Shown piece by piece: positions 1-64,000 of a stretch of 64,000 nucleotides of DNA. The translations under genes were made by a program, and so were the position numbers. The first letter of the stretch is position 1; every line of letters starts with the position of its first letter. The notes under the pieces are model-generated. The model had not been told where the DNA came from. It did not search any database and was given only the letters and a program-made list of their open reading frames with translations. The stretch covers positions 124,001 through 188,000 of the forward strand of contig NZ_FNNS01000001.1 of assembly GCF_900106795.1 (NCBI RefSeq). Direction: 5' to 3'. Origin of the DNA: Aequorivita viscosa (GTDB lineage Bacteria > Bacteroidota > Bacteroidia > Flavobacteriales > Flavobacteriaceae).

Positions 1-452
1 CCTATTTGATTTTTGGCAAGACCAAAATCAATTCCGTTTTTACCTCCAATAGAAGCATCTACCATTGCAAGTAGCGTAGTAGGAATATTCACAAAAGCGA
101 CCCCTCGTTTGTAGGTTGAAGCAACAAATCCGCCTATATCGGTTATCATTCCACCTCCTAGGTTTACTATTAAACTGTTGCGATCAGCTCCTTTATCCGA
201 GAGTGCTTCCCACAGGCCATTAGAAGTAGTAATATTTTTGTGCTTTTCGCCACATGGAATTACCAATACCTTCCAATTAACTTCTAAATTTACTTCTAAA
301 TTTACTTTCTCGTATAAAACTGGTAAACAGTGTTTTTTGGTGTTTTCATCAACAATTACAAACACACTAGAGTAGTTCGTTTTTTCAATATGAGAAGCTA
401 GAATTTTCCACGCATTTTCATTTTGAAAAACCAATCCTTCTTTTTGGATCAT
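1..452 (-). CDS. aroB: 3-dehydroquinate synthase, N-terminal part (cut by window edge)
   Basis: AroB converts DAHP to 3-dehydroquinate in the shikimate pathway, in the cytoplasm, using NAD+ and a divalent metal. Only the first 150 codons are in the window, read from the ATG at 452-450. The NAD-binding glycine motif NLGGGMITDIGG is at residues 98-109, followed by the family stretch IPTTLLAMVDASIGGKNG at about 123-140, where the first catalytic residues lie. A 12-base tandem duplication near 276-300 encodes NLEVNLEV at residues 51-58. This is a poorly conserved surface region, so it is probably harmless. The gene is divergent from proline dehydrogenase with 75 bases between them. The family call is secure; the C-terminal metal ligands are outside the window. 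Confidence 0.95.
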   Translation of the reverse strand, partial: MIQKEGLVFQNENAWKILASHIEKTNYSSVFVIVDENTKKHCLPVLYEKVNLEVNLEVNWKVLVIPCGEKHKNITTSNGLWEALSDKGADRNSLIVNLGGGMITDIGGFVASTYKRGVAFVNIPTTLLAMVDASIGGKNGIDFGLAKNQI

Positions 453-527
453 TTTTTATTATTTGAGATACTTTGTCTTTAAACAGATTTCAAATCTAAC
501 TATATTTACACACTTTATTTTTATTAT

Positions 528-1700
528 ATGTCAACAAAAAATTATTTCGATAATACCGAAGTTGCTTTTAAACTTAAAAGTGATTCGGAACTTGAGCGAG
601 CCTATTTTCTTTTTAAGATGATTTCAAAAGAACCTCTTGTAAAAGTAGGTACTACAATGACAAAATTTGCGCTTAATTTAAATCTTCCTGTAGAAGGATT
701 AATACGTTCAACGGTATTCGACCATTTTTGCGGAGGGGTTAATGAAAAGGACTGTATGCCTACGGTAGATAAGCTTTATGATGCTGGGGTTTATTCTGTT
801 CTTGATTTTTCTGTGGAAGGAAAAGAGGAAGAGGCTCAATTTGATGCGACTGCCGAAAAGGTGGTTGAATTAACTCACTTTGCCCAAAATAAAAAATCGA
901 TGCCATTTTCAGTATTTAAGCCTACAGGTTTTGGGAAATTTGAAATTTTCCAGAAAAAAACTGAAAAGAAACCCTTATCTCAAGCTGAAGAACAGCAATG
1001 GCAACAAATAGTTCGTCGATTTGACTCTGTTTCTAAAGCTGCCTACGATTGTAATATAAGTTTACTAATTGATTCGGAACAATCGTGGATGCAAGATGCT
1101 GCAGATTTTCTGTGTGAAGAAATGATGGCCAAGTATAATCGTGAAAAAGCAGTAGTGTTTAACACCTTGCAATGCTACCGATGGGACCGTTTAGATTATT
1201 TAAAGAAAGAACACGAAAAGGCAAAGGCCGGTGGTTATAAATTAGGTTATAAAATAGTGCGCGGAGCGTATTTGGAAAAAGAAAATGAACGGGCTTTAGA
1301 AAAAGGCTATCCAACACCAATCTGCGGTAGCAAGAAAGAAACCGACGATAACTTTGATGAGGTAATGCGTTACATCATGTCCAATTTAGATGATATTTCA
1401 CTGTTTGTTGGAACGCATAATGAAATGAGCACTTATCTTGCTATGGAGTTGATGGATGAAATGAAAATTGACAAAGAAGACTGCAGAATGTGGTTTGGTC
1501 AGCTTTATGGAATGAGCGATCACATTACTTTTAACTTAGGTGAAATGGGTTATAAAGTAGGAAAATACATTCCGTTTGGACCTGTTAAAGATGTGATGCC
1601 TTATTTAATTCGTCGGGCAGAAGAAAACACTTCGGTTGCTGGGCAAACAAGTCGCGAATTAAGTCTGCTAAAAAAAGAAAGACAGCGTAGAAAAATGTAA
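528..1700 (+). CDS. Proline dehydrogenase (monofunctional PRODH)
   Basis: A FAD-dependent proline dehydrogenase that oxidises proline to pyrroline-5-carboxylate, the first step of proline catabolism. The 390-residue protein is a stand-alone PRODH rather than a PutA fusion. Family motifs are clear: the VRGAYLEKE stretch near residue 245, GTHNE near 306, and the C-terminal YIPFGPVKDVMPYLIRRAEEN segment, which contains the substrate-binding RRxxEN signature at about 358-365. The ATG at 528 gives a normal Bacteroidota-type start after an A/T-rich leader. A TATATTTA near -7 promoter distance lies at about 500. A small hairpin with a T run follows the stop. No delta-1-pyrroline-5-carboxylate dehydrogenase gene is in the window. 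Confidence 0.95.
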   Translation: MSTKNYFDNTEVAFKLKSDSELERAYFLFKMISKEPLVKVGTTMTKFALNLNLPVEGLIRSTVFDHFCGGVNEKDCMPTVDKLYDAGVYSVLDFSVEGKEEEAQFDATAEKVVELTHFAQNKKSMPFSVFKPTGFGKFEIFQKKTEKKPLSQAEEQQWQQIVRRFDSVSKAAYDCNISLLIDSEQSWMQDAADFLCEEMMAKYNREKAVVFNTLQCYRWDRLDYLKKEHEKAKAGGYKLGYKIVRGAYLEKENERALEKGYPTPICGSKKETDDNFDEVMRYIMSNLDDISLFVGTHNEMSTYLAMELMDEMKIDKEDCRMWFGQLYGMSDHITFNLGEMGYKVGKYIPFGPVKDVMPYLIRRAEENTSVAGQTSRELSLLKKERQRRKM

Positions 1701-1710
1701 GAGTGCTTTG

Positions 1711-1733
1711 AGGTATTTGTATATACCTTTTTT
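1711..1733 (+). terminator. Intrinsic terminator after proline dehydrogenase
   Basis: AGGTAT (1711-1716) and ATACCT (1723-1728) form a short 6-bp stem followed directly by a run of seven T. It begins 10 bases after the proline dehydrogenase stop and runs into the stop codon of the convergent gene. The stem is weak by itself; the palindrome at 1741-1771 may back it up. Confidence 0.5.
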
Positions 1734-2106
1734 AATCATCAAAAGTAGCGGTCATTACGGTCGCTACTTTTTCACAATTTTCGATTCTTAATTTTAAGTT
1801 TTTTTCCTGAACCTTTCCTACTACAACGTATTGTTTGCACGAATCTAATTTTGTATTACTTTCAGAAAAATTAACATCTCCAGTAAGCAATAGAATACTA
1901 ACAGCCGAAGTATCCATTTGGTTTTGTTTTAAAAACTGTAATGTATTATCTGAAAAAGCACGCTCTTTTAGTCGAATGTTCTTTAAAGTTCGTGCATCAA
2001 GTCCATAAGCACAGGACGTCTTTTTTCCGCTAAGGATAAAAATTACAAGCAGGATGCCAATAAATAAACCTCCTGAAAAATAGGCCAATCGGTATTTTAG
2101 TTTCAT
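1732..2106 (-). CDS. Small membrane-anchored protein, possibly DUF4258-like
   Basis: A 124-residue protein with an N-terminal membrane anchor (residues about 8-26, GGLFIGILLVIFILSG) just after a basic KLKYR start, and a short C-terminal domain on the far side. It has conserved-looking features YGLDARTLKNIRLKE, LLTGDVNFSESNTKLDSC and a later ENC. The cysteines at about 32, 89 and 110 might matter if the domain is periplasmic. I recall similar flavobacterial proteins labelled DUF4258, but I cannot confirm it, and no biochemical role is known to me. It is convergent with proline dehydrogenase and lies downstream of alanine dehydrogenase on the same strand with a 58-base gap, so it may be co-transcribed. 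Confidence 0.7.
   Translation of the reverse strand: MKLKYRLAYFSGGLFIGILLVIFILSGKKTSCAYGLDARTLKNIRLKERAFSDNTLQFLKQNQMDTSAVSILLLTGDVNFSESNTKLDSCKQYVVVGKVQEKNLKLRIENCEKVATVMTATFDD
1741..1771. terminator. Palindrome with A/T flanks inside the 3' end of the convergent gene
   Basis: AAAAGTAGCG (1741-1750) and CGCTACTTTT (1762-1771) are perfect 10-base arms around an 11-base loop, with T (or A) tracts at both outer edges. This is the shape of a bidirectional intrinsic terminator. It lies wholly inside the last codons of the leftward 124-residue gene (1732-2106), between two convergent genes. Confidence 0.5.
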
Positions 2107-2164
2107 TTCTGGGAATTGTAAATATTCGGAAATCCGGGTTTTTAGAATACGCTATCAATTGCGC

Positions 2165-3364
2165 TTAAAAAATCAATAAGTTCAAATCGCTATATGGCAA
2201 GTCGAACCAATCGGCAACAGCTTTGTTGGTGAGTATTCCGCGGTAAAAATACAAACCATTTTTCAAACCATCATCAAAGCGTATTGCATTTTCCAAACCT
2301 CCACTTTCTGCAATTTCTAAAATATAGGGAGTAAATATATTGCTAATGGTTATAGAAGCTGTTTTAGGATATCTTGCAGGAATATTAGGTACTCCATAAT
2401 GAATAACATTGTGTTTAATAACGGTAGGGTTATCATGGGTCGTCATTTCTGTAGTTTCAAAGCAGCCGCCCATATCTACACAAACATCAATAACAACGGC
2501 GCCTTTCTTCATTCTCATCACCATTTCTTCTGTAACAATAATAGGGGAGCGGTTATGCCCTCGAACAGCGCCAATGGCCACATCACATCTTCTAAGTGCT
2601 TTTGTTAAATTTTTCGGCTGTATGGTAGAGGTATATAGGATTCTGCCAACATTAGTCTGAATAGTTCTAAGCTTCGTTATTGAGCTATCAAAAACTTTTA
2701 CATTCGCACCAAGCCCGAGTGCCGAACGTACAGCAAATTCTCCTACAGTGCCAGCGCCAATAACAACAACTTCAATAGGAGGAACACCACTAATATTTCC
2801 AAATAAAAGTCCGTTGCCCTTTTTTGCATTCACCATGAGTTCTGCTGCAATTAAAATTGAAGCTGTACCTGCAATTTCACTTAATGCTTTAACCAATGGA
2901 TAGGTGTGGTCTTCGTCTTTTATAAATTCGAACGCTAGCGCAGTAATTTTCTTTTTTGCGAGGGTTTGGAAATATTTAAGCTGTCTCGTCTTTAACTGTA
3001 GCGCAGAAATAAGTACTGTTTTGGGGTTTATAAGTTCTAATTCATCCAAGGTTGGAGGCTCAACTTTTAAAACCACAGGACATCCAAAAACTTTTTTTGT
3101 GTCATCTGTTAGTTGCGCTCCTGCTTCGGAGTATTCGTTGTCGGAAAACCCAGATTCAAGTCCAGCCCCATTTTCCATAAGTACACGATGACCATTACTT
3201 ACAATGGCACTCACTGCATCTGGAGTAAGGCAAATTCGTTTTTCCTGAAAGTAAGCTTCTTTTGGAATTCCAATAAAGAGTTCTCCTTTCTGTTTCGCGA
3301 TTTCCAAAGTCTCCTCTTGAGGTAATAATTGCGCTTTGGTAAAGGGTGATTTAGGGTTGGCCAT
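2165..3364 (-). CDS. ald: Alanine dehydrogenase / N-terminal NAD(P) transhydrogenase-fold protein
   Basis: Reversible NAD-dependent oxidative deamination of alanine to pyruvate and ammonia is the expected reaction. The 399-residue protein has the family N-terminus GIPKEAYFQEKRICLTPDAV (residues about 32-51, containing the substrate-binding KE..RxxLTP pattern), and a Rossmann segment VVVIGAGTVGEFAVRSALGLGA near 200-221 that binds NAD. A 30-residue extension precedes the usual start of the enzyme; this is also typical of flavobacterial homologues, as I recall them. The transhydrogenase alpha subunit shares this fold, but no beta subunit gene is nearby, so alanine dehydrogenase is preferred. The ATG at 3364 is followed by tsaE 197 bases upstream on the same strand. 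Confidence 0.88.
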   Translation of the reverse strand: MANPKSPFTKAQLLPQEETLEIAKQKGELFIGIPKEAYFQEKRICLTPDAVSAIVSNGHRVLMENGAGLESGFSDNEYSEAGAQLTDDTKKVFGCPVVLKVEPPTLDELELINPKTVLISALQLKTRQLKYFQTLAKKKITALAFEFIKDEDHTYPLVKALSEIAGTASILIAAELMVNAKKGNGLLFGNISGVPPIEVVVIGAGTVGEFAVRSALGLGANVKVFDSSITKLRTIQTNVGRILYTSTIQPKNLTKALRRCDVAIGAVRGHNRSPIIVTEEMVMRMKKGAVVIDVCVDMGGCFETTEMTTHDNPTVIKHNVIHYGVPNIPARYPKTASITISNIFTPYILEIAESGGLENAIRFDDGLKNGLYFYRGILTNKAVADWFDLPYSDLNLLIF

Positions 3365-3561
3365 GGGTGCAAATTTCTCGCATCAAGTTACGTAATAAAT
3401 TAAATTACCAAAAAAATAAAAAAGATCAATATGAAATATAAAAGAATGAAACTACAAGGGTTGAAGTTTAATTTTTTATTTCTTGAATATAAGAAGGTTG
3501 TAAAATGAAACGAATCAAGTAGTTTTTTTGAAACGTTGATAAAGACTTTTATTAAAGCCTG

Positions 3562-3978
3562 TTATTCGTTTGAATCGTCAATTACTATAGTGCGACTTCC
3601 GTCGTGGTTTTTAGTGATTTCGATTTTCACAGCTTCTTCAGGTAATAGTTTTTGGATTTTTTCCGGCCACTCAATAAATACATAATGGCCACTATAAAGG
3701 TAGTCTTCAACGCCAAGGTCTAAAGCTTCCATAGGATCTTCAATTCGATAAAAATCGAAATGATAAATTAAACCATCAGCAACTTCGTATTCGTTAACAA
3801 TAGAAAACGATGGGCTAGAAGCAACTTCATTAGCGCCTAATTGTTGCGATAATACTTTTATGAGCGTTGTTTTTCCAACCCCCATAGAACCATAAAAAAG
3901 GAAAATCCTTGAGGTTGCAATCCCTAAAATGTTTTTTGCAACCTCAGGGAGTTCTGTATGCGTATAAGTTATTTTCAT
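3562..3978 (-). CDS. tsaE: tRNA threonylcarbamoyladenosine biosynthesis ATPase TsaE
   Basis: TsaE is the ATPase that works with TsaB and TsaD to make t6A at position 37 of ANN-decoding tRNAs. The 138-residue length is usual. The P-loop YGSMGVGKTTL is at residues 29-39, and a Walker-B-like region (YHFDFYRI, then FIEWPEKI) follows at about 92-99 and 120-127. Both are TsaE hallmarks. It lies 71 bases downstream of porX on the same strand. This placement of tsaE next to porX is, as far as I recall, common in Bacteroidota. Confidence 0.95.
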   Translation of the reverse strand: MKITYTHTELPEVAKNILGIATSRIFLFYGSMGVGKTTLIKVLSQQLGANEVASSPSFSIVNEYEVADGLIYHFDFYRIEDPMEALDLGVEDYLYSGHYVFIEWPEKIQKLLPEEAVKIEITKNHDGSRTIVIDDSNE

Positions 3979-4049
3979 TTAAAAGAAATCGAATTTATTT
4001 TTTGCAAATTTACTTTTTTAAGTATACATGGTATTCGATTTCGATATAT

Positions 4050-5600
4050 CTATTTAGGAACATGTACCGAAAATGGAATAATCATTTCCTGAAGCGACAC
4101 GCCCCCGTGCTGGTATGTATTACGGTAGTATTTTACATAGTGATTGTAATTATTTGGATATGCAAAAAAGTAATCTCCTTTAGCGAAAATAAACGAACTA
4201 CTCATATTTATTGAAGGTAATTCAATGGTTTTCGGGTCTTGGGCAGCCAATACTTCTTTGTCTTCATAAGTCAAGCTTCTGCCGGTTTTATACCGTAGGT
4301 TAAGACTGGTGTTTTTGTCTCCAATAACCTTAGACGGATTTTTGACATTAATCGTTCCATGGTCAGTTGTGATAATAAGTTTAAAACCTAATCGTGCCGC
4401 TTGCTGAATAATTTCTAACAAAGGCGAGTTTTTGAACCAGCTCTGAGTCAACGATCTATACGATTTGTCAGTTGATGCCAATTCTTTAATAACCTCCATT
4501 TCAGTTTTAGAGTGGGAAAGCATATCTACAAAATTGTAAACCACAACAGTCAAGTCTTCATCTTTATGCGATTTAAAATTTTCAACCAATCTTTTTCCTT
4601 GTTTTAAACTGGATATTTTGTGGTAACTCCAATCTAGGTTCATTCTAAGCCTTTTTAACTGAGCGGCAAAAAACTCTTGCTCCTTCATGTTTTTCCCGCC
4701 TTCATCTGTATCATTCAGCCACAAATCTGGGTGGAGTTTTTGCATATCAAGTGGCATAAGTCCTGAGAAAATGGCGTTTCTTGCATATTGAGTAGCTGTT
4801 GGTAGTATGCTGTAAAAAAGTTCTTCCGAAGATTTTTTATAAATATTTGAAATCGTTGGCTCTAAGGCTTTCCATTGATCCAATCTTAAATTGTCTATTA
4901 CGACCAAAAGGGTAGGTGTTCCTTGCTGAAGTTGAGGTTTTATTTTTTCCTTAAAAAGATTATGGCTCATTATAGGAGCATCGCTAGGCTCACGGAACCA
5001 TTCAGGATAATTTTTATCAATAAACTTACAAAACTGGCTGTTAGCTTCAACTTTTTGAGATTCTAAAATCTCAAACATTCCAGGGTCTTCAATGTTTTCT
5101 AGCTCTAATTCCCAATAAACCAATTTTTGGTATAAGTCTTTCCATTCCTCATAACTATTAACCGTGGATAAATCCATGGCAATCTTTCGGAATTCTTGCT
5201 GGTAATTTGAAGTGGTTTTTTCAGAAACTAATCGACTATGATCCAGGTTTTTCTTTAAACTAAGTAAAATTTGATTCGGATTTACGGGCTTTATTAGGTA
5301 ATCGGCAATTTTTGAACCAATGGCTTCTTCCATAATGTATTCTTCTTCACTTTTGGTAATCATTACCACAGGAAGAGCAGCGTGAACTTCTTTTATTTCT
5401 GAAAGTGTTTCGAGCCCTGTTAATCCGGGCATGTTTTCATCTAAAAAAACAATGTCGAATGATTCTTTTTTTATCTCATCCAAAGCTTCCATTCCGCTTT
5501 TTGCAGTAGTGACTTTGTAATTTCTATTTTCTAGGAAAATGATATGTGGTTTAAGCATATCTATTTCATCATCTACCCAAAGTATTTTTATATCGCTCAT
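4050..5600 (-). CDS. porX: PorX: response regulator fused to PglZ-type alkaline-phosphatase-fold domain
   Basis: A two-domain cytoplasmic regulator of the type IX secretion system in Bacteroidota. The receiver domain (residues 1-120) has the acidic pair D10-D11, the phospho-acceptor D54 in IVFLDENMPG, and the switch lysine in LIKPVNP near 109. After a helical linker (about 125-200), a PglZ-superfamily domain begins at about 215. Its nucleophile region is PTATQYARNA, and metal-ligand motifs appear in TTDHGTINV and in HGGVSLQEMIIP near the C-terminus. Work on Porphyromonas PorX shows zinc-dependent oligonucleotide phosphodiesterase activity; that this one does the same is inference. Its partner PorY is not in the window. 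At 516 residues it is full length. Confidence 0.95.
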   Translation of the reverse strand: MSDIKILWVDDEIDMLKPHIIFLENRNYKVTTAKSGMEALDEIKKESFDIVFLDENMPGLTGLETLSEIKEVHAALPVVMITKSEEEYIMEEAIGSKIADYLIKPVNPNQILLSLKKNLDHSRLVSEKTTSNYQQEFRKIAMDLSTVNSYEEWKDLYQKLVYWELELENIEDPGMFEILESQKVEANSQFCKFIDKNYPEWFREPSDAPIMSHNLFKEKIKPQLQQGTPTLLVVIDNLRLDQWKALEPTISNIYKKSSEELFYSILPTATQYARNAIFSGLMPLDMQKLHPDLWLNDTDEGGKNMKEQEFFAAQLKRLRMNLDWSYHKISSLKQGKRLVENFKSHKDEDLTVVVYNFVDMLSHSKTEMEVIKELASTDKSYRSLTQSWFKNSPLLEIIQQAARLGFKLIITTDHGTINVKNPSKVIGDKNTSLNLRYKTGRSLTYEDKEVLAAQDPKTIELPSINMSSSFIFAKGDYFFAYPNNYNHYVKYYRNTYQHGGVSLQEMIIPFSVHVPK

Positions 5601-5786
5601 ATATGTATATTTGTCTTTGCGCTCCGAAGCCTGGGCGAAGGAGTCTTATTATACTCCAAAGTTTTGGCTAAGGAATATTGTTTATTTCATTTTATAAGTA
5701 ATTCTCAGTCGTTGCGAAGAATTCCTTCAAAAATAGACCTGAATTTTTTTAAAAGATTATTGTAGCTACTAATTTAAAGTTAAAGT

Positions 5787-7013
5787 TTGAAAACCCTTCC
5801 CAAGCTTAAAATCATAAACGACCCAATCTACGGTTTTATTACTATTCCTAGTTTATTGGTATTTCAGCTCATAGAGCATAAATATTTCCAACGGTTGCGC
5901 CGAGTTTCACAAATGGGGTTTTCGTATATCGTATATCCCGGCGCGCATCACACAAGATTGCACCACGCTTTAGGTGCCATGTTTTTAATGCAAAAAGCCG
6001 TACAAGTTTTAAAATCAAAGAAAGTTCCAATTTCTCAAAAAGAAGAAGAGGGCTTGTATATCGCAATTTTATTGCACGACATTGGTCACGGGCCGTTTTC
6101 GCACGCAATGGAACATAGCATTGTAGAGAATGTGAGCCACGAAGATATTTCTCTGCGGTTTATGGAGGCGTTAAACCAGAGTTTTAATCAGCAATTAACT
6201 GTAGCAATACAAATTTTTAAAGACGAATACCCTCGCAAATTTTTTCATCAGTTGGTATCGGGACAGTTAGACATGGATCGCTTAGATTATCTAAAACGTG
6301 ATAGTTTTTATACTGGAGTTTCAGAAGGCACAGTTAATTCACAACGATTAATTGCAATGCTGAATGTACGAAACGATGCATTAGTTGTTGAAGAAAAGGG
6401 AATCTACTCTGTAGAAAACTTCATTGTAGCCCGAAGATTAATGTATTGGCAGGTGTATTTGCACAAAACAGGAGTCGTGGCAGAACAGCTTTTAGTACGT
6501 GTTTTAAAACGAGCCAAACAACTTACGGCCAAAGGTGTTGAACTTCCTGCGAGCAAAGCATTGCGGTTTTTTCTACATAATGATATTGGCTTGAGCGATT
6601 TTTCAGATGAAGTGCTTGAAACGTTTGCAAAACTAGATGACAATGATGTTATTTCGGCAATGAAATCGTGGGTAGACCATGAAGATTTTGTTCTTAAAAA
6701 TTTGTGCGATATGCTTTTACATCGGGATTTATTGAAGGTTAAGGTAAAGTCGAAACCTTTTCCGGTTAAGAAATTAAAAACAAAAAATGAGCAATTAATG
6801 AGTCGTTACAAAATATCGGAAGAAGAGGCAGCGTATTTTGTGTTTTCGGGTAAAATGGAGAACCAAGCGTATAGTATGGAGAAAGATACGATAAACTTGT
6901 TGCGAAAAAACGGGAAGATTGTCGATGTGGCTAAGGCTAGCGATCAATTTAATATTGAAGCCCTTTCAAAATCAGTAGTTAAGTACTATATGTGCTATCC
7001 AAAAAAACAATAA
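5787..7013 (+). CDS. HD superfamily phosphohydrolase (dNTPase/SAMHD1-like fold)
   Basis: A 408-residue metal-dependent phosphohydrolase of the HD superfamily. The signature is clear: HTRLHHALG at about 55-63 and LLHDIGHGPFSHAMEH at 95-110, with the HD pair at 97-98, then QLDMDRLDYLKRDS supplying the distal aspartate. Members act on nucleotides or nucleotide-like substrates; the substrate here is unknown. The start is a TTG at 5787: an in-frame TAA lies at 5781, only two codons upstream, and the conserved INDPIYGF block starts at residue 10, so no ATG is available. It is divergent from porX and lies just upstream of lpxD, with an independent promoter candidate between them. Confidence 0.85.
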   Translation: MKTLPKLKIINDPIYGFITIPSLLVFQLIEHKYFQRLRRVSQMGFSYIVYPGAHHTRLHHALGAMFLMQKAVQVLKSKKVPISQKEEEGLYIAILLHDIGHGPFSHAMEHSIVENVSHEDISLRFMEALNQSFNQQLTVAIQIFKDEYPRKFFHQLVSGQLDMDRLDYLKRDSFYTGVSEGTVNSQRLIAMLNVRNDALVVEEKGIYSVENFIVARRLMYWQVYLHKTGVVAEQLLVRVLKRAKQLTAKGVELPASKALRFFLHNDIGLSDFSDEVLETFAKLDDNDVISAMKSWVDHEDFVLKNLCDMLLHRDLLKVKVKSKPFPVKKLKTKNEQLMSRYKISEEEAAYFVFSGKMENQAYSMEKDTINLLRKNGKIVDVAKASDQFNIEALSKSVVKYYMCYPKKQ

Positions 7014-7044
7014 AGATAGCTAACGAGGCTATGTCCTTTTTTTC

Positions 7045-7052
7045 TATTTTTG
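7045..7052 (+). promoter_or_regulatory. Bacteroidota -7 element upstream of lpxD
   Basis: TATTTTTG is an exact match to the TAnnTTTG -7 consensus of Bacteroidota housekeeping sigma. It lies about 100 bases before the lpxD ATG, after the stop of the HD gene. No convincing -33 TTTG is seen at the normal distance, so this is a moderate call. Confidence 0.4.
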
Positions 7053-7154
7053 CATTAATCAAAATTAATAACCTAAGTTAATCAATACATATTAAAAAGA
7101 CTCCTTTGCAGTGGCTCTTTTTTAACAATTTGAAAAAACGTCTTTTTATTCCCC

Positions 7155-8180
7155 ATGAAATTTACAGCAGCCCAAATAGCAGGAATTCTAAACGGAACCG
7201 TTGAAGGCGATGAGAATGTTGTAGTTTCTAAACTGTCTAAAATAGAAGATGGGAGTGAGGGGAGTCTCACTTTTTTGGCCAACTTAAAGTATAAGAGTTA
7301 CATCTATTCAACCAAAGCTTCAGTAACAATTGTTAATAACGATTTTGTAGCATCAAATGAATTCTCTACAACCCTTATTCGCGTTGAAAATGCATACCAA
7401 GCATTTTCTCAGTTACTAGAATATTACAATCAAGTAAAAATGAATAAAACAGGAATTGAAAAACCTGTTTTTATTGCAGATAATGTTGAACACGGCACCG
7501 ACTTGTACTTAGGTGCTTTTGCATATTTAGGTGAAAATGTGAAAATAGGGAACAACGTTAAAATTTATCCTCAAGTGTACATAGGAGACAATGTTACAAT
7601 AGGAGACAACACAATTTTATTCACGGGTGCCAAGTTGTATTCTGAAACCGTGGTTGGAAAATCCTGTGTAATTAATAGCGGAGTTGTGATTGGTGCCGAT
7701 GGCTTTGGATTTACTCCAGACGAAAAAGGGGAGTTTCATAAAGTACCGCAAATAGGAAATGTAATTATTGAAGACAACGTTGATATTGGTCCTGGTACCA
7801 CTATTGACCGCGCAACAATGGGTTCTACAATTATTAAGAATGGCGTAAAACTAGACAACCAAATTCAAATAGCACACAATGTTATTATTGGTGAAAACAC
7901 AGTAATTGCCGCCCAAAGTGGAGTGGCGGGTTCTACAAAAATTGGAAAAAATTGTATTATTGGCGGTCAAGTAGGAATTGCTGGACATTTAGTCGTAGGT
8001 GATAATGTAAAAATTCAAGCGCAAAGCGGAATAAGCCGTAACGTGAAGGACAATGAAGTTCTTCAAGGTTCGCCAGGAATTCGCTTAGCCGATTTTAATA
8101 AAAGTTATGTATATTTCAAAAACCTTCCCAAAATAGTGGAACGGTTAAATACGGTTGAAAAACAAATCGATAATGAGTGA
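7155..8180 (+). CDS. lpxD: UDP-3-O-acylglucosamine N-acyltransferase
   Basis: LpxD adds the N-linked hydroxyacyl chain to UDP-3-O-acyl-glucosamine, the third step of lipid A synthesis. The 341-residue protein has the N-terminal uridine-binding domain (1-100), then a left-handed beta-helix of hexapeptide repeats (about 105-310) and a C-terminal helix. The catalytic histidine is H241 in QIAHN, matching H239 of the E. coli enzyme. The next gene starts inside its 3' end (8-base overlap), indicating translational coupling with lpxC-fabZ. A paralogue lies at 11157-12095. Confidence 0.95.
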   Translation: MKFTAAQIAGILNGTVEGDENVVVSKLSKIEDGSEGSLTFLANLKYKSYIYSTKASVTIVNNDFVASNEFSTTLIRVENAYQAFSQLLEYYNQVKMNKTGIEKPVFIADNVEHGTDLYLGAFAYLGENVKIGNNVKIYPQVYIGDNVTIGDNTILFTGAKLYSETVVGKSCVINSGVVIGADGFGFTPDEKGEFHKVPQIGNVIIEDNVDIGPGTTIDRATMGSTIIKNGVKLDNQIQIAHNVIIGENTVIAAQSGVAGSTKIGKNCIIGGQVGIAGHLVVGDNVKIQAQSGISRNVKDNEVLQGSPGIRLADFNKSYVYFKNLPKIVERLNTVEKQIDNE

Positions 8181-9579
8181 AAGTATTGTAAAACAGCGCA
8201 CCATAGGTAAGGAGGTTTCTCTTACTGGGGTGGGATTGCATACAGGGAAGGAAGTTACTATAACTTTCAAACCAGCGTCAGAAAACCAAGGCTACAACTT
8301 TGTAAGAGTAGATTTGGAAGGAAACCCTGTAATTGAAGCCGATGCCAATTACGTGGTAAACACACAACGAGGTACCAATCTTGAAAAACGTGGTGTAAAA
8401 ATTCAAACTTCTGAACATGTTTTAGCTGCTTTGGTAGGGCTCGAGGTGGATAACTGTACAATTGAGCTTAATGCGTCTGAACCGCCAATTATGGACGGAT
8501 CTTCAAAGTATTTTGTAGAGGCAATTGAAAAAGCGGGCATTGTAGAACAAGAAGCACCACGTGAAGAATACGTTGTAAAGGAGGTAATATCCTTTGTAGA
8601 TGAAGAAACGGGTAGCGAGATTATTGTAATGCCTTCAGATGAATATCAGGTTACTACAATGGTCGATTTTGGCACAAAAGTTTTAGGTACTCAAAACGCC
8701 TCGATGAAGCGTATCTCAGATTTTAAGGAGGAAATAGCAAATGCCAGGACTTTCAGTTTTTTACACGAAATTGAAATGCTTTTAGACCACGGCCTTATTA
8801 AAGGTGGAGACCTTAACAACGCGATAGTGTATGTAGATAAAGAACTCTCTGCAAGTACTATGGATAAACTCCGAACCGCTTTTGGCAAAGACAATATTTC
8901 GGTTAAACCAAACGGAATTTTAGACAATCTTACATTACATTACCCAAATGAAGCTGCAAGGCATAAACTATTAGACGTAATTGGCGATTTAGCACTTGTG
9001 GGTACTCGAATTAAAGGAAAGGTAATAGCTAATAAACCAGGACATTACGTTAACACTCAGTTTGCCAAAAAACTTTCCAGAATAATTAAAATCGAAAAAA
9101 GAAATAGAGTTCCAAAATTTGATTTAAACAAACCACCAGTTAAAGATATTAACGAAATAATGTCTATGCTCCCTCATAGACCGCCATTTTTGCTGGTAGA
9201 TAAAATCATGGAACTAGGGGAAGATTACGTTGTTGGCTTGAAAAACGTTACCATGAATGAGCCTTTTTTCGTTGGTCATTTTCCAGGAGCACCCGTTATG
9301 CCAGGTGTGTTGATTGTAGAAGCAATGGCTCAAACTGGCGGAATTTTGGCACTAAGTACGGTTCCAGATCCTGAAAACTATCTTACGTTTTTTATGAAGA
9401 TAGATAATGTGAAGTTTAAACAACAAGTAAATCCGGGCGACACCCTTATTTTTGATTTGGAGTTAATTTCACCAATTCGCCGTGGAATTGTACACATGAG
9501 AGGAAGTGCCTATGCCAACGACAAACTCGTAACAGAGGCCGAACTAATGGCACAAATGGTAAAAACAAAGAATTTATAG
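8173..9579 (+). CDS. lpxC/fabZ: Bifunctional LpxC deacetylase / FabZ dehydratase fusion
   Basis: A fusion of UDP-3-O-acyl-GlcNAc deacetylase (LpxC, residues about 1-310), the committed step of lipid A synthesis, with 3-hydroxyacyl-ACP dehydratase (FabZ, about 322-468), which feeds fatty acid elongation. LpxC zinc ligands are seen in SEHVLAAL (H82) and HKLLDVIGDLAL, with the catalytic histidine in NKPGHYVN. FabZ motifs are MLPHRPPFLLVDKI and GHFPGAPVMPGVLIVEAMAQ with the catalytic His and Glu. The ATG at 8173 is preferred over a TTG six codons upstream, because the family N-terminus is at SIVKQRTIG. The fusion is known in Bacteroidota and lets one polypeptide balance lipid A and fatty acid flux. 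Confidence 0.96.
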   Translation: MSESIVKQRTIGKEVSLTGVGLHTGKEVTITFKPASENQGYNFVRVDLEGNPVIEADANYVVNTQRGTNLEKRGVKIQTSEHVLAALVGLEVDNCTIELNASEPPIMDGSSKYFVEAIEKAGIVEQEAPREEYVVKEVISFVDEETGSEIIVMPSDEYQVTTMVDFGTKVLGTQNASMKRISDFKEEIANARTFSFLHEIEMLLDHGLIKGGDLNNAIVYVDKELSASTMDKLRTAFGKDNISVKPNGILDNLTLHYPNEAARHKLLDVIGDLALVGTRIKGKVIANKPGHYVNTQFAKKLSRIIKIEKRNRVPKFDLNKPPVKDINEIMSMLPHRPPFLLVDKIMELGEDYVVGLKNVTMNEPFFVGHFPGAPVMPGVLIVEAMAQTGGILALSTVPDPENYLTFFMKIDNVKFKQQVNPGDTLIFDLELISPIRRGIVHMRGSAYANDKLVTEAELMAQMVKTKNL

Positions 9580-9668
9580 ACAAAATCAAGCATGTTTCAA
9601 ATTTCATTTGAAAGAAGTACATTACCTTGCAAATAATTTTGGACTGTAAGAAATAATAAATACAAGAA

Positions 9669-10454
9669 ATGAATCAACCACTTGCATACGTCCATCCGGG
9701 CGCAAAAATAGCTAAGAACGTTGTTATCGAACCTTTTACCACCATTCACAATAACGTTGTGATAGGAGAAGGAACGTGGATTGGAAGTAACGTAACCATT
9801 ATGGAAGGAGCGCGTATTGGCAAAAATTGCAATATCTTTCCAGGTGCTGTCATTTCTGCAGTTCCTCAAGATTTAAAATTCAAGGATGAAGATACAACTG
9901 TTGAAATTGGAGATGGTACTACCCTAAGGGAATATGTTACCATAAATCGCGGGACAATTGATAGAGGAAAAACCGTAATTGGAAAAAATTGCTGGATTAT
10001 GGCTTATTGCCATATCGCCCACGACTGTATTGTTGGCGACAATTGTATTTTCAGCAATAACAGTACGTTGGCAGGTCATATAACAGTAGGAGATTATGTT
10101 GTTTTAGCAGGAATGACAGCCGTACATCAATTCTGTATGATAGGAAATCACGCATTTGTAACAGGAGGATCTTTGGTTAGAAAAGATGTGCCGCCATATA
10201 CAAAGGCAGCACGCGAACCGCTGAGCTATGTAGGTATAAATTCTATCGGACTTCGACGTAGAGGGTTTACTTCTGAAAAAATTTCAGAAATCCAGAATAT
10301 TTACCGTCTGCTGTATCAGAAAAACTATAACACGTCTCAAGCTGCCGAAATTATTGAAGCTGAAATGGAGGCAACTCCTGAACGTGACGAAATTCTTCAG
10401 TTTATCAAAAATTCCAAACGAGGAATTATGAAAGGATATTTCAATTCAAATTAA
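9669..10454 (+). CDS. lpxA: Acyl-[ACP]-UDP-GlcNAc O-acyltransferase
   Basis: LpxA catalyses the first, reversible step of lipid A synthesis: transfer of a hydroxyacyl chain from ACP to UDP-GlcNAc. The 261-residue length and hexapeptide-repeat pattern (residues about 5-190) are typical. The catalytic motif CHIAHDC holds H115 and H118, equivalent to H122/H125 of E. coli LpxA. The C-terminal helical part (about 200-258) includes the GLRRRGFTSEKI segment typical of LpxA. It lies 89 bases after lpxC-fabZ and probably belongs to the same operon. Confidence 0.96.
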   Translation: MNQPLAYVHPGAKIAKNVVIEPFTTIHNNVVIGEGTWIGSNVTIMEGARIGKNCNIFPGAVISAVPQDLKFKDEDTTVEIGDGTTLREYVTINRGTIDRGKTVIGKNCWIMAYCHIAHDCIVGDNCIFSNNSTLAGHITVGDYVVLAGMTAVHQFCMIGNHAFVTGGSLVRKDVPPYTKAAREPLSYVGINSIGLRRRGFTSEKISEIQNIYRLLYQKNYNTSQAAEIIEAEMEATPERDEILQFIKNSKRGIMKGYFNSN

Positions 10455-10526
10455 CAGAAATACAAAATTGAGGCGTTAGACTAATATAACAGTCTACAAT
10501 CTTAAATCTTAAATCTAAAATCATTA

Positions 10527-11093
10527 ATGGCCACATCATCAGATATCAGAAAAGGACTTTGCATTCGTTACAACAACGATATTTATAAAATAATTGAATT
10601 TTTACACGTAAAACCTGGTAAAGGCCCTGCTTTTGTTCGTACTAAACTAAAAAGTGTTACTACAGGGAAAACTATCGATAACACCTTTTCAGCAGGACAT
10701 AAAATTGACGACGTGCGAGTTGAAACCCATAAGTATCAATATCTTTACAGTGAAGGAGAAACGTACCATTTCATGAATACAGAGGATTATTCTCAAATTC
10801 AGTTAATGAAAAGTATTCTGGATACCCCTGAGTTAATGAAAGAAGGAGAGGTTGTAACGGTTTTAATTAATACCGAAGACGGAGCTCCGCTTTCTGTAGA
10901 TATGCCTGCACACGTTATTTTAAAAGTAACTTCAACAGAACCGGGTGTAAAAGGAAATACTGCTACCAACGCAACTAAACCAGCTGTTGTAGAAACAGGA
11001 GCCGAAATTAACGTTCCACTTTTTATTAACGAAGGTGATAAAATTAGAATTGATACAGACAAAGGTCAATATCAAGAACGCATTAAAGAGTAA
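10527..11093 (+). CDS. efp: Translation elongation factor P
   Basis: EF-P relieves ribosome stalling at polyproline runs by binding between the P and E sites. The 188-residue protein has the standard three beta-barrel domains. The tip loop KPGKGPAF puts the modifiable lysine at K32 (K34 in E. coli). No epmA/epmB-type modification genes are in the window. The leader at about 10495-10525 carries the direct repeat AATCTTAAATCTTAAATC, a sequence type also seen near 14460-14555. Confidence 0.97.
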   Translation: MATSSDIRKGLCIRYNNDIYKIIEFLHVKPGKGPAFVRTKLKSVTTGKTIDNTFSAGHKIDDVRVETHKYQYLYSEGETYHFMNTEDYSQIQLMKSILDTPELMKEGEVVTVLINTEDGAPLSVDMPAHVILKVTSTEPGVKGNTATNATKPAVVETGAEINVPLFINEGDKIRIDTDKGQYQERIKE

Positions 11094-11156
11094 ATTAAAC
11101 TACTAGTAGCAGCAAGCAATTAAACAAATTCCGCAAAAAAACATAAGCAACGACAC

Positions 11157-12095
11157 GTGAAATTTCCAAACCCTCATTCCCTGGAAAAAATTGCTGATAT
11201 AATCGAATGTGATTATGTTGGAGATGCCAATTTCCCTGTTTTAGGGATGAACGAAATTCATGTCGTTGAACCTGGCGATATTGTATTTGTAGATCATCCT
11301 AAATACTACGATAAAGCACTCGAATCTGCTGCTACCGTTATACTTATCAATAAAGAGGTAACCTGCCCTGAAGGTAAGGCGTTACTGATTTCTGACGATC
11401 CTTTTCGCGATTTCAATAAACTTACTAATTATTTTATGCCCTTCCGAAGTGCAAATAGCGCAATTTCAGATTCGGCTAAAATAGGGAAGGGGACCATTAT
11501 TCAGCCTAATGTATTTATAGGAAATAACGTAGAAATTGGCGAGCATTGCCTAATCTATTCAAACGTGTGTATTTACGATAATACGCGAATAGGCAATAAC
11601 GTAACAATCCACGCTGGAAGTGTTTTAGGAGGCGATGCTTTTTACTATAAAAACCGACCTGAAAAATTCGACAAACTCGTAAGCGGTGGTAACGTTGTTC
11701 TTGAAGATAACGTCGATATTGGCGCTTTGTGTACAATAGATAAAGGAGTAACGGCTTCAACCACAATTGGAGAAGGCACCAAAATCGATAATCAAGTTCA
11801 AGTAGGGCACGATACTATTATCGGGAAAAGATGTTTAATAGCTTCACAAGTGGGTATTGCTGGCTGTGTTGTAATTAAAGACTTTGTTACCATTTGGGGT
11901 CAAGTAGGAATTACAAGTGGAATAACTATTGGCGAAAAAGCAGTTATTTCAGCGCAAAGCGGCGTTAGTAAATCTTTAGAAGGCAATAAATCATATTTTG
12001 GAACTCCTGCAGACGATTTCAGAAAAAAATACAAAGAAATGGCGTCCATTAGGTTAATTCCAGAGATATTAGAAAAACTTAATAAAAATCTATGA
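11157..12095 (+). CDS. Second LpxD-like hexapeptide N-acyltransferase
   Basis: A 312-residue paralogue of LpxD: an N-terminal uridine-binding-like domain (1-100), a long hexapeptide beta-helix (105-285) and a short C-terminal helix. The catalytic-type histidine is kept at H218 in VQVGHD. It is shorter than the lpxD product at 7155 and diverges in its C-terminus. It starts with GTG at 11157; no ATG is near, and the conserved PNPHSLEKIADII begins at once. It lies 63 bases after efp, and its stop overlaps the next start by four bases (ATGA). It may acylate the same glucosamine with a different chain or another UDP-sugar; this is inference. Confidence 0.88.
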   Translation: MKFPNPHSLEKIADIIECDYVGDANFPVLGMNEIHVVEPGDIVFVDHPKYYDKALESAATVILINKEVTCPEGKALLISDDPFRDFNKLTNYFMPFRSANSAISDSAKIGKGTIIQPNVFIGNNVEIGEHCLIYSNVCIYDNTRIGNNVTIHAGSVLGGDAFYYKNRPEKFDKLVSGGNVVLEDNVDIGALCTIDKGVTASTTIGEGTKIDNQVQVGHDTIIGKRCLIASQVGIAGCVVIKDFVTIWGQVGITSGITIGEKAVISAQSGVSKSLEGNKSYFGTPADDFRKKYKEMASIRLIPEILEKLNKNL

Positions 12096-12505
12096 GCAAT
12101 AAAGCAAAAGAATTAGTTAGAGATTTTTATAAATCCGACATTTTAAAGGATGACACGGTTCTTGAACGTTTCTTTCATCCAGAAGTGGAATTGTTATGGA
12201 ATAGCCCAAGCGGCCTTTCTATTCTTCATTTCGATGAATTAAAGGTGTTTTTTAATGAAATACGCAGAACTTACGACGACTTGCGACTAGAGGTTAGTCA
12301 CTTACTTGCTGATAGTGAATATGTTACTATTCGTTATAAATATTATGTGCGAACCGTAGAAAATCCAGATGAGGAATTAGGCATTGCGCATTTTATCGCT
12401 ATCTGGGAGGTTAAAGACGGTAAAATAATTCGTGGTCATCAAGTGAGCCAACCCGTAACAGATAATGACGATACAAACAAAAGCTATCATAGGATTAAAG
12501 TTTAG
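12092..12505 (+). CDS. SnoaL/NTF2-fold protein
   Basis: A 137-residue protein of the NTF2/SnoaL fold. It shows the usual layout: an N-terminal helix pair (AKELVRDFYKSDILKDD), the FFHPEVELLWNSPSG strand, then paired strands ending in GIAHFIAIWEVKDGKIIRGHQVSQP. Families with this fold may be small enzymes or ligand-binding proteins; no catalytic dyad can be assigned. The start overlaps the stop of the LpxD-like gene (ATGA at 12092-12095), so the two are translationally coupled, which hints at a related envelope or lipid role. Confidence 0.8.
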   Translation: MSNKAKELVRDFYKSDILKDDTVLERFFHPEVELLWNSPSGLSILHFDELKVFFNEIRRTYDDLRLEVSHLLADSEYVTIRYKYYVRTVENPDEELGIAHFIAIWEVKDGKIIRGHQVSQPVTDNDDTNKSYHRIKV

Positions 12506-12535
12506 AAACTCTTTAATTGGCTTAACTGAAAATAG

Positions 12536-12543
12536 TATCTTTG
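12536..12543 (+). promoter_or_regulatory. Promoter of sucD
   Basis: TATCTTTG matches TAnnTTTG exactly. A TTGG at 12517-12520 could serve as the -33 element, though the spacing (about 16) is at the short end. The sucD start is 78 bases downstream. Confidence 0.5.
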
Positions 12544-12620
12544 CAATATTTTCCAAGTAATATTAAAAAATGATATTGCTTAAACACTAGATAGAAATAA
12601 TTAATAGAAAATAATTAAAA

Positions 12621-13493
12621 ATGAGCGTTTTAGTAAATAAGGATTCGAAAATAATAGTACAGGGTTTCACAGGAAGTGAAGGTACTTTTCATGCGGAACA
12701 AATGATCGAGTATGGAACAAATGTAGTTGGAGGGGTAACCCCAGGAAAAGGTGGTCAAACACACCTTGACAGGCCTGTATTTAACACAGTTTCTGAGGCT
12801 GTTGAAAAAACTGGTGCCGATACTACGATTATTTTTGTGCCACCAGCATTTGCTGCAGACGCGATTATGGAAGCTGCCGATGCAGGAATTAAAGTAATTA
12901 TTACTATTACTGAAGGTATTCCAGTAAAAGATATGATCACGGCTTCAGATTATATTAAAGATAAAAATTGCCGACTCATAGGTCCTAACTGTCCAGGTGT
13001 TATTACTCCAGGCGAAGCTAAAGTTGGTATTATGCCAGGTTTTGTTTTCAAAAAAGGAACCGTAGGGATTGTTTCAAAGTCAGGAACACTTACTTATGAA
13101 GCAGCAGATCAAGTTGTAAAACAAGGTTTAGGAATCACGACTGCTATCGGAATTGGAGGCGATCCAATTATCGGTACTACAACAAAAGAAGCTCTAGAAC
13201 TTCTTATTAACGATCCAGAGAGTGAGGCTGTGGTTATGATTGGTGAAATTGGTGGGCAACTAGAAATAGATGCTGCTAAATGGTACAAAGAAAGCGGAAG
13301 TAAAAAACCAGTAATTGGTTTTATCGCTGGTGAAACTGCTCCAGCTGGACGTACAATGGGCCATGCAGGTGCAATTGTTGGCGGAAGTGATGATACAGCT
13401 CAAGCTAAGAAAAAAGTCATGCGCGAATGCGGAATGCACGTAGTAGATTCTCCAGCTGAAATTGGTAGAAAAGTAAAAGAAGTATTGGGATAA
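12621..13493 (+). CDS. sucD: Succinate-CoA ligase, alpha subunit
   Basis: The alpha subunit of succinyl-CoA synthetase (TCA cycle) binds CoA and carries the phosphohistidine. The 290-residue length is standard. The CoA-binding Rossmann motif GFTGSEGTFHAEQ is at residues 16-28, and the active-site H248 is in TMGHAGAIVGG. The partner sucC is not in the window; separate placement of sucC and sucD is, as I recall, normal in flavobacteria. It has its own promoter candidate and an intrinsic terminator, so it appears monocistronic. Confidence 0.97.
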   Translation: MSVLVNKDSKIIVQGFTGSEGTFHAEQMIEYGTNVVGGVTPGKGGQTHLDRPVFNTVSEAVEKTGADTTIIFVPPAFAADAIMEAADAGIKVIITITEGIPVKDMITASDYIKDKNCRLIGPNCPGVITPGEAKVGIMPGFVFKKGTVGIVSKSGTLTYEAADQVVKQGLGITTAIGIGGDPIIGTTTKEALELLINDPESEAVVMIGEIGGQLEIDAAKWYKESGSKKPVIGFIAGETAPAGRTMGHAGAIVGGSDDTAQAKKKVMRECGMHVVDSPAEIGRKVKEVLG

Positions 13494-13511
13494 TCTTTAA
13501 ATAATTCAATG

Positions 13512-13542
13512 AAAGCTCTGTGAAATTCACAGGGCTTTTTTT
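13512..13542 (+). terminator. Intrinsic terminator of sucD
   Basis: AAAGCTCTGTGA (13512-13523) and TCACAGGGCTTT (13527-13538) pair over 12 bases with one G-U, with a three-base loop, followed by T's to 13542. It lies 19 bases after the sucD stop. Confidence 0.85.
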
Positions 13543-13596
13543 ATGGAGAACCCGCAACCTTTTGTTATATTTGGATTCCCTGTAAAAAGCAGGAGT

Positions 13597-13699
13597 TTCC
13601 TGTTAGGTTTTAAGAACCTTGTAGGTATATAAGCACAGGTTTTCCTGTAATATTTTAAAACTTCCTGCAAGGTTTTAAGAACCTTGTAGGTCTATAAAC
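13597..13699. repeat. Two copies of a CCTGCAAGGTTTT...AACCTTGTAGG palindromic repeat
   Basis: Two imperfect palindromes of about 30 bases (13597-13632 and 13660-13699) share TAGGTTTTAAGAACCTTGTAGGT-like cores ending in TATAA. A third copy is at 57910-57940, and a decayed half-copy (CAGGCAAGGTTTTAGAAC) is near 17611. This looks like a dispersed REP-type intergenic repeat. The copies lie between the sucD terminator and the fabG start, so the fabG transcript may carry the second copy in its leader. Confidence 0.75.
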
Positions 13700-13711
13700 T
13701 GACCGAAAAAA

Positions 13712-14458
13712 ATGAAATTACTAGAAGGAAAAACAGCAATAATTACTGGCGGAAGCCGCGGAATTGGAAAAGGAATAGTTGAAGTATTTGCCCAACACGG
13801 AGCGAATGTAGCTTTTACATATAGCTCTTCAGAAGAAGCAGCAAATGCGCTGGCCGAAGAGATTACTAAATCTGGGGTAAAAGCAAAAGCCTACAAAAGT
13901 AATGCAGCCTCTTTTGACGAATCTCAAAAACTGGCTGAAGACGTTTTAAATGACTTTGGCAGTATCGATATTCTTATAAACAACGCAGGAATCACCAAAG
14001 ACAACCTCTTAATGCGAATTTCAGAAGAGGATTTTGATAAGGTAATTGAAGTAAACCTAAAGTCCGTTTTTAATATGACCAAGGCTGTACAGCGTACGAT
14101 GCTTAAGCAACGTAAAGGTTCTATCATCAATATGAGCTCCGTAGTAGGAGTGAAGGGAAATGCGGGGCAAACCAATTACGCCGCGTCAAAGGCGGGAATT
14201 ATTGGCTTTACAAAATCTGTTGCTTTAGAATTAGGTTCTCGGAACATCCGTTGTAACGCTGTGGCTCCAGGGTTTATCGAAACTGAAATGACTGGCAAAC
14301 TTGACGAAAAAACAGTACAAGGATGGCGCGATGCTATTCCATTAAAACGTGGAGGACAACCAGAAGACATTGCAAATGCCTGTGTTTTCCTTGCCAGCGA
14401 CCTTTCCGCTTATGTTACAGGACAAGTCTTGAACGTTGATGGAGGAATGCTAACTTGA
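13712..14458 (+). CDS. fabG: 3-oxoacyl-[ACP] reductase
   Basis: FabG reduces 3-oxoacyl-ACP with NADPH in fatty acid elongation. The 248-residue short-chain dehydrogenase has the cofactor motif GGSRGIGKG at about 12-20, NNAG near 90, the catalytic serine in NMSSVVG near 142, and YAASK with Y156 and K160. The C-terminal GGMLT and the near-24x-residue length are typical of FabG rather than other SDRs. Other SDR activities cannot be excluded, since the neighbours are not fatty acid genes, but sequence similarity to FabG is strong. Confidence 0.88.
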   Translation: MKLLEGKTAIITGGSRGIGKGIVEVFAQHGANVAFTYSSSEEAANALAEEITKSGVKAKAYKSNAASFDESQKLAEDVLNDFGSIDILINNAGITKDNLLMRISEEDFDKVIEVNLKSVFNMTKAVQRTMLKQRKGSIINMSSVVGVKGNAGQTNYAASKAGIIGFTKSVALELGSRNIRCNAVAPGFIETEMTGKLDEKTVQGWRDAIPLKRGGQPEDIANACVFLASDLSAYVTGQVLNVDGGMLT

Positions 14459-14554
14459 TTTACGAATTTAGATTTTAGAGTTACGATTCATGAAAAATAT
14501 TATTATTGGTATTATTGAAACTTATTTTCAATCTAAAATCATTTATCGTAAATC
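14457..14554. repeat. Imperfect inverted repeat between fabG and the VWA gene
   Basis: The arms 14457-14479 (starting GATTTACG and ending GATTTTAGA) and 14532-14554 (starting TCTAAAATC and ending CGTAAATC) are complementary at 17 of 23 positions, with mismatches in the middle. They enclose about 52 A/T-rich bases. The right side adds a short CGTAAAT duplication. The left arm overlaps the fabG stop codon. It could fold in RNA or be a small non-autonomous repeat. Confidence 0.55.
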
Positions 14555-14564
14555 GTAAATAACA

Positions 14565-16598
14565 ATGTCTCCAGAAACCATACTATATATAATCCTCGCC
14601 GGTGTAATATCCATTGCTCTGGCGATTTTTATGTATGGATATAAGTCAAAGGAAACACGTCGACTCCGATGGGTATTTGGAACGCTTCGGTTTATTACGC
14701 TTTTTTCGATCTTGCTTCTACTCATCAATCCCAAGTTTGAAAGTGAAACCTATACTACCGAAAAGCCAAAACTTCCTGTATTGATAGACAATTCAGCTTC
14801 TGTAGCGGTTTTGAATCAAGATGGGAATGTTCTTGAGCTGATTCAGGAGCTAAAAGAAAACAGCAAACTCAACAACAAATTCGACCTTTCTTATTATTCC
14901 TTCGGAAGTGAATTTCAAAAAAGTGATTCGCTTTCCTTTAGTGAGAAAAATACGAATATTTCACAAGCGCTGTCATCTGTCAATGAGATTTTTAAAAATC
15001 AAACAGCTCCCACAATTCTTATAACCGATGGAAATCAAACTTTAGGGAGTGATTATGAGTTCTCTTCAACAAACTTTAAAAATCCTATTTACTCGGTAAT
15101 TTTAGGCGATTCTATTCAATACACAGACTTAAAAATCGAGCAGTTGAATACCAATCGCTATGCTTTTCTGAAAAACCAATTTCCCGTGGAAGTGATTCTA
15201 ACCTACAGCGGAACGAGTTCTGTAAATTCGGAGTTTGTTATTACGCAGGGCGCATCAACGGTCTATCGTTCAAAAGTTTCATTTTCAGAAAAGGAAAATT
15301 CAAGCACTTTAAACTTTAATCTTCCAGCCAATAGCGTCGGACTTCAGAAATACACGGCACAGATTCTTCCGCTGGACAACGAGAAGAATAAAACAAACAA
15401 CATCAAGCATTTTGCAGTAGAAGTGATTGACCAAGCTACCAATGTGTTGATTGTAAGTAAGCTCAGTCATCCAGATTTAGGAGCTTTAAAGAAATCCATC
15501 ACTACCAACGAGCAACGAGCTGTTACCTTCAAAAAACCTTTGGAAGCCGCGAATACTTTAAATGATTACCAACTTGTCATTCTTTATCAGCCCGATAGAA
15601 GTTTCGCTCCGATTTTTTCAGAAATAGAAAAATTGGATAAAAATTATTGGGTAATTGCGGGATTACAAACCGATTGGACTTTTCTAAATACTGTTCAAAG
15701 TAATTATAAGAAGAATTCTTCCAGACAAAAGGAAGATGTTCAAGCAGTGCTAAACCCTAATTACGGAACTTTCGCAGTAGAAGATTTAAGCTTTGACGAT
15801 TTCCCGCCACTACACACTCAGTTTGGAGAATTGACCATCAGCGTGCCACACGAAGTTATGCTCGAACAAACCGTAAGCAGAATTGCTACGGAAAGTCCTT
15901 TGTTGGCGACTATGGAAATGAACGGAAAGCGAAATGCTATCTGGGATGGAGAAGGGTTTTGGCGTTGGCGTGCAAGTAGTTTTTTAAAAACAGATAGCTT
16001 TCAGGATTTTGATGGGTTTATTGGGAGTTTGGTGCAATATCTGGCTTCCAATAAGCGGAGAAGTAGGCTAGAGGTGTCTTCGGAAACGTTTTACTACAAT
16101 AACAATCCCATCAAGATATCAGCCCAGTATTTTGATAGGAATTATATTTTCGACAATCGTGCTTCCTTGAATATTACAGTAAAGAATACCGAAACCGAAA
16201 AGCAAGCCGTGTTTCCAATGCTTTTGCGGAACAACTTTTATGAAGTAGATTTGAATAGTTTGCCCGCTGGGGAATATAACTTTACGGTATCGGTAGCCGA
16301 TGAAGCGGTTTCGAGTAGTGGTATTTTCACTATTTTAGACTTTAATGTAGAGCAACAATTCTTAAATGCAGATGTTTTAAAACAGAATCGCGTTTCAAAC
16401 AATTCGCAAGGAAAAGCTTATTTTGCTACACAAACCGATGCTTTAATTCAGGATTTAATTGAAAACACAAACTTCCAGAATATAGAACGAAGCGAACAAA
16501 AAGTTGTACCTTTGATCGATTGGAAATACCTACTCGCACTTATCGTTCTAGCACTTTCTGCAGAATGGTTTTTCAGAAAATATAACGGACTTATTTAG
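14565..16598 (+). CDS. VWA-like membrane protein (BatA-like layout)
   Basis: A 677-residue membrane protein. Two N-terminal membrane helices (about 4-25 and 38-60) are followed by a domain that reads as von Willebrand A: PVLIDNSASV near 73 resembles a degenerate MIDAS DxSxS, and TILITDGNQTLGSDY near 142 is the second acidic strand. A long extracytoplasmic region with beta-rich segments follows, and a third helix is near the C-terminus (DWKYLLALIVLALSAEWFF, about 648-666). Similar proteins are widespread in Bacteroidota and resemble the aerotolerance Bat proteins in layout. The role is unknown. The next gene (SPFH) follows after 27 bases, so co-transcription is likely. Confidence 0.7.
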   Translation: MSPETILYIILAGVISIALAIFMYGYKSKETRRLRWVFGTLRFITLFSILLLLINPKFESETYTTEKPKLPVLIDNSASVAVLNQDGNVLELIQELKENSKLNNKFDLSYYSFGSEFQKSDSLSFSEKNTNISQALSSVNEIFKNQTAPTILITDGNQTLGSDYEFSSTNFKNPIYSVILGDSIQYTDLKIEQLNTNRYAFLKNQFPVEVILTYSGTSSVNSEFVITQGASTVYRSKVSFSEKENSSTLNFNLPANSVGLQKYTAQILPLDNEKNKTNNIKHFAVEVIDQATNVLIVSKLSHPDLGALKKSITTNEQRAVTFKKPLEAANTLNDYQLVILYQPDRSFAPIFSEIEKLDKNYWVIAGLQTDWTFLNTVQSNYKKNSSRQKEDVQAVLNPNYGTFAVEDLSFDDFPPLHTQFGELTISVPHEVMLEQTVSRIATESPLLATMEMNGKRNAIWDGEGFWRWRASSFLKTDSFQDFDGFIGSLVQYLASNKRRSRLEVSSETFYYNNNPIKISAQYFDRNYIFDNRASLNITVKNTETEKQAVFPMLLRNNFYEVDLNSLPAGEYNFTVSVADEAVSSSGIFTILDFNVEQQFLNADVLKQNRVSNNSQGKAYFATQTDALIQDLIENTNFQNIERSEQKVVPLIDWKYLLALIVLALSAEWFFRKYNGLI

Positions 16599-16625
16599 AA
16601 ATCAATTAATATATAAAAATATAGA

Positions 16626-17441
16626 ATGGAAAAATTGCCTAAAATTACAATACCAGTACTCGTAGGAGTCATTTTACTTATTATCATTATCGCCAAATCA
16701 TCAGTTACAATTAGTTCGGGTCACGCAGGTGTTCTCTATCAAACTTTCGGAAATGGTGTTGTTACCGACCAACCACCATTGGGAGAAGGATTTCATATTA
16801 TAGCACCTTGGAACAGAGTATTCGTTTACGAAATTCGTCAGCAAGAGCTTAGTGAAAAAATGCAAGTACTTTCATCAAACGGACTTGAAATTAAACTAGA
16901 CGCCTCTGCTTGGTACCAACCTGTAAGTGCTGATGTAGCAAAGCTTCACCAAGAAAAAGGGGAAAACTATCTACAACGGGTTATCCAACCAGCAATTAGA
17001 AGTGCGGCAAGAAGTGTTGTGGGACGTTACACGCCAGAACAACTCTATTCTAGTAAGCGTGACGCTATTCAATCAGAAATTTATGAAGAAACTAAAAAGA
17101 TTTTGGACAACCAATACATTCAATTAAACGAAGTTTTGGTTCGTGATGTAACGCTTCCACCAGCAATTAAAGATGCTATTGAGCGTAAGCTTCGTCAGGA
17201 GCAGGAATCTTTGGAATATGAATTCCGCTTAGAGAAAGCCACTAAAGAAGCTCAAAAAGTACGAATTGAAGCTCAAGGGAAGGCGGATGCAAATGCTATT
17301 TTGAGCGCTTCATTAACTGATAAGGTGCTTCAGGATAAAGGGATTGATGCTACGTTAGAACTAGCCAAATCACAAAATGCTAAGGTGGTTATCGTTGGCT
17401 CTGGAGATAGCGGTTTGCCTTTGATTTTAGGAAATAACTAA
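16626..17441 (+). CDS. SPFH/prohibitin-family membrane protein
   Basis: A 271-residue protein with one N-terminal membrane helix (about 7-26), a band-7/prohibitin domain (27-200; VTISSGHAGVLYQTFGNGV and VVGRYTPEQLYSSKRD are typical) and a glutamate/alanine-rich coiled coil (about 195-235). It ends in a short NAKVVIVGSGDSGLPLILGN tail. Prohibitin-like proteins form large ring scaffolds at the membrane, often affecting membrane proteases or lipid domains. It follows the VWA gene by 27 bases and ends before a repeat pair and a terminator, so the two may be a two-gene unit. Confidence 0.88.
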   Translation: MEKLPKITIPVLVGVILLIIIIAKSSVTISSGHAGVLYQTFGNGVVTDQPPLGEGFHIIAPWNRVFVYEIRQQELSEKMQVLSSNGLEIKLDASAWYQPVSADVAKLHQEKGENYLQRVIQPAIRSAARSVVGRYTPEQLYSSKRDAIQSEIYEETKKILDNQYIQLNEVLVRDVTLPPAIKDAIERKLRQEQESLEYEFRLEKATKEAQKVRIEAQGKADANAILSASLTDKVLQDKGIDATLELAKSQNAKVVIVGSGDSGLPLILGNN

Positions 17442-17460
17442 TCCTAGCCATTTCCAGAAT

Positions 17461-17512
17461 GTCACATTGAATTCAGTCGAAGCAATATGTCACACTGCGC
17501 GCAGTCGAAGTG
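17461..17512. repeat. Two tandem copies of the GTCACACTGnnnnCAGTCGAAGTG repeat
   Basis: Two related 24-mers, GTCACATTGAATTCAGTCGA... at 17461-17484 and GTCACACTGCGCGCAGTCGA... at 17489-17512, are spaced 28 bases apart. I recall the sequence GTCACACTGAGCGCAGTCGA as a dispersed repeat in many flavobacterial genomes. They lie between the SPFH stop and the terminator. Confidence 0.7.
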
Positions 17513-17544
17513 TTTAATTGATTAATTCAATTTGAATCACATAT

Positions 17545-17573
17545 AAAACCTTCCTTCGTGGGAGGTTTTTTTT
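17545..17573 (+). terminator. Intrinsic terminator of the VWA-SPFH unit
   Basis: AAAACCTTCC (17545-17554) pairs with GGGAGGTTTT (17560-17569) with one G-U, a five-base loop and T's to 17573. It lies about 100 bases beyond the SPFH stop, after the repeat pair. Confidence 0.85.
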
Positions 17574-17722
17574 ATGAGAAATATTTGGCTGAGTTTAAGT
17601 GAGTTTTTCCAGGCAAGGTTTTAGAACTAATACAGAATTAAGATTAAGTTTTTTTGAGAAACCTACTTTTAAATAATTCTATAACTTTATTATTTATTAG
17701 AAACGTCAATTTGTAAATTGAA

Positions 17723-18088
17723 ATGAAAACAACACCCGAACATAATGAACGAATATCAAAGATGACTTTTGCTTCCGTTTACCCACATTATGTTGCCAAA
17801 GTTGAGAAAAATGGCAGGACTATTGATGAGTTGCATCAAGTAATTGAGTGGTTAACAGGGTTTGATAAAGATAAATTAGACGCACTCATCAATGAAAAGG
17901 TCACCTTTCAAACCTTCTTTCAAAAAGCAAATATTCACCCGAATGCCCATCTTATAAAAGGTGTAATCTGTGGGTATCGGATAGAAGAGTTAGAAAACCC
18001 TTTAACTAAACAAGTTCGTTTTTTAGACAAATTAGTAGACGAATTAGCCAAAGGTCGAAAGATGGAGAAAATATTACGAGAAGGGTAA
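17723..18088 (+). CDS. DUF2200 family protein
   Basis: A 121-residue protein that matches the DUF2200 family: the FASVYPHYVAKVEKNGRT start and the later ANIHPNAHLIKGVICGYRIEE segment are recognisable. It is soluble, mixed alpha/beta, and of unknown function. It stands alone: the upstream SPFH unit ends in a terminator and the downstream gene is convergent. The leader contains ATTATTTATTAGAAACG without a clear consensus promoter. Confidence 0.88.
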   Translation: MKTTPEHNERISKMTFASVYPHYVAKVEKNGRTIDELHQVIEWLTGFDKDKLDALINEKVTFQTFFQKANIHPNAHLIKGVICGYRIEELENPLTKQVRFLDKLVDELAKGRKMEKILREG

Positions 18089-18220
18089 AGTATATTTTAA
18101 TTGACAAGTCTAATCATAATGTCTTTATTCCACTTAATTTTAAGCCACATTCAAAATGGTAGATTTTAGAAGCTTGTAGACTTTATTCCTATAATTTGAA
18201 ATACTTACTGTATAAGGTAG

Positions 18221-19965
18221 TTAAATCTCCCTTTCTGCGAATCCCGTCTTCTGAAACGATTTGATAATCACCAAGCCACAAACCACGGCAACTGCAGTTA
18301 GGCTGAATGCTAAAACAATATTGCTATAAATAAAGTTCCCGATGGCGAATAGGGTACAGTAAACACCTACAACACCCGCAAAAAAGGCGAGAATCTTCAT
18401 TCCAAAGCCTTTGAATTTAGATTCGTTGCCAAAGATTAAACTGTTGAAACTGTTTAGGGTTTCTGCCTTTGAGGGTTTCGTTAAAAGTGTCACTGTTACC
18501 CATCCAATGGTAGTTATTGCAACACTAAGTACTAATTGCCAATGCCCAGCCATAGTAATCATTGGGGTTTCCATTTTTCCGTTTATAAAGAAGAATCCAG
18601 CGATTACAAACGAAATAAACATTGCGGCAATTTCGCTATACGGGTTTATTCTGCTCCAAAACCAGCGTAAAATAAAGAGCAAGCCCGTTCCAGCGCCAAT
18701 TGAAAGCAACAGGTTAAAGCCATCACGGGCTTCTTCCAATATAAGTGCTAACAATCCAGCTAGAATCATCATAACTACCGTTGAAGTCCTTCCTACAGCT
18801 ACTTGCTCCTTACCTGAAGCATTTTTTCGAAGAAACCGAACGTAAAAGTCATTAACCACATACGAACTTCCCCAGTTTAAGTGGGTGGAAATTGTACTCA
18901 TAAAAGCCGCAATAAGTGATGTAATTACAATTCCGAGTAATCCCGCAGGTAGGAATGTAAGCATAGCAGGGTAGGAGAGATCATTTTTCACAAATGAAGG
19001 ATCTAGATTAGGAAAGGCAGCTTGTAAACTTTCTAGGTTCGGGAAACAATAATTGAAGCCAACCCAATAATAATCCACGGCCAGGGGCGAAGCGCATAGT
19101 GAGCGAAATTAAAAAATAGGGTAGCATAGGTAGCGTGCTTTTCATCTTTTGCAGCAAGCATTCTTTGCGCAATATAGCCCCCACCACCAGGTTCTGCACC
19201 TGGATACCAAACGCTCCACCATTGCACAGCAAGCGGAACAATAAGTAGGGGAATCAATAATTCAGGTTTTGAAAAATCGGGTAGCATTGCTGTTTTAGCG
19301 GCTACGGCAGGAGTTGAGAGAAGCTTTTCCATTCCGCCAATTTCTGGCATATTCACTATATAAATTGTAGCCCAAATACTACCGACCATTGCGATAATGA
19401 ACTGCACAAAATCTGTCAGGATTACACCTTTTAAACCTCCAAAAGCGGAGTAAATCACAACTACGGGAGAGGCAATCAATAAAACTTGATAGGCAGATAA
19501 GCCAAACATTACATGACCTATTTTAATCGCAGCCAAACATACGTTAGCCATAATCACGATATTAAAGAAAACACCGAGGTAGATGGCTCGAAAACCTCTT
19601 AAAAAGGCAGCGCTTTTGCCGCTGTATCGTAATTCATAAAATTCCAAGTCGGTTGTAATTCCGCTTTTGCGCCAAAGTTTGGCGTAGAAAAAAACGGTCA
19701 GCATTCCTGTAAGCAAAAAACTCCACCAAATCCAGTTTCCAAAAACACCGTCTTCGCGAATAACACCGGCGACAAAGTTGGGCGTATCGGCAGCAAACGT
19801 AGTAGCGACCATACTTACCCCTAGCAACCACCAAGGCATATTTCTATTTGAAAGAAAAAACGATTTTGAATCTTTCCCCGATTTTTTCGAAACGAGGACA
19901 CCAATAAAAATAAAAATAACAAAAAACGAGATGATGATAATCCAATCTGGGGTCGTTAAATGCAT
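18221..19965 (-). pseudogene. Sodium:solute symporter family transporter, split by a one-base deletion
   Basis: An SSF-family sodium/solute symporter. The N-terminal half reads from the ATG at 19965 to a stop at 19033 (310 residues) and the C-terminal half continues in another frame to 18221 (285 residues). The first frame ends ...GLASIIV then SRT and stop; the second frame supplies FPNLESLQAAFPNLDPS. One extra A in the AAA run at 19044-19046 (a T in the coding strand) would join them as GLASIIVFPNLESLQ and give about 581 residues, the usual size. Motifs NRNMPWWLLGVSM, GGYIAQRMLAAKDEKHA and the TM helices on both sides are intact. So this is either a recent frameshift or a sequencing error. 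The substrate is unknown; sugar or organic anion transport is possible. Confidence 0.9.
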
Positions 19966-20149
19966 AAAAGTCTGATTTTTTAAGCTGTTTACAATAGTCG
20001 GTTAAAGTAAAGAAATTGAATCGAACTTTTAGAACTCCCTTATATTAATATTCACAGGGTTTTGAACATAGATAAGCACTGTTCTTGGATGTTATTTAAA
20101 CTTATAATTGTTGCATTTTTTCTACCTTTAAAAAAATAATTCACTTTTT

Positions 20150-21235
20150 ATGGCTGCAAGAAGGAGAAACAAAGTGCAAACCACTAAAATACAACCCAAA
20201 AGGGCGAAAAACTATTCGCCTGGAACTGTAAACTATACGGGGAAGAAAACAACTACGGTTACTGAGTTGGATATAATTGATTATTCCAAAGAGCACTATC
20301 ATCGTTTTGAAACCAATGATATTCACGAGGCTTTTAATTATGAAGACTCCACCAATATTACGTGGATTAATGTAAACGGACTAAGTAATACGGATGATAT
20401 AATTACACTCGGAACTCATTTTGAACTACATCCGCTTATTCAGGAAGATATTGTAAGCACTTATCAACGCCCAAAAATCGATGAATATGAAGATTATTTA
20501 TTTATCGTTTTTAAAATGCTGCATTACGATGACGAAAAACTTACCAACGAGCATATTAGTATGGTTGTGGGTAAGGACTACGTTTTGACATTTCAAGAAG
20601 CAGAAGGCGATGTTTTTGGAGACTTGCGCGAGCGTCTAGAACACGGCAAAGGACGTATTAGAACAGTAGGTTCCGATTATTTAATGTTTGCAATTCTCGA
20701 TGCGGTAGTAGATAATTATTTTACTGTTATGGAGTTTTTAAGCAATAAGTTTGAATTGCTAGAGGACAAACTTTTTGATAAAAAAGAAGACCCCGATATC
20801 GCCGAAGAAATCCAAGGTCTTAAAAAAGATATTTTAAGAATTAGAAAGGCAGTAGTGCCCTTGCGCGAAGTGGTAAACCGGTTGGAAAAAATAGAATCTC
20901 CACTTATTGAAGAACGCACTAATAAATACATCCGCGATTTATACGATCATATTATTCAAGTAAATGAAAGTGTGGAAATATATCGGGAAATGATTTGGAG
21001 TTTGATGGATATGTACATGACAACCATTAGCAACAAAATGAACGAAGTGATGAAGGTTTTGACTATTATGTCTACTATTTTCATTCCATTGACATTTCTG
21101 GCTGGAATATACGGGATGAATTTTGAATATATGCCCGAACTTCATTACAAAAACAGCTATTTCCTCCTCCTCGGAATTATGGTACTAGTGGTTTTTGGAA
21201 TGATTTATTATTTTAAAAAGAAAAAGTGGTTTTAA
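20150..21235 (+). CDS. corA: CorA-family magnesium/cobalt transporter
   Basis: A CorA-type divalent cation channel of the inner membrane. The 361-residue protein has a large N-terminal cytoplasmic domain, a long stalk helix (about 200-290), and two C-terminal membrane helices (about 298-320 and 333-353). The selectivity motif YGMNFEYMPE is present, with G322-M323-N324 at the pore entrance, and the C-terminus YYFKKKKWF is basic, as expected inside the cell. The start is followed by a basic stretch (AARRRNKVQ). It is divergent from the broken symporter gene and not evidently in an operon. Confidence 0.95.
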   Translation: MAARRRNKVQTTKIQPKRAKNYSPGTVNYTGKKTTTVTELDIIDYSKEHYHRFETNDIHEAFNYEDSTNITWINVNGLSNTDDIITLGTHFELHPLIQEDIVSTYQRPKIDEYEDYLFIVFKMLHYDDEKLTNEHISMVVGKDYVLTFQEAEGDVFGDLRERLEHGKGRIRTVGSDYLMFAILDAVVDNYFTVMEFLSNKFELLEDKLFDKKEDPDIAEEIQGLKKDILRIRKAVVPLREVVNRLEKIESPLIEERTNKYIRDLYDHIIQVNESVEIYREMIWSLMDMYMTTISNKMNEVMKVLTIMSTIFIPLTFLAGIYGMNFEYMPELHYKNSYFLLLGIMVLVVFGMIYYFKKKKWF

Positions 21236-21301
21236 AGCCCACCTTTTCACACAACAAACACCTCCTTCACAAAATTTTTTTCATTACAAACACAATTTAA
21301 A

Positions 21302-21988
21302 ATGAGCAATTCCATTCCAAAATCCGCTTTCGACTTTCTATTAGCATTACGGGAAAACAATAATCGCGATTGGATGCAGGAGCACAAAAAGGAGTATCTG
21401 GCGAATGAGGAAAAACTAAAAAGCTTCTATTCCGAAGTAGAAAAAGGATTAAATGAGGCGGATGAGATTGCCAAGGTCAAAATATTCTGAATCAATAGAG
21501 ACCTGCGTTTCAGAAAGGACAAAACGCCCTATAATTCGCATAGAAGTGTAAGTTTTAGTAGAGCAGTAGCCCAGCGTCGTGGTGGGTATTACTTTCGATT
21601 AGATCCTGGAAACTGCTATATGGCAGGAGGCTTTTTTGAACCGAATAAGGAAGATCTTTTCCGCATAAGAAAGGAATTTGAAATAGATGCTTCTGAAATT
21701 CGCAAAATTTTAAATGAGAAGGAATTCAAAAAGACATTTGGTAATCTTCTTCAAACCAACGCAGTAAAATCGGCGCCTAAGGGTTTCGACAAAGATCACG
21801 AGAATATAGACTTGATTAAGCTAAAGAGCTTTGTTGTAAAACGCTCCTATACCAACGAAGAAGTACTTTCAGAAGACTTTGCTGAAACGTTGGTGCAGCA
21901 TTACAAACAACTCCGACTGTTTTTCGATTATATGAGCAGCGTGCTTACAACCGATTTAAACGGCGTTTCTTTGCTGGATGATTTATAG
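21302..21988 (+). pseudogene. DUF2461 family protein interrupted by an in-frame TGA
   Basis: The reading frame from ATG 21302 to TAA 21988 encodes a DUF2461 protein of about 228 residues, which is full length for the family. It is interrupted by one TGA at 21488-21490. The sequence runs AKVKIF, stop, INRDLRFRKDKTPYN, where the family has VxRINRD-type sequence, so the expected codon is arginine CGA changed to TGA by one C-to-T transition. Both halves stay in the same frame and are well conserved (DWMQEHKKEYLANEEKL before; RRGGYYFRLDPGN and GGFFEPN after). Many genes in the window end in TGA, so TGA is a real stop here. The gene is a recent pseudogene or a base error. Confidence 0.88.
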
Positions 21989-22084
21989 TCAGTTTTTCAG
22001 TATGCAGTCTCAGTCGCAGTAATCAATATGGATTGTTGATAAGTATTTGGTTTTCAGTTTTGAGAGGGGAATATAATTTTTTTT

Positions 22085-22124
22085 CATAAACCCATAAACC
22101 CATAAACCCATAAACCCATAAACT
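22085..22124. repeat. Five tandem copies of an 8-base unit CATAAACC
   Basis: CATAAACC is repeated exactly four times, followed by CATAAACT (22085-22124). The array ends at the stop codon of the leftward gene 22124-22528. Such a simple array may vary in copy number. Confidence 0.9.
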
Positions 22125-22528
22125 CAAACAAATTCAACCTCCAAAAGCTGAACCTGACTCTTTATTCTTTCCTTAACAATATCCATCATTCGTTTGTTTA
22201 AGGCCGATGAGTTTTGAATATAGGTATTAAATTCTTTCAAAGTAAACTGCCCAATTAGTATTCCTTTGAGTGAGTTTCGGAATTTCATATCCTTGTTAAT
22301 CGCAGTATCAATATAGTCCATTCGCTTTTCTGGCTTAAGGTCATAAAACACATTTTTATGCTTTACAATATAATTTCTGAAAGAAGCCAACAACAAATCA
22401 TTTTGAAATTTTGCAATAGGTCGTAGAGTGCTATTCTGAAAATGTTCATCGGTACTCATTTCTGAATTTACTTTAGCTGAATCTATCTCAGGGCGCAAGG
22501 CTAAAAGCATGCTATCTCGGGTTTTCAT
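22124..22528 (-). CDS. Conserved hypothetical protein, helical, 134 residues
   Basis: A soluble, mostly helical 134-residue protein beginning MKTRDSMLLALRPEID. I recognise it as one of a conserved flavobacterial set (pattern DEHFQNSTLRPI...KFQNDLLLASFRNYI...FRNSLKGILIGQFTLKE...ALNKRMM). Some annotation pipelines, as I recall, call this set glyoxalase, but no VOC metal site (H/E pairs) is visible here. No function is assigned. It is convergent with the DUF2461 gene and divergent from the NAD(P)H-hydrate repair gene. Confidence 0.75.
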   Translation of the reverse strand: MKTRDSMLLALRPEIDSAKVNSEMSTDEHFQNSTLRPIAKFQNDLLLASFRNYIVKHKNVFYDLKPEKRMDYIDTAINKDMKFRNSLKGILIGQFTLKEFNTYIQNSSALNKRMMDIVKERIKSQVQLLEVEFV

Positions 22529-22673
22529 AATAGAGTTTTTCTAAAAATATAAATAATATAAAGCTTTAACGGAGGATTACATTTAAGTTATAAACCTCTT
22601 TTCAACAAAAAGAAATGTGGTTATGTTTCGTAAATTGCAAATACGATTTAAGTGCTTTGATAGTCAATTAAAT

Positions 22674-22681
22674 TAGGTTTG
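22674..22681 (+). promoter_or_regulatory. Bacteroidota -7 element upstream of the NAD(P)H-hydrate gene
   Basis: TAGGTTTG is an exact TAnnTTTG match 33 bases before the ATG at 22715. A TTTG at 22656-22659 is closer than the normal -33 spacing, so only the -7 box is convincing. Confidence 0.45.
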
Positions 22682-22714
22682 CAGACAACTTTCTAAAAAC
22701 TAAATAGTACACAA

Positions 22715-24244
22715 ATGAAAATAGTATCAGCCGAACAACAGTATAATGCCGATAAAATAACTATTGAAAAACAACAGATTACCTCTTTAGAATTAATGGA
22801 ACGTGCTGGAGGTCAAATTTTTGAATGGTTAGACAGCAGGTTGGAAGGCGTTCCCGTTCCCGTACATATTTTCTGTGGTATTGGCGATAATGGTGGCGAT
22901 GGTATGGTCGTGGGGCGATTGCTTATTGAACACGGTTATAACGTCGTGATTTATGTGGTAAACTATAGTGATAAACGTTCAGATAATTTTCTTTATAATT
23001 ACGATCGTATTAAAAAAGTGACTAAAAATTGGCCTATCATAATAAAACGTGAGGCCCATTTTCCCAAAATTACCTCAGAAGATGTTGTAATCGACGCTAT
23101 ATTTGGAATCGGACTTAGTCGCAGCCCTGAAGGTTGGGTAAAAAAACTGATTACTTATTTGAATGAAACGGAAGCATTTAAATTATCGATAGACATTCCG
23201 AGTGGCTTATTTGCGAACAAGGCTTTAGAAGATGAAGATGCCGTATTCCTTGCGAATCATACACTAACTTTTCAAGCACCTAAGCTCGCTTTTTTTCTGC
23301 CAAAAACAGCTCCTTTTGTCCGCGATTTTGAAGTGTTGGACATAGGACTCGATTCCGATTTTTTGGATGATCTGAAACCACTGGCACATTTAATAACGCT
23401 TTTTGAAGCAAAAAACTTATATAAATATCGCGACAAATACGCACATAAAGGAACATTTGGTCACGCCCTAATTGTAGGTGGAAGTTATGGGAAAATTGGA
23501 GCCGCCGTTTTAGCATCAAAAGCTGCATTTAAAATAGGAGCTGGTTTAGTCACTGCTTTTGTGCCTAAATGTGGATACAATATCCTTCAAACTACAATCC
23601 CCGAAGCAATGGTAGCAACAGATAAAGAAGATGAAATTATCACAAATATTGTTATCGATTTTGAACCAACAGCTATTGGAATCGGGATGGGAATTGGAAA
23701 AAATAAGGCTACCGCCGAAGCAATTACAAAGTTGTTTAAAACTCAAAACGCCCCAATGGTAATTGATGCAGATGCTTTAAACATACTTGCTGAAAATAAA
23801 GAAGTTCTAAAATTACTTCCGAAGAGTTCAATACTTACACCGCATCCTGGAGAATTGAAAAGATTGATTGGCGCTTGGAAAGATGATTATGAAAAACTTG
23901 AAAAGGTTAAGAAGTTTTCAAAGAAAAACGAGGCAGTTGTAATTATAAAAGGCGCATTTACAACGATTGTTTATATGGACAATCTTTATATTAATAGCAC
24001 TGGAAATCCAGGGATGGCGACTGGTGGGAGTGGTGATGCACTTACAGGTGCTATTACAGGCTTACTGTGTCAAGGATATAATATTTTGCAAGCTTCGCTC
24101 TTTGGAGTCTATTTGCACGGCTTGGCTGGTGATAATGCCGCAAACGTAATAGGATATGAAGCTTTAATGGCGAGTGATATTATTGACAATCTAGGTAAAG
24201 CTTATATGGAGTTGTTTACTAACGATATGGAGGAGCCTGAATAG
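22715..24244 (+). CDS. nnrDE: Bifunctional NAD(P)H-hydrate epimerase / ADP-dependent dehydratase
   Basis: This enzyme repairs hydrated NAD(P)H: the N-terminal domain epimerises R to S NAD(P)HX, and the C-terminal kinase-fold domain dehydrates S-NAD(P)HX with ADP. The 509-residue protein has the YjeF_N domain (about 1-215; CGIGDNGGDGMVVGRLL at 53-69 is its signature, and SIDIPSGLFA is present), and the carbohydrate-kinase-like domain (about 230-500; GGSYGKIGAAVLASKAA, LTPHPGELKRL and GNPGMATGGSGDALTG near 430). Both domains look intact. Its neighbour fumC is convergent. Confidence 0.95.
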   Translation: MKIVSAEQQYNADKITIEKQQITSLELMERAGGQIFEWLDSRLEGVPVPVHIFCGIGDNGGDGMVVGRLLIEHGYNVVIYVVNYSDKRSDNFLYNYDRIKKVTKNWPIIIKREAHFPKITSEDVVIDAIFGIGLSRSPEGWVKKLITYLNETEAFKLSIDIPSGLFANKALEDEDAVFLANHTLTFQAPKLAFFLPKTAPFVRDFEVLDIGLDSDFLDDLKPLAHLITLFEAKNLYKYRDKYAHKGTFGHALIVGGSYGKIGAAVLASKAAFKIGAGLVTAFVPKCGYNILQTTIPEAMVATDKEDEIITNIVIDFEPTAIGIGMGIGKNKATAEAITKLFKTQNAPMVIDADALNILAENKEVLKLLPKSSILTPHPGELKRLIGAWKDDYEKLEKVKKFSKKNEAVVIIKGAFTTIVYMDNLYINSTGNPGMATGGSGDALTGAITGLLCQGYNILQASLFGVYLHGLAGDNAANVIGYEALMASDIIDNLGKAYMELFTNDMEEPE

Positions 24245-24268
24245 GATAAGGAAATAGCATAAAATGAA

Positions 24269-24311
24269 CCACGAATACACGATTTTTTTATAATTGTTCG
24301 TGTATTCGTGG
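24269..24311. terminator. 14-bp perfect inverted repeat between convergent nnrDE and fumC
   Basis: CCACGAATACACGA (24269-24282) and TCGTGTATTCGTGG (24298-24311) are perfect complements with a 15-base A/T-rich loop that begins with a T7 run. It lies 25 bases after one stop and 17 bases before the other. It can act as a bidirectional terminator, though the T tract sits in the loop rather than after the stem. The arm sequence resembles a dispersed flavobacterial repeat that I recall. Confidence 0.6.
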
Positions 24312-24327
24312 CATTGATCAACACACA

Positions 24328-25713
24328 TTAAACCATATCCTCAGGTCGAACCCACTTGTCAAAATCTTCAGCCGAAACGTATCCCAAGTTAACAGCTTCT
24401 TCTTTTAAAGTAGTACCGTTTTTATGAGCAGTGTTTGCAATTTCCGCAGCCTTGTAATAACCAATCTTGGTGTTTAAAGCAGTTACTAGCATCAAACTAT
24501 TATTTAGCTGTCTTTTAATTGCTTCATGATTTGGCTCAATTCCTTGTGCGCAATGTTCATCAAAAGAAACACAAGCATCGCCTAATAATTCTGCAGATTG
24601 AAGGAAGTTAGCGGCCATTACAGGTTTAAAAACATTCAATTCAAATTGGCCCTGCATACCACCTACAGCGATAGCCATATCGTTTCCTATCACTTGTGCG
24701 CAAACCATGGTCAACGCTTCACACTGAGTAGGATTCACCTTTCCAGGCATAATAGAAGACCCAGGTTCGTTTGCAGGAATGTTAATTTCGCCAATTCCGC
24801 TTCTTGGCCCACTAGCAAGCATTCGCACGTCATTCGCAATTTTATTTAAGGCAACAGCCAGTTGCTTTAGAGCTCCGTGTGATTCTACAAAGGCATCGTG
24901 CGCAGCCAAAGCTTCAAATTTATTCTTTGCCGTCACAAAGGGAAGTCCAGTAAATTTAGCAATGTATTCCGCTACTTTAACGTCATAACCTTTTGGGGTG
25001 TTTAAGCCAGTACCTACTGCTGTACCACCCAAAGCAAGCTCGGCCATGTGCGGAAGCGTATTTTTTAAAGCTTTAATCCCAAACTCAAGTTGAGCCGCAT
25101 AGCCACTAAATTCTTGGCCAAGGGTTAGGGGAGTGGCGTCCATAAAGTGGGTTCGTCCAATTTTTACAACATCTTTAAACTCCACAGCCTTTTTAGCAAG
25201 TGTTTTTTGAAGTTGTTCTACACCAGGGATGGTAGTTTCTACCAATTTTTTATATGCCGCAATGTGCATTCCCGTTGGGAAAGTATCGTTTGAAGATTGT
25301 GACTTATTTACGTCATCGTTAGGTTGAAGTGTTTTTTCGCCTTCCCCAATGGTTTTACCTGCCAATTGATGCGCACGGTTTGCAACCACTTCGTTTACAT
25401 TCATATTGCTTTGGGTTCCGCTTCCCGTTTGCCAAATAACCAATGGAAATTGATCGTCGTGTTTTCCTTCCAAAATTTCATCGCAAACTGCTGCAATCAA
25501 GTCTCTTTTTTCTTCAGAGAGCGAGCCGAGTTCACAATTGGTAAATGCAGCGGCTTTTTTAAGGTAAGCAAACCCACGGATAATTTCCAACGGCATGGAG
25601 GCCTTAGGTCCGATTTTAAAATTTTCGAAAGAGCGCTCTGTTTGTGCACCCCAAAGCTTGTCGGCAGGGACTTTAACCTCGCCCATGGTGTCTTTTTCTA
25701 TTCGGTATTGCAT
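24328..25713 (-). CDS. fumC: Fumarate hydratase, class II
   Basis: FumC hydrates fumarate to malate in the TCA cycle; it is an iron-free, homotetrameric enzyme. The 461-residue length is normal. The signature [11 protein letters not shown] is near residue 316, carrying the catalytic serine loop, and the substrate motifs [21 protein letters not shown] (about 95-115) and [16 protein letters not shown] (about 184-199) are exact family features. The ATG at 25713 follows an A/T-rich leader. It is divergent from the small membrane protein gene at 25977. Confidence 0.97.
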
Positions 25714-25942
25714 GGTAAATTAATTAGTATTGAAATTAATTAAATTCCTTTTCCTACTTTATCAGTACAATTGTAATTTTGAAAGAATCAGTAGGTTAGG
25801 AGTGATTTTTTAGACCTTATTTTTATAATAAATAGGTAGTTGGCAAAGATAACGAAAACCAAAAAGGTGTTCAACCCATACTATTGTTTATTTGTTGTTG
25901 ATAATTGGTTTATTTTTGTTGTTTAATCTCAAAAAAACCTTT

Positions 25943-25950
25943 TATCTTTG
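25943..25950 (+). promoter_or_regulatory. Promoter of the 54-residue membrane protein
   Basis: TATCTTTG exactly matches the TAnnTTTG -7 element. TTG at 25919-25921 is a possible -33 element with 21 bases between. The ATG is 27 bases downstream of the element. Confidence 0.55.
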
Positions 25951-25976
25951 TTCATTATAATTAAACACTCTATCGT

Positions 25977-26141
25977 ATGTTCTCTTTTGACCAATTTTTA
26001 GGATTTATCTTAGTAATGACTGTTGCAACAATCGGGTTTTGGTTGCTAATCTTTTTAGTTGGTATTTTACCATATTGGATTGGAGGCTCAATCAAAGAAA
26101 TTATGGATGAGAAAAAAGCTGCGAAGCAAGAGAAAAAATAA
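25977..26141 (+). CDS. 54-residue single-pass membrane protein
   Basis: A short open frame from ATG 25977 to TAA 26139-26141 encodes a 54-residue protein. It has a long hydrophobic segment (residues about 8-36, FLGFILVMTV then FWLLIFLVGILPYWIGG) and a highly charged, lysine-rich tail (EIMDEKKAAKQEKK). It is flanked by an exact -7 promoter element and a strong intrinsic terminator. That context, together with the membrane-protein composition, argues that it is a real gene. No family is recognised with confidence; the charged tail is probably cytoplasmic. It could be a regulator or assembly factor of a membrane complex, but nothing shows this. Confidence 0.75.
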   Translation: MFSFDQFLGFILVMTVATIGFWLLIFLVGILPYWIGGSIKEIMDEKKAAKQEKK

Positions 26142-26174
26142 GAAATACATTTTTTCAATATATACTTTTTAAAC

Positions 26175-26207
26175 GGTCGTCTAAACCAAGTTTGGACGAC
26201 CTTTTTT
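26175..26207 (+). terminator. Intrinsic terminator of the 54-residue gene
   Basis: GGTCGTCTAAAC (26175-26186) and GTTTGGACGACC (26190-26201) pair over 12 bases (one G-U), with a three-base CAA loop and a T6 tail. It starts 34 bases after the stop. Confidence 0.95.
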
Positions 26208-26400
26208 GTTTTTAAATTTTTTACGTTTAGATTGAGTTTTGCATAAAATACGATTGTTTTGCTTATGTGGAAATTCTTTGTAGACACTTTTAAATAAGAA
26301 TTAACATTACCAAAAAGGTTATGGGATTTCAGTTATTTCTTAAAATTATGTAGCTTTACACATAGGCTAGCTTTAAATACCAATTTCTACAGGCATAAAA

Positions 26401-26436
26401 AAATAGCCAAGTTTTTCTAAAAAATAGCCAACTTTT
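26401..26436. repeat. Two 15-base direct repeats AAATAGCCAA(G/C)TTTT
   Basis: AAATAGCCAAGTTTT at 26401-26415 and AAATAGCCAACTTTT at 26422-26436 differ at one position and are spaced by 21 bases. They lie just before the palindrome at 26440-26481. Confidence 0.75.
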
Positions 26437-26439
26437 ACA

Positions 26440-26481
26440 GAAAACAAGTACAACTTTTTGAAAAAAGTTGTACTTGTTTTC
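26440..26481. repeat. Near-perfect 42-base palindrome (20-bp arms)
   Basis: The arms GAAAACAAGTACAACTTTTT (26440-26459) and its exact complement (26462-26481) are separated by only GA. As RNA it would form a stem of at least 17 bp with a small loop, with A runs before and T runs inside. It could be a terminator for an unseen short transcript, a cruciform, or a duplicated protein-binding site. Confidence 0.85.
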
Positions 26482-27042
26482 TATACACTTCCCTGTTAGT
26501 TTCAGTAATTTACTTAGAATTTTTATTAATTTAACCGCGGTATTTGATAATAGTATTGAATAACACTGCAACCCTATACCAAATATCATCTACGGCGGCA
26601 GACTTAGGCCTTATTTTGGATGCTGTTTTCCCACCTATTATTTAATTTTAACAAGGTGTACACCAAAGGTGTGCGGGAAATATGAGTAAAGAAATATGCT
26701 TAAATGCGCATAACCTGAATATAGACTGGATAATACTTTAATCTAATAGAATGATTTACAATAGATTTTGCATTATTCCTTTTCTTGCCGAAATCACCTA
26801 TCTAAAGTATTATAAAAGTTGTGGTTTTTAATCTGAAAAATGCTTGAAGTAGAACTAATATTTGTGTTAATGCACCTCGTTATTCATTAAGTATTCTAAA
26901 GCAAAGAGCTTATTTTTATTAAAAGCAGATAGTATATCGCTCAAGTCATTCAAAAATATTGCATCCTTAATTATTTCTTTTGAATTGCGCTATTTTGATT
27001 GAAATATACTATCTAGCCTTTAAAAACTTGCACGTTATTTGG

Positions 27043-27162
27043 CTAATTCAAGCAAGTAAGTTCTAGTATTAATCGAATTTGAAGTTCTTCGATTTCATTA
27101 GAATAACATCTTATTATAACATTCCATCTTTTTACATTACGTATTCGCCATGATTTTTTCAT
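27043..27162 (-). CDS. Possible 39-residue small protein downstream of box A
   Basis: Reading leftward, ATG at 27162-27160 opens a 39-codon frame ending with TAG at 27043-27045. The start is 53 bases from the ATACCC-N6-GGGTAT box at 27215-27232. The upstream ACAAAAACAATTCATT looks like an ordinary A-rich Bacteroidota leader. The peptide is basic at its N-terminus (KKSWRIRNVKRW) and then alternates charged and aliphatic residues (EIEELQIRLILELT). It has no signal peptide and no recognised family. In A/T-rich DNA a frame this short can arise by chance, so this is a candidate only. Confidence 0.25.
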   Translation of the reverse strand: MKKSWRIRNVKRWNVIIRCYSNEIEELQIRLILELTCLN

Positions 27163-27214
27163 AATGAATTGTTTTTGTATTAAGCTAATATAGAAAGGAA
27201 TAGGTGTTATTGAA

Positions 27215-27232
27215 ATACCCAGTAACGGGTAT
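27215..27232. promoter_or_regulatory. Box A: ATACCC-AGTAAC-GGGTAT
   Basis: A perfect 6+6 inverted repeat with a 6-base spacer, identical to box B and closely related to boxes C and D. The outer TACCC...GGGTA pattern gives the 7-2-7 spacing of NarL-type sites (TACYYMT heptamers). It is followed rightward by ATTTTGAA. A response regulator with a NarL/LuxR helix-turn-helix is encoded 0.7 kb away. Confidence 0.65.
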
Positions 27233-27290
27233 ATTTTGAAATAGTGGGCAAATTATAATCTATTTATTTATTGAAAATAATTATGTAGAA

Positions 27291-27325
27291 AAAAAGGACA
27301 ACCGTGTAATAACGGTGCCCTTTTT
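27291..27325. terminator. Hairpin A, terminator-like
   Basis: AAAAAGGACAACCGT (27291-27305) and ACGGTGCCCTTTTT (27312-27325) form a stem with one bulge. In a leftward transcript the internal pair becomes G-U and the stem ends in a T7 run, so leftward termination is favoured. A similar hairpin is at 27789-27822, at about the same distance from its box. Confidence 0.55.
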
Positions 27326-27718
27326 GTTGAACAATAACCCCTCAGAATTGCTCAAACCAATGCTGTATTTAGTAAGGAGCAAACGTCCTTGACTATCTAA
27401 ATATTTTTGATTAATAGATACTTACATTTAGAAACTTATAGCACATTGTAACTCTCGCCCTTATATTGCTACTCCCCCAAGCACGCAAAAAATCTAACGG
27501 TATATTGCATTTAACAATGTGCTACTTTGCTTCCAAAAACTTGCTTAACACTTAATTCAACCAATTATTGCAAGTATATTTTTAGTTTAAATGAACTTTA
27601 AATCAATCTATAATATTTGTTCTATCTCCTGATCTTTCAGTCTATAATTTGAACAATGATTAAGTAGATTAACTTGTTTAATACGTTGCTAAGATAAGGT
27701 CAATTTTGGGGTTAAAAA

Positions 27719-27736
27719 ATACCCAGTAACGGGTAT
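27719..27736. promoter_or_regulatory. Box B: ATACCC-AGTAAC-GGGTAT
   Basis: Identical over all 18 bases to box A and, like it, followed by ATTTTGAA, so the identity covers 26 bases. It lies about 0.2 kb beyond the response regulator stop. Confidence 0.65.
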
Positions 27737-27788
27737 ATTTTGAATTCATGATAGGTAATTCCTGGAATCATTATTTAAAACTAAAAGG

Positions 27789-27822
27789 AAAAAGGGTTAC
27801 CATTTTTACGTGGCACTCTTTT
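27789..27822. terminator. Hairpin B, terminator-like, downstream of the response regulator operon
   Basis: AAAAAGGGTTACCA (27789-27802) and TGGCACTCTTTT (27811-27822) pair imperfectly. As in hairpin A the pairing is better in the leftward RNA, which also ends in a T5 run. It lies 108 bases after the response regulator stop, so it is a plausible terminator for that operon. Confidence 0.5.
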
Positions 27823-27882
27823 CAATGAACATAACCCCTTAACTGTTCATTCCAAATGTACGGTAGCATACAACTAAAAAAA

Positions 27883-27900
27883 ATACCCAATAACGGGTAT
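27883..27900. promoter_or_regulatory. Box C: ATACCC-AATAAC-GGGTAT
   Basis: The same exact palindromic ends with a one-base change in the spacer. It lies 30 bases past the response regulator stop codon, between that gene and hairpin B. Confidence 0.6.
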
Positions 27901-27929
27901 TTTTACTATGTGTAGGGTAACAAAATAGG

Positions 27930-28556
27930 TCAAAAATCATATTTTCTGTCTAAAGCATAACGCAATAACTCACCTTTGCCCGATAATCCGAGTTTATGAA
28001 TCATATTTTTACGGTGTTTTTCTACTGTTGACACGGCTGTAAAGCGTAAACTCGCAATTTCACTACTGGATTTTCCTTGTCCAATATATCGCAGTATCTC
28101 CCGTTCACTTTTTGATAAAACAGGCTTTTTAGACGAGGTGTCTGAATCGTCATTTAAAAATGATAGATCTATGGCACTGTCAAAAAAAGTATTTCCTTCA
28201 GACACTGCATTTATTGCGTTTAATACCTCTTCTAGTGGAGAGTTCTTAAGTAAATACCCTGATGCGCCTGCCGCAATCATTTGTGTTATTGCTTCTTGCT
28301 GGTTAAACATTGTAAAAGCTATGACTTTTGTTTCTGGGAATTCTTTCTTAATTAATTTTGTAACTGCAATTCCGTCTATTTTAGGCATTTTAATATCGGT
28401 TAAAACTACTTCGGGGCGTTTGTTTCTTACAACTTCCAAAAGCGCTTCACCATCATTGGCCATTCCCACTATGGTGATACCTTCTTTATATTTTAATAAA
28501 AGATTAATTCCATCCATTAACGATTGATGGTCCTCGGCTATGGCTACAGTAATCAT
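27930..28556 (-). CDS. NarL/LuxR-family response regulator
   Basis: A 208-residue DNA-binding response regulator. The receiver domain (1-120) has E8-D9, the phospho-acceptor D54 in VVLTDIKMPKIDG and the switch lysine in LLKNSPLEE. The C-terminal LuxR-type helix-turn-helix (about 145-205) reads LSKSEREILRYIGQGKSSSEIA and then AVSTVEKHRKNMIHKLGL, with the usual recognition-helix pattern. Its ATG overlaps the stop of the histidine kinase by four bases, so the pair is coupled and almost certainly cognate. Four NarL-type palindromes lie around the operon, suggesting autoregulation. The signal and target genes are unknown. Confidence 0.93.
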   Translation of the reverse strand: MITVAIAEDHQSLMDGINLLLKYKEGITIVGMANDGEALLEVVRNKRPEVVLTDIKMPKIDGIAVTKLIKKEFPETKVIAFTMFNQQEAITQMIAAGASGYLLKNSPLEEVLNAINAVSEGNTFFDSAIDLSFLNDDSDTSSKKPVLSKSEREILRYIGQGKSSSEIASLRFTAVSTVEKHRKNMIHKLGLSGKGELLRYALDRKYDF

Positions 28557-30325
28557 ATTGGTATATCTATTAAAATGGTTGTCCCTTTACCTAGGGTGGA
28601 ATCTACTTCCATGCTCCCTTCTAGGTGTTCTATTCTTCTTTCAATATTGGCAAGGCCCATTCCGTCTTTCGCGTGCATTTTTTTTATATCGAATCCCTGC
28701 CCGTTGTCCTCGACAATTATGCTTAATAAGTCTGAATGTTGGGTTATGGAAATACTTGCTTCGGAAGCGTTTGAGTGTTTAATAATATTGGTAACGAGTT
28801 CTTGTATTACCCTGAAAATCATTATTTCTATAGAGTTTTCAAGACGTTCGTCTAAGCCAAAATCTTGTACTTCGATTGTTAAATTGCTAGAGACTGAAGC
28901 GTTTTTAGCCAGTTTTTCTATTGCTGGTAATAAACTGTTTTTTGCCAATAAGCCGCTGTTTTTTAAGTGAGCCATTTCTCTCACTTCATTATAAGCGTCT
29001 TCAAGAAGTGAACTTGTGTTTTCAAACAATTCATCTTCGTTTATAATTTTTCCTTTGTTATTTTTTAAATGATTAAATTGAAGTTTAGCAGCTGCTAAGG
29101 TAGCACCTACCGAATCGTGGAGATCGCTTGCCATTCGTTCTCGTTCTTTTTCTTGTCCCGAAATCATAGCGTCAATGGTTGCAAGCTCTTGCTCTTTCAA
29201 TATTTTTTCTGTTTTTTGAATTTCTATTTCACGTTGTTGCTCTGCGATATGTTGTTTACGTCTAGAATTTTTAAACAGCAAAAAACCAATTAAGGCAACT
29301 CCTATAAGCCCACCGCCTAAACCAATAGCTATGTTTCTATTTTGGGTTCTTTTTGATTCAATTTCTAAATTGTCTGCACGCAGCTTTTCATTGTCATATT
29401 CCTCCTTTATCGTCGCCATATTTACGTTTTGGAACGTTTCATTAATGCTGTCCTTTATTCGGGAAAGCTTCTGCGAGTATATAAAAGCAGTGTCAAATTG
29501 ACCAATTTCGCTATACACATCCATCATATTTTCGTAAAAAATCTTTTTAGTTTTTAAGTTGAACTTACGTAATGGAATCGAATCGGCTTTGTTATAATAA
29601 GTAATGGCTGCATTATAATTGCCTAGCTTTTTATAAGCCTGTGCTTGGTTGTTATAATTGTATGATAAATATTCCTGGTTTTCTTTTTGAATGTAAAAAG
29701 GAGCCGTTTTTTTGAAAAAATATAGCGCGCTGTCGTATTGTTTTAAAGTGGTAGAATAAACAACGCCTTTATTGAATAGAAAATTAGTTGCGCGCAGGGT
29801 GTCATTGAGTTTCTTTGCAATTTTTATTGCCCTATCAAAATTTTGGATTGCTTTTTCGGCATTATCAGCATCGAGATACAATACAGCTAATTTTGAATAC
29901 GCTATAGCTTCATCAATGGGTTTACCGCAAGTTTTTGATGCACTTATGTATTCTTTTAAAAAAGGTTCTTCGTCTACCATATTGTGGTTTTGATGACTTA
30001 GAACTTCTACAATTAAAAGATCAATCTTTGCTAAATTGCAAGTGTCATTAAGTTCAATATAAATTGTCCTGGACTCGATAAAATCTGCAAAGGCTATGTC
30101 GTGTTTGCTTTTTGAAAAATTAGCTGATCCTTTGAGAAGATAAAATTGAGCTTTGTCTTGTTGATTTAGCTTTGATTCATTAATTGTATTTAATAATAGT
30201 AATACACTATCTGCTTCAAATTCTTGAAGTAGTTTTTCCGCATTTGAAATAGCTTTATTCTGTGAAAGGCACTGAAATGAAAATAATATTGCGGCCAGAA
30301 ACAAATGTGGATAGATTACTTTCAC
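28553..30325 (-). CDS. TPR-containing sensor histidine kinase (HisKA_3 type)
   Basis: A 590-residue membrane sensor kinase. A signal peptide (1-22) is followed by a periplasmic region of TPR-like helix pairs (about 25-300; DNAEKAIQNFDRAIKIAKKL is a clear unit), a single membrane helix (about 332-351), a coiled coil (355-390) and the kinase core. The phospho-acceptor is H403 in ASDLHDSVGATLAAAKLQ (HisKA_3). The ATPase domain has NIIKHSNA (N box), VEDNGQGFD (G1) and GMGLANIERRIEHLEGS (G2). It overlaps the upstream 155-residue gene and the downstream regulator gene by four bases each. TPR sensors of this kind are common in Bacteroidota; the ligand or partner protein is unknown. Confidence 0.93.
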   Translation of the reverse strand: MKVIYPHLFLAAILFSFQCLSQNKAISNAEKLLQEFEADSVLLLLNTINESKLNQQDKAQFYLLKGSANFSKSKHDIAFADFIESRTIYIELNDTCNLAKIDLLIVEVLSHQNHNMVDEEPFLKEYISASKTCGKPIDEAIAYSKLAVLYLDADNAEKAIQNFDRAIKIAKKLNDTLRATNFLFNKGVVYSTTLKQYDSALYFFKKTAPFYIQKENQEYLSYNYNNQAQAYKKLGNYNAAITYYNKADSIPLRKFNLKTKKIFYENMMDVYSEIGQFDTAFIYSQKLSRIKDSINETFQNVNMATIKEEYDNEKLRADNLEIESKRTQNRNIAIGLGGGLIGVALIGFLLFKNSRRKQHIAEQQREIEIQKTEKILKEQELATIDAMISGQEKERERMASDLHDSVGATLAAAKLQFNHLKNNKGKIINEDELFENTSSLLEDAYNEVREMAHLKNSGLLAKNSLLPAIEKLAKNASVSSNLTIEVQDFGLDERLENSIEIMIFRVIQELVTNIIKHSNASEASISITQHSDLLSIIVEDNGQGFDIKKMHAKDGMGLANIERRIEHLEGSMEVDSTLGKGTTILIDIPI

Positions 30326-30789
30326 GGTAAGGTTACAATTGATCCTATTAAAATGGAGCCATCTTTATCTTTTTGTTTATCGTGATTCTCTCCTAATTCA
30401 AATACCTCACAAGAATTAACAGTTTCTGAAACTTCGTAAATTCGCAAGACCAATTCAATTTGTTTTACTGTTTTTAAATCTACTCCATTTGGAATTGCCA
30501 AGCTTTCTGAGGTTCTTAAAACAGTTCCGGAGTTGTTGTTGATGTGTAATTCAATACGATTTTGGTTAGAACACCATTCTGCCTTTATGATGGTGTGAGT
30601 TACTTTTACAGTACTTAAATTATCGAGTAAGAAATCAATTTTATTAATTTTTGAAGTGTCTACAGCATCCCAATGGAATAATCCTCTAATTAAAATATCG
30701 TGGGTATATTCTTGCGCATCAAAAATTATTTGATAGCTGTTAACTCCAATTGCGATGTAATGTTTTTCAATAACGGGTGTAAATGGCAT
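30322..30789 (-). CDS. Unknown 155-residue protein, first gene of the two-component operon
   Basis: A 155-residue protein without signal peptide or membrane helix. It appears beta-rich (KHYIAIGVNSYQIIFDAQEY, KIDFLLDNLSTVKVTHTII, KQIELVLRIYEV), perhaps a single sandwich or barrel domain. It contains two cysteines, near 72 and 125. I do not recognise the family. Its stop overlaps the start of the histidine kinase by four bases, so all three genes form one translationally coupled operon. That argues for a role with the kinase, as a sensor accessory or an output protein. Box D lies 65 bases before the ATG. Confidence 0.75.
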   Translation of the reverse strand: MPFTPVIEKHYIAIGVNSYQIIFDAQEYTHDILIRGLFHWDAVDTSKINKIDFLLDNLSTVKVTHTIIKAEWCSNQNRIELHINNNSGTVLRTSESLAIPNGVDLKTVKQIELVLRIYEVSETVNSCEVFELGENHDKQKDKDGSILIGSIVTLP

Positions 30790-30853
30790 AGGTCTCGTTT
30801 TAGTGATTTAACTGATTTTCTTACAAGAATACGAACTAAAGAGATGAGAAAAC

Positions 30854-30871
30854 ATACCCATTAGGGGGTAT
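30854..30871. promoter_or_regulatory. Box D: ATACCC-ATTAGG-GGGTAT at the operon promoter
   Basis: A fourth copy of the palindrome with a different spacer but the same ends and spacing. TACCCAT is an exact NarL-type heptamer (TACYYMT). In the leftward direction GGGTATGTTTTC overlaps TATGTTTT, a 7/8 match to the TAnnTTTG -7 element, about 65 bases upstream of the three-gene operon. A regulator bound here would touch the promoter directly. Confidence 0.65.
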
Positions 30872-30953
30872 TTTGCGCAAAAAATCTATGTGAATTTATA
30901 TAAAATAAATAAGAAAATAAGCGTTCAGTTAAAAGTATGCTGAAAATATAATC

Positions 30954-31002
30954 AATAAAAAAATCTGCTCAGTTTTTGAATAATCAAAAACTGAGCAGAT
31001 TT
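30954..31002 (-). terminator. Strong terminator of the TonB-type receptor gene
   Basis: AAATCTGCTCAGTTTTTGA (30961-30979) and its exact complement (30984-31002) make a perfect 19-bp stem with a four-base loop. In the leftward transcript it is followed by a T-rich tail (TTTTATTG). It lies 22 bases after the stop of the receptor gene. Confidence 0.95.
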
Positions 31003-31023
31003 AAAGTAAAAAGAATTTATTAT

Positions 31024-33519
31024 TTAGCCTTCGTAACCGCCGTTATCATCCATTCCGCCGCCACGTTGTCCGCGTTGACGTTGCTTAGATTGATTAAATC
31101 GGTACGAGAAGGTTAGCGTTACTGTTCGCGCTCTCCATTGGAATTCACTTTCGCTAGTAAAAGTATTTGTGGTGGTAATGCTGTTTCTTTTACGCGTGTT
31201 AAATAAATCGCTCGCGTTTAATGATATAGTTGCATTGTCGTTAATAATATCCTTACTCATTGCCATATCTACCGATAATATTGGGTCAGATTCGGTTTGA
31301 GCATTATTGCTAGGGCCGCGATAGAAAGCATTGGTTTGCCATTCAATCTTAAGCGGAAGTTTTACTTTTGAACTAAACCTTCCAAAGTAGCTTGTATTTT
31401 CGGCACCATAATCTATATCATTATAAAAGCCTTCTGTTTTAAATTGGAAATAGTTGAAACTACCATTTAAGTTTAACCATTTAAAAGGATTGTAAAGAAG
31501 ACCAACTTCAAAGCCATATCGCTGATTGGTAGATAGGTTTATGGGAAGAGAGCGAATTATACTAACCCCGTTTTGCGTTTGCTCACCAGTTTCTTCTTGA
31601 ATACGTTCAAAAGAATCTGTTTCGTGCTGGTAATAGATAGATGCTGTTAATGTAAGTTTTTTCCAACGTTTGAGATATCCTAAATCAAAAGCACTTGCAT
31701 AAGCAGGATCTAGGCCTGGGTTACCTTGAAAAATATTCGTCTCGCTTGAACGCGAAGGGAAGGGGTTTAAGTACCATCGTCTTGGTCGGTTAATTCTTCG
31801 GTTGTATCCAAGTGTTATATTTTCACTTTCTTTGATTTCGTACGTTAGGTTTACTGTCGGAAACAGGCCTGTGTAGTTTTTGTCAAAGTTTAGGTTTAGA
31901 GAAGTCGATGCGGTAACGTCTTCAGCATCCAACTTTCCCTTCATAACTGTATTTTCTAATCGTAGACCCAATAGGAATGAAAATTTTCCAAATTTATTTC
32001 CATACTGAGAATAGATGGCATTTACATTTTGTTCATAATTAAACTTGTTTGAAAGGCTATCATTACGCACATAGTTTCCAGAGTTGCCTACTTCGTTTTG
32101 AAGCATATAATCTGTTGTTGTTTCGTTAAAATCGCCTCTATATCCCGCTTCAAACTGCGCGTTTTCTCCAATAGGAAGTACATAATCGACTTGAGCCAGA
32201 TACTCTCTACCAGTTTCGTCTGTGTTTATTAACTCCTTAGGTAATAGCTCATTGGTCGGAATTTTCTTAAAATCCCTAATTAAAGCCTGCTCGTTTTCCT
32301 TGCTATCTTCAAACTGAAGGTCGGCTGTTAGTTTATGGCCTTTGTCGTTAAATCTATTTTCATAGTTTAGCGCAAACTGAATTGTGGTATCGTCTTCATC
32401 TTCATTCTCAATACGTAGACTTTGATCTGAAAGTAGGTTGTTTTGATAGCGAAATGTATTGTTTTCTGTTACATCTTCGCTTTTACTTGCACGATAAAAA
32501 ACGCTACCGGTTATAGAAGAACGATCTGTAAGAAAATACTCCATACCTAAATTTGTGTTGAATCCTTTACGTTCTCTGTCGTAAGTTCTATCTTCATAAA
32601 TATTGTCGAATGGAGGGTCTATGGTAATAGTTTGACCTGAATCATCCACAAAAGACCTAGAAAAATATCGGTTGTCGAATTTGGCGTGACCAGGCGCTTT
32701 TCTATAATAAATTCCTGTTGTGTTAAAAAGATTGAACTTATCGGTTCTAATATTTATATTTCCTGAAGTACTACTGTTTAAAGGAACTCCGATGCTGGTG
32801 CTAATAGAGCCATTAAGGCCTAAAGTTTTTTCCTTTTTTAGGATGATGTTTAATATTCCTGCAGTTCCTTCAGCGTCATATCGAGCCGAAGGTGAAGTGA
32901 TTACCTCTACACGCTCAATAGCTTCGGCAGGCAGTTGTCTAAGGGCATCGGTAGAACCAAACCCAGCAATAGCAGAAGGCTTACCGTTAATTAATATTTT
33001 CACGTTCTCATTTCCACGAAGGGCAATTGCACCATCAACATCAACAGTAACAGATGGAACATTGCTCAAAGCGTCGCTAACTGTAGCGCCACCCGAGGTA
33101 AGATCTTTTCCTATGTTGTAAATTTTCTTGTCGAGTCTAATTTGTACCTCTGTGGTTTCAGCACGAATTACTACTTCATCTAAACTTGCAGAATCCATTG
33201 CTAACGAAATTGTGGGCAGTGTAGTGTTTGAAGTTAAATTCTGATCAGGTAAGGTTTTCGTTTTATATGAAATAAATTCATATTTAACTGTGTATACTCC
33301 TGCTGGTACCTTAATATTATATAATCCTTCGGTGTCTGTTATTCCTCCTGTTACAATTTTACCACTTGCGTCTGTAAATGAAACTGTGGCGTATTCTAAT
33401 GGATGATTGGTGCCATCTTCTAAGATTTTACCTTTAATTGTAACTTGTTTTTTTTCTGACTGTTGGGCAAGTACTCCAGCAGTGGATAAAAGAATAAGAA
33501 GTGAAAATAGTAGTCTCAT
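31024..33519 (-). CDS. TonB-dependent receptor / outer membrane beta-barrel family protein
   Basis: An 831-residue outer membrane protein. The signal peptide (1-18, ending AGVLAQ) is followed by a carboxypeptidase-regulatory-like domain (about 25-110), a plug domain (about 120-225; VSDALSNVPSVTVDVDGAIALRGNEN is typical) and a C-terminal barrel of the flavobacterial OMP_b-brl_3 type. The last strand RTVTLTFSYRF is followed by an unusual tail of about 22 residues rich in Arg, Gln, Gly and Asp (QRQRGQRGGGMDD). No SusD-type partner is present, so the ligand may be a peptide, metal chelate or small molecule. It has its own terminator and stands alone. Confidence 0.9.
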   Translation of the reverse strand: MRLLFSLLILLSTAGVLAQQSEKKQVTIKGKILEDGTNHPLEYATVSFTDASGKIVTGGITDTEGLYNIKVPAGVYTVKYEFISYKTKTLPDQNLTSNTTLPTISLAMDSASLDEVVIRAETTEVQIRLDKKIYNIGKDLTSGGATVSDALSNVPSVTVDVDGAIALRGNENVKILINGKPSAIAGFGSTDALRQLPAEAIERVEVITSPSARYDAEGTAGILNIILKKEKTLGLNGSISTSIGVPLNSSTSGNINIRTDKFNLFNTTGIYYRKAPGHAKFDNRYFSRSFVDDSGQTITIDPPFDNIYEDRTYDRERKGFNTNLGMEYFLTDRSSITGSVFYRASKSEDVTENNTFRYQNNLLSDQSLRIENEDEDDTTIQFALNYENRFNDKGHKLTADLQFEDSKENEQALIRDFKKIPTNELLPKELINTDETGREYLAQVDYVLPIGENAQFEAGYRGDFNETTTDYMLQNEVGNSGNYVRNDSLSNKFNYEQNVNAIYSQYGNKFGKFSFLLGLRLENTVMKGKLDAEDVTASTSLNLNFDKNYTGLFPTVNLTYEIKESENITLGYNRRINRPRRWYLNPFPSRSSETNIFQGNPGLDPAYASAFDLGYLKRWKKLTLTASIYYQHETDSFERIQEETGEQTQNGVSIIRSLPINLSTNQRYGFEVGLLYNPFKWLNLNGSFNYFQFKTEGFYNDIDYGAENTSYFGRFSSKVKLPLKIEWQTNAFYRGPSNNAQTESDPILSVDMAMSKDIINDNATISLNASDLFNTRKRNSITTTNTFTSESEFQWRARTVTLTFSYRFNQSKQRQRGQRGGGMDDNGGYEG

Positions 33520-33641
33520 TGAATAGTTTTAGCTTTTAGGACTCGCGAAACTACCTTTGGTTTAAGAGAGATGTTGCCAAATTTGTGTTAAAAGTGGCTT
33601 GGCTAAAATGCTAACGACGCATTGTATTGAAATTGAGTAGA

Positions 33642-33983
33642 CTACAGGATGTTTAAAATATTTGAAGGCGGGCGTCCTATAGCTGCTTGAGTTCCTTTTA
33701 TCGCAATGGGACGTTCAATTAATTTGGGAAATGCAATCATAGCATCAATTACATCATCGTCGGAGAGTTCTTTATCTTTATAATTTTGCTTCCAATCATT
33801 TTCCTGGGTTCTAACCAATTCGATTGGTTTAATGCCTAGTAACTCGATAACCTGACTTAATTCCTGACGCGTAGGAGGAGTTTCTAAATACTTAATAGCC
33901 TCTATGGTTTCTCCTTTTTCTTCTAAAAGTTGAAGCGCTTCTCTCGATTTGCTGCATCGGGGATTGTGATATAGTGTTGTCAT
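33642..33983 (-). CDS. arsC: ArsC-family arsenate reductase
   Basis: A 113-residue thioredoxin-fold protein of the ArsC/Spx family. The catalytic Cys is C10 in HNPRCSKSREAL, close to the N-terminus as in glutaredoxin-linked arsenate reductases, and conserved arginines occur in ELVRTQEND and in LIERPI. The single catalytic cysteine fits the glutathione/glutaredoxin-type enzyme, but YffB-like members of unknown role share the same motif. No arsR, arsB or acr3 gene is nearby, so arsenate as the true substrate is uncertain. Confidence 0.88.
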   Translation of the reverse strand: MTTLYHNPRCSKSREALQLLEEKGETIEAIKYLETPPTRQELSQVIELLGIKPIELVRTQENDWKQNYKDKELSDDDVIDAMIAFPKLIERPIAIKGTQAAIGRPPSNILNIL

Positions 33984-34146
33984 TTGTTTTAGATTTTATA
34001 TTTTCTCTAGTCTCTGCGCGCTCAGTGAAACATTTTCTCGCCAAGTCGCAAAGTAATGTTTAAAGTTTGCTAATTGTTCCATGCTCATTCATCAAAGCAC
34101 AACAGTAAAATGCTATTGTCTGCTGAAAACTAACTATCCCTCACTT

Positions 34147-34620
34147 TCAAGAAAACTCTGCTAACTCCAAATTATAATCGTATTGAAGGTCTTCGTGCAA
34201 TGTGTTGATTTTCTTCCTAATATAATCGAGTTGCCTGTTGTATAAATTGGTAAGCGCTGTGTTTCTTGATATTGAAGGTTTAAAATCTTTTAGTTTACGG
34301 CAAAAATAAATTAAAAGTTCCACTTCAGTTTCTTTGTTTTGGGAATAGCGGATAAACTTCTTTATTTCCTTTAAAATTTTGCGTACACTTTTCTTAATAT
34401 AAAAGAAAGTTTTGGTGTTTATAGCTTCAAAATCAGCATCTATTTTGTTTTTAATGCTTTGTATGTAAGCCTCTTCATCTGTAGATTCAAACAATAGGTA
34501 CGTGAGGAGTTCTTTGTTTTCTTTTTTCGATTTTACTAAATGAATACATAAGTCGAGCAGTTCTTCAGCCGAATGGTGTTTTAATTCGGTTTTAATATCT
34601 TTTAAACTTGCTGCTTTCAT
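34147..34620 (-). CDS. Conserved hypothetical helical protein, 157 residues
   Basis: A soluble, all-helical, lysine-rich 157-residue protein. It opens with a hydrophilic helix pair (KAASLKDIKTELKHHSAEELLDLC), followed by repeated basic amphipathic helices (RKILKEIKKFIRYSQNKETEVELLIYFCRKLKDF). I recall similar proteins across flavobacteria without known function. It lies between arsC and the amidohydrolase on the same strand, with gaps of about 140-160 bases, so an operon is not certain. The gap to arsC contains CTCGCCAAGTCGCAAAG, which looks like a fragment of a dispersed repeat. Confidence 0.7.
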   Translation of the reverse strand: MKAASLKDIKTELKHHSAEELLDLCIHLVKSKKENKELLTYLLFESTDEEAYIQSIKNKIDADFEAINTKTFFYIKKSVRKILKEIKKFIRYSQNKETEVELLIYFCRKLKDFKPSISRNTALTNLYNRQLDYIRKKINTLHEDLQYDYNLELAEFS

Positions 34621-34761
34621 CGCTGACTTTTCAACAAAGATACTTGGGATTTTATCAAATAAAAACTTGGCATAGTTTGAATACGTTATAAACTAAATAT
34701 CCGCTATGAAAAAAGTTTGTTTGATCAATAGCGGATATGCAGTTATTTCTGTTAATAAGGT

Positions 34762-36501
34762 TTAATTTTTATAAATGGTTTTTCCCTCTTTAATTGATTC
34801 TACTATAGTTATTTCATTAATTTTAAGCGGATCGATTTTCAATGGATTTTTGTCTAGAATAACAAAATCGGCTAATTTTCCTTCAGCTAAAGTTCCCTTA
34901 CTATTTTCTTCAAAATATTGTTTTGCAGCCCAAATTGTTAATGTTTTTAAGCCTTCGTAAGGAGTTAAACGTTGATCGGGACCTAATACTTTTCCGCTTC
35001 GCGTAACTCTATTTACAGTGGCATCTAAAACACGCATAGATTTTGGGAAAGTTACAGGAGCATCGTGGTGTGAAGTGAGGTTAATTCCAGCATCCAATAC
35101 ATCTCGTGTTGGCGATATATATGAAGCTCTCGGCTCACCCAAAACAGATTCAACGTGCCAATCTCCCCAATAAAACGTATGCATTGGAAAGAGCGATGCG
35201 TACATTTTTAACCTTACCAGTTCTGGAATTTGATCTTTTCGCAAGGTCTGCCCGTGAATAAGCACAGTGCGATGGTCTGGATAATCATATTCTTTTTCAG
35301 CTTTATCTACGGCTTGAATGTATTGGTCTATTGCTGCGTCTCCATTACTGTGACAGATAATTTGCCACTTATTTTTAAATGCCGTTGAAACTAAGTTGGT
35401 AACTGTGCTGTCTTCCATTACTGCATAGCCTTTATAGCATCCATCTCTACCCTCGGGATTTACGTGATAGCACTTAGATAAAAAAGCTGTTTTTCCTTGC
35501 GGAGAACCATCTAGCGTTAACTTAACACCTCCGATTCTGAACTTATTTTTGTAGTTGTGCGACGGACTGTAATCGTCTTGTGCAATATAATCTGTACCTA
35601 GTGCTATATCTGGATATGCAACTACGTCCATTACGAAAACATCATTATCAGCGCCTGCTTTTAAAGCCGTTAGCTGTTCTGGAGTGGTTCGCCCATCTTG
35701 TGCGGTTAGGTATCCATTTTTAGCATATTCTTCTTGTCCTTTCTTGAGAAACTTCATCGCCATTTCGTCATCCATTTTGGCTAAAATTGGAAATAAAACA
35801 TTAAAAATAGCAGCTTCTTCAAGCACGCCATTTGGGTTTCCATTTTTATCTCTTCTTATAACACCGCCCTCGGGATCCTTAGTGTCTTTCGTGATATTCA
35901 ACATTTCTAAACCCTTAGTGTTTGTAACGCCCAAATGTCCAGATTGGTGAATAATTACAACAGGAAATTCAGTGCTAACCCTGTCTAAATCGGTTGCTTT
36001 GGGATGATTCATTTCCTCTAATTGAGAGTCGTCATAACCACTACCAATAATCCAACCCATTTTATCTTGAATATACTTGCCATCTTCAGAGTCTTTATAC
36101 GTAATTAAGGTATTGACGACCGCTTCGATATTTTTTCCAGGACCGTCGGGTGGTGGAAGAAGGTTGGCACATAAAGCGGTAAATCCAACATTAAAAAAAT
36201 GTCCATGCGAATCGAGAAACGCCGGAAGCATTGTTTTTCCTTTAAGGTCTATTTCTTTTGCCTTCCCTTGATACTTTTTAAGGGCTTCAGTTTTTGATCC
36301 AATAAATACAATTTTGCCGTTTTCCTGCACTACGGCCTCGGCATAATTAGGTGTTTCTCCTTCCATTGTAAGAATATCACCTCCAAAATAAATAGCTGAG
36401 TTTGTCGCGACTGTGTCAATAGAAGTAGGTTCATCTTTTGCATTTTCTTTACATGATAGTATTACTGCGATTAGTAAAATGGCTAAAATAATTTTTTTCA
36501 T
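34762..36501 (-). CDS. Lipoprotein amidohydrolase of the YtcJ-like family
   Basis: A 579-residue metal-dependent amidohydrolase with a lipoprotein signal peptide (KKIILAILLIAVILSC, lipid-modified Cys at about 17). The amidohydrolase barrel shows the metal motif DSHGHFFNVG near 97-106, RIGGVKLTLDGSPQGKTAF near 325, HSNGDAAIDQYIQAVDKA near 387, and ASYISPTRDVLDAGINLTSHHDAP near 460. The C-terminal beta domain has GTLAEGKLADFVILDKNPL. YtcJ-like enzymes hydrolyse N-substituted amides; the substrate is unknown. The lipid anchor puts it in the periplasm or at the cell surface, fitting use of exogenous amides. Confidence 0.9.
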   Translation of the reverse strand: MKKIILAILLIAVILSCKENAKDEPTSIDTVATNSAIYFGGDILTMEGETPNYAEAVVQENGKIVFIGSKTEALKKYQGKAKEIDLKGKTMLPAFLDSHGHFFNVGFTALCANLLPPPDGPGKNIEAVVNTLITYKDSEDGKYIQDKMGWIIGSGYDDSQLEEMNHPKATDLDRVSTEFPVVIIHQSGHLGVTNTKGLEMLNITKDTKDPEGGVIRRDKNGNPNGVLEEAAIFNVLFPILAKMDDEMAMKFLKKGQEEYAKNGYLTAQDGRTTPEQLTALKAGADNDVFVMDVVAYPDIALGTDYIAQDDYSPSHNYKNKFRIGGVKLTLDGSPQGKTAFLSKCYHVNPEGRDGCYKGYAVMEDSTVTNLVSTAFKNKWQIICHSNGDAAIDQYIQAVDKAEKEYDYPDHRTVLIHGQTLRKDQIPELVRLKMYASLFPMHTFYWGDWHVESVLGEPRASYISPTRDVLDAGINLTSHHDAPVTFPKSMRVLDATVNRVTRSGKVLGPDQRLTPYEGLKTLTIWAAKQYFEENSKGTLAEGKLADFVILDKNPLKIDPLKINEITIVESIKEGKTIYKN

Positions 36502-36655
36502 AAAAATTTGAATTATTGGTTGTTGTATTAGAATTGATGATTTTATAAGTGATAACTTTAAAAACGAGTTAAAATTAATAGTATTTTTTAAATTTTAAAA
36601 ACATCTGAAAATATGATTTTATAATTTATTTTAGGAAATGAAGTAAAACTTTATG

Positions 36656-36663
36656 TAACTTTC
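36656..36663 (+). promoter_or_regulatory. Candidate -7 element of the outer membrane operon
   Basis: TAACTTTC is a 7/8 match to TAnnTTTG, 24 bases upstream of the GTG start at 36687. The leader is short. Confidence 0.3.
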
Positions 36664-36686
36664 AGGAAATTTCAGAACGATCCCCC

Positions 36687-37400
36687 GTGAACCGAGTGTA
36701 TCTATTTCTATTCCTTATTCTTTTCATTTCATTTTTTGCGACTGCTCAAACAGCTTCTCAAGATAATATATACAAAACGTATGATCAACTCGTAGGATTA
36801 GAAAACACAAGCCTTTATAACGGTACCGAATTTACCGACTCTTATCTCAATACAAATGGCACCTTTCGATACCTTGAAAGGTTCGATTATGTGAAAGGTT
36901 CAGTCGTTTATAAAGGTGAGTATTTCGTAGATGTATTGTTGAAATACGATGTGTTTGAAGATAACTTACTAACCAAATCTAATGATAACTTAAGCATTTT
37001 TGAAGTCAAACTTATTCCTGAATTTGTTTCAAGCTTTAAACTACACGGCCGCCATTTTATGCGAAAGACAATTTTTGAAAAAAGTGAGTTTTTTGAAGTA
37101 GCTTATGAAGGAAATGCTATCAATTTGTATATTAAACACAGGCTAAAGAAACGCGAAAAAGCATTAAATACTGGAGTTCAACATAATTTTAAACCTATAA
37201 ATTATTATGTTTTTAGGTATAAAGAAAGTTATTATAAAGTAGAATCGATAAGTGATTTACGACGTGCACTTCCCGAAGTTAAGGATCAGATTAATAGCTT
37301 TCGTAAATCTCAAAAAACGCTCTACAAAAAGGATCGAGATAGCTTTATGATAAAGCTTTCAAATTACATAGACAAACTTCCCGAATTGGATACCCTGTAA
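36687..37400 (+). CDS. Secreted protein of unknown function, first gene of the receptor operon
   Basis: A 237-residue protein with a signal peptide (about 1-21, LFLFLILFISFFATAQ). The mature region shows a beta-rich N-terminal part (NTSLYNGTEFTDSYLNTNGT, KGSVVYKGEYFVDVLLKYDVFEDNL) and a basic helical C-terminal part. I do not recognise the family. It starts with GTG at 36687; a second GTG two codons later is an alternative. The TonB receptor gene follows after 18 bases, so it probably works with that receptor at the cell envelope. Confidence 0.75.
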   Translation: MNRVYLFLFLILFISFFATAQTASQDNIYKTYDQLVGLENTSLYNGTEFTDSYLNTNGTFRYLERFDYVKGSVVYKGEYFVDVLLKYDVFEDNLLTKSNDNLSIFEVKLIPEFVSSFKLHGRHFMRKTIFEKSEFFEVAYEGNAINLYIKHRLKKREKALNTGVQHNFKPINYYVFRYKESYYKVESISDLRRALPEVKDQINSFRKSQKTLYKKDRDSFMIKLSNYIDKLPELDTL

Positions 37401-37418
37401 ATTTACCATAGCTTAAAT

Positions 37419-40181
37419 ATGAAAAAAGAGCACCTTCTTCTGTTACTCATAATGCTAATTTCTTTGTGGAAGGTTCGTGCTCAGAACAATCAGAACATCA
37501 ATATTCAATTTGAAAATACACCTTTAAAAGAGGCTGTTTTACAATTGGAAGAAGCTTCTTCATTCAGTTTTTATTTTGATGAAGATTGGCTAAAAGGCTA
37601 CTTTGTATCGAAAGCGTTTGAAAATGAGTCAATTACCGTTGTTTTAGATGGAATTTTCGAGAACACAAACATTAATTATCTTGTGAGAGATGAAAAAATA
37701 ATACTCGTAAACAATTCGTATATATATACCAATTTACCTGAGAATTTCTTTAACGGGGCAGCAGAAAAGAAAACCTATAAACAGGAAAATATTGCTCCTA
37801 TTTTTCAGGAAGAGTATACAAGCCAAACTACGATTCAGCATAGAAAGTTGGTAACAATAGGGAAACAACTACCAAATTCGGCTAACAGAACGTATGTGCT
37901 TTCTGGAACATTTACAAATTCGAGCACAGGCGAACCATTGCAAAATCTTTCAATTTCTACTGTAGATCGATCAAAATACGCAGTTACCGATTCTAACGGG
38001 TATTTCAGCTTGCGGCTTCCATACGGTTTAAATAAGTTGGAAACGAATCTTTTAGGATTTGAAAAAATTCGACAAGACGTGATAATGTATGGCGATGGAG
38101 AAATAAAGTTGCGCCTTCGTGAAAATACCGAATCTTTAGAGGAGGTTGTTGTAAAGTCTAAAAAAGACGTAAATGTTCGTGATGCTGTGGTTGGAGTTAC
38201 GAGTATCAATATTGAATCTGTGAAAACAATTCCCTTAGTTTTGGGAGAGCGTGATTTGTTGAAGGTTGCGACAACAATGCCAGGAATTAAAACAGCAGGT
38301 GAAGGATCTAGTGGTTTCAACGTTCGCGGGGGAAGGGCAGATCAAAACCTTATTTTGTTAGACGATGCCGTTCTTTATAATCCTTCACACTTTTTAGGCT
38401 TCTTTTCTGCAGTAAACCCTTTTACCACTGGGAGTATGCAAGTTTATAAAGCTAGTATTCCAGCAGAATATGGTGGAAGGCTTTCTTCGGTGTTCGACAT
38501 TGAAACTAAATCAGGAAGCATGGAAAAATTTAAAGGTGAAGGTTCTGTTGGGCCAATAACAGCCAACCTCGCTATTGAAGCACCTATTGTTAAAGAAAAA
38601 GCATCGGTAATCGCAGGTTTTAGAGCCACTTATTCCGATTGGATTTTAAGAAGTTTAGATGAAGAACAACTTAAAAATAGTGAAGCTTCATTTTATGACG
38701 GGATTGTAAAATACAAACATAATATCGACAATAATAACACGCTTGAAAGCACTGTTTACTTTAGTAAAGATCGTTTTAGTATTACGTCCGATTCTATTTT
38801 TGACTATCAAAACAGGTTAATTTCATTTAAATACGGTCATGCTTTTAATGAAAAGAATAGGGCAGAGGTGCTTTTTGCAAGTAGTCAGTATAAATACGGG
38901 ATTAATTATGAAGCTCGCGCCAATAAAGACTTCGACTTTGGTTATGAACTAAACGAATATCAAGCAAAGTTCAATTTTAATTATAAATTCAGTAAGCAGC
39001 ATAAATTCACCTACGGACTAAGTAGTAAGTTATACGCAATAGATCCTGGTAATATTTCGCCAATCGGTGCTAACTCCGATGTAACGGAAAAAAGCATCAA
39101 TCGCGAAAAAGGCTTAGAATCTGCTGTTTATTTTTCAGATATGTTTGAGGTGAATGATAAATTGTTAATCGATATAGGCTTACGCTATTCGTTCTATGCT
39201 TCTTTGGGCGCCGCTACTCAAAACGTTTACGCCGAGGGAGTTCCAAAAAGTGAAAATTCCATTATAGAAGTGAAGAACTATGACAACAATGAGTTCATTA
39301 AAACCTATGGTGGTCCTGAATATCGTATCTCCGCACGTTATTTACTCGGAAATAACTTTTCTGTAAAGGGTGGATTTAACACGACAATTCAATATTTGCA
39401 TCTCTTATCTACGAATACAACAATGTCTCCAACCGATATTTGGAAATTATCCGATTTAAACGTCGAACCTCAACGCGCTAGTCAATATAGCCTTGGGTTT
39501 TTCAAAAACCTACCCGATCAAAGCATCGAATTAAGTGTTGAAGGTTATTATAAAAAGATGAAAGATATATTGGATTATAAGGTTGGAGCTCAATTAATTT
39601 TAAACGAAACTTTAGAAACCGAATTATTACAAGGCCAAGGAAAAGCGTATGGTGTGGAATTTCTATTGAAGAAAAATGAAGGAAGATTCAACGGTTATCT
39701 TGGTTATAGTTATTCGCGATCTTTTGTAAAACTCGATAGCCAGTTGCTTCAAGAACGCGTGAATTACGGTAATTTTTTTCCAGCGAATTATGATAAGCCA
39801 CACGATTTTACGGTAGTAGCAAATTATAAACTAACCAAACGATTTAGCTTTTCAGGTAACTTCACGTATCAAACCGGAAGGCCGATTACCTATCCTGTTG
39901 GTCGTTTTTATTTTGCTGGAGAGGAACAGGTGCTTTACAGCGACAGAAACCAATATCGTATCCCAGATTATTTTAGGTTAGACCTAGGTGTAAATATTGA
40001 AGGAAACCATAAACGGAACAAATTAGCGCATAGTTTTATTAATATTTCAGTATATAATGTGTTGGGAAGAAACAATCCGTATTCTGTGTTTTTTGTTAAT
40101 GAAGCGGGGCAAATTCAAGCCTATAAAACTTCAATATTTTCGGTGCCTGTGCCTACCATTACGTATAATTTTAAGTTTTAA
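37419..40181 (+). CDS. TonB-dependent receptor with N-terminal STN-like domain
   Basis: A 920-residue outer membrane receptor. A signal peptide (1-21, ending VRAQ) leads to an STN-like domain (about 23-95; INIQFENTPLKEAVLQLEEA), a carboxypeptidase-regulatory-like domain (about 160-245), a plug (about 265-380; GFNVRGGRADQNLILLDDAVLYN) and a 22-strand-type barrel ending in PTITYNFKF with the C-terminal Phe. STN domains often signal to anti-sigma factors, but no sigma/anti-sigma pair is in the window. The DUF4249 gene starts two bases after its stop, which is a recurring pair in Bacteroidota. The ligand is unknown. Confidence 0.93.
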   Translation: MKKEHLLLLLIMLISLWKVRAQNNQNINIQFENTPLKEAVLQLEEASSFSFYFDEDWLKGYFVSKAFENESITVVLDGIFENTNINYLVRDEKIILVNNSYIYTNLPENFFNGAAEKKTYKQENIAPIFQEEYTSQTTIQHRKLVTIGKQLPNSANRTYVLSGTFTNSSTGEPLQNLSISTVDRSKYAVTDSNGYFSLRLPYGLNKLETNLLGFEKIRQDVIMYGDGEIKLRLRENTESLEEVVVKSKKDVNVRDAVVGVTSINIESVKTIPLVLGERDLLKVATTMPGIKTAGEGSSGFNVRGGRADQNLILLDDAVLYNPSHFLGFFSAVNPFTTGSMQVYKASIPAEYGGRLSSVFDIETKSGSMEKFKGEGSVGPITANLAIEAPIVKEKASVIAGFRATYSDWILRSLDEEQLKNSEASFYDGIVKYKHNIDNNNTLESTVYFSKDRFSITSDSIFDYQNRLISFKYGHAFNEKNRAEVLFASSQYKYGINYEARANKDFDFGYELNEYQAKFNFNYKFSKQHKFTYGLSSKLYAIDPGNISPIGANSDVTEKSINREKGLESAVYFSDMFEVNDKLLIDIGLRYSFYASLGAATQNVYAEGVPKSENSIIEVKNYDNNEFIKTYGGPEYRISARYLLGNNFSVKGGFNTTIQYLHLLSTNTTMSPTDIWKLSDLNVEPQRASQYSLGFFKNLPDQSIELSVEGYYKKMKDILDYKVGAQLILNETLETELLQGQGKAYGVEFLLKKNEGRFNGYLGYSYSRSFVKLDSQLLQERVNYGNFFPANYDKPHDFTVVANYKLTKRFSFSGNFTYQTGRPITYPVGRFYFAGEEQVLYSDRNQYRIPDYFRLDLGVNIEGNHKRNKLAHSFINISVYNVLGRNNPYSVFFVNEAGQIQAYKTSIFSVPVPTITYNFKF

Positions 40182-40183
40182 AA

Positions 40184-41383
40184 ATGAAGAGCAAAATTGT
40201 AGGATTATTAATAGTGCTATCAGCCCTTCTTTTACAATTGGGGTGTACAGAACCATTTGAAATAGAATCGCAAGGATATGAAAGTATTTTGGTGGTGGAA
40301 AGCACTATTACTAATGAAATGAAAAGGCAAATTGTTAAATTAAGCAGAACATCGCCTTTAGAGTCAAATTCAATATTGTTTGAAGATAATGCAGATGTAA
40401 ATGTGGTAACTAACAACGGCGGGTTTTTCCATTTTTCGCAAGATTTCGAAACAGGATTGTATATTTCCGATCGTCCATTCCGTGCACAGCCCAATGTGTT
40501 ATATAGGTTAGAAATTAGTACAAACGATGGTAGTTTATATCGTTCTTCCAATGTTGAAATGCTCCCTGTTGTTCCCATTGGAGAGCTTTTTGCAGATCGT
40601 GTTATAGAAAACAGTGAAAATAAAGATGGTGTAGAAGTTTTGGTGAATACAGAAGATCCATTGGGCAATGCAAAATATTTTAGATACGAATTTGAAGAAA
40701 CATATAAAGTTGTGGTTCCACATCCATCACCTTATAGTGTTGAAATAACCGATTATGTTCCTTTTCCCGAATCGTATACCGTGGTGCTTACACCTCGAAC
40801 TCCAGAAGAAGTTTGTTACACAACTGAGTACTCAACTGGAATTATTCAAACAAGTACCACCACCTTGAATCAAAATAAGGTGTTTCGTTATCCTATTAAA
40901 TATATTTCAAAAAAAGACCCTAAATTTCGTGAGCGCTACAGCATCTTGGTTCGGCAATATGTGCAAAGTGTTGAGGCGTTTACTTTCAATAAAATCTTAA
41001 AAGATTTGGGTGATTCCGAAAGTCTGCTATCGCAAGGACAGCCTGGATATCCGGTAGGTAATATAACTTCCAATTTAAATGCAGACGAAAAAGTAATCGG
41101 TTTTTTTGAAGTTTCATCAGTAAGCTCCCGAAGAATATTTTTCAATTATGAAGATTTCGGTTTTACAAAACCGCCTTATTTTCAAGAATGTGAGGTTTAT
41201 ACCCTTGATTACAGAAAAAATAACGATCCCAATGAACGAGAAGTGCTGCGAACTTCTATTTTATATTACGGTTATCAAGTGATAAGCGGAAGCTCTAATG
41301 GTATCTATAAAATTGTTGAACCCGAATGTAGTGTTTGCACTTATTTTTCATCAAATGTAAAACCCGACTTTTGGGAAGATTAA
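40184..41383 (+). CDS. DUF4249 lipoprotein
   Basis: A 399-residue lipoprotein (LIVLSALLLQLGC, Cys at about 21) of the DUF4249 family. The start of the mature part, EPFEIESQGYESILVVESTITNE, and the repeated beta-strand pattern fit the family, as does the C-terminal cysteine-containing GIYKIVEPECSVCTYF. DUF4249 proteins are usually encoded next to a TonB receptor with a carboxypeptidase-like N-terminus and are probably surface or periplasmic partners of it. It begins two bases after the receptor stop, and the next gene begins two bases after its own stop. Confidence 0.9.
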   Translation: MKSKIVGLLIVLSALLLQLGCTEPFEIESQGYESILVVESTITNEMKRQIVKLSRTSPLESNSILFEDNADVNVVTNNGGFFHFSQDFETGLYISDRPFRAQPNVLYRLEISTNDGSLYRSSNVEMLPVVPIGELFADRVIENSENKDGVEVLVNTEDPLGNAKYFRYEFEETYKVVVPHPSPYSVEITDYVPFPESYTVVLTPRTPEEVCYTTEYSTGIIQTSTTTLNQNKVFRYPIKYISKKDPKFRERYSILVRQYVQSVEAFTFNKILKDLGDSESLLSQGQPGYPVGNITSNLNADEKVIGFFEVSSVSSRRIFFNYEDFGFTKPPYFQECEVYTLDYRKNNDPNEREVLRTSILYYGYQVISGSSNGIYKIVEPECSVCTYFSSNVKPDFWED

Positions 41384-41385
41384 TT

Positions 41386-43113
41386 ATGAATAAAACCTTA
41401 TACATAGTAGTATTTCTTCTAATTGGAATTGGAGCATTTGCACAAATTCCTAAAAACGAAATCGATGTTAATATAAACGTATTTCCAAAAGAAAAACCAG
41501 CACTTTCAATCAACTCCAATGCACTTTTAGCGGGAGAAGCGTTGCTTTATAAAATAGCAATACTAAATGAAGCAAATAAAGAGAGTGAGTTGAGTAAAAT
41601 AGCATACGTTTCATTAAGAAATCAAAGTGATTCAGTGGTGTTCAATCATAAACTAAAATTGAAAAATGGGAGCGGATATGGCGATTTTTTCCTTCCAGCA
41701 GATTTAAAAACAGGAGTTTATAACTTAATTGGATACACTAACTTTTCCCGTAACAACACTGCCGAAGCTATTGATGAAAAAACCATCTACGTTGTAAATA
41801 CTTTTATGGAAAACAGAGGTGTTTCAAAATCGGCTGACACCGTGAGAGTTAATGCGATAGACACGAAAGGCGTTAGCTCTTTCACTCACGGGAGTAATGA
41901 GCAATCCATCAGGATAAAAACGGATAAACAATCTTACGGATATCGCGAGAAAGTGAAATTATCACTTGAGTCGCCAATTAAAAATAAAGGAAATTATGTG
42001 CTTTCTGTAAGGCAAGTGAACCCTATAGAAATTTCGAATAAGGTTTCAATGCATTCACAACAAAACAGTTTCAAAACCTTTTATCTTCCTGAACTCAGGG
42101 GAGAAGTTGTTACAGGAGTTGTTTTATCTAAAAAGAATAGCACTCCCGTTGTAAATAAGGAAGTTTCATTTACCATTCCTGGAAAAGAATTTGTTTTCAA
42201 GCTGGCTAAAACTGATAAGTATGGACGATTTTTCTTTTCAGTTTTGGAGGATTACAATGCAGAAAAAAGTATAATACAAATAATAGGAGAGAAGGGAGAT
42301 ACCGAAAATTATGAACTTGTTTTGGATGACAAAAATTTGATTTTGCGCAATTCGAAGCCAAGTATTTTAAAGATTGACCCAAACCTTAAGGAATGGTTGC
42401 AAGAACGGAGCGTTCAGCTTCAAGTCGAAAATGCCTATTTTGAAAAAAAACGGGACAGTGTACATCCCAGAAAATTACATCCCACATTTTTTAATGATAT
42501 GGGGGTGCTTTATAGGCTTGATGATTTTACCCGTTTTTCAACGGTGAGAGAGACTTTTGTAGAAATTATTACGCTTGCAGCAATAAGGGGTTCGGGAGTA
42601 AACACACGGTTTTTGGTTTATAATGAGTATGACCCCAACAAACTTGGTAAATTTAATGATATCCCTCCTTTAGTTCTGCTCGATGGAATGATGATTCAAG
42701 ACAACGAGGAACTACTAAACTACAACGCAAGAGACATTAAAAGCATTCGAGTTGTTAGTAAGCCTTACCGTTATGGCCCAAAATTATTTAGCGGAATTAT
42801 TTCAATTGAAACCATAAAAGGTGATTTTGTGCTTTCTGAAAAAAATCTAATTGAAAAGATTGCTTTACAGCCGGCAGTAGAAGAAAAACAGTACTTTAAA
42901 CCTGATTATAAAGAAGGTTCTAAACTTTCAAGAATACCCGATTATCGCGTACAATTACTTTGGAATCCTCAAGTGGATCTTACTAGTTCAGAATATACTA
43001 CCGCGTTTTACACATCAGATGTTTCGGGAATTTTCGAAATTTTATTGGAAGGCTACACCAATAAAGGCCAGTTTATTTCTACAAAAAGCTACTTTACAGT
43101 AACGGAGAATTAG
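41386..43113 (+). CDS. Secreted MG2-like protein with a plug-like segment but no barrel
   Basis: A 575-residue protein with a signal peptide (1-20, ending GAFAQ). The first domain (about 30-130; SINSNALLAGEALLYKIAIL, GVYNLIGYTNFSRN) resembles alpha-2-macroglobulin MG2-type beta domains. A second beta module follows (about 165-300). Residues about 425-485 (PPLVLLDGMMIQDNEELL, then DIKSIRVVSK and SGIISIETIKGDF) read like a TonB plug. The protein ends soon after, with no barrel. Related flavobacterial proteins exist near receptors. The ATG at 41386 is preferred to an upstream TTG at 41335, because the signal peptide begins there. It is the last gene of the operon. Confidence 0.72.
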   Translation: MNKTLYIVVFLLIGIGAFAQIPKNEIDVNINVFPKEKPALSINSNALLAGEALLYKIAILNEANKESELSKIAYVSLRNQSDSVVFNHKLKLKNGSGYGDFFLPADLKTGVYNLIGYTNFSRNNTAEAIDEKTIYVVNTFMENRGVSKSADTVRVNAIDTKGVSSFTHGSNEQSIRIKTDKQSYGYREKVKLSLESPIKNKGNYVLSVRQVNPIEISNKVSMHSQQNSFKTFYLPELRGEVVTGVVLSKKNSTPVVNKEVSFTIPGKEFVFKLAKTDKYGRFFFSVLEDYNAEKSIIQIIGEKGDTENYELVLDDKNLILRNSKPSILKIDPNLKEWLQERSVQLQVENAYFEKKRDSVHPRKLHPTFFNDMGVLYRLDDFTRFSTVRETFVEIITLAAIRGSGVNTRFLVYNEYDPNKLGKFNDIPPLVLLDGMMIQDNEELLNYNARDIKSIRVVSKPYRYGPKLFSGIISIETIKGDFVLSEKNLIEKIALQPAVEEKQYFKPDYKEGSKLSRIPDYRVQLLWNPQVDLTSSEYTTAFYTSDVSGIFEILLEGYTNKGQFISTKSYFTVTEN

Positions 43114-43166
43114 AATAGGTAAAAACTGTAGAATTTAAGAGCGTTGAAGCAATTATTCCCAAAAAT

Positions 43167-43220
43167 CGTCAATTCGTACATCCCAAATCGTACATCCCAA
43201 ACCCTTATTCGTCAATTCGT
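43167..43220. repeat. Short repeats TCGTACATCCCAAA x2 and TCGTCAATTCGT x2
   Basis: TCGTACATCCCAAA occurs twice in tandem (43174-43187 and 43188-43201). TCGTCAATTCGT brackets it at 43167-43178 and 43209-43220. The right copy lies inside the last codons of the leftward gene 43205-44002. No stem for a terminator is seen between these convergent genes. Confidence 0.7.
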
Positions 43221-44002
43221 GACCTATATTCCCGACTTTTTCTATTCAAAAATGCAATAATTTCCATACTGTTTCCTTTCATAACTTTTTTATAATCAGG
43301 GTCGTCTTCACAATAGAAAATAAAGGAATAAACCTTAAATTCTTCAATTTTAAGCGCGTCGGTAAAGTACGATTCGGGAAATTTATCAAGAAGTGATAAG
43401 GTTAATTGATATGTTTTTTCAAATTCGACACGGCGCTTCAACATTTTTGTGCGTCCCGAGATCATATTTATAAGCGCATCTACAGGGCCAGAATTTGCCG
43501 CTGAAAGTAATCGCTGGGTTTTTGGTATTTTCTTTAAATCGGCATTTGGCAAACCTATAGATGTGGCGGTAATAGGTTCGATTGTATGAATAATATTGGC
43601 ATCGGAGCCAACATAACTTGTTAGCGATCTTCTTAGCGTAACAGCTGCAAGTTCATTCATTTTTTCGCTAAGGTTAATAGCAATTTTTTTAGTCACCATT
43701 TGTTCGTCGCCAATAACAAGTGTTGTGGCTTGAATATGGATAGCAGAAATAGAAAGCGTGTCGTTTAAAGCAACTGCAATCCAAAATTCTCCGTTGGCAT
43801 TTGTAACCGTTCCTTTGTTTGATGATAAATTCAGAATGTTAATTCCTTCGACGTCAACATCAGCTGCGGCAGTGATTTTCCCCTCCAAAGAAACTCTTTG
43901 TGAATACATATTGCTGAAAAGAAGTAAGACGATTATAAATACTATCCATTTAAATAGGGAAGTGTTTGCTTTAAATGGATTTGTAATAGAAATATTTGTC
44001 AT
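43205..44002 (-). CDS. Carboxypeptidase-regulatory-like domain protein, envelope
   Basis: A 265-residue protein with an N-terminal signal/anchor helix (about 18-34, LFKWIVFIIVLLLFSNMYSQ) and a carboxypeptidase-D-regulatory-like beta domain (about 36-115; VSLEGKITAAADVDVEGINILNL, GTVTNANGEFWIAV). The rest is helical, ending in a basic NRKSREYRSRIDE tail. Such single-domain proteins are common and uncharacterised in flavobacteria. It is convergent with the outer membrane operon and has a 392-base gap to its other neighbour. Confidence 0.8.
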   Translation of the reverse strand: MTNISITNPFKANTSLFKWIVFIIVLLLFSNMYSQRVSLEGKITAAADVDVEGINILNLSSNKGTVTNANGEFWIAVALNDTLSISAIHIQATTLVIGDEQMVTKKIAINLSEKMNELAAVTLRRSLTSYVGSDANIIHTIEPITATSIGLPNADLKKIPKTQRLLSAANSGPVDALINMISGRTKMLKRRVEFEKTYQLTLSLLDKFPESYFTDALKIEEFKVYSFIFYCEDDPDYKKVMKGNSMEIIAFLNRKSREYRSRIDE

Positions 44003-44394
44003 TCAGAAATTTACTTTTTCTACAGTGTAAATAGTATCTAAGTCTGAAAATTGCCTAAGTGCTATATTCTAACTTGCCAAGACCGTTGTCGAAACCAAAT
44101 TTAGGACTATTAATTTAGTAAGGGATTGAATGAGTTCTTATCATTTCGTTAAAATGAATTTTGAACATAAGATTGTTATTTATCGAATTAGAAGTATTAG
44201 GGCTTTTCAATCTTCACTGAATAAAAACATCTAATTTAAATATTCAAAAGGTGTTATAAAATCCCAACCCACAGTATTTCAATGTTTTATGGCCCATCAA
44301 TTAAAATAACATCTATATGAGCAAAGTTTAAAAAGCATTTTGAACAATTTGAGAAATGGCAGAAACCAAAACAATAAAAGCTGATAAAATTGAA
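44003..44394. other. 392-base gap with no recognised feature
   Basis: A/T-rich. No hairpin, repeat or convincing promoter was found. A 27-codon frame starting at ATG 44356 runs into the opposite gene and is not supported. Confidence 0.6.
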
Positions 44395-44682
44395 TTAACG
44401 TTTGCTTATTTTGTTCCCAGAAATAGCGCGTTGTCTTGAACATTTAAACCTGCCAATAGCAGCATTTCTTTTCTTGAGGTGCTTGCTGCTTACACCCTTA
44501 TTAACACGTTTTCGCCAGAGTTTAAAACTACTTTCTTTTAGTTCGTTTCGCATTAATTTAATAACGGCTTTTTCAGTATATCCAAATTGAAATTCAATAG
44601 CTTCAAATGGTGTTCTATCTTCCCAAGCCATTTCAATTATTCGATCAATTTGCCTTAGGTTTAAATCTGTTTGCTGCGTCAT
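44395..44682 (-). CDS. DUF2805 / TIGR03643 family protein
   Basis: A 95-residue basic protein that matches the DUF2805 (TIGR03643) family: IDRIIEMAWEDRTPFEAIEFQFG followed by TEKAVIKLMRNELKESSFKLWRKRV. The fold appears to be a small helix-turn-helix, with a basic, disordered C-terminus (KHLKKRNAAIGRFKCSRQR). The ATG at 44682 is preferred over a TTG six codons upstream; it overlaps the upstream stop codon by four bases (ATGA), so it is coupled to the DUF2452 gene. Function unknown; nucleic-acid binding is possible. Confidence 0.85.
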   Translation of the reverse strand: MTQQTDLNLRQIDRIIEMAWEDRTPFEAIEFQFGYTEKAVIKLMRNELKESSFKLWRKRVNKGVSSKHLKKRNAAIGRFKCSRQRAISGNKISKR

Positions 44683-45086
44683 TTTTCTACCTTTTTCCAA
44701 GTTTGGTCTACAGTCAAATAAAAACTTCCAATATGATCAAAATTGCACTCGTTAGGCGAAATTAAAGACAGAAATGTTTTCCCGGATTTCCGATTGTATA
44801 AATGATAGATTTCACCAATAACCGGCTCAAAGTTAAATTCGGAGTTAAATATAATTTTGTTGTACTCAAACTCTGCCATCATTTTTTCATACGCTGCCTT
44901 CAGCTCTAAAAATTTGGTATTAATTTTATGGTTTACTTTATTAATACTTCGGTTTTTCCAAGCAGTAGTGTCAGTAGCAACAATTTTTGGTGCCCCTATA
45001 TTAGTTCCGTAAGGCTTTAAATAGGCGTCATACGTTTGCTTTTCAACATTAAAAACTATGTTATCGGGTTTTTTTTCTTTGGTCAT
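44679..45086 (-). CDS. DUF2452 family protein
   Basis: A 135-residue soluble protein of the DUF2452 family: PDNIVFNVEKQTYDAYLKPYGTNIGAPKI at the start, then a helix (KFLELKAAYEKMMAEFEYNKIIF) and a compact beta domain with GEIYHLYNRKSGKTFLSLISP. Some pipelines call this a GTP-binding protein, but no P-loop is visible. It is the first gene of a coupled pair with DUF2805 and lies 16 bases downstream of the Lacal_2735 gene on the same strand. Confidence 0.88.
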   Translation of the reverse strand: MTKEKKPDNIVFNVEKQTYDAYLKPYGTNIGAPKIVATDTTAWKNRSINKVNHKINTKFLELKAAYEKMMAEFEYNKIIFNSEFNFEPVIGEIYHLYNRKSGKTFLSLISPNECNFDHIGSFYLTVDQTWKKVEK

Positions 45087-45102
45087 TTTAAGACTAATTA
45101 TT

Positions 45103-45267
45103 TCAATTTAATTTTTCTAATTGTTTCACAACCTGTTCGGCTTCAAAAGCTTTTTGGTCGCTTAGCTTTCTGTTGGTCTTAGAAAGCTCGAACGATTCCT
45201 TTTGCAATTTAGCATATTGTTCTTCTAACTTTTCTTTTTCTGATTTCTTTTTAAACATTCCAAACAT
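45103..45267 (-). CDS. Lacal_2735 family small coiled-coil protein
   Basis: A 54-residue protein of the Lacal_2735 family: MFGMFKKKSEKEKLEEQYA followed by a charged coiled coil (KESFELSKTNRKLSDQKAFEAEQVVKQLEKL). The ATG at 45267 is chosen because the family starts at MFG(L/M)FKK; a longer frame upstream is hydrophobic and lacks family support. Function unknown. It lies directly upstream of the DUF2452-DUF2805 pair, probably in one transcript. Confidence 0.88.
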   Translation of the reverse strand: MFGMFKKKSEKEKLEEQYAKLQKESFELSKTNRKLSDQKAFEAEQVVKQLEKLN

Positions 45268-45451
45268 AGCATTAAAATAAAGGCAAATTTTGATTGTTGA
45301 ATTTATGCAGTGAAGATACAAGATGTTTAATAAAATGTTTTTATAGTTAAACAAAAATCTTTCTTAAAATTTGATGCATATACTTTTGGAAAAATGTGTT
45401 TAGCTTCGGAAATATTTGAATAAAATCAAACTCAGTTTCCCTAAATCGTTT

Positions 45452-45459
45452 TATATTTG
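45452..45459 (+). promoter_or_regulatory. Bacteroidota -7 element upstream of the copper efflux locus
   Basis: TATATTTG matches TAnnTTTG exactly, 57 bases before the ATG at 45517. No clear -33 element. The region may hold a metal-regulator site, but no palindrome was recognised. Confidence 0.45.
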
Positions 45460-45516
45460 TTAATTATCACGTTACCTTATCTGTATTCAGTTTATTTATT
45501 TTAAATTTGAAAGTTA

Positions 45517-45933
45517 ATGAAATCATTCTTCCATAAAATAGCATCAGTATTTTTGGCGACCTTAGTGTTATTCACTACGATGTCGTTCACGGTAGATATG
45601 CATTATTGTGGTGAAACCCTAGTCGATTTCTCGCTTTCTCAAAACGCCCACACGTGCGGAATGGAAGCGGAGCAACCTACAAATGATTGCGAATCTAGTA
45701 TGCCCGAGGATTCCTGTTGTACAGATAAGCAGGTAATTATTGAAGGACAAGATGAGTTAAAATTATCATTCGACACTTTAAATTTTGAGCAACAGGCTTT
45801 TGTTGCTACTTTTTTCTACACCTACATTAATCTTTTTGAAGGTCTGGATACCAATGTAATTCCGTTTCGGGATTACAAGCCTCCTTTACTTATAAGGGAT
45901 TTTCAGAAGCTTCACGAGACTTACTTAATTTGA
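45517..45933 (+). CDS. HYC_CC_PP family protein
   Basis: A 138-residue exported protein with the three named motifs: HYC in DMHYCGETLVDFSLSQN (residues about 27-43), CC in EDSCCTDKQ (about 67-75) and PP in YKPPLLIRD near the end. A signal peptide (KIASVFLATLVLFTTMSF) precedes it. The clustered His and Cys suggest metal binding. Such genes are typically found next to heavy-metal efflux RND systems, as here: cusA begins 135 bases downstream. Probably a periplasmic or outer-membrane-associated metal-handling protein; its exact role is unknown. Confidence 0.9.
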   Translation: MKSFFHKIASVFLATLVLFTTMSFTVDMHYCGETLVDFSLSQNAHTCGMEAEQPTNDCESSMPEDSCCTDKQVIIEGQDELKLSFDTLNFEQQAFVATFFYTYINLFEGLDTNVIPFRDYKPPLLIRDFQKLHETYLI

Positions 45934-45945
45934 TTTTAAACAATT

Positions 45946-45994
45946 TCCGATAATTATCGGAGAAATTAGCCCAATGGTTGTTGCCATTTCGGGC
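45946..45994. repeat. Palindrome and hairpin between HYC_CC_PP and cusA
   Basis: TCCGATAATTATCGGA (45946-45961) is a perfect 16-base palindrome just after the stop. A second hairpin follows: GCCCAATGG (45969-45977) pairs with CCATTTCGGGC (45984-45994), with a two-base bulge. There is no T run, so an attenuator or processing signal is as likely as a terminator. Confidence 0.6.
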
Positions 45995-46068
45995 CGATTT
46001 TGTTGTGTTTAATTTTCTGATTCGTTCAGGATTTTATTCAATGTTTAACTGTTTAACAATCAATTCAA

Positions 46069-49000
46069 ATGCTAAATAAAGGCATAAAATTTCTTATAGA
46101 AAATAAGCTAGTAGCCGTTTTGTTGCTCGCCTTATTTCTCGGTATGGGGGCGATAAACGCACCTTTTAACTGGGATACCGGATTTCTACCCAGCAATCCC
46201 GTAGCTGTTGATGCCATACCCGATATTGGAGAAAATCAGCAAATCGTTTATACCGAATGGGCCGGTCGTTCTCCCCAAGATATTGAAGACCAAATAAGTT
46301 ACCCGCTCACTACATCATTGTTGGGTATCTCTGGGGTAAAAACCATTCGGAGTTCTTCAATGTTTGGCTTTTCGAGCATCTATATAATTTTTGAAGAAGA
46401 TGTAGAATTTTACTGGAGCCGAAGTCGTATTTTGGAAAAACTAAATTCCTTGCCAGCCGGTTTGCTTCCTGAAGGAGTAAATCCATCGCTCGGTCCAGAT
46501 GCTACAGGCTTAGGTCAAATTTACTGGTACACTTTGGAAGGCCGTGATAAAAATGGCAATGTTACAGGCGGATGGGATCTACACGAATTACGAAGCATTC
46601 AGGATTACTATGTTAAATATGCGCTTTCCTCGGCAAGTGGTGTTTCTGAAGTAGCATCTATTGGAGGTTACATTCAGGAATATCAAATTGATGTAAAACC
46701 CGAGTTGATGCGGCAGTACAACATCGGCCTTTCAGAAATCGTAAAAGCAGTTAAGGAAAGCAATAAGGATATTGGCGCCCAAACGATGGAAATTAATCAG
46801 GTGGAATACTTGGTGCGTGGTTTGGGATATATCAAGTCTATCGCTGACATTGAAGAAGCCGTGGTTACTTCAGAAAACTACACATCAATTCGTATTAAAG
46901 ATATCGCAAAAGTAAGTTTAGGTCCAGCACCAAGGCGAGGTATTTTGGATAAAGAAGGGGCAGAGGTCGTTGGTGGCGTAGTAACAGCTCGATATGGTGC
47001 AAACCCGATGGAGGTTATTAATAATGTAAAACAGAAGCTGGAAGAACTTCAAGCAGGTCTGCCTTCCAAAGAACTTGCCGATGGCACCATATCGCAACTT
47101 ACCGTGGTTCCATTTTACGACCGTTCCATTCTTATTCAGGAAACTTTAGACACACTCGATGAGGCTTTAAGTCTTGAAATTCTAATTACAATATTTGTGA
47201 TTATCGTGATGGTCTTTAATTTACGAGCCTCGGTCCTAATCTCAGGTCTCTTGCCCGTAGCGGTGTTAATGGTATTTATTGCGATGAAGTTTTTTAACGT
47301 CGACGCAAATATCGTGGCATTATCGGGTATCGCCATTGCAATTGGGACGATGGTCGATATCGGAATTATCCTCACAGAAAACATAATCAGACATCTGGAT
47401 GAAGAAAAAGAACGATATGCCGAAACAGGTGTAAAACAACCTATTAATACAGTTGTTTATAACGCAAGTGCTGAAGTTTCTGGCGCCATCCTCACCGCTG
47501 TTCTGACTACAATTATCAGTTTTATTCCTGTGTTTACAATGATTGGCGCGGAAGGAAAATTGTTCCGTCCCTTGGCCTTTACCAAAACTATGGCAATTGC
47601 GGCTTCCTTTATGGTTGCTTTATTTCTTATTCCACCGTTTGCTGCGTATTTCTTCCGTAAACGAAATATTAAAAAGATTACTTTCAATGTGTTTAGCGGA
47701 ATTTTAATCCTGCTCGGAATTACGGCAATTGCTTTTGGATACTGGTTAGGGTTGATTTTGATAGGCTTCGGTGTTACTGGTTTATTAAAAGATGAAAAAT
47801 TAACTTCAAAAATATCCGACAGGTTTACACTAACGGAGAAACGCGCAAACACTATCAATATATTTATCTCAGCCCTAGCTGTTGTTTATTTATTGGCAGA
47901 ATTCTGGCGTCCGCTTGGTGTAGATAAAAGCATTTTTTGGAATCTATTGTTTGTGGGACTTATCTGTTTCGGATTATTGGGGATATTCTGGTTGTTTCAA
48001 CATTATTACACTCGGATTCTTCGTTGGGCACTTCGGAATAAGATATTATTTCTTTCTATTCCCACACTTATAGTGGTGCTTGGAGTCTTGATTTGGCAAA
48101 ATACGGGCAAGGAATTTATGCCTTCCTTAAATGAAGGATCTTTCCTCTTGATGCCAACCTCCATGCCTCATTCGGGAGTAGAAGAAAACAAACGGGTATT
48201 GCAACAAATGGATATGGCAGTAGCTGGAATTCCAGAGATTGAAACAGTTGTAGGGAAAGCAGGTAGAACAGAATCCGCTTTAGACCCAGCACCCTTGTCG
48301 ATGTATGAAAATATCATTCAGTACAAACCGGAATATGCTTTAAATGAAGAAGGAAAACGCCAGCGATTTAAAGTGAACAAGGATGGACTTTTTGTTTTGA
48401 AAGATGGAGGTTTATGTGCTGATTGGACGAACAAATCTGTAGAAAAGACCTCACAGGTTTTTGAAACATGTGAGGTCTCCCAACTGATTAAAGATAAAAA
48501 TGGTGAATTCTACCGAAACTGGCGCCCTGAAATTAAATCGCCAGATGATATTTGGAATGAAATAGTTAGGGTAACGAGAATTCCTGGCGTTACCTCCGCT
48601 CCAAAATTACAGCCTATAGAAACTAGGTTAGTAATGTTGCAAACGGGAATGCGGGCGCCAATGGGAATTAAAGTTAAAGGACAAGATCTTCAACAGATAG
48701 AAGCTTTTGGTATAGAACTCGAGGAAATATTAAAGCATGCCGAAGGTGTAAAGGTCGAAGCCGTGTTTGCAGATCGTATCGTCGGGAAACCTTATATGCT
48801 AATTGATATTAAAAGAGACCGTCTTGCGAGATATGGGGTGTCCATTGAAAATGTGCAGGAAATTCTTCAAGTTGCAGTAGGCGGTATGTCATTAACACAA
48901 ACCGTTGAAGGAAGAGAACGTTATAGTGTTCGCGTTCGATATCCTCGCGATCTACGTAACAATCCAGAAGATTTAAAGAATATTTATGTTCCAGTTGAAA

Positions 49001-49851
49001 AAGGTAATCCAGTGCCACTGGGCGAACTTGTTGAAATTCGTTATGAACAAGGCCCACAAATGATTAATAGTGAAGACACTTTTCTAGTAGGGCACGTGTT
49101 ATTCGACAAAATTGAAGGGTTTGCAGAGGTTAATGTAGTTGAAAACGCACAGGCCTTGATTAAAGAAAAGATTGCAAATGGAGAGCTCACTGTACCAAAA
49201 GGAATTACATATAACTTTACGGGAACTTATGAAAACCAATTGCGGGCCGAGAAAACCTTAGCTGTAATCGTGCCTTTGGCATTGGGAATTATCTTTTTGT
49301 TACTTTATTTCCAATTCCAATCAGTATCTACCTCACTAATGGTTTTTTCTGGTATTGCTGTGGCTTTCGCCGGTGGTTTCCTAATGATTTGGTCGTACGG
49401 CCAAGGGTGGTTTTTAAACTTCGACTTTTTTGGGGAAAACCTTCGGGAAATGTTTCAAATGCATCCCATCAACCTAAGCGTCGCCGTGTGGGTAGGCTTT
49501 ATTGCTCTCTTCGGAATTGCTACGGACGATGGCGTTGTAATGGCCACCTACCTCACCCAAACTTTTGATAAGAATGATCCAGAGAATGTAGCAGAAATTC
49601 GTTCGTCTGTAGTAGAAGCAGGGCAGAAGCGAATACGTCCCGCGTTGATGACTACTGCGACTACAATTTTGGCCTTATTACCAGTTTTAACATCAACCGG
49701 AAGAGGAAGTGATATTATGATCCCAATGGCTATTCCGAGTTTTGGCGGGATGTTGATTGCCTTAATCACCCTTTTTGTTGTTCCTGTATTGTTTTGTTGG
49801 ACAAGGGAAGCAAGATTGAAAAAACGTTTAAGAAGACTCAAAGAAAACTAA
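46069..49851 (+). CDS. cusA: CusA/CzcA-type heavy-metal efflux RND pump
   Basis: A 1260-residue inner membrane RND transporter of the heavy-metal family; it drives Cu(I)/Ag(I) out with the proton gradient. Twelve membrane helices are seen (TM1 at about 13-33, the TM4-TM6 block at 360-540 including GIAIAIGTMVDIGIILTEN, the TM10-TM12 block near 1060-1240 with GFIALFGIATDDGVVMATYL). Periplasmic porter domains flank TM1 and TM7, with metal-transport methionines (for example MLQTGMRAPMGIKV). It is longer than E. coli CusA (1047): extra sequence lies in the TM6-TM7 linker (about 540-640) and at 775-825, where a palindromic DNA repeat is embedded. It is the second gene of the locus. Confidence 0.95.
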   Translation: MLNKGIKFLIENKLVAVLLLALFLGMGAINAPFNWDTGFLPSNPVAVDAIPDIGENQQIVYTEWAGRSPQDIEDQISYPLTTSLLGISGVKTIRSSSMFGFSSIYIIFEEDVEFYWSRSRILEKLNSLPAGLLPEGVNPSLGPDATGLGQIYWYTLEGRDKNGNVTGGWDLHELRSIQDYYVKYALSSASGVSEVASIGGYIQEYQIDVKPELMRQYNIGLSEIVKAVKESNKDIGAQTMEINQVEYLVRGLGYIKSIADIEEAVVTSENYTSIRIKDIAKVSLGPAPRRGILDKEGAEVVGGVVTARYGANPMEVINNVKQKLEELQAGLPSKELADGTISQLTVVPFYDRSILIQETLDTLDEALSLEILITIFVIIVMVFNLRASVLISGLLPVAVLMVFIAMKFFNVDANIVALSGIAIAIGTMVDIGIILTENIIRHLDEEKERYAETGVKQPINTVVYNASAEVSGAILTAVLTTIISFIPVFTMIGAEGKLFRPLAFTKTMAIAASFMVALFLIPPFAAYFFRKRNIKKITFNVFSGILILLGITAIAFGYWLGLILIGFGVTGLLKDEKLTSKISDRFTLTEKRANTINIFISALAVVYLLAEFWRPLGVDKSIFWNLLFVGLICFGLLGIFWLFQHYYTRILRWALRNKILFLSIPTLIVVLGVLIWQNTGKEFMPSLNEGSFLLMPTSMPHSGVEENKRVLQQMDMAVAGIPEIETVVGKAGRTESALDPAPLSMYENIIQYKPEYALNEEGKRQRFKVNKDGLFVLKDGGLCADWTNKSVEKTSQVFETCEVSQLIKDKNGEFYRNWRPEIKSPDDIWNEIVRVTRIPGVTSAPKLQPIETRLVMLQTGMRAPMGIKVKGQDLQQIEAFGIELEEILKHAEGVKVEAVFADRIVGKPYMLIDIKRDRLARYGVSIENVQEILQVAVGGMSLTQTVEGRERYSVRVRYPRDLRNNPEDLKNIYVPVEKGNPVPLGELVEIRYEQGPQMINSEDTFLVGHVLFDKIEGFAEVNVVENAQALIKEKIANGELTVPKGITYNFTGTYENQLRAEKTLAVIVPLALGIIFLLLYFQFQSVSTSLMVFSGIAVAFAGGFLMIWSYGQGWFLNFDFFGENLREMFQMHPINLSVAVWVGFIALFGIATDDGVVMATYLTQTFDKNDPENVAEIRSSVVEAGQKRIRPALMTTATTILALLPVLTSTGRGSDIMIPMAIPSFGGMLIALITLFVVPVLFCWTREARLKKRLRRLKEN
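48447..48477. repeat. REP-like palindrome inside cusA coding sequence
   Basis: GACCTCACAGGTTT (48447-48460) and its near-complement (48464-48477) pair with one mismatch; this resembles an intergenic flavobacterial repeat that I recall. It is translated as about residues 793-803 (KTSQVFETCEV) in a segment absent from shorter CusA-like pumps. Confidence 0.75.
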
Positions 49852-49853
49852 AG

Positions 49854-49897
49854 ATTGGAAATTGGAGGTTGGAAGTTGGAGGTTAGAAGTTGGAAAT
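49854..49897. repeat. TTGGAAGTTGGAGG-type tandem repeat after cusA
   Basis: Degenerate copies of (A/G)TTGGA(A/G)GTTGGA stretch from 49854 to 49897, right after the cusA stop. The reverse complement of this unit (TTCCAACATCCAACTTC) occurs in the cusC signal region near 50360-50385. No stem was found. Confidence 0.7.
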
Positions 49898-49933
49898 AGG
49901 AATTTTGAATGGTCTTAAAAAAATACAGAAATT

Positions 49934-50299
49934 ATGATTAAATCGTACAAGCATTTACAGGTACATAAGGAAGCGTTTTCGTTGGCTATGGATATATTTT
50001 GGCGAACAAGAAAATTTCCGAAGGAAGAAATATATTCACTCACTTCACAACTCGTGCGATCCTCGCGTTCTGTATCAGCTAACAGTTGTGAAGGCTGGGG
50101 AAAACGACAATACGAGGCAGTTTTTAAACAGCAGCTTATAAATGCATTAGGTTCGAATTCCGAAACCCAAGATTGGCTAGATTATGCCTTGGCTTGTAAC
50201 TATATAGAAAAAGAAAAGCATATCGCATTTACTAAACGCAATGAAGAAATATGAAAAATGTTGACCAAATTATATCAAAACTGGAAAAGCTATGAATAA
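49934..50299 (+). pseudogene. Four-helix bundle (23S rRNA intervening-sequence) protein with premature TGA
   Basis: The frame from ATG 49934 encodes the four-helix bundle protein family (IVP-type): SYKHLQVHKEAFSLAMDIFWRTRKFP, then LTSQLVRSSRSVSANSCEGW and a long helix with TQDWLDYALACNYI. It stops at TGA 50252-50254 after 106 residues. The same frame continues KMLTKLYQNWKSYE to a TAA at 50297-50299, completing the family's final helix, where homologues have EEIGKML. So one GGA-to-TGA change is likely. The protein may still fold without the last 14 residues. These genes are often found in 23S rRNA introns or beside repeats; here it lies inside a copper operon and overlaps the cusC start. Confidence 0.8.
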
Positions 50300-51563
50300 A
50301 ATAAGTTTCATAAAAGTAAAAGGGAATATACAAATGTTAATGTCGCATTTCAGGCTTCCAGCTTCCAACATCCAACTTCTATCTTTAATCTTTTTAATGT
50401 TGATAAGTGGTTTGGGTTATTCACAAAATCTACAATTCTTTATTGAAGAAGCAATTGAAAACAATCCAAACATCCAAGCTGTGGAAAAGCAACACGCTAT
50501 TTCGACCGAAAGGATATCGGAAGTCAACACACTTCCTAATACTGAGTTTTCAGGAGGATATATGATAGGAGAGGAGATGCCCATGATGCAAAAAGCTGAA
50601 TTTTCAGCAATGCAAATGCTACCTTGGTTTGGGACTATTTCGGCACGTGAAAAATACGCCGCGGCCATGGCCGATGCGGATTTTGTGGAGATTGAAATCG
50701 CCAAAAGAAAAATAGAAATGGCGCTGTCGCAATCCTACTATCGTTTATACCAAATAGCTAAAAAGCAAGAGGTATTGGATTCCAATGTTGCGCTTTTAAA
50801 GGTTTATGAACGGATGGCATTGACTTCGGTAGAAGTAGGCCAGGCCTCGGCAGTATCAGTCTTGCGACTACAAATGCGACAGAATGAACTCCTTGAAAGG
50901 AAATTAGTGTTGGAACAGGATTATGCGGCGGAACTGACGGCTTTTAACAAAATAATGAACCGTCAGGAGATCACAGAGATCTCCATAGTCGATAGCCTTA
51001 CAGTGCCAGAGAAGGACATTGAGATAGATTTTGACAGTCTTAGGCTTCATCCAGAATTGATGAAATTTGAGCAGTTGAATAAGGTTGTAACCCAAGCCGA
51101 TGTGCTTAATAAAAAAGAAAGTGCCCCGGGCTTTGGAGTAGGAGTAGAGTATATGCTATTTAACGAAGCTCCGGATATGCTAATGCCGATGGTGTCGATT
51201 TCCATTCCTATTTTTAATAAAAAATACAAATCTATTGCCAAGCAAAACAAGTTGCGGTTTGAAGAACTAGACATTCAAAAGCAGGCCTCCACCAACTCTT
51301 TGTTCGCCCAATTACAAGAAGCTGTTAGAAGCAGAAATGCCGCACGAATCAGTTTTGAAACGCAAGACAAAAACCTAAAACAAGCAAAGGACGCTAACGA
51401 AATTCTGTTGAAGAATTACGAAACAGGCACCATAGATTTTAGAGAAGTCTTAGATGTGCAGGAATTGCAGTTACAATTTCAAATAAATCAAATTGAAGCT
51501 ATTGGCGAATATTTCAAGCAAACGAGTGTCATTGATTATTTTATAGGTAAGAAAATCAATTAA
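50292..51563 (+). CDS. cusC: TolC/CusC-type outer membrane efflux protein
   Basis: A 423-residue outer membrane factor that forms the exit duct of the RND pump. Coiled-coil repeats of the OEP family are clear (IEEAIENNPNIQAVEKQHAI; LSQSYYRLYQIAKKQEVLDS; ARISFETQDKNLKQAKDANE). A signal peptide (LIFLMLISGLGYSQ, cleavage after Gln at about 45) lies unusually far from the ATG at 50292. The intervening residues are partly encoded by a short repeat, so a later start (ATG 50337 or 50343) is possible. It starts inside the end of the four-helix bundle gene and lies between cusA and cusB. Confidence 0.88.
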   Translation: MNKISFIKVKGNIQMLMSHFRLPASNIQLLSLIFLMLISGLGYSQNLQFFIEEAIENNPNIQAVEKQHAISTERISEVNTLPNTEFSGGYMIGEEMPMMQKAEFSAMQMLPWFGTISAREKYAAAMADADFVEIEIAKRKIEMALSQSYYRLYQIAKKQEVLDSNVALLKVYERMALTSVEVGQASAVSVLRLQMRQNELLERKLVLEQDYAAELTAFNKIMNRQEITEISIVDSLTVPEKDIEIDFDSLRLHPELMKFEQLNKVVTQADVLNKKESAPGFGVGVEYMLFNEAPDMLMPMVSISIPIFNKKYKSIAKQNKLRFEELDIQKQASTNSLFAQLQEAVRSRNAARISFETQDKNLKQAKDANEILLKNYETGTIDFREVLDVQELQLQFQINQIEAIGEYFKQTSVIDYFIGKKIN

Positions 51564-51635
51564 CAAGAATTCAAACTTTAAAGATTTCAAAAAACGTTAA
51601 GGATTTAAAACTCACAAATTCAAAAATTCAATATT

Positions 51636-52118
51636 ATGAAAAACACAAATGAACACAATAGAAAAAATGTATACACCAAGTTTATCTTAATGCTCGCGGC
51701 ATCTTTTGTCGCTATGTATATTACAATGTATCTCAATACGTATGAAATCGATCACGTCTATTTTAGCCTTACCCGATTTTATATGACCTGTTTGGGGATA
51801 TCCTGTATGGCAGTAATTATGTGGTTTTTTATGCGCAAAATGTATAAAAACAAGAAAAAGAACATCGCTATTCTCCTCGGAAGTGCCATTCTTTTTGTGG
51901 GTGCGCTAGGGTTAGTCAGAGCCCAAAAGCCTATCGTAGGCGATGTCTTGTGGATGAGAGCTATGATTCCACATCATTCTATCGCAATTTTAACCAGTAA
52001 AAGAGCCGATATAAAAGATCCTGAAGTTAAGAAATTGGCCGATGATATTATTAAGGCACAAGAAAAAGAAATTGCCGAAATGAAGGCTATGATTAAACAA
52101 TTGAAGAATACTAAATAA
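51636..52118 (+). CDS. DUF305 domain membrane protein
   Basis: A 160-residue protein with three membrane helices (about 12-32, 47-66, 75-95) and a C-terminal DUF305 domain. MRAMIPHHSIAILTSKRADI holds the paired histidines of the family, followed by an acidic-basic helix (KLADDIIKAQEKEIAEMKAMIKQLK). DUF305 proteins have a ferritin-like helical fold and are often encoded with copper efflux genes; the His/Met motif suggests metal binding. It is the fourth gene of the locus, followed by a repeat element and a stem-loop. Confidence 0.9.
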   Translation: MKNTNEHNRKNVYTKFILMLAASFVAMYITMYLNTYEIDHVYFSLTRFYMTCLGISCMAVIMWFFMRKMYKNKKKNIAILLGSAILFVGALGLVRAQKPIVGDVLWMRAMIPHHSIAILTSKRADIKDPEVKKLADDIIKAQEKEIAEMKAMIKQLKNTK

Positions 52119-52126
52119 AATAATTT

Positions 52127-52212
52127 GGGCGCTCGGGCGGGCTTTCCACTGTATCTTTTTTTGTTCAGAAAAAAACAAAAAAAGGATGCCGCATCAATCC
52201 CTAGCGCGAAAT
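52127..52212. repeat. REP-like element with GGGCGGGCTTTCC...GGATGCCGC core
   Basis: GGGCGCTCGGGCGGGCTTTCCACTGTATC, then TTTTTTTG, then CAAAAAAAGGATGCCGCATCAATCCCTAGCGCG: the outer GGGCGCT/AGCGC and the inner TTTTTTTG/CAAAAAAA are complementary. I recall this GTATC-T7 ... A7-GGATGCCG layout as a dispersed repeat in flavobacteria. It lies between the DUF305 stop and the stem-loop upstream of cusB. Confidence 0.7.
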
Positions 52213-52213
52213 A

Positions 52214-52246
52214 AAACCCCAACGGTCTCAAAGACCTTTGGGGTTT
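52214..52246 (+). terminator. Stem-loop between DUF305 and cusB
   Basis: AAACCCCAACGGTCT (52214-52228) pairs with AGACCTTTGGGGTTT (52232-52246), with one mismatch and a CAA loop. A T run is missing on the right, so termination may be partial or the stem may set the ratio of cusB to upstream genes. Confidence 0.6.
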
Positions 52247-52272
52247 GGGAACAGGATTAAAAATAAAAAATC

Positions 52273-54006
52273 ATGAAAAAATACATCATTTACATCGCAA
52301 TTTTAGTGGGAGGACTTCTCTTAGGCTATGTGTTCTTCGGAACATCAAACGAAGGAAATTCAAGCACTGTTGAAATTTCCGAAAGTACCGAATCCCAAAT
52401 GTGGACCTGTTCCATGCATCCACAAATTATGCAGCCTGAGCCTGCAGATTGTCCAATTTGCGGAATGGATTTAATTCCCGCAGAATCTGGTGCCGAAGGT
52501 TTAGCGGCAAACGAGATAAAAATGACCGAGAATGCAATGGCATTGGCGAATATCCAGACAACAATTGTCGGGAATACGTCAGATTCTGAAGAAAACTCCT
52601 TACTACTTTCTGGGAAAATTATGCCTAATGAAGAAGGAAATGCAGTGCAAGCCAGTTATTTTGAAGGCAGAATAGAAAAGTTGAATATTAACTTTACAGG
52701 GGAAGAAGTCAGAAAAGGACAATTGTTAGCCACCATTTACGCTCCCGCACTGGTCGCAGCGCAACAGGAATTATTGACAGCTGCTTCTATGAAGGAATCC
52801 CAACCCGCATTGTATAAAGCAGTTCGCAATAAATTAAAGCTGTGGAAACTTTCAGAAAGTCAAATAGATAAAATAGAGGCTTCTGGAAAAGTGCAGGAAA
52901 ATTTTCCAATTTATGCAACAGTTTCTGGTACTGTTTCTGAAAAAATGGCTGAGGAAGGGGACTACGTTAAGCAAGGGCAACCAATTGTAAAAGTGAGTAA
53001 CCTCAGTACTGTATGGGCAATGTTCGATGCGTATGAAAATCAGATTTCACAACTAAAGGAAGGACAAAAAATAACGGTAATTACAAACGCTTACCCTAGT
53101 AAAGAGTTTGAAGCTACAATATCGTTTATAGATCCAAGTTTAAATACCCAATCTAGAACTGTTTCTGTGAGAGCAATTTTAAATAATAAGGAAGGTCTTT
53201 TTAAACCCGGGATGTTTGTTACTTCAAAAGTACAAATGTCACGAAGTAATGAAAAACAATCTAATATAAGCATTCCCGCTTCAGCAGTACTTTGGACGGG
53301 AAAAAGATCTTTGGTCTATGTAAAAACCAATCCATCAGAGCCAATTTTTGAAATGCGCGAGGTTGGTCTAGGCGCCAAACAAGGAGATATGTATATAATT
53401 CTGGATGGCTTAAAAAATGGGGAAGAGGTTGTAACCAATGGCACATTTACTGTTGATGCCGCAGCACAGCTTCAAGGTAAAAAGAGTATGATGAATAGTA
53501 GTGGACAAGAGAAAATCGATCCTAAAAACCATTTGGCAGAAATTGAAAGGCAAGAAGTGCCATTAAAGTTTCAAAATCAATTAAAAATGGTTTTCGACAA
53601 CTATATGGTTATTGAAAAAGCTTTGGTAAATGATAATTCAGAAACTCCCAAAACGGCTGCCAACGAATTACTTAAAAGTATTAAAAATGTAGATATGACA
53701 CTCGTTAATGACGAACCAGGTCATAGTCATTGGATGTTGTTAGAGAAAGAATTACGCCGGTCTGCTTCGGCAATTTCCAAAACTTCTGATATAAAAGAAC
53801 AAAGAGACCATTTTAGTAGCCTTTCAGCTCATTTAATTAATGCAATAAAAACCTTTGGCATCAATAAAAAGGTATATGTGGATTACTGCCCAATGGTTAA
53901 TGAAGATTCAGGTGCCTTTTGGTTGAGCACAGAAAAAGAAATCCTTAATCCGTATTACGGGGCGAGTATGTTGCGATGTGGAGAAATTTCTGACGAGATA
54001 GAGTAA
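52273..54006 (+). CDS. cusB: CusB-type periplasmic adaptor with heavy-metal-binding and DUF3347-like domains
   Basis: A 577-residue membrane-fusion protein linking pump and channel. An N-terminal helix/signal (1-22) is followed by a heavy-metal-binding domain (about 46-73; WTCSMHPQIM, PADCPICGMDLIP). Then come barrel-sandwich and beta-barrel adaptor domains (about 90-400; GRIEKLNINFTGEEVRKGQLL, GTVSEKMAEEGDYVKQGQPI) and a helical DUF3347-like region (about 425-545). It ends in a second metal-site segment (VDYCPMVNEDSGAFWLS, with MLRCG near the end). The two Cys-Met clusters suggest that it collects Cu(I) and passes it to the pump. It is the last gene of the locus. Confidence 0.93.
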   Translation: MKKYIIYIAILVGGLLLGYVFFGTSNEGNSSTVEISESTESQMWTCSMHPQIMQPEPADCPICGMDLIPAESGAEGLAANEIKMTENAMALANIQTTIVGNTSDSEENSLLLSGKIMPNEEGNAVQASYFEGRIEKLNINFTGEEVRKGQLLATIYAPALVAAQQELLTAASMKESQPALYKAVRNKLKLWKLSESQIDKIEASGKVQENFPIYATVSGTVSEKMAEEGDYVKQGQPIVKVSNLSTVWAMFDAYENQISQLKEGQKITVITNAYPSKEFEATISFIDPSLNTQSRTVSVRAILNNKEGLFKPGMFVTSKVQMSRSNEKQSNISIPASAVLWTGKRSLVYVKTNPSEPIFEMREVGLGAKQGDMYIILDGLKNGEEVVTNGTFTVDAAAQLQGKKSMMNSSGQEKIDPKNHLAEIERQEVPLKFQNQLKMVFDNYMVIEKALVNDNSETPKTAANELLKSIKNVDMTLVNDEPGHSHWMLLEKELRRSASAISKTSDIKEQRDHFSSLSAHLINAIKTFGINKKVYVDYCPMVNEDSGAFWLSTEKEILNPYYGASMLRCGEISDEIE

Positions 54007-54117
54007 AACAAATCCATTAATACAAATATTATAATAAACTATAATTTTAGATTGTCGGCAAAAGAGAATTCTAAAAATAAAAACAATAACTTACTGGTTT
54101 ATAGTAAAATGAATTAA

Positions 54118-54489
54118 ATGAAAAGTAACCTATATCTGCTCTTATTATTAATCCTTACTTCGTGTGAAATACCTGTCGATTTCGATATTAAGTATATAGA
54201 AAGTCTTCTTGAAATTAAATTAGAGGAAGGTTATATAATAGAAAATAAAGAATACCATTATGGAATAGGAAATTCTGTCAAGAGTTTTGATATTGTTTTT
54301 GATGAAGGGGCATTTAATATGTTTTTAAGAGAAGTAGGGCACAAATTCGTGCCAGTTGGAAAAGACCCGTATGATGCTGTAAAATCTAATATTGATTATT
54401 ATAAGAACTATGATTTTGATGGCGACAGAATTTATTTGGCCATCACGCTGTCAAAAAGAAAGCTTCATTACTCTATAATTGATTTATAA
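54118..54489 (+). CDS. Hypothetical lipoprotein, 123 residues
   Basis: A 123-residue lipoprotein: signal peptide KSNLYLLLLLILTSC with the modified Cys at 16, followed by a compact domain with KYIESLLEIKLEEGYIIENKEYHY and FDIVFDEGAFNMFL. I do not recognise a family. The leader region 54007-54117 is A/T-rich and holds no clear promoter. Base composition is lower in GC than the copper genes, so it may be separately acquired. Confidence 0.7.
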   Translation: MKSNLYLLLLLILTSCEIPVDFDIKYIESLLEIKLEEGYIIENKEYHYGIGNSVKSFDIVFDEGAFNMFLREVGHKFVPVGKDPYDAVKSNIDYYKNYDFDGDRIYLAITLSKRKLHYSIIDL

Positions 54490-54913
54490 GCTAATACTTA
54501 CAGATACCACTTTTAAGCCAGTATCCACTTTACTATAACAGGCATCTATTTTTAGGTTTCTAACAAAAGAAATGAAACCTTATTTCTTCCAGCTTTTCAG
54601 TGTTTACAAGCAGTGTAGTAATTACCTTGCTAATAATAAACCCGTTTCAAGTCTGTTGTTTTCTTTTACTCAATGGCACAATACCTGTATGGGTTGAGCC
54701 AAAAATGAAAATCATAATTCAGGTTTATGAAACGACTTGGTTACAAGTATATCTATTTTTTACTGTAACGTGACAAATGAATAAAAACGAATGAATTGTC
54801 TTTAATAGTGGTTTTTTTTAAAAAAATGATGCTTTTTGTTAAATGGAGTTAAGTTAAAAAGAGATATAGTTAAATAAATTGAAAATAAAATAAATAAAGA
54901 ATTTAAGCTTTGT
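54490..54913. other. 424-base gap with no recognised feature
   Basis: A/T-rich, with several T runs. A weak AGGTTTC...GAAACCT pair near 54555 has a long loop. No gene, repeat or strong hairpin was found. TTTAAGCTTTG at its right end may be part of the promoter for the next lipoprotein. Confidence 0.6.
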
Positions 54914-55417
54914 ATGTTGCGCTATACTCTAACAATTAAAAACAAAAACGTTTATGAAAAAGTAAAATTAATTTTGTTATCGATGGTAGTGCTTATTGGA
55001 TTTGCTAGCTGCAGTTCAGATGATGACAACGGACCAAAAATTCAGAAATACACAGCAACTTTAAATCAATCAAACAATTTGGGTGTTGCAGGTATTGCGA
55101 GTATTTCTGTAGAAAATAATGGTATTTCAACTTGTCCTCCAGCTTCGGCAGATACCGATGGCGATGGCATAGTAACAATTCTTGAGGGAGCACCTTTTTA
55201 CGGCGGCGTACTACTGTCGCTAGAAAATTTTCCAACTGCTGATGCCAATGGAAATTTAACTTATACCAAAACATTTATGCTTGGTGGAGGCGATGTACTA
55301 ACTCCAGCAGAACTTGGAACATTAGAAAATAGAGCAATTGTTCTTCACGGTTTAAATAATGATGGCGAGTATGTTGCTACCATTCCAGTAGCTTGTGAAA
55401 AAATAGTGAAATTGTAA
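54914..55417 (+). CDS. Lipoprotein of unknown function; start probably affected by a missing A
   Basis: The frame gives a 167-residue product, but its first 14 residues look untypical. ATGAAAAAGTAAAATT at about 54953 would give MKK and a stop as it stands. If the A5 run had one more A, it would read MKKVKLILLSMVVLIGFASC, a normal lipoprotein signal joined to the present frame (Cys about 33 in the long frame). So either translation starts at ATG 54914 or the gene has a one-base deletion. The mature part has repeated beta motifs and ends in HGLNNDGEYVATIPVACEKI. It slightly resembles CHRD-type secreted proteins, with low confidence. Confidence 0.65.
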   Translation: MLRYTLTIKNKNVYEKVKLILLSMVVLIGFASCSSDDDNGPKIQKYTATLNQSNNLGVAGIASISVENNGISTCPPASADTDGDGIVTILEGAPFYGGVLLSLENFPTADANGNLTYTKTFMLGGGDVLTPAELGTLENRAIVLHGLNNDGEYVATIPVACEKIVKL

Positions 55418-55439
55418 TATCCACTATTGTAAAAACCAG

Positions 55440-55478
55440 GGCTTATAACAGTTTTATCTGTTGTAAGCCTTTTTTTTA
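55440..55478 (+). terminator. Intrinsic terminator of the 54914-55417 lipoprotein
   Basis: GGCTTATAACAG (55440-55451) and CTGTTGTAAGCC (55458-55469) pair over 12 bases with one G-U and a six-base loop, followed by nine T's. It lies 22 bases after the stop. The rest of this 345-base gap shows nothing recognisable. Confidence 0.95.
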
Positions 55479-55762
55479 TTTTCTTTTTTAGAATCGCTGA
55501 GTTCAACTTCGTATTTACAGATTCAATTTATTACAACTATTATTTTGGGCTGGCGCTCAAGGTGCCATTGTTGCTATAAAACACTTAATTTAACCTAATT
55601 AAAAAAACATAATGCTAAAAATTTATCGTCCAACAAAATTAAAGTTTGTTAAAATATCTATTTAAATCTTATTATTATGATAAATAACAATTTTATGGCA
55701 TTCATTTCATTCAATTAAAGCTATATTTAGTTAATTCGATAAACTAATAAAAATCAAAAGCC

Positions 55763-56164
55763 ATGAAATATTTAAGAATTTTATTATCAACTTTAATGAT
55801 TATCACCCTTTTTTCGTGTAACGATAAAAACGTTAAAACTGAAGTTGAAGCTGTTGCGCCAGAAAAAAATGAAAGCGGTTTTGAACTAAATGAATCCGGT
55901 GAAAATGCTTTAACCGTAGAGAATCCTAAACTAGATATGAGCCAAGAAAAAGCTGAAATGATGTATGAGGATTTGAATATGACCAAAGATCAAATTTATA
56001 GTTTTAAAACACAATTTAAAGAGCGGGTTAAAGACGCTGAAAAATTGAATTCGAATCCAAATGAACAAATAGACAAAGATCAAATTAGACACGATGCTTT
56101 AAAAGAAATCTTGTCTAAAGAACAACTTGATAAGTACGAGGTTTGGATAAAGGTAAATAATTAG
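55763..56164 (+). CDS. Hypothetical acidic lipoprotein, 133 residues
   Basis: A 133-residue lipoprotein (KYLRILLSTLMIITLFSC, Cys at about 19). A disordered acidic linker (about 25-60) leads to a helical C-terminal domain with MSQEKAEMMYEDLNMTKDQIYSF and KEILSKEQLDKYEVW. The paired helices and the LSKEQ motif recall the LTxxQ pattern of Spy/CpxP-type periplasmic chaperones, but the similarity is weak. No close neighbour suggests a role. Confidence 0.65.
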   Translation: MKYLRILLSTLMIITLFSCNDKNVKTEVEAVAPEKNESGFELNESGENALTVENPKLDMSQEKAEMMYEDLNMTKDQIYSFKTQFKERVKDAEKLNSNPNEQIDKDQIRHDALKEILSKEQLDKYEVWIKVNN

Positions 56165-56330
56165 ACTTTTTAGCTAAAAATGAAATTTTTGCGAATCTAA
56201 AGCACATCTAATCGTATGTTTTGTTTTTGCGTTATAAAAATGTTGATTGTCCGCAACATATCATAATGCTGTGAATTGTGACATTATAACAACTTTTATA
56301 TGTAGTCTCAAATAGTAAATACTTTTTTAT

Positions 56331-56420
56331 TCTGCGTTAATCACCGTAATCTGTGGGATATCTTTCGCATTATCAGATTTTTGGTTCCCGCTGATCTCGC
56401 AGATACTCGCAGACTTTTTT
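56331..56420. repeat. Degenerate CTGCGTTAATCnnCGTAATCTGTGG / GCTGATCTCGCAGAT repeat remnants
   Basis: The segment contains TCTGCGTTAATCACCGTAATCTGTGGGA and GCTGATCTCGCAGATACTCGCAGA, both close to short intergenic repeats that I recall from Bacteroidota genomes. The wider gap (56165-56575) holds no gene; TTTGAAACAAATC...TACTTTG near 56497-56523 may be part of a promoter for the next gene. Confidence 0.5.
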
Positions 56421-56575
56421 ACGTGTAAGGCAAAAAGCGGATATACAATAAAAATGCTATAAAAAGTGATAAAAATAATTTTTAGCTACTTTTAGTTTGA
56501 AACAAATCTTATCTTGTACTTTGATTTATGGAATTCATAAATTGCTACTGAATGATCAAACTAAACATCAAACCT

Positions 56576-57631
56576 ATGAAAAAAACATTATTTAAAGCCT
56601 TTACCGGCTTATTTTTAGCTTCTATACTATTGTTTTCTCACAATGTAAATGCATGTACGAGAGTAGTCTATCATGGTCTTAATGGTACTGTTTTAACAGC
56701 ACGCTCAATGGATTGGAAAGATGATATTCCCGCAAATTTGTGGGTTTTTCCGAGGGGTATACACCGTAATGGCGAAGTAGGTAAAACTTCTGTTAAATGG
56801 ACGTCAAAATACGGCAGTGTTATTACTAGTTCGTGGGACATCGCCTCCTCTGACGGTATGAATGAAAAGGGATTGGTTGGAAATCTTTTATGGTTGGCGG
56901 AAACTTCCTATCCAAAATTCGTAAAGGACAAAGGCAAAGCAGGACTTTCAGTTTCACTTTGGTTACAATATGTGCTAGATAATTTTCAGAATGTACAAGA
57001 AGCTGTAGATTTTTTAAGCAAAGAAGAATTTGTTGTTGTTTCTTCAAATATTCCTGGAACAGATAAATTCACCACGGTACATTTATCAATTTCAGATAAA
57101 ACTGGAGATAATGCCATATTTGAATATGTTGACGGTAAACTGGTTGTTCATCACGACAAGTCGTATGTAACAATGACCAATTCCCCAATTTTTGAAGAAC
57201 AACTTGCCATTGAAACTTATTGGAAAGGAATTCCCGGAACTATTATGTTGCCAGGAACAAATAGAGCAGCTGATAGGTTTGTAAGGGCTTCTTATTATAT
57301 CGATGCGATACCAAAAACCGACAACACCAGAGTAGCGTTAGCCAGTGTTTTTGGCGTAATTCGCAACTGTTCTGTTCCTTTAGGAATTTCATCAGAAACA
57401 GAACCTAATATTTCCTCGACACGTTGGAGAACTGTTGCCGACCAAAAAAACTTGGTTTACTATTTCGAAAATGTTTTAAACCCAAATGTTGTTTGGGTCG
57501 ACTTCAGTAAAATAGATTTTAGTGAAAACGGAAAAGTTCGGAAATTGAGCCTTTCAAATAATGAAAACTATGCAGGTGAATCGTCTGCAAGTTTCAAAGA
57601 CACGAAGCCATTTGAGTTTATGGGCTTGTAA
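56576..57631 (+). CDS. Penicillin V acylase / choloylglycine hydrolase family (Ntn hydrolase)
   Basis: A secreted linear-amide C-N hydrolase. From the ATG at 56576 the signal peptide KKTLFKAFTGLFLASILLFSHNVNA is cleaved before C27 in ACTRVVYHG, exposing the N-terminal nucleophile. Other family residues are R and D in LTARSMDWKDD, WDIASSDGMNEKGLVGNLLWL and the MTNSPIFEEQ loop (oxyanion Asn). The 351-residue length is normal. An upstream ATG at 56552 adds eight residues and is less likely. The VNAC sequence also resembles a weak lipobox, so a lipoprotein is not excluded. Substrates may be N-acyl homoserine lactones, penicillin V or bile acids; environmental members often degrade signal lactones. 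Confidence 0.9.
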   Translation: MKKTLFKAFTGLFLASILLFSHNVNACTRVVYHGLNGTVLTARSMDWKDDIPANLWVFPRGIHRNGEVGKTSVKWTSKYGSVITSSWDIASSDGMNEKGLVGNLLWLAETSYPKFVKDKGKAGLSVSLWLQYVLDNFQNVQEAVDFLSKEEFVVVSSNIPGTDKFTTVHLSISDKTGDNAIFEYVDGKLVVHHDKSYVTMTNSPIFEEQLAIETYWKGIPGTIMLPGTNRAADRFVRASYYIDAIPKTDNTRVALASVFGVIRNCSVPLGISSETEPNISSTRWRTVADQKNLVYYFENVLNPNVVWVDFSKIDFSENGKVRKLSLSNNENYAGESSASFKDTKPFEFMGL

Positions 57632-57778
57632 TGGAGAATTTACCTAAAATCCAGATTTGATTATGACTTTGTTAGCACGTTTAGGCTCTAGTTTAATCTA
57701 GTGTTGATTTTTGCGATTATTATTTGAAATTGCCTATTTTGATGTTAAAACTGGTTGCGATTTGTTTCAGGATTGGTA

Positions 57779-57852
57779 CCCTTCCCTCGGGGAAGGGTGG
57801 GGCCTGCCAAAGTCACGACAGGCAAGGCCTGCCTGCCAAGGCACGACAGGCG
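57779..57852. repeat. GC-rich palindromic repeat cluster
   Basis: CCCTTCCCTCGGGGAAGGG (57779-57797) is a hairpin. It is followed by two related palindromes, GCCTGCCAAAGTCACGACAGGC and GCCTGCCAAGGCACGACAGGC (57802-57852). The composition is much more GC-rich than the surroundings. The only open frame here (57711-57893) is an artefact of the repeat. Confidence 0.8.
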
Positions 57853-57909
57853 ACTTACGAAAGGTTTGTAATATCATAGCTATTCTAAACTAGAGCCAAC
57901 GTTTATTAA

Positions 57910-57940
57910 AACCTACAAGGTTTTAGAAACCTTGCAGGTT
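57910..57940. repeat. Third copy of the AAGGTTTT/AAACCTTG palindromic repeat
   Basis: AACCTACAAGGTTT and AAACCTTGCAGGTT (57910-57940) are near-perfect arms around TAG. It is the same family as the two copies at 13597-13699, in the opposite orientation. It lies between the hydrolase and the ABC permease gene (convergent). Confidence 0.8.
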
Positions 57941-58010
57941 GGTTAGTCGTTGTTGAGTTATAGGTAACTATATAAATAACCAATTAACTAATAACTTAAT
58001 TCTCATTAAC

Positions 58011-61000
58011 CTACTCCACAGTTTTTAAGTTGTCATCAGAGTTTCGATCAATTAGCTTATTGTATGGATCTACACCCGCCTTTAAAGGCTTTTCATCTGT
58101 AACTACGGTAAAGGTATTGTCTCCAGGCTTAAGCCATTTCAATTCAAAATAGAATGGGTTTTTAATAGTTACTCCATCGTCAGTTTTTATGTCTTCACCA
58201 AACAAGCCAATGTCGATTAAGTTTTTCTTTTCGTCAATTCTATCTTCTCTTCCTTTGTCGTCGTAGTACGTTTTCTGCACATTTACCGTAAAAGTAGTTT
58301 CCCACTTCCCGTTATCCAAAGCTTTTGTTTTGGCATCCATAACCCTGTTTTCATATAAAACAATTTCCTTGAAACCATCATCTACCTTGTATTTTAATGA
58401 ATCTGGTGCGACGGCATAAATTGCTTTATACAAATCTTCAGAAGTAGGGTAGTAGCCTTTCTTGTTGTATTTAAATTCTTCTAAAAAGTTTTTCAATCCG
58501 CTATTTAGCACATCTTCGCCAATAACATCTTGTAAATCGTACATTATCATAGAGCCTTTTTCGTACCAAATGTGCTGACCTACTTCAACATCCATTAGCG
58601 TGCGTTCGGGTTTAAAGCTAAATTTACGTCCAGCCAAATACTTGTCTAATGAATTTTTCAAGAAGGTTTTTATTCCGTTTTCGCCGTACTCTTGCTTCAT
58701 GGTCATTAGCGAAGTGTATTCCGCCAAGGTTTCTGAAATAATATTCGCCCCTGAGGTTTTACTTGGCGTTACAATATGTCCCCACCATTGGTGAGCCACT
58801 TCGTGCGAAGTAACGCTAAATACGTAGTTATAACTGTCTGCTTTCGAAAAATCGGCAACAAAACCTACATTTTCAGAATACGGAATTGTGGTGGCAAACG
58901 ACTGTGCAAAAGATGAATACGCCGGAAATTCTATCACTCGAATTACCGAATACGGATATTCCATAAAGTTTTTGGAATTGTATTCTAACGCAACTTTTAT
59001 ACCTCTTATAAATGAATCTAAGTTCCATTTATGTTTCGAAGAATGATAAATTTCTATGGCTACTTTTTTACCACTTGGTGCAATCCAAAAATCCTTTTCA
59101 ATATCGTACGTAGCAGATACAAAGCTGAAAAAGTAATCTGTTTTATCTTCTAATTTATAATGGAAATAGCTTCTGTCATTTTCTTCCCATTGTTTTTTAA
59201 GTGTGCCTGGAGCTACAGCTGTTTGCCCCTTTTTAGTGCTTATAACGGCTTCAAAATTAAGATAATCTCCATCTTCATTAAATAAATTTTTCTTTAAAGC
59301 GGTGCTATCTGTTCTCGGCGGATATAAAAAGTCAAGTATTTCGAGTCCATGCTTCTTACGCACGCCGTTGTCCATCAAACTTCGTTCATAATGAAATGAA
59401 GGGAAAATAGCATCTCTAAAAAACGTACCATCTCCTAAGATTGCAGTTTCAGAATCGGATGAAAAACCGTGGGTGTTGGCTGCTGTTTCAATCACTAAAG
59501 AAGCTGTTTCTTCAGGTTGTAAACTCGCCGGCAGCTTGTAGATAAACATGCGATAGTCTTCATCTTCCAGAAAAGGTTGTAACTCTGTGCCGTTATAAAC
59601 CACTTTGGTAATTTTCGTGTCGGCTATAGGGAATTTAACTTCCATTAAAAGTGTATCAATAGGGGTTTCAAAATTATTTATAACTTCAAATTCTCCTTTG
59701 GCCACAACGCGTCTATCGTCTGGGAAAATATCTATAAACGCTTTTAAATCTATTATTTGGATATGTGGTTTGTCGATGTATTTACCGTATTTTTTTTCAG
59801 CATCGGCACTAAGTTTTTCGCCGTAGTTACTATCTTCTAACTTGTTCAAAACCTTTAAATTGTAATAGCTATAAGCCCCAACGGAAACAAAGGCGAGTAC
59901 AAAGAACAACAGTACGCCTAATGTTTTTCCGTTAAAACGTTGTTTGGCAATATGAAGTCGTTCTTTAGCAGAAGAAAGAAATCCGCGATTCCAAAAAACG
60001 ATTCCGATGGTGGCTAAAATGCAAGTGAGTAAAATCCAATAAAGGTTTAACCAAAACTGCCCGTATAAGTAATGTCCGAAACCATTTAAATCACTTAAAA
60101 ATCCACTCGGGGTTCCTCCAAAAATCACTAATGGATTTGAAGTTTTAAACGCCAACGTCATTAAAATAGGTAAGCCGATATAGATAATAATTACAATGAA
60201 ATGACCTAAAAATTTATTGTTTACCAAAACGTGAATAAAAAATGCCAAAAGCACCGTCATTAAATAGGTAGGAAATATTGTCGTGAAATTATAGGTTAGG
60301 TACATTCCTAACTCGTAATTGAAAAAGCCGTTAAAAGTTTGATACAAAATTCCTACTACCACATTGAGTAAAGTCAACACAACGGCAACTCCAACGAGCG
60401 AAATAATTTTTGAAAGATATAAGGTAATATTACGAACAGGTAGCGCGTCGTAAAATTCAAAGGTTTTGTTTTGTCGGGTTCTATGCACGGCTTCTCCCGC
60501 GTAAATGACTAAAATAATAACAGAAAACAATGATAACCCAGCAGATATTTGCATAACCATATAGCGTGTTAACGGGAGGGAAGGAGTGCCATAAATTTGA
60601 TTTGATTGATAGGTTACAAATCCAGCGACGATAATTCCCATTACGATCAAAATAATGAAAACTGTTTCTTTTACTATAGAAAGAAATTCAATTTTACTTA
60701 ATGACATTAGGTTTTCCCTTTGCGCATTAGCATCGAATACCTGCGCTATTTTCGCACTATAAGTAGTAGGTGCGTATTCTTCTTTACCTTCTTTGGCCGA
60801 TTTTTTCTTTGAAGTATTTAAAAATCCTTTATATGAAAATTTAAACAGCGTGAAGATGAAAATCAAAATCCCAAAACCTAGCCATAATAGTCTGTTTATA
60901 GCAAATTTACCAGAGAGCGATAATTGATTGTGGTTCAATTCGGCTATTGTCCAATACTTTGTAATATACCCGTACGCAGTTTCTCCAAATGGATCTACAT

Positions 61001-61613
61001 ATACACTTAACCATTCGGTTTCTAGGCTCGACATTAACTGGCCGGAAACAATTGTTAGAATTAAAATTACTATTCCGCCTAAGTACAATATAGACATGCG
61101 CTTGAAAAACGTCATTAAACAAAAAAACAAGCTGCCAATAAAAAAGGCGTTAAAGGTTAATAAATACAAAAATGGCAGAACATACGAAGCCAAATTAAAC
61201 GAAGTATATGTTCCGTAATCGGGGCGTTCTAAAAATGCACCCATTTCAAAACCTATCATTGCGCCAATTACAGCACCAATATTCATTAAAGTAACAATGG
61301 TAAAACTTCCAAAAAACCTGCCTATGATGTAATTTTTTTCAGAAACAGGATAGGTGAAATAGGTTTGCGCTGTACGATGTTCTTCATCCCGATAAACCGC
61401 AACGCCCATAATAGCGGCGTAAAAGAACAAGCTAATAATGCTCATTCCTCCTAGAATTCCAACAATCGCATTTGGACTGTTGGTGTATTGGGCTGTAACG
61501 GAATCTGCAAAAACACTTAATAAAAGAGGTATTATAAACATCAATGCAATGTAGATGTAAGTAGCGGGGCGTCTAAACCGATATTTTAGTTCGAATAAGA
61601 AAATCTCCTTCAT
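58011..61613 (-). CDS. ABC transporter permease fused to M1-family aminopeptidase
   Basis: A 1200-residue fusion. The N-terminal half holds two ABC-2-type permease units (residues about 1-260 and 310-590), each with about six membrane helices (YIYIALMFIIPLLLSVFAD at the start). A linker helix near 580 leads to an extracytoplasmic peptidase domain (about 640-1180) of family M1. Its zinc site is HEVAHQWWGH at about 932-941, with the third ligand in SETLAEYTSLM about 18 residues later. The usual upstream GxMEN loop is not evident. Such fusions are known in Bacteroidota; the substrate is unknown. It lies two bases downstream of the ABC ATPase gene. It probably exports or processes a peptide. Confidence 0.92.
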   Translation of the reverse strand: MKEIFLFELKYRFRRPATYIYIALMFIIPLLLSVFADSVTAQYTNSPNAIVGILGGMSIISLFFYAAIMGVAVYRDEEHRTAQTYFTYPVSEKNYIIGRFFGSFTIVTLMNIGAVIGAMIGFEMGAFLERPDYGTYTSFNLASYVLPFLYLLTFNAFFIGSLFFCLMTFFKRMSILYLGGIVILILTIVSGQLMSSLETEWLSVYVDPFGETAYGYITKYWTIAELNHNQLSLSGKFAINRLLWLGFGILIFIFTLFKFSYKGFLNTSKKKSAKEGKEEYAPTTYSAKIAQVFDANAQRENLMSLSKIEFLSIVKETVFIILIVMGIIVAGFVTYQSNQIYGTPSLPLTRYMVMQISAGLSLFSVIILVIYAGEAVHRTRQNKTFEFYDALPVRNITLYLSKIISLVGVAVVLTLLNVVVGILYQTFNGFFNYELGMYLTYNFTTIFPTYLMTVLLAFFIHVLVNNKFLGHFIVIIIYIGLPILMTLAFKTSNPLVIFGGTPSGFLSDLNGFGHYLYGQFWLNLYWILLTCILATIGIVFWNRGFLSSAKERLHIAKQRFNGKTLGVLLFFVLAFVSVGAYSYYNLKVLNKLEDSNYGEKLSADAEKKYGKYIDKPHIQIIDLKAFIDIFPDDRRVVAKGEFEVINNFETPIDTLLMEVKFPIADTKITKVVYNGTELQPFLEDEDYRMFIYKLPASLQPEETASLVIETAANTHGFSSDSETAILGDGTFFRDAIFPSFHYERSLMDNGVRKKHGLEILDFLYPPRTDSTALKKNLFNEDGDYLNFEAVISTKKGQTAVAPGTLKKQWEENDRSYFHYKLEDKTDYFFSFVSATYDIEKDFWIAPSGKKVAIEIYHSSKHKWNLDSFIRGIKVALEYNSKNFMEYPYSVIRVIEFPAYSSFAQSFATTIPYSENVGFVADFSKADSYNYVFSVTSHEVAHQWWGHIVTPSKTSGANIISETLAEYTSLMTMKQEYGENGIKTFLKNSLDKYLAGRKFSFKPERTLMDVEVGQHIWYEKGSMIMYDLQDVIGEDVLNSGLKNFLEEFKYNKKGYYPTSEDLYKAIYAVAPDSLKYKVDDGFKEIVLYENRVMDAKTKALDNGKWETTFTVNVQKTYYDDKGREDRIDEKKNLIDIGLFGEDIKTDDGVTIKNPFYFELKWLKPGDNTFTVVTDEKPLKAGVDPYNKLIDRNSDDNLKTVE

Positions 61614-61615
61614 AA

Positions 61616-62491
61616 TTATACGGTTTGAGGTTGGTTAATACTGTAGAAGTAGAAATCTTCTAAGTTGTTGTTCACCACTTCAAAGCCATCTCCAGGATGC
61701 ACTTCGCTATAAATGTTCACATTCATATTTCCGCTTCGTAAATAAGTTGAAAGCACGGTGTATTCTGCTTGATATTTCTCAATTTCATTCTTCTCAATTC
61801 GTTTGCGGAATATTTTTTCGTTTAACGAATTCGATAATTCTTGTGGATGTCCTTGTACCACAACGGTTCCTTCATTAAAAACCGCCATGTTTGTACATAA
61901 ATTCACGACATCGTCTACAATGTGAGTGGAGAGGATTACGACTGCATCTTCGCCCAATTCACTTAACAAATTATGAAAACGATTACGCTCTAAAGGATCC
62001 AAACCAGCTGTTGGTTCATCTACGATTATCAACTTAGGATTTCCTATTAAGGCTTGTGCAATCCCGAAACGCTGCCGCATGCCTCCAGAATAATCGCCTA
62101 AATTTCGCTTTCTGAATTTGTATAAGTTTACCTGATTCAACAAATCGGCAACATAGGCTTTACGGTCATTGGCACTGTGAATTCCTTTAATTTTCGCAAT
62201 GTGGTTCAGCATCATTTCTGCCGAAACTTTGGGATATACTCCAAAATCTTGTGGTAAATACCCTAATACTTTTCGTAGTTCTTCGGGTTGACTAAAAACA
62301 TCAATTCCATCAAAATCAATCGATCCAGTATCGGCAACTTGCAAGGTTGCAATAGTTCGCATTAATGAAGATTTTCCCGCTCCGTTGGGCCCCAATAATC
62401 CGAACATACCTTTGTCAATAGTAAGGTTTACATTGTTTAATGCTTTTGTGCCGTTAGGATAGGTTTTATTTAGATTTTGTATAGAGAGCAT
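61616..62491 (-). CDS. ABC transporter ATP-binding protein
   Basis: A 291-residue ABC ATPase that energises the permease/peptidase encoded two bases downstream. Walker A GLLGPNGAGKSSLM is at about 32-45, the Q-loop in LPQDFGVYP near 84-92, the signature YSGGMRQRFGIA near 134-145, Walker B LIIVDEPTAGLD near 155-166 and the H-loop in ILSTHIVDD. The C-terminal 70 residues form an extra domain typical of ABC-2-type exporters. A divergent small membrane protein gene starts 224 bases away. Confidence 0.95.
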   Translation of the reverse strand: MLSIQNLNKTYPNGTKALNNVNLTIDKGMFGLLGPNGAGKSSLMRTIATLQVADTGSIDFDGIDVFSQPEELRKVLGYLPQDFGVYPKVSAEMMLNHIAKIKGIHSANDRKAYVADLLNQVNLYKFRKRNLGDYSGGMRQRFGIAQALIGNPKLIIVDEPTAGLDPLERNRFHNLLSELGEDAVVILSTHIVDDVVNLCTNMAVFNEGTVVVQGHPQELSNSLNEKIFRKRIEKNEIEKYQAEYTVLSTYLRSGNMNVNIYSEVHPGDGFEVVNNNLEDFYFYSINQPQTV

Positions 62492-62715
62492 ATTTTTTTG
62501 TTTTGAAGGTTGTCTAATTACAGATATTAGTAGCTGTTTTTAAATTTTTGTTACCGTTAAGTGCATATTTTGAAGAAATGAGTCGAAGTATCAAGCGGTT
62601 TTGAGGCAAGAATAATCAATATTTGTTAGTTTTTATACATACAAAGTTTCATAAAGCTCTAAAATACTTTACAAGTGCGATTAACGCGTTAATACCAATA
62701 ATTACGAATCAAATA

Positions 62716-63243
62716 ATGAATAATTTACAATTTCTTCGAAAGTTCGCCTTGATTATCATTTTTATGATATCAGTATTTTTATTTTTTCTTTTTTGGAATA
62801 CCCAAAATATGGGCAATGATATTAATAATTCAGTTAATGCCGAATCCTTCAATGTAGAACAAAAACTATTAATTATTACAGAACCCAGTCCGTTTAAAGA
62901 TTTGATAGTCGAAGGGCTGAAAGACTATTATAAAAATTCCACTGTTCTAATTGAAGTTGTTAACGACAAGTCTATAGCAGTAACCGATGCTGCTTATTTT
63001 AAAGCTATTTTGGTGTTGCACCGATGGGAAGCAAATGCGCCTACACGAAATATACAATCGTTTTTGGATAAAAATGAATCTTTTAAAAATACTATCATTA
63101 TACTAACCACCTCTTGGAATGGGTTAGAAAAACTGGAAAATGTAGACGCTTTAACTGGTGCTTCTGTTATGAACAATGCGCCTATTTTTACAAATAAATT
63201 AATTGAAAGAATAGACCTAATTTTAGAAAATAAAAAACTGTAG
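62716..63243 (+). CDS. Single-pass membrane protein with alpha/beta domain, unknown
   Basis: A 175-residue protein with an N-terminal membrane helix (about 10-28, LIIIFMISVFLFFLFW) and a C-terminal alpha/beta domain (about 50-170). The fold pattern (KLLIITEPSPFKDLIVEGLK, YFKAILVLHRWEANAP, KNTIIILTTSWNG, NNAPIFTNKLIERIDLIL) resembles flavodoxin-like or Rossmann-like three-layer proteins, but no FMN motif is visible. The ATG at 62716 is chosen over a TTG at 62623, because the upstream part is not coding-like. The gene lies between the ABC system and pta; its role is unknown. Confidence 0.65.
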   Translation: MNNLQFLRKFALIIIFMISVFLFFLFWNTQNMGNDINNSVNAESFNVEQKLLIITEPSPFKDLIVEGLKDYYKNSTVLIEVVNDKSIAVTDAAYFKAILVLHRWEANAPTRNIQSFLDKNESFKNTIIILTTSWNGLEKLENVDALTGASVMNNAPIFTNKLIERIDLILENKKL

Positions 63244-63427
63244 TTGTTACACGTAAAATTATAAGCAGTCAAGGCAAATGAATATATGGAGGCTATGATA
63301 TTCATCATTTGTTATAATTTTGATAGACCCTAATTTTACACACTAAGAACAGAGATAACATCGATTTATTACAAGATTTCAAGTATGAGATTCAGAATGT
63401 TATTTACTTTTACAAAAACAGCAAAAA

Positions 63428-64000
63428 ATGAACAAAGCCGTATATATTGCCACCACAGAACCCGATAGTGGGAAGTCTATTGTTTCACTTGGACTAATGC
63501 AATCATTGTTGGGAAAGGCAGCCAAAGTAGGCTACTTTAGACCTATTATCGACGATTTTGCCCCAGGTAAAATAGACAATCATATAAACACAGTTTCGAT
63601 CTATTTTAATTTAGATTTAAAATTTGAAGACGCTTATGCTTTTAAACGAAGTGAGGTAATTCGGAAAACGAATGAAAACAAAGACGGGGAGATAATTAGT
63701 AGAATTATTGAAAAATATAAATACCTTGAAGAACGTTTTGATTTTATTTTAATAGAAGGCACAGGTTTTACAGGTGAAGGCACTATTAAGGAATTTGATA
63801 TCAACGTGTTAATCGCTAAAAACCTAGGCGTACCCGCAATTATTCTGGCTAGTGGGATTGGTAAAACATTGGATGAATTTGTAGGAAGACTACAAATGGC
63901 TTTCGATACTTTTAAGGATAAAGGTGTTGAGGTTCTTGCGGTAATCGCCAATAAGGTGCAACCACAAAATAAAGAATTGGTCGTTTCTGAATTAGAGAAA
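63428..64000 (+). CDS. pta: Phosphate acetyltransferase, N-terminal part (cut by window edge)
   Basis: Pta interconverts acetyl-CoA and acetyl phosphate. The first 191 codons are present and remain open at the window end. The N-terminal part is the P-loop-like DRTGG/BioD-type domain: NKAVYIATTEPDSGKSIVSLGL at 2-23, and RFDFILIEGTGFTGEGT near 107-123. Its length and the following region fit the long form of Pta found in bacteria. The ATG at 63428 follows an A-rich leader. The acetate kinase gene, if linked, would lie outside the window. Confidence 0.9.
   Translation, partial: MNKAVYIATTEPDSGKSIVSLGLMQSLLGKAAKVGYFRPIIDDFAPGKIDNHINTVSIYFNLDLKFEDAYAFKRSEVIRKTNENKDGEIISRIIEKYKYLEERFDFILIEGTGFTGEGTIKEFDINVLIAKNLGVPAIILASGIGKTLDEFVGRLQMAFDTFKDKGVEVLAVIANKVQPQNKELVVSELEK

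Follow-up and report, generated by a model that had tools for sequence, protein, structure and literature searches.

The locus described here lies in a 64,000-nt window, the whole stretch of DNA analysed, from Aequorivita viscosa (GCF_900106795.1, contig NZ_FNNS01000001.1, positions 124,001 to 188,000 of the forward strand), and comprises a three-gene operon and four palindromic boxes, A to D, with the regulator gene sitting between boxes C and D (Table 1). The regulator matches the Pfam families Response_reg (2.8e-27) and GerE (5.5e-12), and its full-length profile matches are VraR, DesR and NarL. It has the features of the NarL/FixJ family, namely a receiver domain with phosphoacceptor aspartate (D54) and acidic pocket (E8/D9), all unchanged in five orthologues, and a C-terminal GerE/LuxR helix-turn-helix that shows almost no variation among orthologues. 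In the kinase, Pfam matches are confined to TPR-type repeats (with a SNAP match over them), HisKA_3 and HATPase_c, while X155 has no Pfam match and its predicted model found no match in a fold search against the PDB at E <= 0.001.

Table 1. Features of the regulator locus (window coordinates).
Feature	Position	Strand	Sequence or composition	Remarks
39-aa ORF	27043..27162	-	MKKSWRIRNVKRWN...	Possible ORF shortly after promoter A; weak candidate
-7 element of box A	27185..27192	-	TATATTAG	5/6; 22 bp downstream of box
Box A	27215..27232	-	ATACCCGTTACTGGGTAT	Proposed operator
Second small-RNA-like body	27289..27357	-	GAGCAA...GAGGGG...TTGTTC hairpin	Strong terminator hairpin
-7 element of box B	27689..27696	-	TATCTTAG	5/6; 22 bp downstream of box
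Box B	27719..27736	-	As box A	Proposed operator
Candidate small RNA	27787..27848	-	GAACA...AGGGG...TGTTC hairpin	Putatively driven by box C; imperfect terminator
-7 element of box C	27853..27860	-	TACATTTG	6/6; 22 bp downstream of box
Box C	27883..27900	-		30 bp beyond regulator stop codon; position kept in relatives
Response regulator	27930..28556	-	208 aa; Response_reg, GerE	NarL/FixJ family; proposed reader of boxes
Histidine kinase	28553..30325	-	590 aa; TPR repeats, HisKA_3, HATPase_c	
X155	30322..30789	-	Predicted beta-sandwich; flexible tail with DKDGSILIG	First gene of operon
-7 element of box D	30824..30831	-	TATTCTTG	5/6; 22 bp downstream of box; predicted start near 30819
Box D	30854..30871	-	ATACCCCCTAATGGGTAT	Proposed operator of X155-kinase-regulator operon

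The original observation of four exact 18-bp palindromes was borne out: the window holds four exact matches to ATACCC-N6-GGGTAT against an expectation of 0 in 100 dinucleotide shuffles, and allowing up to two mismatches adds a single, unrelated site. A search of the whole genome (3,535,532 bases) returned exactly these four boxes, all at this operon, and none for the reversed pattern. The box halves fit the 7-2-7 geometry of NarL sites as TACCCnn-nn-nnGGGTA, and each of the four boxes consists of two inverted TACYYMT heptamers with a 2-bp spacer, as had been proposed; TACCCAT in box D is a perfect heptamer, and the other half-sites inspected match at 6/7. The arrangement is also that of a published engineered NarL site, TACCCCTAAAGGGGTA (PMC4549865).

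All four boxes are read on the minus strand, with a Bacteroidota -7 element (TAnnTTTG or 5/6) exactly 22 bp downstream. In mapped promoters of F. psychrophilum TAnnTTTG lies at -12 to -5 (PMC9723704), which together with the 22-bp spacing places the box centre at approximately -43.5. This is the arrangement of class II activation, in which a site centred near -41 to -44 stands at a fixed distance from the promoter element, and E. coli NarL sites are found at -38 to -47 (yeaR) and -40 to -49 (napF) (PMC4549865). The one mismatch in the -7 elements of boxes A, B and D counts against our interpretation. The suggestion that box D overlaps a -7 element was mistaken, since the operon runs on the minus strand, where the -7 element follows the box instead of overlapping it. 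A plus-strand reading of the boxes, as the original suggestion implied for the gene-free stretch, was rejected because no -7 element then stands at the conserved spacing, and plus-strand terminator-like hairpins were dropped; the minus-strand reading agrees with relatives.

The fixed geometry recurs in 80 Flavobacteriaceae loci chosen solely by regulator homology, in which we scanned spacings of 8 to 44 between boxes with at most one mismatch and -7 elements matching at 5/6 or better. The 22-bp spacing accounts for 160 sites, compared with 0-8 at any other spacing, and for 56 perfect -7 elements, compared with at most one elsewhere; 150 of the 22-bp sites are on the regulator's strand versus 10 on the opposite strand, and mirrored sequences gave 0 sites. 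Of 71 testable loci, 48 have a box upstream of the operon, and of 75 loci, 48 have one shortly behind the regulator gene; that about a third of testable loci show no box in one of these positions under the thresholds applied counts against our interpretation. A non-operator reading, with the palindromes as RNA hairpins, terminators or a small mobile repeat, might be suggested by the possible hairpin from an 18-bp palindrome and by the identity of boxes A and B across 28 bp. It is highly improbable, because the spacing to the promoter element is fixed in dozens of unrelated surroundings, the half-sites are conserved whereas the six bases between them are variable except for a central TA, and the boxes lie upstream of predicted transcription starts. 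The three copies inside a transposase-like gene of genome G005 have no -7 element and were rejected as chance.

The same geometry bears on the sign of regulation. NarL can repress, as at frdA (PMC4549865), as well as activate, and negative autoregulation is possible for two-component operons, making it conceivable that the regulator binds the boxes as autorepression operators. We consider this unlikely, because a repressor site has no need of a fixed distance and the strict 22-bp spacing with a centre at -43.5 is the mark of contact with RNA polymerase; moreover, the repressing NarL site at frdA is at the start site and not at -43.

Boxes also track the regulator across genomes. Within the genus, all five genomes with a regulator orthologue have the box, with no more than one mismatch, within or close to the regulator locus, and among 397 family genomes a box is present in 37 of 87 with a close relative of the regulator versus 28 of 310 without one (odds 7.5, p 8e-12). 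The expected co-occurrence of box and regulator was found as an association, while the opposite outcome, a box persisting in genomes that lack the regulator, was partly realised in those 28. In three of the regions checked in such genomes the box precedes the same gene families, and a second or replaced regulator may read it there; in Aequorivita genome G023, the box is kept although the regulator gene copy looks broken. The persistence of boxes in regulator-less genomes would also fit a different reader, for instance the one-domain LuxR-type protein of 127 aa often encoded right after the regulator, whose gene is preceded by a box in approximately 16 loci and is still box-linked in genome G299, where there is no close regulator. 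Such a reader is quite improbable: boxes without an adjacent 127-aa gene occur at the window locus and at most Aquimarina loci, the common factor being the two-component regulator, and the 127-aa gene, with a box directly ahead of its start codon, itself looks like a target. The regulator search yielded approximately 38 candidate relatives in the Aequorivita genome, yet its only four boxes are all at this operon.

Altogether, these observations favour, with a probability of roughly 0.8, a model whereby the regulator encoded between boxes C and D uses all four boxes as its 7-2-7 operators and would act by class II activation of the promoters 22 bp downstream. In our model, the phosphorylated regulator binds each box as a dimer, covering approximately -52 to -35. 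It would there adjoin the contact point of the housekeeping sigma factor on the promoter and switch on transcription at the -7 element of the TAnnTTTG type; we infer both the requirement for phosphorylation and activation rather than repression. The four promoters would all fire in the same direction, with box D providing positive autoregulation of X155, kinase and regulator, box C driving a small RNA of approximately 62 nt, and boxes B and A giving short transcripts. The core of the original prediction, binding of the boxes by the regulator and autoregulation of its operon, is well supported by comparative genomics, through exclusivity and recurrence in promoter position, together with the 7-2-7 match, and the geometry of box D supports control of the operon. 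The further idea of small units in the gene-free stretch gained support at box C, where the candidate RNA is conserved elsewhere; boxes A and B may drive such units too. The 39-aa ORF near promoter A has no homologue among box targets and clusters alone.

The product of box C is likely a small RNA, with related copies at 27289-27357 and in other genomes. The box C promoter and RNA align with locus L037 over 136 nt (69%, E 9e-6). The body at 27289-27357 scores 83 bits against a covariance model in whose building it was itself used, has no box at the standard distance, and may be the 3' end of the box B transcript. The model comes from an alignment of three sequences, few as they are, because first MAFFT alignments with the divergent copies were poor. 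An Rfam search of 26200-31100 gave weak sub-threshold matches, none of them meaningful. That the candidates are functionless promoter-plus-terminator relics or untranslated scraps is a serious possibility, if short of an even chance, given that RNA bodies occur in 3 of 28 genus genomes and one divergent MAG copy with no convincing match elsewhere in 397 family genomes, that the terminator of the box C RNA is imperfect and that the better body is the one lacking a properly placed box. Against this reading, two compensatory pair changes among the three sequences keep both hairpins (modest statistics), the G-rich loop is preserved, and the box C promoter-RNA unit aligns with a MAG outside the genus set. 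A. todarodis, a culturable relative, has both the boxes and the small RNA. In our model the small RNA would be both made and active. A role as a CsrA sponge was rejected: a CsrA (PF02599) profile search of the genome found nothing while control genomes such as E. coli were positive, and the RNA is thus unlikely to act by CsrA sequestration.

The closest parallel is E. coli NarL, a regulator of the same family with sites at yeaR, napF and the engineered narG -89 that share the inverted TACCCnn heptamers and 2-bp spacer, and with a single site centred near -43.5, the class II position, at yeaR and napF. The system described here differs in belonging to another phylum with a TAnnTTTG sigma-factor promoter, in favouring TA at the site centre, in having targets other than nitrate-respiration genes, and in a TPR-repeat kinase in which Pfam search found neither the NarX/Q-type sensor nor the HAMP domain of the NarXL/NarQP kinases. 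Similarly to GacA/UvrY (BarA-UvrY) and its RNAs RsmY/Z or CsrB/C, a NarL/FixJ-family regulator probably drives a small RNA with a G-rich hairpin loop, although the box sequence is different and the RNA here adjoins the regulator gene. Within the open-access set, no publication matching the box motif or this system turned up.

Many relatives carry a protease gene in the operon, and in these related operons the protease gene is exchangeable and stands beside a partner protein that ends in a conserved KDGSIIIG-type tail, as at locus L068, whose protease is trypsin-like; X155 has such a tail. The window operon has no protease gene, and a trypsin-class profile search of its genome, run without a positive control, found nothing. 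As in prokaryotic conflict systems with exchangeable trypsin, caspase or subtilase modules (PMC7159879), unrelated proteases swap in one operon position beside a small partner gene in the relatives; unlike in those systems, they are coupled to a TPR-kinase and a NarL-type regulator, and no histidine kinases are reported among the vWA-associated effectors listed there (PMC7159879). We tentatively speculate, at less than even odds, that an undescribed modular signalling system exists across Flavobacteriaceae. Its parts would be a protease with one of several unrelated folds, a rapidly evolving partner whose conserved tail depends on the protease class (KDGSIIIG where the protease is trypsin-like), a TPR-kinase and a NarL-type regulator. 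Together they might detect proteolysis or an intruder and, via box-22-TAnnTTTG promoters, turn on lipoproteins of the envelope, a second LuxR factor and, in some lineages, a small RNA; the window would hold a protease-less form.

Response-regulator operators in Bacteroidota are little known. Here sequence gives an operator with its exact spacing to the promoter element, together with its probable reader and a regulon of several genes; the 48-bp pattern is a ready handle for target finding in any flavobacterial genome. If the observation on proteases and tails holds, it would link two-component signalling to protease modules whose usual context is prokaryotic conflict systems, and the RNA-bearing, protease-less version in the window would be an informative variant.

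All four ATACCC-N6-GGGTAT palindromes of the original prediction (boxes A to D, see table) are present in the window, and they are the only such sites in the whole genome; the reversed pattern has zero sites in the full genome, and 100 shuffles gave zero matches. When the sequence 3' of each box was listed on both strands in the window and related loci, exactly 22 bp followed by the Bacteroidota -7 element TAnnTTTG was found on one strand at the window boxes and at nearly all related-locus boxes. Because all four window boxes have these 22 bp before a minus-strand -7 element, the proposed overlap of box D with a -7 element is wrong. Boxes A and B have an identical 28-bp stretch in common, beyond which they are at most weakly similar. 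Mapped starts in F. psychrophilum place TAnnTTTG at -12 to -5 (PMC9723704), and the boxes would therefore span about -52 to -35, centred on -43.5. This is also where NarL of E. coli sits when it activates yeaR (-38 to -47) and napF (-40 to -49), and its engineered 7-2-7 site, an arrangement also defined in PMC9314961, is TACCCCTAAAGGGGTA (PMC4549865).

Features of the box region and its surroundings in the window
Feature	Position	Strand	Description
Tandem duplication	26398-26439		21 nt; adjoins the inverted repeat
Inverted repeat	26436-26485		near-perfect, 24-nt arms, 96%, 2-nt loop; possibly a bidirectional terminator or small repeat element
Box A promoter	box at 27215	minus	TATATTAG
Box B promoter	box at 27719	minus	TATCTTAG
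Box C promoter	box at 27883	minus	TACATTTG
Response regulator	27930-28556	minus	Response_reg, GerE
Histidine kinase	28553-30325	minus	TPR repeats, HisKA_3, HATPase_c
X155	30322-30789	minus	first gene of operon
Box D promoter	box at 30854	minus	TATTCTTG
Hairpin	30961-31002		long, symmetrical, AATCTGCTCAGTTTTTGA...TCAAAAACTGAGCAGATT, between outer-membrane protein gene and operon; looks like a terminator

The spacing recurs among 80 Flavobacteriaceae-type loci that were fetched solely via regulator homology and are therefore unselected for the box. Allowing at most one mismatch in the box, at least 5/6 matches in the -7 element and spacings of 8 to 44 bp, we counted 160 cases at 22 bp versus 0-8 at every other spacing; perfect -7 elements numbered 56 at 22 bp and at most one at any other single spacing. 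The regulator's strand carries 150 of the sites and the opposite strand 10, while the mirrored sequence has 0. Of 71 loci in which the region 5' of the operon could be tested, 48 have a box there; for the stretch just 3' of the regulator gene the figure is 48 of 75. In these loci the boxes share the consensus AAATACCC(T)(n)TA(n)(T)GGGTAT(T); the central T is kept in 71% and the central A in 81%.

Within Aequorivita, 5 of 28 genomes have a regulator orthologue, and in each of the five a box with no more than one mismatch lies at its gene or close by. Two further genomes, G004 and G023, have the box and lack an intact close orthologue. The G023 gene appears broken, its C-terminal part alone being left, in two frames (locus L031, 7340-7690). 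Three boxes and the small-RNA candidate described below persist beside it. Of 397 family genomes, 65 contain the strict box-22-TAnnTTTG pattern, against 0 for its reversed control, and 87 contain the regulator at E <= 1e-50; 37 have both. Fisher's test gives odds of 7.5 and a p value of 8e-12, the latter indicative only, as kinship of the genomes is ignored. The box tracks the regulator; the 28 genomes that have the box and no regulator at this threshold are a real exception. In regulator-negative genomes, 3 of 20 examined regions have a box before gene families regulated elsewhere: it precedes a lipoprotein with SIIPSS...GR(P/T)NNYLGCIEI in two Aequorivita genomes and a 127-aa LuxR gene in G299. 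The original prediction was right in its core, wrong in its promoter detail and incomplete as to what reads the box in other genomes.

By position, box D serves the X155-kinase-regulator operon and box C a short predicted transcript; a possible 39-aa ORF follows box A. Box targets in relatives include the two-component operon itself, the 127-aa LuxR protein (GerE), and secreted lipoproteins, PEGA-like and outer-membrane-like proteins, the last three called from sequence by eye; a Pfam scan of two of their representatives gave no match. In G009 a distant box (L026, 6321), far from the regulator operon, precedes a WCWAAC papain-like peptidase-type gene divided by a stop into two ORFs. Several contigs of G250 together carry ten copies of a variant box, ATACCTACAATTAGGTAT, each 22 bp before TAnnTTTG; its regulon may be larger.

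The ~62-nt transcript predicted for box C has the hairpin GAACA...AGGGG...TGTTC at its 5' end, followed by a terminator. A descriptor of this layout, run over the 1.77 Mb that were fetched, matched five distinct places and nothing in the reversed sequence. Two of the five are in the window; G024, G023 and locus L037 have one each. Four lie directly at a box promoter; the fifth, at 27289-27357 in the window, has the best-kept RNA body, yet lacks a correctly spaced box. A covariance model built on three copies gave 32 bits for the copy at box C and just 18.5 for L037, and blastn aligned the box C unit with L037 from box through terminator (136 nt, 69% identity, E 9e-6). Because strong matches within the genus are confined to G000, G023 and G024, and the rest of the family gives three matches below 1e-3, all weak, the RNA is a lineage-specific candidate rather than a family-wide part. 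A Csr-type role is unlikely, since CsrA was not found in the genome.

In the relatives' loci, a gene nearly always precedes the kinase; it is highly variable, with a class-specific C-terminus. Fourteen such proteins, X155 included, end in a DKDGSILIG-like tail, the remainder being 15-41% identical to X155, and X155 and the pre-kinase genes of L034-L111 form a fast-evolving family with conserved last residues of the KDGSIIIG type, usually beside a trypsin-like protease gene. Structure prediction for X155 (mean pLDDT 80) gives a beta-sandwich plus flexible tail, a model that had no match in the PDB. Many DKDGSILIG-tail genes adjoin a serine-protease-like (trypsin-like) gene in which H and GDSG are invariant; elsewhere this position is taken by caspase, C39/C70 papain-like or subtilase genes, and one locus has a TIR gene on the opposite strand. 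Such a protease gene is absent from the window operon, and a trypsin-class profile search of the genome gave no match. We infer a modular system in which protease and tail would interact.

Altogether, we suggest that the NarL-type regulator would act by class II activation at four co-directed promoters, placing its own operon under positive autoregulation, and that a small RNA is probably among the products it drives.
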